Below are positions 1 through 35,396 of a stretch of DNA of 35,396 nucleotides, piece by piece; positions within the stretch are counted from its first letter, which is position 1; each line of letters begins with the position of its first letter. A model generated the notes under the pieces. The model did no database searches and was not told the origin of the DNA. It worked only from the letters and a program-made list of their open reading frames with translations. The stretch is from Clostridia bacterium (GTDB lineage Bacteria; Bacillota; Clostridia; UBA1381; UBA9506), in NCBI GenBank assembly GCA_017415145.1, contig JAFQJE010000003.1:1-35396 (forward strand), in the 5' to 3' direction. Position numbers and translations under genes: made by a program.

Positions 1-285
1 GAAGATTTAAGCTCAATGGAAGAATTTGCAAGATATCTTGGCATTGCATTTCAGATAAAAGATGATATTTTAGACGTTACAGGAAACGAAGAAACTCTCG
101 GCAAAAAAACCGGTGTAGACGGATTGTTGGAAAAATCAACATTTGTAAGCATTTATGGTATGGAGCAGTCCGAGAACCTTTTAAAGGATTACACTGACAA
201 GGCGATAGGAGTGTTGTCAAAATACGGTGATGAGGCAGAATTTTTAATAGAACTTTCAAAATTTTTGCTTTCCCGTGAGAATTAA
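1..285 (+). CDS. ispA: Polyprenyl (farnesyl/geranylgeranyl) diphosphate synthase, C-terminal part
   Basis: The 5' end lies outside the window; about 94 C-terminal residues remain, in frame from base 1. The fragment has the second aspartate-rich motif of trans-isoprenyl diphosphate synthases (FQIKDDILDVTG, around residues 18-29 of the fragment). It is followed by the conserved LGKKTGVDG and a lysine/threonine segment that help bind Mg2+-pyrophosphate. Members condense IPP with an allylic diphosphate in the cytosol to make C15-C20 chains. Which chain length is made cannot be told from this part, because the first DDxxD motif is missing. The location directly upstream of the large non-coding RNA and oapA matches the classical OLE locus, where ispA-type genes are common neighbours. 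Identification of the family is firm; the ispA symbol is by context. Confidence 0.9.
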   Translation, partial: EDLSSMEEFARYLGIAFQIKDDILDVTGNEETLGKKTGVDGLLEKSTFVSIYGMEQSENLLKDYTDKAIGVLSKYGDEAEFLIELSKFLLSREN

Positions 286-313
286 AAAATTGTTAACTTT
301 CAAAAAATAATAC

Positions 314-342
314 TTTACTATTTTTAAAAAATATGTTATATT
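314..342 (+). promoter_or_regulatory. Candidate promoter for the OLE RNA
   Basis: A TTTACT element at 314-319 lies 17 bp from TATATT at 337-342, with a TG one base upstream of the -10 (extended -10). The predicted start is near 349, some 35 nt before the complementary 5' end of the RNA. The region is very AT-rich, so chance matches are likely; I rate it as moderate. Confidence 0.45.
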
Positions 343-383
343 ATCGTTGATGTTAATACATTAAAAAAACAAGTTAATAAACT

Positions 384-1009
384 TAGGTGGTGCAGTATCC
401 TAGTCAGATCTGCTTGTTCCCAGGACGGACCTAAAAAGCCGTTAAAGGGCACATCGATGAAGTTTCTGGTGCTTGCTTTCGATGCCAGTCGGGGGTTGGT
501 GCTGGAAGTTAAGGTTTAGGGGCACATTGCAATGGCATGCAAACGATGACCCCTTTTCCGTGGAGACCTGTTATTGTGCTTTATCTGCTTTTCGAAAAAA
601 CATTTAAGAGGACTTACTAAGGTACGAAACAGGGTTAAACCTGTCACTCGGTGCGATTGTGAAATTTTCACATGAGCGCTGTGGGCAGCGTAGCCTGCCT
701 TGAGTGGTTATGGAGGATAGTTGATAAAACCATAATGCTTCGGCCAAAGTTTTATGGTTATTGCTTCTTGAAACCATAACTGCAAAAGAGGATAAGAGCA
801 AGTGTGACTGTTTGGGAAAACCTCTAGGCTGTTCTTTTGAGATGCCGCGGGGATTGTAGTGTGGATTTAAGTGGCGATTCGGTTCTGTATTGGGAAACCG
901 TACAGGATAGGCTTTAAAAGGAAACTGCTGATTTGGCGACATTTCAGTGGCTTATCGGGAAATCCTACCGGACCTAAACCGCAAAATTTACCCGTAGTAT
1001 TACCACCTA
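384..1009 (+). ncRNA. ole: OLE RNA (Ornate Large Extremophilic RNA)
   Basis: This 626-nt stretch has no plausible coding frame, is clearly richer in G+C than the flanking spacers and has abundant complementarity. Its ends pair (TAGGTGGT at 384-391 with ACCACCTA at 1002-1009). GGTTTAGG at 513-520 pairs over a long range with CCTAAACC at 973-980, and local hairpins include AACCATAA/TTATGGTT around 728-779. A T-rich run follows the 3' end. OLE RNAs are about 600 nt long, lie between isoprenoid genes such as ispA and the OapA membrane protein gene, and form a membrane-bound ribonucleoprotein with OapA and other proteins. They are linked to resistance to cold, ethanol and Mg2+ stress. Size, position and the downstream OapA-like gene all agree. 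Exact ends are inferred from the terminal pairing; processing from a longer transcript running into oapA is possible. Confidence 0.88.
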
Positions 1010-1048
1010 TTTTTTATTTTAATTTATTTAAAAAGGTTGGTGCTAAAA

Positions 1049-1627
1049 TTGTCTGACGATAGTAGGGACAAGCGAAGCGTAAACAAGAAAAAAGAAAAAG
1101 AAAAAAGAGGCCGTAGGTGGGTTGTTACCGTTATTCTTTTGACCTTTGTTATTTCATCCATACTTCAGATGATACAGGCGGGTCTTATGAGTAAGGTTAA
1201 TCTTGCCATGGCTTTTGTTATTTTAATAACCTTTGTTTTAATAGGTATTTTGTTTGATATTATTGGTGTTGCGGTGACTTCTGCAAATGAAACACCCTTT
1301 CATTCCTTGTCATCACAAAAAATCAGGGGTGCTAAGGAAGCAGTGAAATTAATAAGAAATGCTGACCGTGTAGGATCTTTTTGCAATGACGTTATTGGTG
1401 ATATTGTTGGTATTATTTCGGGAAGTGCTACAACAGTTATTGTTGCCATGATAATGTCATCTGGTATAAATATTACCAACTTCACACTTACTGTGGTTAT
1501 GACAGCACTTGTTGCAGCCCTTACCATTGGAGGTAAAGCAGCGGGGAAGAGACTTGCAATAGATAAATCAAACAGCATTGTATTTTTTGTGGGTAAGGTT
1601 ATAAGCTACATTGTACCTGTGAAATAA
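1049..1627 (+). CDS. oapA: OLE RNA-associated integral membrane protein OapA
   Basis: A small, very hydrophobic protein (about 192 residues) with a highly basic N-terminus and four predicted membrane helices: roughly RWVVTVILLTFVISSIL, AMAFVILITFVLIGILFDII, IVGIISGSATTVIVAMIM and FTLTVVMTALVAALTIGG. Between helices 2 and 3 lies the polar segment SANETPFHSLSSQKIRGAKEA, which resembles the conserved loop of OapA proteins. OapA binds OLE RNA and holds it at the cytoplasmic membrane; it has been linked to Mg2+ homeostasis. Start choice: there is no ATG. The frame opens at TTG 1037, but AAGG at 1033-1036 is too close for 1037 or GTG 1040, so TTG 1049 (spacing 12) fits best, if a little far. A TTG start and weak site suggest low expression or control by the RNA upstream (inference). 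Confidence 0.87.
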   Translation: MSDDSRDKRSVNKKKEKEKRGRRWVVTVILLTFVISSILQMIQAGLMSKVNLAMAFVILITFVLIGILFDIIGVAVTSANETPFHSLSSQKIRGAKEAVKLIRNADRVGSFCNDVIGDIVGIISGSATTVIVAMIMSSGINITNFTLTVVMTALVAALTIGGKAAGKRLAIDKSNSIVFFVGKVISYIVPVK

Positions 1628-1643
1628 TTTGTAGGTGAAAATT

Positions 1644-2495
1644 ATGACTAAAACAGAAAACAAATCAAAGCTATTTGGTATAATAGGTACACCTGTGGAG
1701 CATTCATTGTCCCCTAAGATGCACGCTTTTATGGCAAAGAGTTTGGATATAGATATGTCTTATGAGCTATTTGATGTAAAGCCTGAAAAACTCCATACAA
1801 CTATGGAAAATTTCAAAAAAACGTCAGCTTGTGGATTTAATATAACAGCACCTCATAAAATCGAAATTATAAAAGAATTAGATGAAGTTTTAGATGATGC
1901 ACTTTGTATGAATTCAGTAAATACCATTGTAAACCGCAACGGCAAATGGACAGGCTATAACACAGATGGAGATGGATTTTGCATTTCGCTGCTTTTTGAA
2001 AACTGCGAAATAAAGGATAAAAATATATTAATTATTGGTGCAGGCGGTGCCGCAAGAGGTGTATGCTATAAATTGGCAGAGTATGGGGCTAAATCAATTT
2101 CGATAACTGCCAGAACTAAAGAAAAAATACATATTATCGGTGAGATGGTTAAAAAATATAGTGATGCCGAGTTTTATCCTGAAATTGATAAAACTAAAAA
2201 ATATGATATTATAATAAATACCACACCATTGGGAATGCATCCAAATGAAGATAAAAATCCTTGTGATTTTATGGATATTATAAATGAGAGCACAGTTTGC
2301 TGTGACCTTATATATAACCCGTGTAAAACAGTGTTTTTGAAAGAGTCCGAGAAGAAAAATGCAAAAATAATAAATGGTTTAGGCATGCTTGTTATGCAAG
2401 GGATATTAGCGTTTGAAAAATTTCATAATGTGCAGCTTGACCGAAAAAAATACTATGAAGAACTAAACTGCCTGTTGGCAGATTATAAAATCTGA
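1644..2495 (+). CDS. aroE: Shikimate 5-dehydrogenase
   Basis: Reduces 3-dehydroshikimate to shikimate with NADPH, fourth step of the shikimate pathway, in the cytosol. The 283-residue protein has the substrate-domain start GTPVEHSLSPKMHA (catalytic lysine region follows as ITAPHK), the NTDGDG segment, the Rossmann glycine-rich loop GAGGAARGV, NTTPLGMHP, and a C-terminal GLGMLVMQG. Length is normal for the family. The frame extends to GTG 1635, but AGGTG at 1632-1636 sits 7 nt before ATG 1644, which is the better start. It lies 16 nt after oapA with no terminator, so it may be read from the OLE/oapA transcript. The other aro genes of the window are 29 kb away at 30556-33629. Confidence 0.95.
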   Translation: MTKTENKSKLFGIIGTPVEHSLSPKMHAFMAKSLDIDMSYELFDVKPEKLHTTMENFKKTSACGFNITAPHKIEIIKELDEVLDDALCMNSVNTIVNRNGKWTGYNTDGDGFCISLLFENCEIKDKNILIIGAGGAARGVCYKLAEYGAKSISITARTKEKIHIIGEMVKKYSDAEFYPEIDKTKKYDIIINTTPLGMHPNEDKNPCDFMDIINESTVCCDLIYNPCKTVFLKESEKKNAKIINGLGMLVMQGILAFEKFHNVQLDRKKYYEELNCLLADYKI

Positions 2496-2503
2496 GGTAA
2501 AAT

Positions 2504-3370
2504 ATGCTGGAATTAAAAGAAATCACTTTAGATGATAAAGAACTATTTTTGAAATATATAGGTAAGCAGGAAAACTCTACATTGAGCTTCACTACGCTTT
2601 ATATATGGTCCTTTGACGGTCGGATAAGGTATGATATCGTTGATGATTGTATGATTCTAGTTTTCTGCGGTAAAAGCGGGTGTATGTGCACATACCCTTA
2701 TGGTAACGGAGATAAAATATCAGCACTTAAAAAAGCCTATGATTTTATGGAAAATCCCTCTTTTGTGCTTATGAGTGAGGAAGAAGCAAAAGAACTTTCA
2801 GAGGTTTTTCCTGATGAGTTTGAAATCGTTGCAGATGAAAACAACGCAGACTATGTTTATTTAACAGAAGAATTAATAAATCTTAAGGGAAATAAATTTC
2901 AGCAGAAGAGAAATCATCTAAACGCATTTTTGAAAAATTACGAATACACCTATGAACGTCTGACTATTGATAACATCGATGAAATCAAGGAGCTTTTCTT
3001 TAAATGGGAGGCAGGTCAAACAAATCATGATACAGGACTTTCCCAAAAGGCGACACTTTTATTTTTGGAAAACATAGATAAACTAGGTGTTACCTGTGCT
3101 GGAATTCGAGTAGATGGAAAGTTAGTTGCCTTTACAGGAGGGGAGGCCATAACAGATGATATGGCGCACGTGCCTATGGAATTTGCAGATACAAGTTACC
3201 GTGGCGCATTTAATGTAATAAACCGAGATTTTTGCAAAAATGAGTGGGCAGATTATAAATATATAAACAGGGAAGAAGATATGGGAGTCGAGGGTATGCG
3301 TTATGCAAAGCGTGCTTATAATCCTGTGAAAATGATAGAAAAATACAGAGCAGTAAGGAAAGAAAAATGA
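2504..3370 (+). CDS. DUF2156 (phosphatidylglycerol lysyltransferase C-terminal-like) protein
   Basis: A soluble 288-residue protein matching the DUF2156 / LPG_synthase_C pattern: N-terminal [17 protein letters not shown], then a [12 protein letters not shown] segment, a central [19 protein letters not shown] helix, and a C-terminal acyltransferase-like half containing [22 protein letters not shown] and [14 protein letters not shown]. In full-length MprF this fold (two tandem GNAT-like domains) moves lysine from Lys-tRNA onto lipid. The stand-alone clostridial forms have no membrane part and an unproven substrate; aminoacyl-tRNA or acyl-CoA dependent transfer is inference only. GAGGT at 2494-2498 serves ATG 2504. 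Its stop overlaps the trmFO start (ATGA), implying translational coupling. Confidence 0.8.
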
Positions 3371-4671
3371 GAGCAACAGTAATAGGCGGCGGTCTTGCAG
3401 GTAGTGAAGCTGCATGGCAGTTAGCAAAAAACAAAATAAATGTTACACTTTACGAAATGAAACCTAAGAAGAAAACACCTGCTCACCATTTAGATTTATT
3501 GGGTGAACTTGTGTGTTCTAATTCTTTGCGGGCAGATACATTAGAAAACGGTGCAGGGCTCTTAAAGGCAGAAATGCGTCTTTTGGGTTCACTGGTTACC
3601 GAGTGTGCAGATGCTACACGAGTTCCTGCTGGCGGGGCGTTGGCAGTAGACAGAATCGGGTTTGCACAAATGATGACCGATAAAATCAGACAAAACCCAT
3701 ACATAAAAGTAGTTGAAGAAGAAATCACAAAAATTCCCGATGATGAAATTGTAATTATTGCGACAGGTCCGCTGACCAGTGATAGCTTATCGAAGGAAAT
3801 TGGTGAATTTTTAGGTAACAACTATATGTATTTTTACGATGCGGCAGCACCTATCGTTACATACGAATCAATTGATAAATCAAAGGTTTACAGAAAGGCA
3901 CGTTACGACAAGGGTACAGCAGACTATATAAATTGCCCTATGAACAAGGAACAGTATAAGGCGTTTTATGAGGCATTGATTTCGGCTGAAACTGCAGAAC
4001 TTAAAGAGTTTGAAAACGATAAGGTCTTTGAAGGGTGCATGCCTGTTGAAGTTATGGCAAAAAGGGGAGAGGATACTCTGACTTTTGGACCGCTAAAGCC
4101 TGTCGGACTCAACCATCCTGAAACTAACGAGAGCTACTATGCGGTGGTGCAGTTGAGACAGGATAATAAAGAGGGAACACTTTACAATATTGTAGGCTTT
4201 CAGACGCATCTTAAGTTCCCCGAGCAAAAAAGAGTTTTTTCTATGATTCCGGGGCTAGAAAACGCTGAATTTGCACGCTTTGGTGTAATGCACAGAAACA
4301 CATACATTCATTCACCTGGAACATTAAACGCAAACTATGAAACATTAATACGCCCCGGACTTTTTTTTGCAGGGCAGATGACAGGGGTAGAAGGGTATGT
4401 GGAATCAGCATCATCAGGTATTGTTGCAGGCATTGCTGCAGCAAGAAAACTGTTGGGAAAAGAACCGATAGATTTTCCGAATACTACCGCAACAGGGGCA
4501 CTAGCTCGCTATATTTCAGGGTTTTGCGGCACAGATTTTCAGCCTATGAATATAAATTTTGGTATTATTGAAAGTTATCCTGAAAGAATTAAAAATAAGC
4601 GTGAGCGATATGCAAAAATCTCTGAGCGAGCACTTTCGGTTATGAAAAATATTATTGAGGAACAATTATGA
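3367..4671 (+). CDS. trmFO: Methylenetetrahydrofolate-tRNA-(uracil54-C5)-methyltransferase TrmFO
   Basis: Makes m5U54 (ribothymidine) in the T-loop of tRNA, using methylene-THF as carbon donor and FADH2 as reductant. At 434 residues it has the expected length. It starts with the FAD-binding [16 protein letters not shown], followed by YEMKP, and [10 protein letters not shown] with the conserved Cys50. Further on are the [10 protein letters not shown] cysteine region, [10 protein letters not shown], and the C-terminal [19 protein letters not shown]. It is overlapped by 4 bp (ATGA) at both ends, with the DUF2156 gene upstream and pcrA downstream, so the three are almost certainly one translationally coupled unit. 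Confidence 0.97.
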
Positions 4672-6860
4672 ATTTAGATAAATTTAACGACAAACAAAAA
4701 GAGGCAATTCTGACAACAGATGGACCTCTCCTGATTTTAGCAGGTGCAGGTTCAGGAAAAACCACAGTTGTTGTAAACAAAATTGCGTACATATTAGAGC
4801 AGAACTTGGCTGCTCCCTATAGAATACTTGCCATAACCTTTACAAATAAAGCGGCAAATGAATTAAAGTCGCGTGTAGAAGCAATTTTGGGCGAGGGTAG
4901 TGACGGAATATGGATTGGAACATTTCACTCAATCTGTATGAAGATTTTGCGTAGATATATTACGTTATTGGGCTATAAACAGGATTTTTTGATTTATGAT
5001 TCTGCCGACCAGAAAACATTGATTAAAAGATGTATGAAAGAACTCAATATGGATGATAAAATATTTCCTCACAGGGATATTTTAGCTGAGATTTCAACGG
5101 CAAAAGACAATTTGATGGAGCCTGACGTTTATCTTGCAGCACACGAGGGAGATTTCAGAAAGACACAGATTGGTCAGTGCTACAAAATTTATCAGCAAAG
5201 ACTCTTTGAGGCAAATGCTTTGGATTTTGATGATATTATTACTCTTACTGTTAAGTTGTTTTCTATTGACAATGAGGCTTTAGAGTATTATCAGGATAAA
5301 TTCAAATATGTATTTGTTGATGAGTATCAGGATACAAATAATGCACAGTACATATTAACAGGTATGCTTGCGGGAAAATATAAAAATATTTGTGTTGTGG
5401 GTGATGATGACCAGAGTATTTATAAATTCCGTGGTGCAAATATTAATAATATTTTAGACTTTGAAAGTGATTATGAAAATGCATGGGTAATTAAGCTTGA
5501 ACAGAATTATCGCTCAACTCAAAATATTTTAAATGCGGCAAACCATGTAATCGCAAATAATAATTCCCGTAAGGGTAAGGAGCTTTGGACAAGCAACGGC
5601 GATGGAGATAAAATAACGCTCTTTGAGGCGGGAAACGAATACGAAGAGGCTGATTTTATTGCTAAAACTATCGAAAATCAGGTAAATGAAAAGGGAAAGA
5701 AATATTCAGACCTTGCAATTCTTTACCGCACAAACGCTCAGTCGCGAGTGTTGGAAACCACGCTATCAGGATTTGGTATTCCTTATCGTGTTTTGGCGGG
5801 TTTGAGGTTTTATGACCGCAAAGAAATCAAGGATATGCTTGCATATTTAAGACTCGTGTTTAACTCTGACGACAATATCTCATTAATTCGTGTGGTAAAC
5901 GAGCCTTCAAGAAAAATAGGAGTTACAACCGTTGAAAAAGTAGCAGCGGTTGCTGCTGAAAACAATGTAAGTATGTTTGAGGTTATGCGCCACGCTGATA
6001 AATTCACAGAACTTTCAAAGGCTGCAGCAAAGCTTTCAGAATTTGTAAAGCTAATTGATAATATCCGTGATATTGCAGATTTGACAAGTCCTTCTGAAAT
6101 TTTAGAAAAGCTGTACTATAATTCAGGATACAACGCTATGCTTACTGCTGAAAACACAGTAGAAAACCAGACAAGAATAGAAAACATCCACGAATTTATT
6201 GTTTCTGCCCGTGAATATGAAAAATCAGCCGAAGAACCTACACTTTCAGAATTTTTGGAAAGTACGGCACTGATTGCAGATGTTGACAACTATGATGAGG
6301 AGCAGGACAGTGTAGTACTGATGACACTTCACTCTGCAAAAGGTCTTGAATTCCCTGTGGTGTTTATGTGTGGTATGGAAGACGGACTTTTCCCCAGTCA
6401 GCGTTCTATGTACTCATCAGAAGAAATAGAAGAAGAGAGAAGACTCTGTTATGTTGGCATTACGAGAGCAAAGAAAGAGCTTTACCTTACATATGCAGAA
6501 CGCCGTTCTATGTATGGTGGTTCAACTTATAGCAAGGCTTCAAGATTTTTAGATGAAATCCCCATAGAATTCATAAAAACTATTGAAAGTAAAATCCCCA
6601 AAGCAGCACAAGGGGTTAAAACTTCACAGAGTGAAATGTTTGATAAAATCTTTGAACGCAAGAAAGCAACACCTGTTAATACTGCTGTGCAAACTACTTT
6701 CGAGTTTAAAGCGGGAGATATGGTGGAGCATCGCAAGTTTGGTAAAGGTATGATTTTATCAGTCACACCGTCAGGTAACGATGTAAAAGTGGAAATAGTA
6801 TTTGATGAAGTGGGTACAAAATCCCTTATGGGTTCGTTTGCAAAACTTAAAAAGGCATAA
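4668..6860 (+). CDS. pcrA: ATP-dependent DNA helicase PcrA (UvrD/Rep family)
   Basis: A 3'-5' superfamily 1A helicase used in repair, plasmid rolling-circle replication and removal of RecA or stalled polymerase from DNA. All motifs are visible in order: Q motif ([11 protein letters not shown]), Walker A GAGSGKTT near residue 27, motif Ia ([12 protein letters not shown]), Walker B VDEYQDTN, motif III ([13 protein letters not shown]), motif IV ([10 protein letters not shown]), motif V ([14 protein letters not shown]), motif VI ([14 protein letters not shown]). The 730-residue length and the Tudor-like C-terminus (from [13 protein letters not shown]) favour PcrA over UvrD or Rep. In Bacillota this domain contacts RNA polymerase. 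It starts inside the trmFO stop and ends before a strong terminator at 6863. Confidence 0.97.
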
Positions 6861-6862
6861 TT

Positions 6863-6890
6863 AAAGAGGCTGATTATAGCCTCTTTTTAA
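6863..6890. terminator. Bidirectional intrinsic terminator between pcrA and gpr
   Basis: A 9-bp stem (AAAGAGGCT 6863-6871 with AGCCTCTTT 6878-6886, loop GATTAT) is flanked by T-runs on the 3' side for both strands. It sits 3 nt after the pcrA stop and abuts the gpr stop, so it serves the two convergent genes. Confidence 0.88.
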
Positions 6891-7798
6891 TTTACAAATA
6901 TATCAATATCTTCAAAAGTAATATTATCATGCAGTGCAAAGTTGATGCCGTTTGCTACGATTTCAGCTGACTTTTTTATCAGTATGTCAATTTCTTTTGG
7001 AGTAGTAGTGAAGTTTAAAATTTCCTGTGGAATTTTACCTGAATTGAAAATCATATCAGATTCTGCATCATTAAGTGTGGAGCTAAGTGTATCTTTTGCA
7101 ATGGTTACGGCATCTACTACCGTGGGAACACCCACGGCAATAACAGGAACACCTAAGGTTTTTTGAGAAATTTCACGTCTGTTGTTGCCTACGCCTGCTC
7201 CCGGATTTATACCGGTGTCGCAAATCTGAATGGTTTTTGTTATCCTGTCAATATTTCTTGCAGCCAATGCATCTACAACTATGACGGCACAGGGCTTTAG
7301 CTTTTCGCAAATGGCTGACACAATCTCTTCGGTTTCAATACCTGTAATTCCCAGAACACCGGGTGATACGGCACAGACGGAGGCGTAGTTTGTTGACAAC
7401 ATTTCAGGAGCGTGTGAAAAAAGATGCCTTGTAACAACTAATCTGTCGGTAACCTGAGGACCTAAGGAATCAGAGGTTATCGCTCTATTTCCTAATCCTA
7501 TTATTAAAATAGATTTATCCACATCGTCGTCAATTAATTCTTTTATTTCATTTGCGATTTGGCGGCATATCTTTTCGTAGAGAATTTTGTCAATATACCT
7601 CAAATCAGGTGTGTGTAATGTTATATAATTTCCTATTGGCTTACCCATTTTTTCTGCGGCTTCTTCAGTTTCAATCGTAACCTGTGTAATTTCAATATCC
7701 TTGACCGATTTATCAGCGACCTTTACGCCGGATAAATCCTCGGCTTTTTCGGTAAAATGCTGATGAGTTTCTAAGGCTAAATCTGTTCTTATACTCAT
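6887..7798 (-). CDS. gpr: Spore germination protease GPR
   Basis: Aspartic endopeptidase (family A25) that degrades the small acid-soluble DNA-binding proteins when spores germinate; made in the forespore as a zymogen. The 303-residue protein begins MSIRTDLALE: the RTD|LALE stretch matches the self-processing site of the family, giving a propeptide of only about six residues, as in other clostridial forms. Conserved segments include IIGLGNRAITSDSLGPQVTDRL, VVDALAARNIDRI, TGINPGAGVGNNR and VPTVVDA; the Asp in TSDSLGP and the one in VDALA are the likely catalytic pair. Start: GGGGT lies 9 nt before ATG 7798, while ATG 7807 touches it, so 7798 is chosen. Forespore sigma factor control is expected from the family; I found no convincing sigma-G promoter. 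Confidence 0.95.
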   Translation of the reverse strand: MSIRTDLALETHQHFTEKAEDLSGVKVADKSVKDIEITQVTIETEEAAEKMGKPIGNYITLHTPDLRYIDKILYEKICRQIANEIKELIDDDVDKSILIIGLGNRAITSDSLGPQVTDRLVVTRHLFSHAPEMLSTNYASVCAVSPGVLGITGIETEEIVSAICEKLKPCAVIVVDALAARNIDRITKTIQICDTGINPGAGVGNNRREISQKTLGVPVIAVGVPTVVDAVTIAKDTLSSTLNDAESDMIFNSGKIPQEILNFTTTPKEIDILIKKSAEIVANGINFALHDNITFEDIDIFVN

Positions 7799-7860
7799 AA
7801 TTTTCATACCCCATATCTGAAATTTTCTTATATTTTGCTCAAAAGAGATGTATATTATTA

Positions 7861-7897
7861 GTTTTTTGGAAAAAAAGTTAATTTTTTTCCAAAAAAC
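7861..7897. repeat. Perfect 16-bp AT-rich inverted repeat in the gpr/metG divergent region
   Basis: The arms are 7861-7876 (G, six T, GG, seven A) and 7882-7897 (its exact complement) around the loop GTTAA. It lies about 62 bp upstream of gpr and 65 bp upstream of metG, just before the metG promoter area. It could be a cruciform or operator, or a terminator for upstream antisense reading; function unknown. Confidence 0.7.
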
Positions 7898-7919
7898 TCT
7901 TTTAAATCTGTAAAAAAAG

Positions 7920-7933
7920 TGTTATTATATAAT
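7920..7933 (+). promoter_or_regulatory. Weak candidate -10 region for metG
   Basis: TGTTATTAT (extended -10, 7920-7928) overlaps TATAAT at 7928-7933. No good -35 hexamer is found 16-18 bp upstream of either. Position, about 30 nt before metG, is the main support. Confidence 0.3.
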
Positions 7934-7962
7934 GTAAGTAATTATGCATTGGAGGAAGAGAG

Positions 7963-9882
7963 ATGGGTAAGGAAAAGTTTTATATTACCACCGCCATAGC
8001 CTATACATCAAGAAAACCTCACATAGGTAACACTTTTGAGATTGTTTTTACTGATGCAATTGCAAGATTTAAAAAGCAGATGGGTTATGATGTATTTTTC
8101 TTAACCGGAACAGACGAACACGGTCAGAAAATCCAGGAAGAAGCAGAAAAAGCCGGCATTACTCCTAAACAGTATGTTGACAACGTTGCAGGCGAAATAA
8201 AAAGAATCTGGGATTTAATGGGTGCTGACTACGATAAATTTATAAGAACGACAGACGATTATCACGAGCTTAGCGTTCAGCATATTTTCAAAAAGCTCTA
8301 TGACCAGGGGGACATATATAAGAGCGAGTATGAAGGATGGTATTGTGTTCCCTGTGAATCATTCTTTACAGAAACGCAGTTAGTTGATGGTTGTTGTCCT
8401 GATTGTGGCAGACCTGTTAAAAAAACAAAAGAAGAAGCGTACTTCTTCAAAATGAGCAAATATCAGGACGCTTTAATGAAGCACATTGAAGAAAATCCTG
8501 AATTTATACAGCCTGAAAGCCGTAAAAAGGAAATGGTTAATAACTTCTTAAAGCCCGGACTTCAGGACTTGTGCGTATCAAGAACATCGTTCACTTGGGG
8601 TGTTCCTGTTGAGTTTGACCCGGGTCATGTAATTTACGTTTGGGTTGATGCATTGTCAAACTATATCAATGCCTTAGGCTATGATCCCGAAAAAGAACCC
8701 TCAGAGCTTATGAAAAAATACTGGCCTGCTGATGTTCACATCATTGGTAAGGATATTTTGAGATTCCATACAATCTACTGGCCTATATTCTTAATGGCTC
8801 TTGATTTACCTTTGCCTAAGCAGGTGTTTGGTCATCCTTGGTTGTTGTCAGGAACAGACAAAATGAGTAAGTCAAAGGGTAATGTAATGTATGCAGATGA
8901 CCTATCCGAACTTTTTGGAGTTGACGCAATCCGTTACTATCTTTTAAAGGAAATGCCCTATGCTCAGGATGGTACAATAACATATGAGAACATTATTTCA
9001 AGATACAATGCTGATTTAGCTAACACAATAGGCAACCTTATAAACCGTACAGTTTCTATGGTAAACAAGTATTTTGACGGTGTGATTCAAGAAGAGTGTG
9101 TGGGAGAATTTGATGATGAATTAAAGGCGACGGCAATCTTAGCGGCTAAGAACGTTACAGCTAAGATGAATGAATATAAAACATCAGATGCCTTAGAAGA
9201 AATTATGATTTTAGCACGCCGTTCAAATAAATATATTGACGAAACAATGCCCTGGGCATTGGCTAAAGACGAGTCGCAACGTACCCGTCTCGGTGGTGTT
9301 TTATATAATCTTGTTGAATCAATCAGATTTATTGCAGTATTACTTCAGCCCTTTATGCCTGAAACTGCAAAAAGCATCTTTACACAGATTAATGCGGAAG
9401 ATACAGCTTGGGATTCTTTAGATACCTTTGGCAAAACAAAAGCAGGGGATAAGGTCGGTACAGCAACACCGTTGTTCCAGCGACTTGACGAAGCAAAAAA
9501 AATGGAAGAAATTGAAGCAAGTCTTTTAAAACCTGCAGAAGAAGTTAAAGAACCCGAAAACTTAATTTCGATTGAGGACTTTGCTAAGGTTGAAATCAAG
9601 GTAGGTAAAGTTTTAGAGTCAAAATATGTTGAAGGTGCAGATAAACTCTTAGTTTCAAAAATAAAAGTTGGTAATGAAGTTAAACAAATTGTTTCAGGTA
9701 TTGCAAAATTCTATCCACCTGAAGAATTTGTGGGCAAGAATGTAGCAGTGGTTACAAACCTAAAACCAGTAAAGCTCCGCGGAGTATTGTCAGAAGGAAT
9801 GATACTTGCTGCAAGTGACAAAAAGAATTTATCACTTTTAACACTTGACAAAGAAATTGCAGATGGCACATCAATTGGTTAA
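7963..9882 (+). CDS. metG: Methionyl-tRNA synthetase
   Basis: Class I synthetase that charges tRNA-Met with methionine in the cytosol. The 639-residue protein has the HIGH-type motif PHIGN (residues 20-24), a zinc knuckle near residues 128-148 (CVPC with CCPDC), the KMSKS loop at 300-304 and a helical anticodon domain. From about residue 535 there is a C-terminal tRNA-binding EMAP/Trbp111 domain (DFAKVEIKVGKVLE, KIVSGIAKFY-like and LRGVLSEGMIL). A strong GGAGGAAGAG precedes ATG 7963. Only 39 nt without a terminator separate it from pta, so it may lead a long metG-pta-ackA-eda-kdgK transcript. I see no T-box or SAM riboswitch in its short leader. Confidence 0.97.
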   Translation: MGKEKFYITTAIAYTSRKPHIGNTFEIVFTDAIARFKKQMGYDVFFLTGTDEHGQKIQEEAEKAGITPKQYVDNVAGEIKRIWDLMGADYDKFIRTTDDYHELSVQHIFKKLYDQGDIYKSEYEGWYCVPCESFFTETQLVDGCCPDCGRPVKKTKEEAYFFKMSKYQDALMKHIEENPEFIQPESRKKEMVNNFLKPGLQDLCVSRTSFTWGVPVEFDPGHVIYVWVDALSNYINALGYDPEKEPSELMKKYWPADVHIIGKDILRFHTIYWPIFLMALDLPLPKQVFGHPWLLSGTDKMSKSKGNVMYADDLSELFGVDAIRYYLLKEMPYAQDGTITYENIISRYNADLANTIGNLINRTVSMVNKYFDGVIQEECVGEFDDELKATAILAAKNVTAKMNEYKTSDALEEIMILARRSNKYIDETMPWALAKDESQRTRLGGVLYNLVESIRFIAVLLQPFMPETAKSIFTQINAEDTAWDSLDTFGKTKAGDKVGTATPLFQRLDEAKKMEEIEASLLKPAEEVKEPENLISIEDFAKVEIKVGKVLESKYVEGADKLLVSKIKVGNEVKQIVSGIAKFYPPEEFVGKNVAVVTNLKPVKLRGVLSEGMILAASDKKNLSLLTLDKEIADGTSIG

Positions 9883-9906
9883 TTAAATTTATATAAGGAT
9901 AAGTAA

Positions 9907-10926
<1,020 letters not shown>

Positions 10927-10945
10927 GAAAGGAAGTACATAAACA

Positions 10946-12142
10946 ATGAAAGTTTTAGTAATTAACGCAGGTAGCTCATCATTAAAGTATAAGCTTATCG
11001 ACATGGATACAGAGTGTGTTATGGCGAAAGGCTTATGTGAAAGAATTGGTATTGATGGTTCAAAGCTTACACATACACCCGAAGAAAGAGATAAGGTTGT
11101 TATCGAAAAGGATATGCCTAACCATAGCGTAGCTATTAAATTGGTATTAGATGCTTTAACAGATAAAGACCACGGCGTAATTGCTGACATGAGTGAAATT
11201 TCAGCAGTTGGTCACAGATTGGTACACGGCGGAGAATTTTTCAGCGGCAGCGTGCTTATTACAGATGAAGTTAAAAAGGCAGTTGAAGAATGTAATCCGT
11301 TGGCACCTTTGCACAATCCTGCAAACCTTACAGGTGTTGCAGCTTGTGAAGAAGCTATGCCCGGTGTTCCCAATGTAGGTGTATTTGATACAGCATTCCA
11401 TCAGACAATGCCCAAAAAATCTTATATGTATGGCATTCCTTACGAATATTACGAAAAATATAAGGTTAGAAAATACGGTTTCCACGGTACATCTCACAAC
11501 TACGTATCACACAAGGTTGCAGAATTAATCGGTAAACCTATCGAGGAATTAAAGATTATTACATGTCACTTAGGTAATGGTTCTTCAATTGCTGCAATAG
11601 ATGGCGGAAAAGTTTTAGATACATCAATGGGTCTTACTCCCTTAGATGGTCTTGTAATGGGTACTCGTTCAGGTTCAATTGACCCCGCTATTATTCCTTT
11701 CTTGGCTAAGAACGAAGGTCTTACAATTTCAGAAATTGACAGTATCTTAAATAAAAAATCAGGTGTTTTAGGTATTTCCGGTGTTTCATCTGACTTCCGT
11801 GATTTATCTGCTGCAGCAGATGAAGGTAACGAACGTGCATCTCTCGCACTTGATATGTTTGTTCACAGCGTACAGGGTTATATCGGCAGATATGCTTCAA
11901 TCATGGGCGGTGTAGACGTTATCACATTTGCAGGTGGTGTTGGTGAAAACGACATTGCTACAAGAGCGAAGATTTTAGCAGGCCAGGAATTCATGGGTGT
12001 TAAAATTGATGAAGCTAAAAACAATGTTCGCGGTGTTGATGCTGAGATTTCAGCAGATGATTCAAAAGTTCGTGTCTTTGTTGTTCCAACAGACGAAGAG
12101 CTTACAATCGCAAGAGATACAAAGAGAATTATCAAAGGCTAA
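10946..12142 (+). CDS. ackA: Acetate kinase
   Basis: Transfers phosphate from acetyl phosphate to ADP, giving acetate and ATP by substrate-level phosphorylation. The 398-residue protein belongs to the ASKHA fold. It opens with [15 protein letters not shown] (phosphate-binding loop), then [19 protein letters not shown] with the catalytic Asp, [48 protein letters not shown], and [13 protein letters not shown] near the C-terminus. Length is normal. The gene follows pta by 19 nt with its own GAAAGGAAG site and is followed after 14 nt by eda, which suggests that sugar-acid breakdown and acetate production are expressed together. Confidence 0.98.
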
Positions 12143-12156
12143 AAGGAGAGGTGACA

Positions 12157-12708
12157 ATGGATAAATTTATACCTGTAGTTGTTATTAAAGAACTTGAAGA
12201 AGTTGATAAGATTCTTCCTGCTTTAAAAAATAATGACATTAATTGTGCTGAAATAACATTCAGAACTGCTTGTGCTGCAGAAGCAATTAAGTTAGCAAAC
12301 GAAAAATATCCTGAGATGAATATTGGTGCAGGAACTGTTATCAATGAGGAACAGTGCAAAAAAGCTATTGAATCCGGTGCAAAATTCATAGTTTCTCCCG
12401 GATTGTCGGTAAGTGTTGCAAAATTGTGTAAAGAAAAAAATATTCCTTATTATCCGGGATGTGTTACACCTACTGAAATTATGCAGGCATTGGAACTTGG
12501 AATAACAACAGTTAAGTTCTTTCCTGCTAATATCTATGGTGGCCTACCTGCACTCAAGGCTTTGGCAGGACCATTCCCGCAGATAAAGTTCATACCAACC
12601 GGTGGTGTTGACAGAAACAACATCGATGAATTTCTTGCGTTTGATAAGGTAGCTGCAATAGGCGGAAGCTTTTTTGTAAAAGAATCACTTGAAAGGATGG
12701 AAAAATAA
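12157..12708 (+). CDS. eda: KDPG/KHG aldolase (2-dehydro-3-deoxy-phosphogluconate aldolase)
   Basis: Class I aldolase that splits 2-keto-3-deoxy-6-phosphogluconate to pyruvate and glyceraldehyde 3-phosphate. The protein has 183 residues, shorter than the about 210 of E. coli Eda because the C-terminal tail is missing. The Schiff-base lysine is K120 in TTVKFFPAN; the general acid/base is probably E32 in AEITFRT, as in the Thermotoga-type enzyme, since the position of E. coli Glu45 is alanine here. Other family marks are IGAGTV, ISPGL-like VSPGLS, and FIPTGGV. AAGGAG at 12143-12148 favours ATG 12157 over the in-frame GTG 12151. It ends immediately before the kdgK start. Confidence 0.93.
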   Translation: MDKFIPVVVIKELEEVDKILPALKNNDINCAEITFRTACAAEAIKLANEKYPEMNIGAGTVINEEQCKKAIESGAKFIVSPGLSVSVAKLCKEKNIPYYPGCVTPTEIMQALELGITTVKFFPANIYGGLPALKALAGPFPQIKFIPTGGVDRNNIDEFLAFDKVAAIGGSFFVKESLERMEK

Positions 12709-13740
12709 ATGGCAAAAGTTATTACAATGGGCGAAATTATGCTTAGATTATCAACGCCCGGACATGAAAAATTTATACAGGCTGATGAGTTTGATGTATG
12801 CTACGGCGGTGGTGAAGCTAATGTTGCAGTATCATTGGCAAACTATGGTCACGATGCATCATTTGTAACAAAGGTTCCTGCTAACCCCATCGGTGAATGT
12901 GCGATTGCGGCACTCAGAAAGCACAATGTATGCACAAAACACGTGGCACGTGGTGGCGAGAGATTAGGTATCTACTTTTTAGAAACAGGTGCAGCAATGC
13001 GTGCTTCTAATGTAGTATATGATAGAGCTCATTCTTCTATTTCAACAGCAACAGCTTCAGATTTTGATTTTGATGCTATATTTGCAGATGCTGATTGGTT
13101 CCATTTTACTGGTATCACACCTGCTGTAAGTGATGCTGCTGCAGAATTAACAGAGAAAGCTCTGCAGGCCGCAAAAAAACATGGTGTTAAGGTTTCAGTT
13201 GACTTAAACTTCCGTAAGAAGCTCTGGTCAAGTGAAAAAGCTCAAAAGGTTATGACAAACCTCATGCAGTACGTTGATGTATGTATCGGTAACGAAGAAG
13301 ATGCAGAAAAGGTATTAGGTTTCAAACCTGGTAACACAGATGTTACAAGCGGTGATTTGGAACTCGCAGGTTATGAAGACATCTTTAAGCAGATGGTTGA
13401 AAAGTTCAACTTTGAATATGTAATCAGCTCACTTCGTGTAAGTCACAGTGCTTCAGATAATGGCTGGTCAGCATGTATCTACTCAAGAGATACAAAAGAG
13501 TTTTATCACTCAAGAGAATACAGAGTTGCTCCCATTGTTGATCGTGTAGGTGGCGGTGACAGTTTTGCAGGCGGCACAATCTGTGGTTTCTTAGATGGTA
13601 AGAATTTTAAAGATGCTTTAGAATTTGGTGTTGCAGCATCAGCATTAAAGCACACAATCCCCGGCGATTTTAACCTTGTTTCAAGAGGCGATGTTGAGAA
13701 CCTCGTTGGTGGCGACGGCTCAGGCAGAGTACAGAGATAA
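12709..13740 (+). CDS. kdgK: 2-keto-3-deoxygluconate kinase (PfkB family sugar kinase)
   Basis: Phosphorylates 2-keto-3-deoxygluconate with ATP to KDPG, the substrate of the aldolase encoded just upstream. The 343-residue protein is a ribokinase/PfkB-fold kinase: N-terminal GEIMLRLSTPG and YGGGEANVAVSLANYG, a middle VSVDLNFRKKLWS, NEEDAEKVLG, and the C-terminal signature DRVGGGDSFAGG with the catalytic Asp. The start directly follows the eda stop (no gap), with GGATGG at 12694-12699 as a poor ribosome site, so coupling to eda is likely. Together these two genes point to use of uronates such as those from pectin or alginate, though the upstream isomerase and dehydratase genes are not in this window. 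Other PfkB substrates cannot be excluded by sequence alone. Confidence 0.88.
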   Translation: MAKVITMGEIMLRLSTPGHEKFIQADEFDVCYGGGEANVAVSLANYGHDASFVTKVPANPIGECAIAALRKHNVCTKHVARGGERLGIYFLETGAAMRASNVVYDRAHSSISTATASDFDFDAIFADADWFHFTGITPAVSDAAAELTEKALQAAKKHGVKVSVDLNFRKKLWSSEKAQKVMTNLMQYVDVCIGNEEDAEKVLGFKPGNTDVTSGDLELAGYEDIFKQMVEKFNFEYVISSLRVSHSASDNGWSACIYSRDTKEFYHSREYRVAPIVDRVGGGDSFAGGTICGFLDGKNFKDALEFGVAASALKHTIPGDFNLVSRGDVENLVGGDGSGRVQR

Positions 13741-13756
13741 TTATTTTATAGTTTTC

Positions 13757-13790
13757 AGGCGCCGTGTTTGCGGCGCCTTATACTTTTGTT
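13757..13790 (+). terminator. Probable intrinsic terminator after kdgK
   Basis: The GC-rich 8-bp stem AGGCGCCG (13757-13764) / CGGCGCCT (13771-13778) has a 6-nt loop TGTTTG. The T-run that follows is interrupted (TATACTTTTGTT), so termination may be partial, leaving some reading into the amidohydrolase gene. Confidence 0.7.
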
Positions 13791-13802
13791 CAGGAGATAA
13801 AA

Positions 13803-14603
13803 ATGGCGAAGAGAGTAGTAGATGTCCATGCACATGCATTTGATGAAAAAATTGCAGTAAAAGCAACGCAAAACCTAGAAAAGTATTACGGAATAGATGC
13901 GGTTTCGGATGGAAGGCTTATTCATCTTATCGAAGGTGCCAAAAAGAACAATATAGATAAGCTTGTACTGTGTGCTACAGCTACCAAACCCACACAGGTA
14001 CAAATGATTAACAACTACGTATCAGGACTGATCGGAGAGCACGTAATAGGCTTAGGTACACTGCATCCGGATTTTGAGGATATTGACGGAGAAATTAAGC
14101 GTATAATAGATTTAGGACTTTCGGGACTTAAATTTCATCCTATTTTTCAGGGATTTAAAATCGACGATGATAAAGCGATGAGAATGTTTGAGCGGATAGG
14201 TTCAAAACTTCCTGTTTTAATCCATCTTGGAGATAAAAACAATGACGGAGCAAGTCCTGTAAGACTTTTACGTGTGATGGATAGGTTTCCTGAAATTGTG
14301 TTTATTGGTGCACATCTCGGGGGATACAGTGAATGGGAGCAGGCAAAGGAATATCTGATAGGTAAAAATCTATATCTTGACACATCAAGCTCTGTACGCT
14401 TTATGAAACCAAAAGAGGCTAAAGAAATCATTCGTTCTCATGGTGCAGATAAAATACTTTTTGGAACAGATTACCCCTTGTCAAATCACAAATTTGAAAT
14501 GGACTGCTTAAAAAGACTCAGACTCACAAAAGAAGAGTATGAAAAGATTTACTGGAAAAATGCATATAAATTATTCGGAATAAAAGAAAACTCGGAAGAC
14601 TAA
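13803..14603 (+). CDS. Amidohydrolase-family metal-dependent hydrolase
   Basis: A 266-residue TIM-barrel protein of the amidohydrolase 2 family (PF04909-like). Metal ligands are visible: H9 and H11 in VDVHAHAF, histidines in LKFHPI, VLIHLGD and IGAHLGG, and the aspartate of ILFGTDYPL. Such proteins hydrolyse or decarboxylate small cyclic substrates; the substrate here cannot be told from sequence. The frame runs back to 13764, but that stretch is the terminator hairpin. CAGGAGAT at 13791-13798 points to ATG 13803. Its last codons form the left arm of its own terminator. It follows the sugar-acid and acetate genes but a functional link is unproven. Confidence 0.85.
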   Translation: MAKRVVDVHAHAFDEKIAVKATQNLEKYYGIDAVSDGRLIHLIEGAKKNNIDKLVLCATATKPTQVQMINNYVSGLIGEHVIGLGTLHPDFEDIDGEIKRIIDLGLSGLKFHPIFQGFKIDDDKAMRMFERIGSKLPVLIHLGDKNNDGASPVRLLRVMDRFPEIVFIGAHLGGYSEWEQAKEYLIGKNLYLDTSSSVRFMKPKEAKEIIRSHGADKILFGTDYPLSNHKFEMDCLKRLRLTKEEYEKIYWKNAYKLFGIKENSED

Positions 14604-14622
14604 ATGGACTTCCGAGTTTTCT
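14584..14622. terminator. Strong intrinsic terminator, overlapping the amidohydrolase stop
   Basis: A 12-bp perfect stem (AAAACTCGGAAG 14587-14598 with CTTCCGAGTTTT 14609-14620), extendable by G-C and A-T pairs outside, has a 10-nt loop that holds the stop codon. T-rich runs on both sides let it also serve the convergent minus-strand gene ending at 14708. Confidence 0.85.
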
Positions 14623-14707
14623 TGTTTTGAAAAAGGGATAGGTTTTACCTACGTAATTTGTGAGGTTAATATAAGTTTAACCACAAAACGATTATTTATA
14701 CATGTTA

Positions 14708-16675
14708 TTAATTTTTAGAATTATTTATATCGTCAGCCAACGCCTGTAAATCATCTGACAGTTCTTCTTCTGCAAGTTCTTCAGGGGGAGTTGATGTACC
14801 GTCTGCATATACGGGTTCGAAGTCAGAACCGTCAATTTTAAGTCTGCAGATACCCTGACTTGCCAGATAACAAATGATTTCATCGCCTGATACGTTGAAT
14901 ATCTGTACGTCACCTGTTACGAGATATTTATATGTGCCGTCATTTATATTTGTTGCAATAATGGAGTATGAGGGTTCTTCTACTGTTGCCTCGCTATTAC
15001 CTGAGAACATCGAATTGTAATAATCGATATACTGTGCACGGTTGACAACTACAGATAATACTGAATCTTTTGACTGATTAATATAGAGTGTCATAAATTC
15101 TGTATTCAATTCATCGGTTTCGTTTGTGTCAAGATTAATTCTAATTAATCTGTAGTCAAGGTCCGTAACGGATGTTATTTCTGAGCCTTTAATTGCTTCG
15201 TTATAAAGAGGAACATAGTAAAGATTATTGTCCATAATTGTAAACGTAGCAACAGGAGAGGAAATAATAGTTTCAACATTTTTTCCGTTTAAATCCATAA
15301 CCTTTAAATGCCCCGAATCCCAGGTTTCTTCGCCGGCACTAAGGTAATAAATACAGTTTCCGTATATTGCACAGGTCTGAATGCCGTCTTTTGACAAGAG
15401 TGTATCTGATTTTTTGTTTATATCCATCTTGTGAATTCTGTCGAAGGTCTTCATCTGTCCTTGAGATGCCAATGTCTGACATTGCTCCAAAGTGAGGTTG
15501 TCGGGATTATCATAATCAGTCTGGATATAATAAAGGGTATTGCCAATTACGTCAATATGCTTAACGGGAGTTTGTATAATAGTATCAATGTTTTTGCCGT
15601 CTTTTGTAATTCTTTTAACACCTGAGGTTTCGCTGTCCATAAAGTAGATGTAGTCGCCAACAGCGCATAAAGAACCTGCAGCTGAGTCTGTAAGAATTTC
15701 CTTCTTTTTGGTTTTTTTGTTCTCTTTTATAAGGTTAAAGTGATATGTTTCGCCGTTTAAAGTAAGGAAATAGAAATTCTCATTGTCCTCGGTGCAGATA
15801 CCGCCCTGAAACATCAGATTTGAGGGAGTGTTACCTCGTGCAAGGTCTGCAACGTCGTTTATTTTACTGCTGCCTGATTTAAGATAGTAGTCGTAAGCCT
15901 TGGTGTAGTCACCGTTCTTTACAGCCTGGTTTGCTGCAATGTTGTAATACACAATTCTGCCAAAGAAACCTAAAGCTGCCAGTACAATCAAGCCTGCAAC
16001 AACTGCTCCTGATATAACAAGAGCTTTTTTCTGTTTTGCCTTTTTAGCAGCAAGTTTTTCTGCTGCCAGCTCTTCAGCTTCAATTGCTGCCTGTTCTTCT
16101 GCTTGCTTTACTTCTTCTATTGCTTTATCAAGAGCATCTCTTGATGAAAACTTTGACAAAGCTTTTTCTTTTTCTATGCCACAACGCACACAGTTCTCTG
16201 AATCTAAGAAGTTAGGTCTTCCGCAAACGCATTTCCAATGGTCGTCGGCGTTTTGAGCAAAACAAACGGCTACGGGTGCAAATTCACGAAGTGCAATAAC
16301 GTCATCCACAGATGCTTCTTTATTATCAAATTCTATTGTGTTCTCATCGGAAGGGGTATAGGGTTCTTCGTCTATAAATGTGGCGTGAGTAACTTCAACA
16401 ACAAAGTTTTTTGCCTCGGGGAAATCAGCTAATGAAATAGCTTTGTTTTCTGCAAAAAAATCTTTGGGATTAGCCTCAAGTTCTGTAAGCTCAACAGGAA
16501 TAACACCAAGCTCTGTGCCATTTTCATCATAAGCTTTTACATTAAAGTTTACAGATGTGATAGTTTTTTCGCTGATGTTTAAAAGTTTTAATAAGAGATA
16601 CTGTTCGCCAGTTTCTGAGTTTGTCTTTACGATAGTTCCGCGGTTTTCGACGGGGCATGATAAGTCAATGCGCAT
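14708..16675 (-). CDS. Zinc-ribbon, single-pass membrane protein with DUF5050-like propeller
   Basis: A 655-residue protein of unknown function. In order: a beta-rich N-terminal domain (1-120) resembling immunoglobulin-like accessory domains; a zinc ribbon, WKCVCGRPN with a second CVRC pair (C149, C151, C162, C165); an Ala/Glu/Lys-rich helix (about 175-217); one membrane helix (about 218-241) preceded by KKAKQKK, so N-terminus inside; a short TPR-like GDYTKAYDYYLKSG; and a C-terminal part (about 285-620) with repeated YYxxxxGxIxRI-type strands like the DUF5050 beta-propeller. The tail is acidic (EELAEEELSDDL). The frame continues to 16687, but GGAGG lies 5 nt before ATG 16675. It is monocistronic with its own promoter. 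A role in sensing or binding something outside the cell is inference. Confidence 0.75.
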   Translation of the reverse strand: MRIDLSCPVENRGTIVKTNSETGEQYLLLKLLNISEKTITSVNFNVKAYDENGTELGVIPVELTELEANPKDFFAENKAISLADFPEAKNFVVEVTHATFIDEEPYTPSDENTIEFDNKEASVDDVIALREFAPVAVCFAQNADDHWKCVCGRPNFLDSENCVRCGIEKEKALSKFSSRDALDKAIEEVKQAEEQAAIEAEELAAEKLAAKKAKQKKALVISGAVVAGLIVLAALGFFGRIVYYNIAANQAVKNGDYTKAYDYYLKSGSSKINDVADLARGNTPSNLMFQGGICTEDNENFYFLTLNGETYHFNLIKENKKTKKKEILTDSAAGSLCAVGDYIYFMDSETSGVKRITKDGKNIDTIIQTPVKHIDVIGNTLYYIQTDYDNPDNLTLEQCQTLASQGQMKTFDRIHKMDINKKSDTLLSKDGIQTCAIYGNCIYYLSAGEETWDSGHLKVMDLNGKNVETIISSPVATFTIMDNNLYYVPLYNEAIKGSEITSVTDLDYRLIRINLDTNETDELNTEFMTLYINQSKDSVLSVVVNRAQYIDYYNSMFSGNSEATVEEPSYSIIATNINDGTYKYLVTGDVQIFNVSGDEIICYLASQGICRLKIDGSDFEPVYADGTSTPPEELAEEELSDDLQALADDINNSKN

Positions 16676-16717
16676 AATTACCTCCAAAATATATTCAATA
16701 AATTATATACCTTCATA

Positions 16718-16746
16718 ATTATAACAAAGATATCAACGTATAACAA
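16718..16746 (-). promoter_or_regulatory. Promoter for the zinc-ribbon/propeller gene
   Basis: On the minus strand TTGTTA (16746-16741) is 17 bp from a perfect TATAAT (16723-16718). The predicted start near 16711 gives a leader of about 36 nt holding the GGAGG site. This is a SigA-type promoter. Confidence 0.6.
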
Positions 16747-16814
16747 GTATTTGTTGGCAAAAATTTAATTTTTATTAACAAAGAAAAAGTTAAGGATAAA
16801 TTATGAAAAAAGTA

Positions 16815-16843
16815 TTGACAATAGGGTACAAATTATGTATAAT
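16815..16843 (+). promoter_or_regulatory. Consensus SigA promoter of the rpmH operon
   Basis: Perfect TTGACA (16815-16820) and perfect TATAAT (16838-16843) are 17 bp apart, followed by a leader of about 60 nt and AGGAGGTG before rpmH. This is the strength expected for a ribosomal protein gene. Confidence 0.88.
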
Positions 16844-16909
16844 ATTTGAGGAAACTTAGTTAAAATTAATTGTGGTGTGCTTTATAAGAAAATCAGGAGG
16901 TGTAGCACT

Positions 16910-17044
16910 TTGCTTAGAACATATCAGCCTAATAGAAGAAAAAGAAAAAAGGATCATGGCTTTAGAAACAGAATGAGCACTCGCTCTGGTAGAAAGGTTT
17001 TAGCCAGAAGAAGACTGAAGGGCAGAAAAGTATTATCTGCATAA
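16910..17044 (+). CDS. rpmH: 50S ribosomal protein L34
   Basis: A 44-residue, very basic protein of the large subunit. It reads (M)[14 protein letters not shown], then [21 protein letters not shown] and ends KGRKVLSA, an end-to-end match to the L34 pattern. The start is TTG 16910 (no ATG is available at the right place), backed by AGGAGGTG at 16895-16902 with 7-nt spacing. It heads the rpmH-rnpA-yidD-yidC-jag cluster behind a consensus promoter. A hairpin just after its stop probably limits reading into rnpA, fitting the higher need for L34 than for RNase P protein. Confidence 0.97.
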
Positions 17045-17061
17045 GTAATTTATGAACATTT

Positions 17062-17093
17062 AGTCGCTTGGGCACGCTCAAGCGACTTTATTT
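17062..17093 (+). terminator. Hairpin between rpmH and rnpA (attenuating terminator)
   Basis: The 11-bp stem 17062-17072 / 17077-17087 (AGTCGCTTG paired with CAAGCGACT, plus inner G-U and G-C) has a 4-nt loop CACG and is followed by TTATTT. The short, broken T-run suggests partial termination, allowing some expression of the genes downstream. Confidence 0.72.
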
Positions 17094-17109
17094 CATAATT
17101 AGACCAATT

Positions 17110-17448
17110 ATGAAAAAAACAATCAGTTTAAACAGAAACGAGCAGTATTTAAAAGTTTATAAACTTGGAAAAAGAACATACCACAAATTTTTTACTTTAT
17201 ATTATTTACCAAACGGCAAGGATTATAATCGTCTCGGATTCCGTGTTGGTAAAAAACTTGCAAAAGCCACAAAACGCAATCGTTTGAGAAGACTGCTCCG
17301 TGAAAGCTACAGATTGGTGGAGGATAGTATTTTATCAGGATACGATATTATAATTTCAGCCAAAGATGGTAGCCTGGAGGTAAATTCTTACGATGAAGCG
17401 TCTGGGATTGTTTATTCTATGTTTAATCGGGCAAAGCTTATAAAATAG
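17110..17448 (+). CDS. rnpA: Ribonuclease P protein component
   Basis: Protein subunit that helps the RNase P RNA bind the 5' leader of pre-tRNAs. The 112-residue protein begins [21 protein letters not shown] and has the family signature [21 protein letters not shown], with the RNR motif in the central helix. The frame opens earlier at 17068, but that part is the terminator hairpin, and the family normally begins as here. No good ribosome site is seen before ATG 17110, so translation may be weak. It sits in its conserved place after rpmH and 10-20 nt before yidD. Confidence 0.95.
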
Positions 17449-17467
17449 TTTTGCGAAAATGTTTGTT

Positions 17468-17686
17468 ATGAAAAAGGTTTTAATTTCACTTATCAGATTT
17501 TATCAAAGAAGAATATCGCCCTATAAAAAACCGTGTTGCAGGTTTTATCCCACATGCTCGGCTTATGCAGTTGAAGCAATTGAGAAAAAAGGCTTGCTCC
17601 GTGGTGGTTTAATGGCCCTGTGGCGTATTCTTCGGTGTAACCCGTTTTGTAAGGGTGGTTTAGACCCTGTAGAAAAAGAAGATTAA
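17468..17686 (+). CDS. yidD: Membrane protein insertion efficiency factor YidD
   Basis: A 72-residue membrane-associated protein thought to assist YidC-dependent insertion. It has the expected pattern: amphipathic N-terminus [35 protein letters not shown] with paired cysteines, and [13 protein letters not shown] at the end. ATG 17459 (three residues longer) is an alternative; [13 protein letters not shown] from 17468 fits the family best, and neither has a clear ribosome site. Position between rnpA and yidC is the standard one. Confidence 0.93.
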
Positions 17687-17711
17687 ACCTTTTTATGTAA
17701 GGAGGAAAATC

Positions 17712-18587
17712 TTGAACTCTGTTTTTGATATTATTAACGTTCCTTTAGGATACCTGTTTCGCGGTATCTATACGTTTGTCGGAAGCTATGGTTGGACAAT
17801 TATTCTGTTCACGATTATAATAAAATTGATTTTGGTTCCCTTGAATATCAAGCAGCAAAAATCAATGAAAAAGACTCAGGCTATACAGCCAAGACTTATG
17901 AAGTTACAGGAAAAGTATGGTCAGGACAAAGAAAAATTAAGTCAGGAAACAATGAAACTTTATCAGGAGGCAGGCGTAAATCCTATGGGTGGTTGCCTTC
18001 CTATGCTTATTCAGTTTCCTATAATTATTGCTCTTTATAACATCATCAGGAAGCCTATGAGCTATGTTATGATGTTATCAAAAGAAGTAATTGGAATTAT
18101 AAACGAGCGTTTAGGCGGGGTAGAGCCTATAGACCAGATTGGTCTTGCAAAGAGTATGGGCGGTTCAATGGACAAGTTAAGTGACGTTGTTAGTGAGAGT
18201 GCATTGATTAACTTTGACTTTTTCGGATTTGATTTGTCTGTTACTCCTACATTTAACTTTATTATGCAGAACTGGCAGTACGCACTTATTCCTATTCTGG
18301 CAGGTTTAACAACATACCTTGTATCTGTTGTTTCTACTAAAATCAGCGGAACAGGTGCTAATCCCGATGCAGCAGGCAGCATGAAGACAATGAACACAAT
18401 ATTCCCCTTTATGACAGCCTGGTTTGCAATTACACTTCCTGCAGGCTTAGGTCTTTACTGGACAATATCAAACTTGTTCCAGATTGGACAGATGTTTGTT
18501 TTGAACAAGGTATTGAAGGTTGAAGTTCCCACAATACTTTCAGAAGACGAAAAGCATTTCAGGGAGCGTAAAAAGAAAAAGAAGTAA
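17712..18587 (+). CDS. yidC: Membrane protein insertase YidC/Oxa1 (SpoIIIJ type)
   Basis: Inserts and folds membrane proteins, alone or with SecYEG. The 291-residue protein has about five membrane helices: near 28-45, 90-112 (after the cytoplasmic hairpin rich in K/Q), 130-150 weakly, 185-208 and 225-262. The conserved hairpin NIKQQKSMKKTQAIQPRL and the segment GVNPMGGCLPMLIQFPIIIALY are plain. The basic residue of the hydrophilic groove, Arg in the Bacillus and E. coli proteins, appears to be K38 (TIIIKLILVPL), a conservative change. The start is TTG 17712 with AAGGAGG 6 nt upstream. No lipobox is evident in the N-terminus, unlike Bacillus SpoIIIJ. In spore formers it also supports forespore-mother cell signalling. 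Confidence 0.95.
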   Translation: MNSVFDIINVPLGYLFRGIYTFVGSYGWTIILFTIIIKLILVPLNIKQQKSMKKTQAIQPRLMKLQEKYGQDKEKLSQETMKLYQEAGVNPMGGCLPMLIQFPIIIALYNIIRKPMSYVMMLSKEVIGIINERLGGVEPIDQIGLAKSMGGSMDKLSDVVSESALINFDFFGFDLSVTPTFNFIMQNWQYALIPILAGLTTYLVSVVSTKISGTGANPDAAGSMKTMNTIFPFMTAWFAITLPAGLGLYWTISNLFQIGQMFVLNKVLKVEVPTILSEDEKHFRERKKKKK

Positions 18588-18603
18588 AGAAAGGTAGTTA
18601 AAT

Positions 18604-19227
18604 ATGAGTAAAAGCGTAGAAATCACGGCAAAAACCGTTGACGAAGCGATAGAAATAGCCATTGCAGAATTAAAGCTTGACAGAAGTAATGTTAAGGTTG
18701 AGGTTTTAGAATCTGGCAGCAAGGGTTTATTTGGTATCGGTGCAAAAGAGGCTGTTGTTCGTGTTACAGCAGACGTTAATTTAGAAGAACGTGCCCGCAG
18801 CTTTTTAGATGATGTTTTCTTCTCAATGGGCATGAAGGTAGATTTTGAAATCAAGCGCGAAGGCAAAATAATGAGAATTAATCTCATTGGTGATAATTTA
18901 GGTATCATTATTGGTAAGCGTGGAGATACACTTGATTCATTAGAACATTTGACAAATCTTTGTGTAAACAAGGGTGACGTTGAATATGTAAAGGTTGTAT
19001 TGGATGTTGAAAATTACAGAGCAAGACGTGAGCAGACATTAATCAAGCTTGCTAAAAACCTTGCATCAACTGTAGTTAGAACAGGCAAAAAAATTACACT
19101 TGAGCCTATGCACTCAAACGAGAGAAGAATTATCCATGCAACGCTGCAGTCAAATGACAACGTTGAAACATACAGTGTAGGCGAAGAGCCCAACCGTAAG
19201 GTTGTTATTGCAATTAAAAAGAAATAA
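18604..19227 (+). CDS. jag: RNA-binding protein Jag / KhpB (EloR)
   Basis: A 207-residue cytosolic RNA-binding protein with three parts: Jag_N (1-50, SVEITAKTVDEAIEIAIAEL and GSKGLFGIGAKEA), a KH domain (about 75-150) with the GxxG loop in IIIGKRGDTLDS, and a C-terminal R3H domain (about 150-207; RREQTLIKLAKNLA, EPMHSNERRIIHATLQ). Family members bind many RNAs, often with KhpA, and tune cell elongation. It follows yidC by 16 nt as in most Bacillota, and ends before a strong terminator, so it closes the rpmH operon. The mnmE/mnmG genes usually found next are absent. Confidence 0.95.
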   Translation: MSKSVEITAKTVDEAIEIAIAELKLDRSNVKVEVLESGSKGLFGIGAKEAVVRVTADVNLEERARSFLDDVFFSMGMKVDFEIKREGKIMRINLIGDNLGIIIGKRGDTLDSLEHLTNLCVNKGDVEYVKVVLDVENYRARREQTLIKLAKNLASTVVRTGKKITLEPMHSNERRIIHATLQSNDNVETYSVGEEPNRKVVIAIKKK

Positions 19228-19232
19228 GAATG

Positions 19233-19273
19233 AAAAAAGGTCTGTAAAACAAATAGTTTGGCAGACCTTTTTT
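19233..19273 (+). terminator. Intrinsic terminator after jag
   Basis: The 12-bp stem AAAAAAGGTCTG (19233-19244) / CAGACCTTTTTT (19262-19273) encloses a loop with a small inner AAAC/GTTT pairing. It ends in a T-run, 5 nt after the jag stop. It separates the rpmH operon from rarA. Confidence 0.87.
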
Positions 19274-19294
19274 GAAAATAAAGAGGTGGCATAG

Positions 19295-20566
19295 ATGCTC
19301 AATCCGTTAGCAGACAGAATAAGACCTGAAAGGCTTGAAGACTTTGTAGGACAAAAGCATTTAGTAGGCGAGGATAAGCTTTTATATAAAATTATAAAAT
19401 CTGGTAAAATTTCAAATATGATATTTTATGGACCATCGGGTACGGGAAAAACCACTATGGCGAATATCGCAGCCAAAATGTGTAACAAGCGCCTTTATAA
19501 GCTAAATGCCACCAATGCATCTGTTTCAGATATTAAGGCTATAATTGCAGAAATTGGTGCGATAGGAAGCGAAAACGGCATACTGTTGTATCTGGATGAA
19601 ATACAGAATTTCAACAAAAAGCAACAGCAATCGCTATTGGAAGTAATAGAAAACGGTTCGGTAACACTCATTGCGAGCACTACAGAGAATCCTTATTTTT
19701 ATGTATATAATGCGATTTTGAGTCGTTCATCTGTGTTTGAATTTAAGCCATTAGAAAAAGAAGACGTTGAAAAAGCAGTAAAACGTGGAGTCAAGATTTT
19801 AGAAAAAGAGCTGGATACAAAAGTCAGATTTGAAACAGGAGCACTTGAAGCTATTGCACAAACCTGTGGTGGAGATGTGAGAAAGTCTTTGAACACATTA
19901 GAACTTTGTGTAAATTCAGCAGGTGATACTGCGGACGGAAATGTGAAGATTTCAGTTTCTATGGTAGAGCAGGCAGCTGCTAAAAAAGCGTTTCGCCACG
20001 ACAGAGATGGAGATAGTCACTATGACGTTTTGTCATGTTTTCAAAAATCAATACGAGGCAGCGACCCTGATGCAGCAGTACATTATTTAGCAAGGATTTT
20101 ACAGGCGGGAGATTTAGCATCTGCCTGCAGAAGACTTATGGTTATTGCATCAGAAGATATAGGACTTGCTTATCCTATGGCAGCATCAATCGTAAAATCA
20201 TGTGTAGACAGTGCACAGCAATTAGGTTTACCTGAGGCAAGAATTCCACTAGCACAAGCAACACTCTTACTTGCTACAGCACCTAAATCAAATTCTGCTG
20301 TCTGTGCAATTGATGCGGCGTTTTCAGATATCGAGTCAGGTGATGCCGGGGAAATTCCTGTGCATCTTAAAGATTCACATTATGGCGGTGCAGAGAAACT
20401 CGGTCACGGGCAAGGGTATAAATATCCCCATGACTACAAAAACAACTATGTAAAACAGGATTATCTTCCAGAAAAACTGTGTGGCAGAAAATACTATAGC
20501 CCTGGAGATAACAAAAATGAGAATGCTATTAAAAAATATTGGGAAGAAGTAAAAAAAGGTGACTAA
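19295..20566 (+). CDS. rarA: Replication-associated recombination protein RarA (MgsA) AAA+ ATPase
   Basis: A clamp-loader-like AAA+ ATPase that acts at stalled replication forks. The 423-residue protein starts NPLADRIRPERLEDFVGQKHLV, then Walker A FYGPSGTGKTT, Walker B LYLDEIQNFNK, sensor 1 ASTTENPYF and sensor 2 GGDVRKSLNTLE. The tetramerisation part follows (RHDRDGDSHYDVLSCFQKSIRGSDPDAAVHYLARIL), with the RarA-typical tail containing PVHLKDSHYGGAEKLGHGQGYKYPHD. AGAGGTGG at 19282-19289 precedes ATG 19295. I see no separate promoter in the 67-bp gap after the jag terminator, so its promoter remains unidentified. Confidence 0.95.
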   Translation: MLNPLADRIRPERLEDFVGQKHLVGEDKLLYKIIKSGKISNMIFYGPSGTGKTTMANIAAKMCNKRLYKLNATNASVSDIKAIIAEIGAIGSENGILLYLDEIQNFNKKQQQSLLEVIENGSVTLIASTTENPYFYVYNAILSRSSVFEFKPLEKEDVEKAVKRGVKILEKELDTKVRFETGALEAIAQTCGGDVRKSLNTLELCVNSAGDTADGNVKISVSMVEQAAAKKAFRHDRDGDSHYDVLSCFQKSIRGSDPDAAVHYLARILQAGDLASACRRLMVIASEDIGLAYPMAASIVKSCVDSAQQLGLPEARIPLAQATLLLATAPKSNSAVCAIDAAFSDIESGDAGEIPVHLKDSHYGGAEKLGHGQGYKYPHDYKNNYVKQDYLPEKLCGRKYYSPGDNKNENAIKKYWEEVKKGD

Positions 20567-20567
20567 A

Positions 20568-21338
20568 ATGGACGCATATTCAAAATTTGCGCAAGTTTAT
20601 GATGAATTGATGGAAGATGTTCCGTATGAGGAAATTTCCCAAATCATAGACAGTAAAATTAAAAAATATGGTGTAGGGAATAATATTGTCTTAGACCTTG
20701 CCTGCGGAACAGGCACGCTTACAAAACATTTATCGGATAAAGGCTACGAAATGATTGGTGCAGATATGTCGGCTGAAATGCTGCAGATAGCACAGGAAAA
20801 GAACCCTGGTGTACTTTTTTTGAATCAGCCTATGGAAGACTTTGAACTTTACGGCACTGTGGGTGCGATAGTTTGCTCATTAGACAGTGTAAATTATCTT
20901 TTGGATGATGAAAGTCTTTATGAAACTTTCAGACTATGTAATAATTATTTAGAACCTGACGGATTGCTTATTTTTGATATAAATACAGAGTATAAATTCA
21001 AAAACATACTGGCTGATAATATTTTTACATTTGACAATGACAGGATTTTTTACACATGGGAAAACAACTACTGTGAAGAAGAAAAACTCTGTGATTTTTA
21101 TCTGACTTTCTTTGTGAAAGATGGGGACTTATATTCCCGTTTTGATGAGGTTCATACAGAAAGAGTATACAGTAATTTAGAAATAGAAAATGCACTGACC
21201 GCAAATGGTTTCGAGATTTTGGAAAAACTTGATAATTTTACGAATAATCCTGCTAAAGAAAATAGCGAAAGAGTAATGTATGTTTGTAAAAATGTAGATT
21301 CAATTCAGGCAAAAAATTCTAAGGGAGAACAGATATGA
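20568..21338 (+). CDS. Class I SAM-dependent methyltransferase (YqeM-like)
   Basis: A 256-residue Rossmann-fold methyltransferase: N-terminal YSKFAQVYDELMEDVPY, motif I VLDLACGTGTLTKHL with the acidic residue of motif II in GADMSAEML, motif IV ICSLDSVNYLLDDE, and a C-terminal beta-rich part with HTERVYSNLEIENALTANGFEIL. It resembles the uncharacterised YqeM proteins; the methyl acceptor is unknown. The frame opens at GTG 20559, but AAAGGTG at 20553-20559 serves ATG 20568, one base after the rarA stop. Its own stop overlaps the thiI start as ATGA, so it may act in the same tRNA-modification setting (inference). Confidence 0.85.
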   Translation: MDAYSKFAQVYDELMEDVPYEEISQIIDSKIKKYGVGNNIVLDLACGTGTLTKHLSDKGYEMIGADMSAEMLQIAQEKNPGVLFLNQPMEDFELYGTVGAIVCSLDSVNYLLDDESLYETFRLCNNYLEPDGLLIFDINTEYKFKNILADNIFTFDNDRIFYTWENNYCEEEKLCDFYLTFFVKDGDLYSRFDEVHTERVYSNLEIENALTANGFEILEKLDNFTNNPAKENSERVMYVCKNVDSIQAKNSKGEQI

Positions 21339-22495
21339 AACAAATTATATTGGTTAAATACGGAGAAATAATCTTAAAAGGCTTAAATCGTCACGCCTTT
21401 GAGGATTTACTTATAAAAAATATCAAAGGTGCTCTTCGCCCAAACAAGGCAGAGGTTTGGCGTGCACAGGCTACAATTTATATTGATATGGCAGATCCTG
21501 CTGTTATCGATGATGCAGTAGAAAGTTTAAAAAAAGTTTTCGGTATCGTAGCAATAATTAAAGCTTTTGTTTTGTCAAAAGACTTTGAAGAGCTAAAGAC
21601 ACAGGCGGTAGAAGCTTTGCGTGGAGAACTCGAGAGTACTAAAACATTCAAGGTAGAAGCAAAGCGTGCGGACAAAAAATATCATATGACATCTCCTGAA
21701 ATCTGTATGGAGTTAGGCGGACATTTATACGAAAGCTTCCCTGGAATTGAGGTAGATGTAAAGAATCCTGAAAAGGTTGTAACTGCTGAGGTAAGAGAAA
21801 CAAACATATATGTATATTGCAAGCGTGAAAAAGGTCTTGGCGGTATGCCTGTTGGTTCAAATTCCAAGGGCATGCTGTTGCTCTCGGGCGGTATTGACAG
21901 CCCTGTTGCAGGATATATGTGTGCAAAACGTGGACTTGGTCTTGAGTCTGTTCACTTTTTCTCGCATCCTTATACAAGCCAGCGTGCAAAGGATAAGGTT
22001 TTAACTTTGGCAAAACTCCTTGGAAAATACACAGGCGGTATGAAGGTTCATATTGTGCCTTTTACAGATATTCAGCTTGCAATAAAAGAAAAATGTCCCT
22101 CTGACCAGTTAACTATCATAATGAGAAGATTTATGATGGCGATTGCAGAGAAAGTTGCACAAAATAATGGTGCAAAGGCACTTGTTACAGGTGAGAGTAT
22201 CGGTCAGGTTGCAAGTCAGACGGTAGAAGCGATGTATGTAACAAACGAAATCGTAAAAATGCCCGTATTCAGACCTGTTATTGGTATGGACAAAGAAGAA
22301 ATAATAACAATAGCACGTAAGATTGATACTTTTGAAACATCCACATTACCTTATGAGGATTGTTGTACAATATTTACTCCCAGGCATCCATTAACAAAAC
22401 CAAAACTTGACAAAATCAAGCAATCAGAAAAACTCCTTGAGTTTGATAGATTAGTTGATGAGGCAGTAGCAGGGGTAGAAGTAGTAGAGGTTTAA
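21335..22495 (+). CDS. thiI: tRNA 4-thiouridine sulfurtransferase ThiI
   Basis: Adenylates U8 of tRNA and inserts sulfur to give 4-thiouridine, a near-UV sensor; can also feed sulfur to thiamine thiazole synthesis. The 386-residue protein has an N-terminal ferredoxin-like domain (KYGEIILKGLNRHAFE), a THUMP domain (about 60-165; FKVEAKRADKKYHMTSPEI) and a PP-loop ATP pyrophosphatase domain with LLLSGGIDSPVAG. The C-terminal CC pair lies in PYEDCCTIFTPRHP. There is no rhodanese domain, as is usual in Gram-positive forms, so a partner cysteine desulfurase is needed, but none is encoded next to it here. It starts inside the preceding stop (ATGA). Confidence 0.95.
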   Translation: MKQIILVKYGEIILKGLNRHAFEDLLIKNIKGALRPNKAEVWRAQATIYIDMADPAVIDDAVESLKKVFGIVAIIKAFVLSKDFEELKTQAVEALRGELESTKTFKVEAKRADKKYHMTSPEICMELGGHLYESFPGIEVDVKNPEKVVTAEVRETNIYVYCKREKGLGGMPVGSNSKGMLLLSGGIDSPVAGYMCAKRGLGLESVHFFSHPYTSQRAKDKVLTLAKLLGKYTGGMKVHIVPFTDIQLAIKEKCPSDQLTIIMRRFMMAIAEKVAQNNGAKALVTGESIGQVASQTVEAMYVTNEIVKMPVFRPVIGMDKEEIITIARKIDTFETSTLPYEDCCTIFTPRHPLTKPKLDKIKQSEKLLEFDRLVDEAVAGVEVVEV

Positions 22496-22500
22496 GGTAT

Positions 22501-24396
22501 ATGAGTTTACTTAGTTTATCAAAAGTGAATAAATACTTTGGTGAACGTTGCCTTTTTGAAAATGTTTCCTTTTCGGTAGAAGAACATGACAAAATTGGAC
22601 TCGTCGGTGCAAACGGCTGCGGAAAAACAACCCTTTTTAAGATGATTTTAGAGGGTGACACCCACGACGGAGGGGAAATGTTTTTGCCTAAAAGCACTAA
22701 TGTTGGCTACCTTGAACAGCATGCAGGACTTGATTCTGATTTGACAGTTTATGAGGAAGTTCTCACTGTTTTTTCACATCTTAAAGATATGGAAGAGAGG
22801 ATGCTTGAGCTTACGGGAAATATCGAGGCGGGCATTGGTGATGCTGAGGAAAATGCAGACAAACTCCACAAGCTTACTGAGGAGTATAAGGAAAATGACG
22901 GATACACCTACAAAAACATTGTCCGATCAAGCCTTTTAGGACTAGGTTTTTCAGAAGATGACCTGGATAAACCTTTTTCACTTTTGAGCGGTGGGCAAAA
23001 AACGAGAGTTTGCCTGTGTAAAATATTGCTCAGTGGTGCAAATTTACTGCTTTTGGACGAGCCTACAAACCATTTGGATATTGCATCAGTTGAATGGCTT
23101 GAGACTTTTCTTGCAAATTACAAGGGTGCATTTGTTGTTATATCTCACGACAGATACTTTTTAGATAAGGTAACAAACAAAACCTTTGAGCTTGAATATC
23201 AGCACCTTACCGCATTTGACGGAAATTACACAAGATACTTAAAACTCAAGGAAGAAAACGAAAAATATATAGAACGCCGATACGAAAACACCATGCGAGA
23301 AATCAAGCGTATCGAAGGGATTATAGAACAGCAGAAGCGTTGGAACAGAGAGCGTAACATAAAAACTGCAGAACACAAGCAAAAATCTGTAGACAGATTG
23401 AGGGAAACTCTTGTAATTCCTAAAGAAGAACTCGACAGCATAAAGCCACGTTTCGAGATAACAAGAACAGGTGCAAATGAGGTATTGGACGTCAAAAACC
23501 TTTCTAAATCATTTGGTGACAATCATTTGTTTTCAGATATCAATCTTCTTATAAGAAGAGGGGAGCGTGTGTTTTTGCTGGGAGATAATGGTTGTGGCAA
23601 AACTACACTTTTTAAGATACTGATAGACAGTGAAAAGGCAGATACAGGAGAAATAAAAATAGGCTCAAGCGTAGATGTAGGATATTTTGACCAGACTCAG
23701 TCAACACTTGATTACAGTAAAACCTTATTTGATGAAGTGGCAGATACATTTCCTGAACTGACAATTACAGATGTCCGCAATGCATTGGCAGGGTTTTTAT
23801 TTAAAGCAGATGATGCTTTTAAATATATATCAGAGTTATCAGGCGGAGAGCGTGCAAGACTGATGCTTTTAAAGCTTATGTTAAAGCGTGCAAATTTTCT
23901 TCTTTTGGACGAACCGACAAATCACTTAGATATAAAATCCCGTGAAATGCTTGAGGATGCTTTGGAAAAGTATCAGGGCACGATATTTGCAATTTCCCAC
24001 GACAGATATTTTATAAATAAGCTTTCAAACAGAATTTTGCGTCTTAATAACAAAAAACTTGAAAATTATCAAGGAAACTATTCCTATTACCTTGAAAAAA
24101 GTACAAAAACGTCTTCTGATGAAAAGATAAAAGAGACAGTAAAGATTTCAAGTGAAAAAGAGGATTACCTTTTAAAGAAGAAAAATGCGGCAGATGAACG
24201 CAAGCGTAAAAACAGAATTGAAAAGTTAGAGGCAGAAATTGCTCGGACGGAAGAAACAATAGAAAATCTCAATGGGGAATTGTTATTACCTGAGAATACT
24301 TCTGACTATGTCAAATGTGCCGAAATTACTGAAAAAATTGAAGAACTAAATGACAAATTATTATTGTTATATGAAGAATGGGAGAGCCTGCAATAA
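22501..24396 (+). CDS. ABC-F family ribosome-associated ATPase
   Basis: A 631-residue soluble protein with two ABC ATPase cassettes and no membrane helices. First cassette: GANGCGKTT, LLSGGQKTRVCL, LLLLDEPTNHLDIASVEWL; second: GDNGCGKTT, ELSGGERARLMLL, LLLDEPTNHLDIKSREML. The linker between them (about 240-315) is charged and helical (YERRYENTMREIKRIEGIIEQQ region), and a C-terminal coiled coil ends the protein (about 565-631). ABC-F proteins bind the ribosomal E site; the group resembles housekeeping YdiF/Uup types. A role in antibiotic resistance is possible for the family but not indicated. It lies 5 nt after thiI and ends at a weak terminator. Confidence 0.9.
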   Translation: MSLLSLSKVNKYFGERCLFENVSFSVEEHDKIGLVGANGCGKTTLFKMILEGDTHDGGEMFLPKSTNVGYLEQHAGLDSDLTVYEEVLTVFSHLKDMEERMLELTGNIEAGIGDAEENADKLHKLTEEYKENDGYTYKNIVRSSLLGLGFSEDDLDKPFSLLSGGQKTRVCLCKILLSGANLLLLDEPTNHLDIASVEWLETFLANYKGAFVVISHDRYFLDKVTNKTFELEYQHLTAFDGNYTRYLKLKEENEKYIERRYENTMREIKRIEGIIEQQKRWNRERNIKTAEHKQKSVDRLRETLVIPKEELDSIKPRFEITRTGANEVLDVKNLSKSFGDNHLFSDINLLIRRGERVFLLGDNGCGKTTLFKILIDSEKADTGEIKIGSSVDVGYFDQTQSTLDYSKTLFDEVADTFPELTITDVRNALAGFLFKADDAFKYISELSGGERARLMLLKLMLKRANFLLLDEPTNHLDIKSREMLEDALEKYQGTIFAISHDRYFINKLSNRILRLNNKKLENYQGNYSYYLEKSTKTSSDEKIKETVKISSEKEDYLLKKKNAADERKRKNRIEKLEAEIARTEETIENLNGELLLPENTSDYVKCAEITEKIEELNDKLLLLYEEWESLQ

Positions 24397-24412
24397 AATG
24401 CAGACTCTCTTT
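24382..24412 (+). terminator. Imperfect hairpin at the end of the ABC-F gene
   Basis: The stem pairs GGAGAG with CTCTCT-side bases and CTGCA (24388-24392) with TGCAG (24399-24403), broken by one C-A mismatch; loop ATAAAA. Only a short T-run follows, so the stronger hairpin at 24430 may do most of the work. Confidence 0.5.
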
Positions 24413-24429
24413 CATATTATGACAACAAA

Positions 24430-24460
24430 AAAGCGGTGGAAATCCACCGCTTTAAATTTT
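24430..24460. terminator. Strong bidirectional terminator between the ABC-F gene and secF
   Basis: The 10-bp stem AAAGCGGTGG (24430-24439) / CCACCGCTTT (24444-24453) has a tight AAAT loop. On the minus strand it is followed by seven T, on the plus strand by AAATTTTTC; it lies just past the secF stop at 24463. Confidence 0.87.
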
Positions 24461-24462
24461 TC

Positions 24463-25347
24463 TTATCTTCTAGCAAGTTTTTTCTTTTTAACTAAAGATT
24501 TAAGACCTGCCCATACAGAACCTGCTAAGAACACACTGGAGTATGTTCCGGCAAGTAAACCTACCATAAGGGGAAGTGCAAATTCTTTGATTGAGTCAAC
24601 ACCTAAAACGTACAGCAATACTACAGGAACAATAGTAGTTAATGTTGTATAGATAGAACGTTTTAAAGTCTGGTTTACACTTGTATTAACCAATGATTTT
24701 AAATCTCTCATCGCTTTACCCTGATTTTCACGAACACGGTCAAATACAACGATTGTGTTGTTGATAGAGTAACCGATGATTGTAAGCATAGCAGCAATGA
24801 AGTTTGCGTTCATAGGAACTCTGAATACTGCGTAGAATGTAAGCATTATCAGTACGTCGTGAATAAGACAGATTACCGCAGAAAGACCTGTGAAGAACTC
24901 GAATCTTATTACAATGTAGATAAACATTAAAAGACAAGCAATCAAAGCTGCAGTTAAAGCCTGACTTCTGAGTTCTGCACCCATTGTTGCAGTAACGTCT
25001 TCAATCTGAATAAATGCTGTATTTCTGTCAATGCCATACTTATCTACTAAAGCGGTCTGTATCTTATCTCTTACATCACGTTCAATAGGTGTTGTCTGGA
25101 TAACAACAACATTACCATCTGATTTAAGAACATTAGGACTTTTGATTGAGGAGTCAGCACTTTCGACAACCTTTGCAATTTCACCTAAGTCTGCTTCTTT
25201 TCCCATATCAACATACATTGTCATACCGCCGGCAAAGTCAACGTCCTGAACAAAACCGCCGTTTGCGGCAAAGAAGATAACACCCAAAAGAATGAGTACC
25301 AAAGGAATAGCAAAATAAATTTTTGCTTTTTCTACTATTTTAAGCAT
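24463..25347 (-). CDS. secF: Protein translocase subunit SecF
   Basis: Part of the SecDF complex that uses the proton gradient to pull secreted proteins through SecYEG. The 294-residue protein has six predicted helices, the first at about 10-30. The signature DFAGGMTMYVDM lies at the start of the small periplasm-type domain, and the conserved VIRFEFFTGLSAVICLIHDVLIMLTFY and IIGYSINNTIVVFDRVREN segments follow. It ends in KKKKLARR. Its start shares one base with the secD stop (TAATG), so it is translationally coupled, with AAGGAGG inside the end of secD. Confidence 0.96.
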   Translation of the reverse strand: MLKIVEKAKIYFAIPLVLILLGVIFFAANGGFVQDVDFAGGMTMYVDMGKEADLGEIAKVVESADSSIKSPNVLKSDGNVVVIQTTPIERDVRDKIQTALVDKYGIDRNTAFIQIEDVTATMGAELRSQALTAALIACLLMFIYIVIRFEFFTGLSAVICLIHDVLIMLTFYAVFRVPMNANFIAAMLTIIGYSINNTIVVFDRVRENQGKAMRDLKSLVNTSVNQTLKRSIYTTLTTIVPVVLLYVLGVDSIKEFALPLMVGLLAGTYSSVFLAGSVWAGLKSLVKKKKLARR

Positions 25348-26645
25348 TATTCTACTACCTCCTTTTTCTTTCTTACACCGTATAAAGCAATATTCTTGAT
25401 TTTGAGATCAACAACAAGATTCAACAAATACTTTGTAACGAATATTGCAGTAAACATACTAACAACTGTACCGATAGCAAGGGTTATAGCAAAGCCCTGA
25501 ATTGTACCTGTACCGAAAATGTAGAGGACAACTGCGGCGATGATTGTTGTGATGTTTGCGTCAATGATAGCGATGAAAGCTCTGTTGAAACCAGAAACAA
25601 CTGATGTTTTAATTGTCTTACCTAATTTCAACTCTTCCTTAATTCTTTCAAATATAATAACGTTAGCATCAACTGCCATACCGATTGAAAGGATGATACC
25701 TGCAATACCGGCAAGACTCAAGTTGATTCTGAAGAATGTCATTATATAAACAACAATAGCAATGTAAGCTAAAAGTGCAATGTCTGCAACAAGACCGGGA
25801 AGTCTGTAAATCAATAACATAAATAAAAGAATAAGGATAATACCAATACCTGCTGCAATTAAGCTGGTCTTCAATGCTTCTTCACCAAGTGTAGGTCCGA
25901 TAGAGCTCAACTCAACATCTTTAATAGAGAAGGGTAAGTTACCTGAATTGATTAAAGCTGCAAGCTCTGCTGTTTCGGTAGAATCTGTAAATCCGCCTGA
26001 GATTACACATTCTGACTGATTAATTGCAGTAGTAACTCTGGGCTGGCTGATAACTTCATCGTCAAGCTTGATTGCGATGTAGTTTGAACCTTCTGCCTTC
26101 TGTGAAGCAATTGACGTTGCCTGAGCAAATTTGTCAATACCTGATGAGTTGAGTTTGAGCTTTACATGATGAACGGCAACGCCTGTATCATCGATAGCAG
26201 CGTATGCTGCTGTAGCTGATGAAACGTCTGATGCCTCTAATACTGTATTGCCGTCTGAATCAGCAAAAGTAAGAACAGCTGTTTTACCCAATGTTTCTAC
26301 TGCTTCCTGGGGGTCCTGAATTGCAGGAATTTCAATTCTTACTTTCTTTTCTCCCTGACGGGAAACTGTTGCCTCGTTGTAACCTAACGAGTCAAGACGG
26401 TTTCTTAATACGTTCTCAACTGACTGCATCTGTTCGTCTGTTGCAGTTTCAGTCTGAGCTTCATAAGTAATAACTGAACCGCCGACAAGGTCTAAGCCCT
26501 GTCTGATACCCCAGTCTTCATCCAATGCGTTGGGGTAAGTAATGTCATAATCAAACACGCTTATATTCATACCGCCAAGTACGACTACAACCGATGTAAC
26601 GATTACAAGTAGGGCGATTATTAATTTCGCGATACTTTTTTTCAT
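25347..26645 (-). CDS. secD: Protein translocase subunit SecD
   Basis: The larger SecDF subunit. The 432-residue protein has one N-terminal helix (about 7-26), the extracellular head with RQGLDLVGGSVITYE (equivalent of the LGLDLxGG motif) and VRIEIPAIQDPQEA. Five C-terminal helices follow (from about 260), with IGMAVDANVIIFERIKEEL carrying the conserved acidic residue of the proton path. The head is shorter than in E. coli SecD, as usual for Bacillota. GGAGGC precedes ATG 26645. It is divergent from pheST, with its own promoter at 26677-26705. Confidence 0.96.
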   Translation of the reverse strand: MKKSIAKLIIALLVIVTSVVVVLGGMNISVFDYDITYPNALDEDWGIRQGLDLVGGSVITYEAQTETATDEQMQSVENVLRNRLDSLGYNEATVSRQGEKKVRIEIPAIQDPQEAVETLGKTAVLTFADSDGNTVLEASDVSSATAAYAAIDDTGVAVHHVKLKLNSSGIDKFAQATSIASQKAEGSNYIAIKLDDEVISQPRVTTAINQSECVISGGFTDSTETAELAALINSGNLPFSIKDVELSSIGPTLGEEALKTSLIAAGIGIILILLFMLLIYRLPGLVADIALLAYIAIVVYIMTFFRINLSLAGIAGIILSIGMAVDANVIIFERIKEELKLGKTIKTSVVSGFNRAFIAIIDANITTIIAAVVLYIFGTGTIQGFAITLAIGTVVSMFTAIFVTKYLLNLVVDLKIKNIALYGVRKKKEVVE

Positions 26646-26676
26646 TTGTCTGCCTCCTTTAAAATCGCATAGATAT

Positions 26677-26705
26677 ATTATATATTTTTATTCGATTTAA
26701 GTCAA
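26677..26705 (-). promoter_or_regulatory. Promoter of secD-secF
   Basis: On the minus strand TTGACT (26705-26700) and TATAAT (26682-26677) are 17 bp apart; five of six and six of six consensus bases. Leader about 25 nt, containing AAAGGAGG. Confidence 0.77.
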
Positions 26706-26756
26706 CAGAAAAATGGAATTTTTCCTTATAAAAAGTATAAAAATTGAATTTACTAC

Positions 26757-26785
26757 TTGAAAAATGGCAAAATGTGTGTTAGAAT
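26757..26785 (+). promoter_or_regulatory. Promoter of the pheST T-box leader
   Basis: TTGAAA (26757-26762), 17 bp, TAGAAT (26780-26785), with TG placed one base before the -10 (extended). The predicted start near 26792 fits the 5' end of the T-box structure. It lies back to back with the secDF promoter, about 50 bp apart. Confidence 0.8.
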
Positions 26786-26791
26786 GAGACA

Positions 26792-27053
26792 AAATGAATA
26801 ATTTCAAAGACTATGATGAAGCAAAGTAGCCCCGTAAACACCACAAAGAGAGAGTTTCTCGATGGGCTGAAAGGAAACTCGGTTAAGGCGTAAGGTGAAA
26901 TTTCACTTCGGAGTTCTGTACTTGAAACAACAGTAGAGTATGGCGATTAGTGCCCGTAAGGCACAAAAGAGTGCTTCTTTTAATGAGAAGAATTTGGGTG
27001 GTACCGCGGATTATTTTAGTTGTCCGTCCCTTGCGGGGCAGACAACTTTTTTT
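26792..27053 (+). promoter_or_regulatory. T-box riboswitch (Phe) upstream of pheS-pheT
   Basis: The leader has the AGAGAG loop with the following GATGGGCTGAAAGGAAACTC portion of Stem I, a likely specifier codon TTC at 26914-26916, and the highly conserved T-box TGGTACCGCG at 26999-27008. A terminator hairpin with a T-run follows. Uncharged tRNA-Phe would pair with the TTC specifier and, through its NCCA end, with the T-box bulge, favouring the antiterminator and expression of pheST. The specifier is chosen from the downstream genes and its position on the 3' side of Stem I; the T-box itself is beyond doubt. Confidence 0.95.
27018..27053 (+). terminator. T-box leader terminator
   Basis: Stem AGTTGTC (27018-27024) / GACAACT (27041-27047), an internal CG/CA mismatch, then TCCC/GGGG and loop TTGC, ending in seven T. 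It competes with the antiterminator formed around the T-box sequence. Confidence 0.9.
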
Positions 27054-27127
27054 ATTGTCCCGTAAAACTGTCAGGTAATGCTCACAACCCGACAGAAAAA
27101 CTCGGTGAGCAGAAAGGTAAAGTTATT

Positions 27128-28147
27128 ATGAAAGAACAGTTGTTGGCAATCAAAAAGTCAGCAGAAGAAAAATTAGCAGTTTCATCTTCGTTGCAGGAAC
27201 TTGAAGATTTGAGAGTAAGTGTGCTTGGTAAAAAAGGTGAGCTCACACAGGTACTCCGTCAGATGGGAGGTTTGTCAGCAGAAGAACGTCCTGTTATCGG
27301 AGCGTTGGCAAACGAAGTTCGTGAAGCCGTTGAATCTGCTTTAACAGAAAGAAAAACAATTCTTTTAGCTAAAGCACGTGAAGAAAAGCTTGCAAGAGAG
27401 GTTATTGACGTAACTATGGCAGGAAAGAAGCCTGAAATAGGCGGACTTCATCCCATTACAAAGGTTTTAGACGAAGTTAAAAATATCTTTTTGGGCATGG
27501 GATTTTCTATTGCAGAAGGTCCTGATGTTGAACTTGATTACTATAACTTTGAAGCTTTAAATATTCCCAAAGAACATCCTGCACGTGACACACAGGATAC
27601 ATTCTATGTAAGTGATAATGTTGTACTTCGTACACAGACATCTCCCATGCAGATTCGTGTTATGGAGCACGCTAAGCCCCCTATCAGAATTATAGCACCG
27701 GGCAGAGTTTACAGAAGTGATGCAGTAGATGCTACACATTCTCCTGTTTTCCATCAGATTGAAGGCCTTGTTGTTGATAAAGGCATCACAATGGCAGACT
27801 TAAAAGGAACTTTAGAGCAGTTTATTAAATCCTTATACGGTCAGGATGCGAAAATCAGACTTCGTCCTCACCATTTCCCCTTTACAGAACCCAGTGCGGA
27901 GGTAGACGTATCATGCTTCGTATGCGGTGGCAAAGGTTGCCGAGTATGTAAAGGCGAGGGCTTTATAGAAATCTTAGGTGCAGGTATGGTACATCCCGAT
28001 GTATTAAGACGTTGTAATATCGACCCCGATGAATACAGCGGCTTTGCATTTGGTTTGGGATTAGAGCGTATCGTTATGAGAAGAATGAACATTGACGATA
28101 TGAGACACCTATACGAAAATGACGTAAGATTCTTAAAGCAGTTCTAA
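27128..28147 (+). CDS. pheS: Phenylalanyl-tRNA synthetase alpha subunit
   Basis: Class II synthetase subunit that holds the catalytic site of the alpha2beta2 enzyme. The 339-residue protein has an N-terminal coiled-coil for tRNA contact (about 1-90), [19 protein letters not shown], motif 1 to 2 region [12 protein letters not shown] and [40 protein letters not shown], a cysteine-rich [17 protein letters not shown] insertion, and motif 3 [15 protein letters not shown]. The frame runs back to 27020, inside the T-box terminator; ATG 27128, after GAAAGG at 27111-27116, begins where the family begins. It is 24 nt ahead of pheT. Confidence 0.97.
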
Positions 28148-28171
28148 ACGAGAGGAAGAGAGGTTAAAAAA

Positions 28172-30544
28172 ATGAAATTACCATTAAGTTGGCTTTCTGA
28201 TTATACAGATATGTCGGGTATAACTCCCGAAGAATACAATCACGCCTTAACAATGTCAGGCTCAAAAGTTGAGGGTATAGAAAATATAGGAGACAAAATA
28301 CAGAACATTGTTACAGGTAAAATTTTGTCAGTAGAAAAGCATCCTGATGCAGATAAACTCAAGGTTTGTATGTTAGATGTAGGTACAGAAACATTACAGA
28401 TAGTAACAGGTGCAGACAATGTAAAACCTGGTCAAACTGTACCCGTAGCAAAAGACGGAGCATTGCTTCCTGACGGAACAAAAATCAAAAAGGGTAAGCT
28501 CCGCGGTGTAGAATCAAACGGTATGCTTTGCTCATATGAAGAAATCGGAATGACAAAGGAAGATTTTCCAGATGCTGAATACGGTATCCTGATATTGGAA
28601 GACGGTCTTCCTTTGGGAAAAGATATAAAGGAAGTTTTTGGTCTTGATAATCCTGTTGTAGAGTTTGAAATCACATCAAACCGTCCTGACTGTTTCAGTG
28701 TAATTGGTTTAGCAAGAGAAACAGCAGTAACATTTAACAGAGCTTTTAACGTAAAAACTCCCGAAGTAAAAGGTTCGGGCGACGACATCAACAACTATAT
28801 GAAAATAACGGTTTCAGAGCCTGAACTTTGTAAGCGTTATACTGCAAAAATGGTTAAAAACGTTAAAATCGGTCCTTCTCCTGCATGGATGGTAAAAAGG
28901 CTTCAGTCCTGCGGTATCCGTTCTATCAATAATATCGTAGATATTACAAACTACATTTTACTTGAATATGGCCAGCCGATGCACGCTTTTGATATGTCAT
29001 ATCTTGAAGGTAATGAGATAAATGTAAGAAGAGCGCGTGACGGTGAACTTATGACAACGTTAGACGGAGAAGAACATACATTAGACAGCTCAATGCTTAT
29101 GATTTGCGACGGCAAAAAGCCTGTTGCAGTTGCAGGTGTTATGGGTGGTCTTAACTCAGAAGTGAGAGAGGATACCAAGACAGTTTTATTTGAATCTGCT
29201 ACATTCTTAGGCTCATCTGTTCGTATTACAGCTAAAAAATTAGGTCTTCGTACAGAAAGCTCATCAAGATTTGAAAAAGGCTTGGACACAGAAAACACAT
29301 ATCCTGCAGTAATGCGTGCATGCGAACTTATAGAAGAACTGGGTTGCGGTGAGGTTGTAGACGGAATAATCGACGTTTACGGCACAAAACCGAAAAAAGT
29401 TACAATAAAATTTGAACCTGAAAGAATAAATGAATTTATCGGTTTCTGTGTTCCAGCAGATGAAATGGTAAAGACTCTTACTGATTTAGGTTTTACAGTA
29501 GATGGCGATGTTATTACTGTTCCCACATTCCGTCCTGATGTACTTTGCTTTAATGATATAGCAGAGGAAATCGTACGTATGTATGGTTATGACAAGATTC
29601 CCTCAACTCTTATGGATGGGGATACAACAGTAGGTATAAAAACATACTCTCAGCAGATTGAAGACAGAGTAAAGAATACTTTAGTTGGTTGCGGACTTTA
29701 TGAAACATTGGTGTTTAGTTTCACAAATCCCAATATTTTTGATAGACTCAATATGCCTGGAGATAGTGTGAAGAGAAACGCTGTAGTTATCACAAATCCT
29801 TTAGGTGTTGAAAACTCAATTATGAGAACAACAGCAATTGCCTCTATGATGGAGGTTGTAGCTCGTAACGAAAACTTTAAGGCAGAGCAGGTAAGACTCT
29901 TTGAACTTGGTAAAATATATATCCCCAAAGAAGGTGAAGACCTTCCTGAGGAAAGAAGAGTAGTAACAATCGGTATGTATGGTAATTGCGACTACTTTGA
30001 CTTAAAGGGTGTAGTTGAAGTTATGCTTGATGATTTAGGCATTGCTAAACGTTCTTTTGAACCTGAAAAGACAAACTCTACATTCCATCCCGGCAGATGC
30101 GCAAATCTCATTGCAGGCGGAAAAACAATCGGTACTATTGGTCAGATTCATCCTGCGGTAGCTGAAAACTACGGCATATCAAGTGACGTTTATGTAGCTG
30201 AAATTGACTTTGAGGATATGCTGATGTTGGCGAAAACAGAAAAAACATATAAAAAGCTACCTAAATTCCCCGCATCTCAGCGTGACCTTGCTTTAATTGC
30301 AGATGATAGTGTTTTAGCTGCTCAAATTGAAAATATTATAAAGAAAAAATCAGGGAATATCTTTGAAAACCTTACATTATTTGATGTTTATAAGGGTAAC
30401 CAGATTCCTGAAAACAAAAAATCAATGGCATATTCACTGGTATTGCGTGACGAAAACAAAACTCTTACAGATGAGGATATAAATCCTGTAATTGAAAGTA
30501 TCTTAAAAGAACTTTCATCAAAACTTGATGTAACATTAAGATAA
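28172..30544 (+). CDS. pheT: Phenylalanyl-tRNA synthetase beta subunit
   Basis: Partner of PheS, giving tRNA recognition and editing of mis-charged Tyr. The 790-residue protein, of normal length, has an N-terminal tRNA-binding OB-fold (about 40-150; VEKHPDADKLKVCMLDVG and VTGADNVKPGQTVPVA), the B3/B4 editing domain (about 210-380; RSINNIVDITNYILLEYGQPMHAFD and AGVMGGLNSEV), and B5 (about 400-470). The inactive catalytic-like core (from about 480) and a C-terminal ferredoxin-fold anticodon domain (from about 700; LPKFPASQRDLALIADDSV) complete it. GAGAGG precedes ATG 28172. aroA follows after 11 nt with no terminator, so the Phe T-box may also influence the aro genes. Confidence 0.97.
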   Translation: MKLPLSWLSDYTDMSGITPEEYNHALTMSGSKVEGIENIGDKIQNIVTGKILSVEKHPDADKLKVCMLDVGTETLQIVTGADNVKPGQTVPVAKDGALLPDGTKIKKGKLRGVESNGMLCSYEEIGMTKEDFPDAEYGILILEDGLPLGKDIKEVFGLDNPVVEFEITSNRPDCFSVIGLARETAVTFNRAFNVKTPEVKGSGDDINNYMKITVSEPELCKRYTAKMVKNVKIGPSPAWMVKRLQSCGIRSINNIVDITNYILLEYGQPMHAFDMSYLEGNEINVRRARDGELMTTLDGEEHTLDSSMLMICDGKKPVAVAGVMGGLNSEVREDTKTVLFESATFLGSSVRITAKKLGLRTESSSRFEKGLDTENTYPAVMRACELIEELGCGEVVDGIIDVYGTKPKKVTIKFEPERINEFIGFCVPADEMVKTLTDLGFTVDGDVITVPTFRPDVLCFNDIAEEIVRMYGYDKIPSTLMDGDTTVGIKTYSQQIEDRVKNTLVGCGLYETLVFSFTNPNIFDRLNMPGDSVKRNAVVITNPLGVENSIMRTTAIASMMEVVARNENFKAEQVRLFELGKIYIPKEGEDLPEERRVVTIGMYGNCDYFDLKGVVEVMLDDLGIAKRSFEPEKTNSTFHPGRCANLIAGGKTIGTIGQIHPAVAENYGISSDVYVAEIDFEDMLMLAKTEKTYKKLPKFPASQRDLALIADDSVLAAQIENIIKKKSGNIFENLTLFDVYKGNQIPENKKSMAYSLVLRDENKTLTDEDINPVIESILKELSSKLDVTLR

Positions 30545-30555
30545 CTGGTGATTTG

Positions 30556-31788
30556 ATGTATAAAACAGTAAAAATTACTCCTGAAAAACTAATAGGTAAA
30601 GTGTGTGTGCCGCCATCTAAAAGTGCGGCGCACCGTGCTTTATTAGGGGCGGCTCTTGCTTTGGGAGTGTCAGAAATTTCAAATCTTTCATATAGTCAGG
30701 ATATATTGGCAACGTTAAATGCTGTAAAATGCCTTGGGGCAGATATTGCAGTAAATGGCTCGGTTGCGAGAGTTTCAGGTGTATGTAAAGGTAAAAACCT
30801 TGACGATGTTTTGATTGATTGTAACGAATCGGGCTCAACCTTGCGTTTTATTATTCCTATAGCTTTGGCCATTGGAGGGAACTTTAGTGTAACAGGCAGA
30901 GTAAGGCTTTTAGAACGTCCTTTAGATGATTATTATAAGATATTTGATTCTCAGGGCATTTTCTACAGGAAAGATAAGGATAGAATATATTTTGAAGGTA
31001 AATTATCAGGTGGAGTATATGAGCTTTCGGGAAATGTAAGTTCCCAGTATATTACAGGACTTTTATTTTCCCTGCCGATGCTTTCTGATGACAGCGAAAT
31101 TGTAATCACTACACCCTTAGAGTCTGTTGGCTATATCAATATGACTTTGGAGATGCTGTCAAAATACGGAATTAAGATAGACGCATCTGAGGATTTAAGA
31201 CATTTTTATATAAAAGGAAACCAAAAATACAAAGCTCGTGATTGTGAAATTGAGGGTGATTACTCTCAGGCTGCCTTTTATTATGTGGCAAATGCGTTAG
31301 GAAACAATATTGAGATTTGTGGTTTGAGCGAGAATTCTACTCAGGGAGATAAGGCAATTCTTGATGTTATAAATATCATGAAAACACAAAAAGGCGAGCG
31401 TACAATAGATGTAAGTCAGATTCCGGATCTTGTGCCGATTATGACTGTTTTAGCAACACAAACGGAAGGAGTAACGCATATTGTGGGTGCGGCACGCCTG
31501 AGAATAAAGGAAAGCGACAGACTGTCGGCTATAACTTGTGAATTGACAAAACTTGGTGCTCGTATTGAAGAATACGAAGATTCCATTACAATATACGGAA
31601 AAACTCAATTGCATGGCGGAGCAGTTGACAGCCACAACGACCACAGAATTGCCATGTCATTAGCGATTGCAGCGACCGTTGCGGATAACGATGTTATAAT
31701 TAGCGGTGCAGATAGTGTCAGAAAATCATATGCTGATTTTTGGGACGATTACTTTAGTTTAGGAGGTAGAATAGAAAATGGCCAATAG
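30556..31788 (+). CDS. aroA: 3-phosphoshikimate 1-carboxyvinyltransferase (EPSP synthase)
   Basis: Joins shikimate 3-phosphate with phosphoenolpyruvate to form EPSP. The 410-residue protein shows PPSKSAAHRALLGAALA at the N-terminus, DCNESGSTLRFIIPIAL, LLERPLDDYYKIFDSQG, QYITGLLFSLPML, EGDYSQAAFYYVANALG, the catalytic RIKESDRLSAITCELTKLGA and SHNDHRIAMSLAIAA. Length is slightly short for the family (about 425-430). The frame opens at TTG 30553; GGTG at 30547-30550 is better placed for ATG 30556. Its end overlaps the aroC start by 11 bp. Confidence 0.96.
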   Translation: MYKTVKITPEKLIGKVCVPPSKSAAHRALLGAALALGVSEISNLSYSQDILATLNAVKCLGADIAVNGSVARVSGVCKGKNLDDVLIDCNESGSTLRFIIPIALAIGGNFSVTGRVRLLERPLDDYYKIFDSQGIFYRKDKDRIYFEGKLSGGVYELSGNVSSQYITGLLFSLPMLSDDSEIVITTPLESVGYINMTLEMLSKYGIKIDASEDLRHFYIKGNQKYKARDCEIEGDYSQAAFYYVANALGNNIEICGLSENSTQGDKAILDVINIMKTQKGERTIDVSQIPDLVPIMTVLATQTEGVTHIVGAARLRIKESDRLSAITCELTKLGARIEEYEDSITIYGKTQLHGGAVDSHNDHRIAMSLAIAATVADNDVIISGADSVRKSYADFWDDYFSLGGRIENGQ

Positions 31789-32863
31789 CTACGGAAAACT
31801 TTTCAGAATAAGCTTGTTTGGAGAATCACACTCAGAGGCTATAGGTGTGGTTATTGATGGAGTGCCATCAGGAATTGAGCTTGATATGAATGAAATAATG
31901 TTTGAAATGGGTAGACGTGCTCCTGGCAAAAACGCTTTTTCCACACCTCGTAGCGAGGATGATTTTCCTGAAGTTTTAAGTGGAGTGTTTAACGGCTATA
32001 CGACAGGCACACCGATATGTGTAACGATGCGAAATACAAATACACGTTCTTCTGATTATCATCCTGAAATTATTCGCCCATCCCATGCAGATTACAGTGG
32101 AAAACTCCGTTATAATGGCTTTAATGACTATCGTGGCGGCGGACATTTCTCAGGAAGACTAACAGCACCAATAGTTTTTGCAGGGGCATTGGCAAAACAA
32201 ATAATTAAAAAACAAAATATTGAAGTATTTTCACATATAAAAAACATAGGTAAAGTCCATGATGATAAAGTCGATTATGTAAATCCTGACATTTCAGCGC
32301 TTAAAATACTTAAAAATAAAAAGCTTGCTTTTATTAATGATGACAGAGCAAAAGATGCAGAACAAGAGATTCTTAGTGCAAAAGGTAATGCAGACTCAAT
32401 CGGGGGCAGTATAGAAACAGTTATTACAGGGATTCCGGGTGGTATCGGCTCTCCTTTCTTTGAATCAGTAGAGAGCAGACTTGCTTCTATGTTGTTTTCT
32501 GTTCCTGCGGTTAAGTCTGTAGAATTTGGAATAGGACAAGAATTTTCCAAAATGCTTGGTAGTGAAGCTAATGACAGTTTTGCGATAGAAGATGGAAGAA
32601 TCAGTACAAAAACAAACAACAACGGCGGAATAAACGGAGGCGTCACAAACGGCATGCCTGTTGTTTTTAGCGTCGTCATAAAACCAACACCTTCTATTGG
32701 CAAAGAACAGGAAACGGTGAACGTGGAAACAAAGGAAAATATAACTGCAAAAATACAGGGCAGACATGACCCGTGTATAGTTCAGCGTGCTGTTCCTGTT
32801 ATAGAGGCTGCAACTGCAATAACACTGCTTGATTTAATTCTGGAGGCAAAAACTTATGCTTAG
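31778..32863 (+). CDS. aroC: Chorismate synthase
   Basis: Removes phosphate from EPSP to give chorismate; needs reduced FMN although no net redox change occurs. The 361-residue protein has GKLFRISLFGESHSEAIGVVIDGVPSG, RRAPGKNAFSTPRSEDD, HADYSGKLRYNGFNDYRGGGHFSGRLTAP (the three classic chorismate synthase signatures in variant form), GGIGSPFFESVESRLAS, NGGINGGVTNGMPVVF and GRHDPCIVQRAVPVIEAATAI. GGAGGT in the end of aroA serves ATG 31778. The next gene overlaps its end by 8 bp. Confidence 0.97.
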   Translation: MANSYGKLFRISLFGESHSEAIGVVIDGVPSGIELDMNEIMFEMGRRAPGKNAFSTPRSEDDFPEVLSGVFNGYTTGTPICVTMRNTNTRSSDYHPEIIRPSHADYSGKLRYNGFNDYRGGGHFSGRLTAPIVFAGALAKQIIKKQNIEVFSHIKNIGKVHDDKVDYVNPDISALKILKNKKLAFINDDRAKDAEQEILSAKGNADSIGGSIETVITGIPGGIGSPFFESVESRLASMLFSVPAVKSVEFGIGQEFSKMLGSEANDSFAIEDGRISTKTNNNGGINGGVTNGMPVVFSVVIKPTPSIGKEQETVNVETKENITAKIQGRHDPCIVQRAVPVIEAATAITLLDLILEAKTYA

Positions 32864-33113
32864 TAAGTACAGAAAGCAGATAGATAAAATAGACCGAAAG
32901 CTTGTAAAACTTTTTGAAAAGCGTATGGAAATATCGAAATGTGTAGGTGAATATAAAAAGGAAAATAACATAGAAATACTTGATGCCGGACGTGAAATGG
33001 AAATTATAAATACTCGTACCTCACAGATAAAAAATCCCGAGTATAAGGAATATGCAAAAGAATTTTTCGAAAATCTGATGTGTATTTCAAAAGATATGCA
33101 GAACAAAAAATAG
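32856..33113 (+). CDS. Chorismate mutase (AroQ type, stand-alone)
   Basis: An 85-residue all-helical protein matching the AroQ chorismate mutase fold: helix 1 YRKQIDKIDRKLVKLFEKRMEISKCVGEYKKENN and then the loop ILDAGREMEIINTRTSQ and a third helix KEYAKEFFENLMCISKDMQNK. The active-site set is visible in R6 region, K-rich helix 1 end (KK at about 34-35), R45/E46 and Q54. It converts chorismate to prephenate, leading to Phe and Tyr. It is not fused to prephenate dehydratase. CTGGAGGC at 32841-32848 precedes ATG 32856. It lies between aroC and aroK, overlapping the former, which supports the pathway assignment. Confidence 0.88.
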   Translation: MLSKYRKQIDKIDRKLVKLFEKRMEISKCVGEYKKENNIEILDAGREMEIINTRTSQIKNPEYKEYAKEFFENLMCISKDMQNKK

Positions 33114-33122
33114 AGGAAAATT

Positions 33123-33629
33123 ATGAAAGAAAACATAGTTTTAATAGGTATGTCAGGGGCAGGAAAAACAACAATTGGTCTTGCTTTGTCTTACAAATTG
33201 AAGATGACTTTTGTGGATATGGATTCATATATCGAAAGAAAGTACAACAGGCAAATTTCAGAGATATTTGATGAGTACGGGGAAGAATATTTCAGAAAAA
33301 TAGAAACCGAAACAGCAAAAGAAGTGAGCGAAAACTATAAAAATACCATTATTTCCACAGGTGGCGGAGTGGTGCTGAATCACGAAAATATGGAATATCT
33401 TAAAAAGTGCGGTACAGTTGTTTACATAAATCGTACTGTGGAAAATATTTTAAGTACGCTTAATGCAGAGAAAAGACCTCTTCTAAAGGCTAACCCTGAA
33501 AAGCTTTATGAAATGAGAAAAATACGTCACCCGCTATATATAAAGTATGCAGATATCTGCATTTTAAATAGCGGTGAGTTTAAAGATTGTGTCAATAATA
33601 TTGCAGAGGCTCTTGATATGTACAAATAA
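33123..33629 (+). CDS. aroK: Shikimate kinase
   Basis: Phosphorylates shikimate at O3 with ATP. The 168-residue P-loop kinase has GMSGAGKTTIG (Walker A), DMDSYIERKYNRQISEIFDEYGE with the substrate-binding aspartate and FRKIE arginine, the STGGGVVL glycine loop, and the lid with AEKRPLLKANPEK. It lies 9 nt after the chorismate mutase gene (AGAGGAAAATT before ATG). It is the last gene of the aro group: aroA, aroC, mutase, aroK; the early steps (aroF/aroG, aroB, aroD) are not here and aroE sits at 1644. Confidence 0.96.
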   Translation: MKENIVLIGMSGAGKTTIGLALSYKLKMTFVDMDSYIERKYNRQISEIFDEYGEEYFRKIETETAKEVSENYKNTIISTGGGVVLNHENMEYLKKCGTVVYINRTVENILSTLNAEKRPLLKANPEKLYEMRKIRHPLYIKYADICILNSGEFKDCVNNIAEALDMYK

Positions 33630-33657
33630 AATATTTTTAAATAAATTATTACTAAGG

Positions 33658-33686
33658 TTGAATTACTGGTGCATCTTTGATACAAT
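33658..33686 (+). promoter_or_regulatory. Promoter of the small alarmone synthetase gene
   Basis: TTGAAT (33658-33663) and TACAAT (33681-33686) are 17 bp apart. The predicted start (about 33693) falls on the first base of the ribosome site AAAGGTGA, so the leader would be only about 14 nt long. Confidence 0.63.
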
Positions 33687-33706
33687 GAAATTAAAGGTGA
33701 TTGAAA

Positions 33707-34351
33707 ATGAAAGTAAATGAAATAACAAAAAGTTTTGAACCAATTTTTGAAGAAAAAGAGGGGCAATATGATGAATTGATGGCATATTACAAGTGTGCCA
33801 TGATGGAAGTTGAAACAAAATTCCGAGTATTAAACGAGGAGTTTTCGCTCCAGTATGACAGAAACCCCATCAGTGCCATAAAAAGCAGATTGAAAAACTT
33901 AAAGAGTATAAGGGATAAGCTTATAAAAAATGATTTTTCATTGAGTGTTGACTCAATAGAGGAAAACTTAAATGATGTAGCTGGAGTGCGTGTCATATGT
34001 TCTTTTGAACGTGACGTTTATCTTTTGGCAGAAGCACTCCTTAGTCAGGATGATATAGAGTTAATTACAAAAAAAGATTACATAGCTGCTCCTAAAGACA
34101 ACGGATACCGAAGTCTGCATCTGATAGTAGCTGTTCCCATTTACCTTGTAAATGAAAAACGTACAATGCGTGTGGAAATTCAGCTCCGTACAATTGCTAT
34201 GGATTCATGGGCGACGTTAGAACATCAGCTCCGCTACAAGAAAAATATTGAGTTTACAGAGGAAATGGCTGAGGAGTTGCACCTTTGCTCGAAACTTAGT
34301 GCAGAGCTTGACCACAAGATGGATAATTTAAGAAAGCTTGTAAATGTTTAA
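33707..34351 (+). CDS. Small alarmone synthetase ((p)ppGpp synthetase, RelQ/YjbM-like)
   Basis: A 214-residue single-domain RelA/SpoT nucleotidyltransferase that makes (p)ppGpp from GTP/GDP and ATP; no hydrolase, TGS or ACT domains are present. Key segments are RNPISAIKSRLKNLKSIRDKL, LNDVAGVRVICSFERDVYLLAEAL, the AAPKDNGYRSLHLIV G-loop with the tyrosine that stacks on the guanine, and VEIQLRTIAMDSWATLEHQLRYK with the EIQxRT glutamate. AAAGGTGA at 33693-33700 favours ATG 33707 over in-frame TTG 33701. It is monocistronic, with its own promoter and terminator, as expected of stress-controlled alarmone synthetases. Which subgroup (RelP or RelQ) I cannot tell. Confidence 0.9.
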   Translation: MKVNEITKSFEPIFEEKEGQYDELMAYYKCAMMEVETKFRVLNEEFSLQYDRNPISAIKSRLKNLKSIRDKLIKNDFSLSVDSIEENLNDVAGVRVICSFERDVYLLAEALLSQDDIELITKKDYIAAPKDNGYRSLHLIVAVPIYLVNEKRTMRVEIQLRTIAMDSWATLEHQLRYKKNIEFTEEMAEELHLCSKLSAELDHKMDNLRKLVNV

Positions 34352-34377
34352 AAGTTGTAGCTATGCTGCAACTTTTT
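34350..34377 (+). terminator. Intrinsic terminator after the alarmone synthetase gene
   Basis: The stem AAAAGTTG (34350-34357) / CAACTTTT (34369-34376), extended inward by T-G, A-T and G-C pairs, has a CTATG loop and a T-run. It overlaps the stop codon region of the gene. Confidence 0.82.
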
Positions 34378-34441
34378 AGCTGTAATTATAAAAATTCAGG
34401 GAGATTTCTGGGAAAACTTCTCCAAAAAGATAAAAAAATCA

Positions 34442-34470
34442 TTGACATTGACATACCGTAATGCTATAAT
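34442..34470 (+). promoter_or_regulatory. Consensus SigA promoter of rplU-prp-rpmA
   Basis: TTGACA (34442-34447), 17 bp, TATAAT (34465-34470), both perfect. A second TTGACA at 34448-34453 directly follows the first, but its 11-bp spacing is unusable. The predicted start is near 34477. Confidence 0.88.
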
Positions 34471-34476
34471 GTATGT

Positions 34477-34553
34477 TAGCCGCGTGCGTGAGGTTATAAA
34501 TGGAATGTAGAATTCCTACCGAAACGGCAGCGAGCAAGGATGGAGGAGGTGCG
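34477..34553 (+). promoter_or_regulatory. Ribosomal protein L21 leader
   Basis: The 5' untranslated region of rplU is about 80 nt, rich in GC and paired segments in an otherwise AT-rich spacer. It begins GTTAGCCGCGTGCGTGAGGTT, includes a GGAAT/ATTCC hairpin (34502-34516) and ends CCGAAACGGCAGCGAGCAAGG before the GGAGGAGG site. This matches in layout and wording the L21 leader RNA of Bacillota, thought to let L21 bind its own mRNA. Recognised by pattern only. Confidence 0.7.
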
Positions 34554-34556
34554 ATT

Positions 34557-34871
34557 ATGTACGCAATTATCAAAACAGGCGGAAAACAGTACAAGGTTTC
34601 CGAAGGTGACGTTATCTACGTTGAAAAACTCGGCGTAGCTGACAGTGAGACTGTTACATTCAACGAAGTATTAGCAGTTGGCGAAGGCGATTCATTAAAA
34701 GTAGGTGCTCCTACAGTTGAAGGTGCTTCTGTTACAGCTAAAGCATTAGTTGGAGAAGGTAAGGCAAAGAAGGTTATTGTCTTCAAGTACAAGCCCAAGA
34801 AGGGTTATTCAAAGAAGCAGGGCCACAGACAGCCTTTCACAAAAGTTGTTATTGAAAAGATAAACGCATAA
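34557..34871 (+). CDS. rplU: 50S ribosomal protein L21
   Basis: Large-subunit protein of 104 residues that binds 23S rRNA. It begins [25 protein letters not shown] and ends with the family signature [31 protein letters not shown]. The frame runs upstream to 34500, through the leader RNA, but GGAGGAGG at 34542-34549 points to ATG 34557, the family's normal N-terminus. It leads the conserved trio rplU-prp-rpmA. Confidence 0.98.
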
Positions 34872-34873
34872 TC

Positions 34874-35203
34874 ATGACGAAGGTTTGTGTTTACAGAAAA
34901 GGTAATCACATTGTAAAGTATGTGGTTGATGGTCATACAGGATATGCAGAACAGGGTTCTGACATCGTGTGTGCTGCAGTTTCTGCTATCGCAACCCACA
35001 CTTTAAACGGACTTACAGAAATTATTAAAATTCCTGTGGGTTACGAGGTAAAAGATGCTTATCTCGAATGTATTGTTCCCGATAATATGTCGGAAGAAGA
35101 GTGTAAGCAGGCAGATATTTTACTTGACGCAATGTACTTAACCTTTAAAAATTTAGAAGAACAATACAAAGAATATATAACCATTATTGATATGGAGGTG
35201 TAG
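34874..35203 (+). CDS. prp: Ribosomal-processing cysteine protease Prp
   Basis: Cysteine protease that trims the N-terminal extension from ribosomal protein L27, a step needed for ribosome assembly in Bacillota. The 109-residue protein has the catalytic His21 in [12 protein letters not shown] and Cys33 in [12 protein letters not shown], spaced as in Staphylococcus Prp. It lies 2 nt after the rplU stop and 2 nt before the rpmA start. No strong ribosome site precedes ATG 34874, suggesting coupling to rplU and low output, as suits an enzyme next to structural proteins. Confidence 0.95.
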
Positions 35204-35205
35204 TT

Positions 35206-35396
35206 ATGCTTAAGATTAACATTCAGCTCTTCGCTCATAAAAAGGGTGTAGGTAGCACAAAGAACGGACGTGACAGTGAAGCTAAACGTCTTGGTGTTAA
35301 AAAAGCAGACGGTCAGAGCGTTCTCGCCGGCAATATTCTTGTTAGACAGAGAGGAACAAAGATTCATCCTGGTACAAACGTTGGCAAAGGCGGCGA
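35206..35396 (+). CDS. rpmA: 50S ribosomal protein L27, N-terminal part
   Basis: Cut off by the window edge after 63 residues. It starts [20 protein letters not shown], followed by [22 protein letters not shown] and [15 protein letters not shown], the L27 pattern. The leading MLKINIQLF is the extra peptide found in Bacillota; Prp cuts between Phe9 and Ala10, exposing the AHKKG tail that reaches the peptidyl-transferase centre. GGAGGTG at 35193-35199, inside the end of prp, serves ATG 35206. Confidence 0.97.

What the first reader, a model, noticed from the sequence alone, without database searches (positions are those of the whole stretch)
384..1009. OLE RNA with its OapA partner in a Clostridia genome
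The 626-nt non-coding block between an ispA-type gene and a four-helix OapA-like gene has the size, place and paired ends of OLE RNA, one of the largest and most structured bacterial RNAs, whose molecular action is still unclear. Its presence next to ordinary fermentative and spore genes would add a host to a class best known from extremophiles and anaerobes. Seen: lack of ORF, complementarity, gene context. Known: OLE-OapA association. Inferred: identity.
Basis: partly seen in the sequence, partly recalled or inferred. Interest (0 to 1): 0.85.

Follow-up and report, generated by a model that had tools for sequence, protein, structure and literature searches.

The report
OLE RNA with OapA, gut-type Clostridia
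The window carries a complete, ordinary copy of OLE RNA, a very large structured bacterial RNA of unknown biochemical action, next to the membrane protein that anchors it; the copy itself is no surprise in this bacterial order, but its relatives show species swapping the RNA for a magnesium transporter and, in a few lineages, keeping the membrane protein after losing the RNA.

Summary
Window 371-1022 (+) is a full-length OLE RNA (RF01071, 491.6 bits against a cut-off of 50, E 2e-141, model 1-616/616). The gene after it is OapA: DxxxD motif, four-helix CNNM-like fold, usual place. The conserved tertiary parts are there (A-rich L4, complementary L5/L6 loops, palindromic L9.3 GGCC, capped P13). 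The OapB gene lies elsewhere in the same genome; OapC cannot be judged, because its usual locus is not assembled. It is a new member of a well-described class: 51 of 101 relatives have OLE, and a published census lists 2,822 Bacillota genomes.

Two things found on the way deserve more. (1) Among the 101 relatives OLE and the Mg2+ transporter MpfA nearly exclude each other (7/51 against 45/50), with opposite states even inside single genera. (2) OapA occurs without detectable OLE: a reduced-genome genus has a separate OapA paralogue in all 37 genomes, 27 of them without OLE, and two other families keep xseA-xseB-ispA-oapA-dxs with OLE missing exactly between ispA and oapA. Published work calls OapA exclusive to OLE-bearing organisms, or nearly so.

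The parts
1..285 (+). 3' end of ispA-type (farnesyl diphosphate synthase family) gene, cut by the contig start
   Evidence: PF00348 E 2e-15; NF045485 FPPsyn E 3e-25
314..342 (+). possible own promoter of the RNA (TTTACT-17-TATATT with TG)
   Evidence: consensus match only; 10 sites found in the region against 4.3 expected, so weak
371..1022 (+). OLE RNA gene (ole), full length
   Evidence: RF01071, 491.6 bits, model 1-616/616
386..392 (+). 5' strand of the terminal stem P1 (AGGUGGU)
   Evidence: pairs with 1002-1008 in MFE and centroid
430..438 (+). A-rich L4 loop (CCUAAAAAG), the A-A dimer contact of the cryo-EM structures
   Evidence: UAAAAA invariant in 30 OLE sequences; role from PMC12286853 and PMC12265935
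481..490 (+). L5 loop (GAUGCCAGUC), one base shorter than most relatives
   Evidence: GCCA remains complementary to UGGC of L6
529..540 (+). L6 loop (GCAAUGGCAUGC), kissing partner of L5
   Evidence: role from PMC12265935
737..749 (+). L9.3 loop with palindrome GGCC, symmetric kissing contact
   Evidence: role from PMC12286853
884..904 (+). P13 stem-loop with GAAA cap (OapB-binding region in H. halodurans)
   Evidence: kept here, lost in several members of family f4; region from PMC9723947
1002..1008 (+). 3' strand of the terminal stem (ACCACCU)
1049..1627 (+). oapA, TTG start, 192 aa; DxxxD at residues 114-118 (DVIGD), basic N-terminus
   Evidence: 277 bits to the OapA profile; model pLDDT 88.8, best PDB matches CNNM MtCorB 7m1t/7m1u
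1653..2495 (+). aroE (shikimate dehydrogenase), downstream neighbour; takes the place dxs has in most relatives
   Evidence: TIGR00507 254 bits; context table

Best explanation
This is a genuine ole-oapA unit. The locus is transcribed into an OLE RNA of about 630 nt that folds into the conserved architecture and probably dimerises through L4, L5/L6 and L9.3. It is held at the cell membrane by the OapA dimer encoded just downstream, with the OapB protein of the same genome (between map and infA) as a likely partner at P13. By analogy with Halalkalibacterium halodurans the particle works in stress and Mg2+ homeostasis; in this lineage it appears to fill a role that OLE-less sister species give to the Mg2+ transporter MpfA. 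Shown here: identity, full structure, conserved contact loops, OapA and OapB genes, and the OLE/MpfA exclusion pattern. Inferred: transcription, dimerisation, membrane location, Mg2+/stress role.
For: Covariance-model hit over the full model. The same RNA in 51 of 101 relatives and directly 5' of oapA in all 20 named OapA loci tested. Contact loops conserved in 30 relatives. OapA profile hit, DxxxD, CNNM fold. OapB orthologue in G000:C22, best PDB match 7k9b 'OLE-associated protein B' E 2e-11, between map and infA. OLE against MpfA: 7/51 and 45/50, Fisher p 1.5e-15; the MpfA proteins read have CNNM-CBS-CorC_HlyC architecture.
Against: No expression data. The genome is a draft (85% complete, 37 contigs), so the lack of MpfA and of OapC there is not proof. 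The perfect anti-Shine-Dalgarno mimic CCUCCU of the H. halodurans P6 stem is not present here (CCCCUUUUCC). The OLE/MpfA test is not corrected for phylogeny.
Confidence: 0.93

Rival explanations
1. A decayed or non-functional OLE copy that persists by chance.
For: One base is missing in L5 relative to most relatives.
Against: The hit covers the model end to end at 491.6 bits, well inside the range of the relatives' full-length copies. The L5 deletion is shared with G002 (same genus) and G098 (another family), and keeps the L5/L6 complementarity. OapA is intact.
Confidence: 0.02
2. The block codes for a protein (antisense ORF 604-942, or a short sense peptide).
For: A 112-aa antisense frame is open.
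Against: The covariance-model match explains the conservation; a similar antisense frame appears over the OLE of G005 because the RNA letters are conserved. No sense ORF of 80 aa or more lies within the block.
Confidence: 0.01
3. The RNA is real, but its role in this lineage is not Mg2+ or stress homeostasis: the OLE/MpfA exclusion reflects shared ancestry only.
For: Most of the pattern lies along a few genera, and the Fisher test ignores phylogeny.
Against: Three genera (g3, g4, g16) hold both states, and MpfA flips with OLE in each, G004 (both) being the one exception. The published census over all Bacillota finds the same anticorrelation (PMC11332333).
Confidence: 0.2

Closest known systems
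OLE RNA (RF01071) with OapA, as in Halalkalibacterium halodurans, Clostridium acetobutylicum and C. botulinum
   Same: Full-length secondary structure, L4/L5/L6/L9.3 contact loops, oapA directly 3', ispA 5', OapB encoded in the map-infA operon.
   Different: aroE follows oapA where most relatives have dxs; L5 one base short; longer variable loops in the P7 and P8 region; no CCUCCU in P6.
[quoted passage not shown]
   Same: Same RNA class in uncultured gut bacteria.
   Different: This copy is full length (491.6 bits, above the 390 that the paper, with its own model, used for 'full-length') and keeps the P13 cap.
MpfA/CorC/CNNM Mg2+ transporters
   Same: OapA shares the CNNM fold (PF01595 22.7 bits; MtCorB 7m1t/7m1u best in PDB).
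   Different: OapA has the DxxxD motif and no CBS or CorC_HlyC domains; MpfA occurs mostly in genomes that lack OLE.

Membership tests
OLE RNA (RF01071) | score above the gathering threshold over the full model | tested here: met
   491.6 bits against 50, model 1-616
OLE RNA (RF01071) | conserved dimer-contact loops L4, L5/L6, L9.3 | tested here: met
   UAAAAA in L4; GCCA/UGGC between L5 and L6; GGCC in L9.3
OLE RNA (RF01071) | oapA next to ole | tested here: met
   oapA 1049-1627; adjacency in all 20 named loci tested
OLE RNA (RF01071) | abundant stable transcript of about 630 nt at the membrane | not testable with these tools
   needs RNA-seq, Northern blot or localisation
OapA | DxxxD motif in a four-helix CNNM-like membrane protein | tested here: met
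   DVIGD at 114-118; model pLDDT 88.8, CNNM matches at ranks 1-6 (best E 3.8e-3, probability 1.00)
OapB | YbzG-type KOW protein encoded in the genome | tested here: met
   L052:1206-1472 between map and infA; PDB 7k9b E 2e-11
OapC (YbxF) | L7Ae-like protein between rpoC and rpsL | tested here: inconclusive
   Only YlxQ found in G000; rpsL, beside which the gene lies in relatives, was not found in the assembly; YbxF present in family members G005, G009, G011
bS21 site of OLE | CCUCCU anti-Shine-Dalgarno mimic in P6 (H. halodurans) | tested here: not met
   window reads CCCCUUUUCC in the 3' strand of P6; the mimic is described for H. halodurans, not as a class-defining feature

The most novel reading that the evidence does not exclude
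Not the window copy but its family: OapA works without OLE RNA in some bacteria. A separate OapA lineage (OapA2), found in every genome of a reduced-genome genus, and canonical oapA genes from whose locus OLE has been lost (xseA-xseB-ispA-oapA-dxs), keep the DxxxD core. OapA2 loses positive charge in the loop before the motif. OapA would then be a membrane (perhaps ion-handling) protein with an activity of its own, and OLE RNA a detachable regulatory partner, comparable to the CBS and CorC domains of MpfA.
Probability: 0.5. Interest if true: 0.65.

Novelty: new member of a known kind. Interest (0 to 1): 0.4.

Why it matters
The window copy adds one more host to an RNA class whose biochemical action is unknown. 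The related loci give natural experiments for that question: genera in which OLE and MpfA swap, one genome (G005) in which ole and oapA sit on different contigs, and lineages with OapA but no detectable OLE. These allow OapA's own activity to be separated from that of the RNA.

Tried and rejected
Single-sequence AlphaFold model of OapA: pLDDT 49.5, discarded. Generic KOW family search missed OapB (it found only L24 and NusG); synteny plus the PDB sequence match found it. Is MpfA inserted at the empty ole site? No in the six OLE-less family members read: their MpfA neighbours are unrelated genes such as glyS. A hidden OLE beside OapA2 was sought with permissive cmscan in 16 OLE-less loci: none, only weak L20-leader matches before infC. 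The antisense ORF 604-942 was rejected as a gene.

Full report
Observation. Rfam's OLE model (RF01071) hits window 371-1022 on the + strand with 491.6 bits (gathering score 50; E 1.8e-141), from model position 1 to 616, uncut. The strand folds better than all 20 dinucleotide shuffles (z -4.85), and the two ends pair (386-392 with 1002-1008). No sense ORF of 80 aa or more lies in the block.

Anatomy of the RNA. On an alignment of 30 OLE sequences from relatives the window keeps the parts that cryo-EM work (PMC12286853; PMC12265935) assigns to the RNA dimer. These are the A-rich L4 (UAAAAA, invariant), complementary L5 and L6 loops (GCCA against UGGC) and the palindrome GGCC in L9.3. L5 is one base shorter than usual; the same deletion is in G002 (same genus) and in G098 (another family), and the complementarity is kept. 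The sequence CCUCCU, which mimics the anti-Shine-Dalgarno in the H. halodurans P6 stem (PMC12054373), is not present.

Protein partners. The gene at 1049-1627 is OapA. It has DVIGD (DxxxD) at residues 114-118, it matches the OapA profile at 277 bits, and an alignment-based AlphaFold2 model (pLDDT 88.8) finds CNNM transporters as its first six PDB matches (MtCorB 7m1t/7m1u, then CorC 7cff/7cfg; best Foldseek E 3.8e-3, probability 1.00, so a weak but consistent fold match). That relation was already published (PMC11332333). OapB is encoded in the same genome between map and infA (L052:1206-1472); its best PDB match is 7k9b, OLE-associated protein B, E 2.2e-11. OapC cannot be judged: in relatives it lies between rpoC and rpsL, and rpsL was not found in this assembly, while family members G005, G009 and G011 have it there. 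The L7Ae-like protein found in this genome is YlxQ, beside nusA and infB.

Neighbourhood and distribution. OLE occurs in 51 of 101 relatives and oapA in 50. Two OLE genomes lack a detected oapA: in G002 the RNA lies at a contig edge, and G012 has only a partial OLE match near a contig end. In most relatives ispA or another gene precedes and dxs follows; in the window's family aroE or an LPG-synthase-like gene follows oapA. In G005 the ole gene and oapA lie on different contigs, each with its usual outer neighbours (ispA and a DUF212-like gene before ole; the LPG-synthase-like gene after oapA), so the pair can be unlinked. All 20 named OapA loci tested have OLE directly upstream. The class is well known: 2,822 Bacillota genomes in a published census (PMC11332333).

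OLE and MpfA. Using strong CNNM matches (five of these proteins read in full show CNNM-CBS-CorC_HlyC), 7 of 51 OLE genomes and 45 of 50 OLE-less genomes have MpfA (Fisher p 1.5e-15, not corrected for phylogeny). In the window's own family 13 of 14 OLE genomes (the window's own among them) lack MpfA and all 6 OLE-less ones have it. Genera g3, g4 and g16 contain both states, with G004 (both) the one exception. Of the MpfA genes read, none sits at the ole site. This agrees with the anticorrelation published for Bacillota (PMC11332333) and shows it at genus scale. The window's genome has no MpfA match, but it is only 85% complete.

OapA without OLE. Lyon et al. [quoted passage not shown] Two groups of genomes depart from this. 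First, genus g32 (37 genomes, 0.7-1.3 Mb): all 37 have an OapA-like protein but only 10 have OLE, and those 10 have two. The paralogue, here called OapA2, lies after nusB-xseA or proS and before infC-rpmI-rplT in most loci read, whether or not the genome has OLE. It forms its own clade (100/99) apart from the OLE-linked copies of the same genus (100/99), and it keeps DxxxD in 29 of 29 sequences. The loop before the motif (residues 80-112) has mean net charge +0.8 against +4.1 and +2.8 in OLE-linked OapA (p about 1e-4, related sequences not corrected for). Permissive cmscan of 16 OLE-less OapA2 loci finds no OLE, and G099 searched alone gives none at E up to 10. Second, G141 and G143, from two families, have xseA-xseB-ispA-oapA-dxs with only 34 and 92 bases between ispA and oapA; neither locus nor genome (stricter filters) has an OLE hit. 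Draft assemblies and search filters are the caveats. G099 also lacks a strong CNNM match.

Mechanism. Shown: identity, architecture, partner genes, exclusion pattern. From the literature: membrane binding through OapA, RNA dimer, stress and Mg2+ phenotypes in H. halodurans. Inferred: that this copy is expressed and does the same. The pattern fits the published idea that the OLE particle and MpfA do overlapping work; the OLE-free OapA proteins suggest that part of the activity resides in OapA itself. That last step is a hypothesis.

Verdict. The window finding is correct and is an ordinary member of a known class. The related loci are the more interesting outcome.

Noticed in passing
L034:2871-3470 (G099) and the OapA2 loci among L159-L198: An OapA paralogue (OapA2) with conserved DxxxD, found in all 37 genomes of genus g32, 27 of them without detectable OLE; it lies upstream of infC-rpmI-rplT in most loci read.
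   Followed up: yes
L190:1048-4232 (G141) and L191:65-3746 (G143): xseA-xseB-ispA-oapA-dxs with OLE absent between ispA and oapA (34 and 92 bases left); no OLE detected in either genome.
   Followed up: partly
101 relatives of the window genome: OLE and MpfA nearly exclude each other; genera g3, g4 and g16 contain both states.
   Followed up: partly
L206 (OLE, G005:C6) and L158 (OapA, G005:C21): ole and oapA are on different contigs in G005, each with its usual outer neighbours: the pair can be unlinked.
   Followed up: partly
window 26804-27034: T-box leader (RF00230, 102 bits) directly upstream of a pheS-pheT-like pair.
   Followed up: no
window 604-942 (-): Open antisense frame of 112 aa over the OLE RNA, with a similar one over the OLE of G005; a likely source of spurious gene calls.
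   Followed up: partly
L023, L025-L028, L030 (OLE of family f4): The P13 cap is shortened or lost in these OLE RNAs although the whole RNA still scores 436-455 bits; such loss was described for variant 1.
   Followed up: no
L171:3078-4871 (G110): The OLE-linked OapA of G110 is an open frame of 597 aa, far longer than the usual 190-270 aa; the extra C-terminal part was not examined.
   Followed up: no
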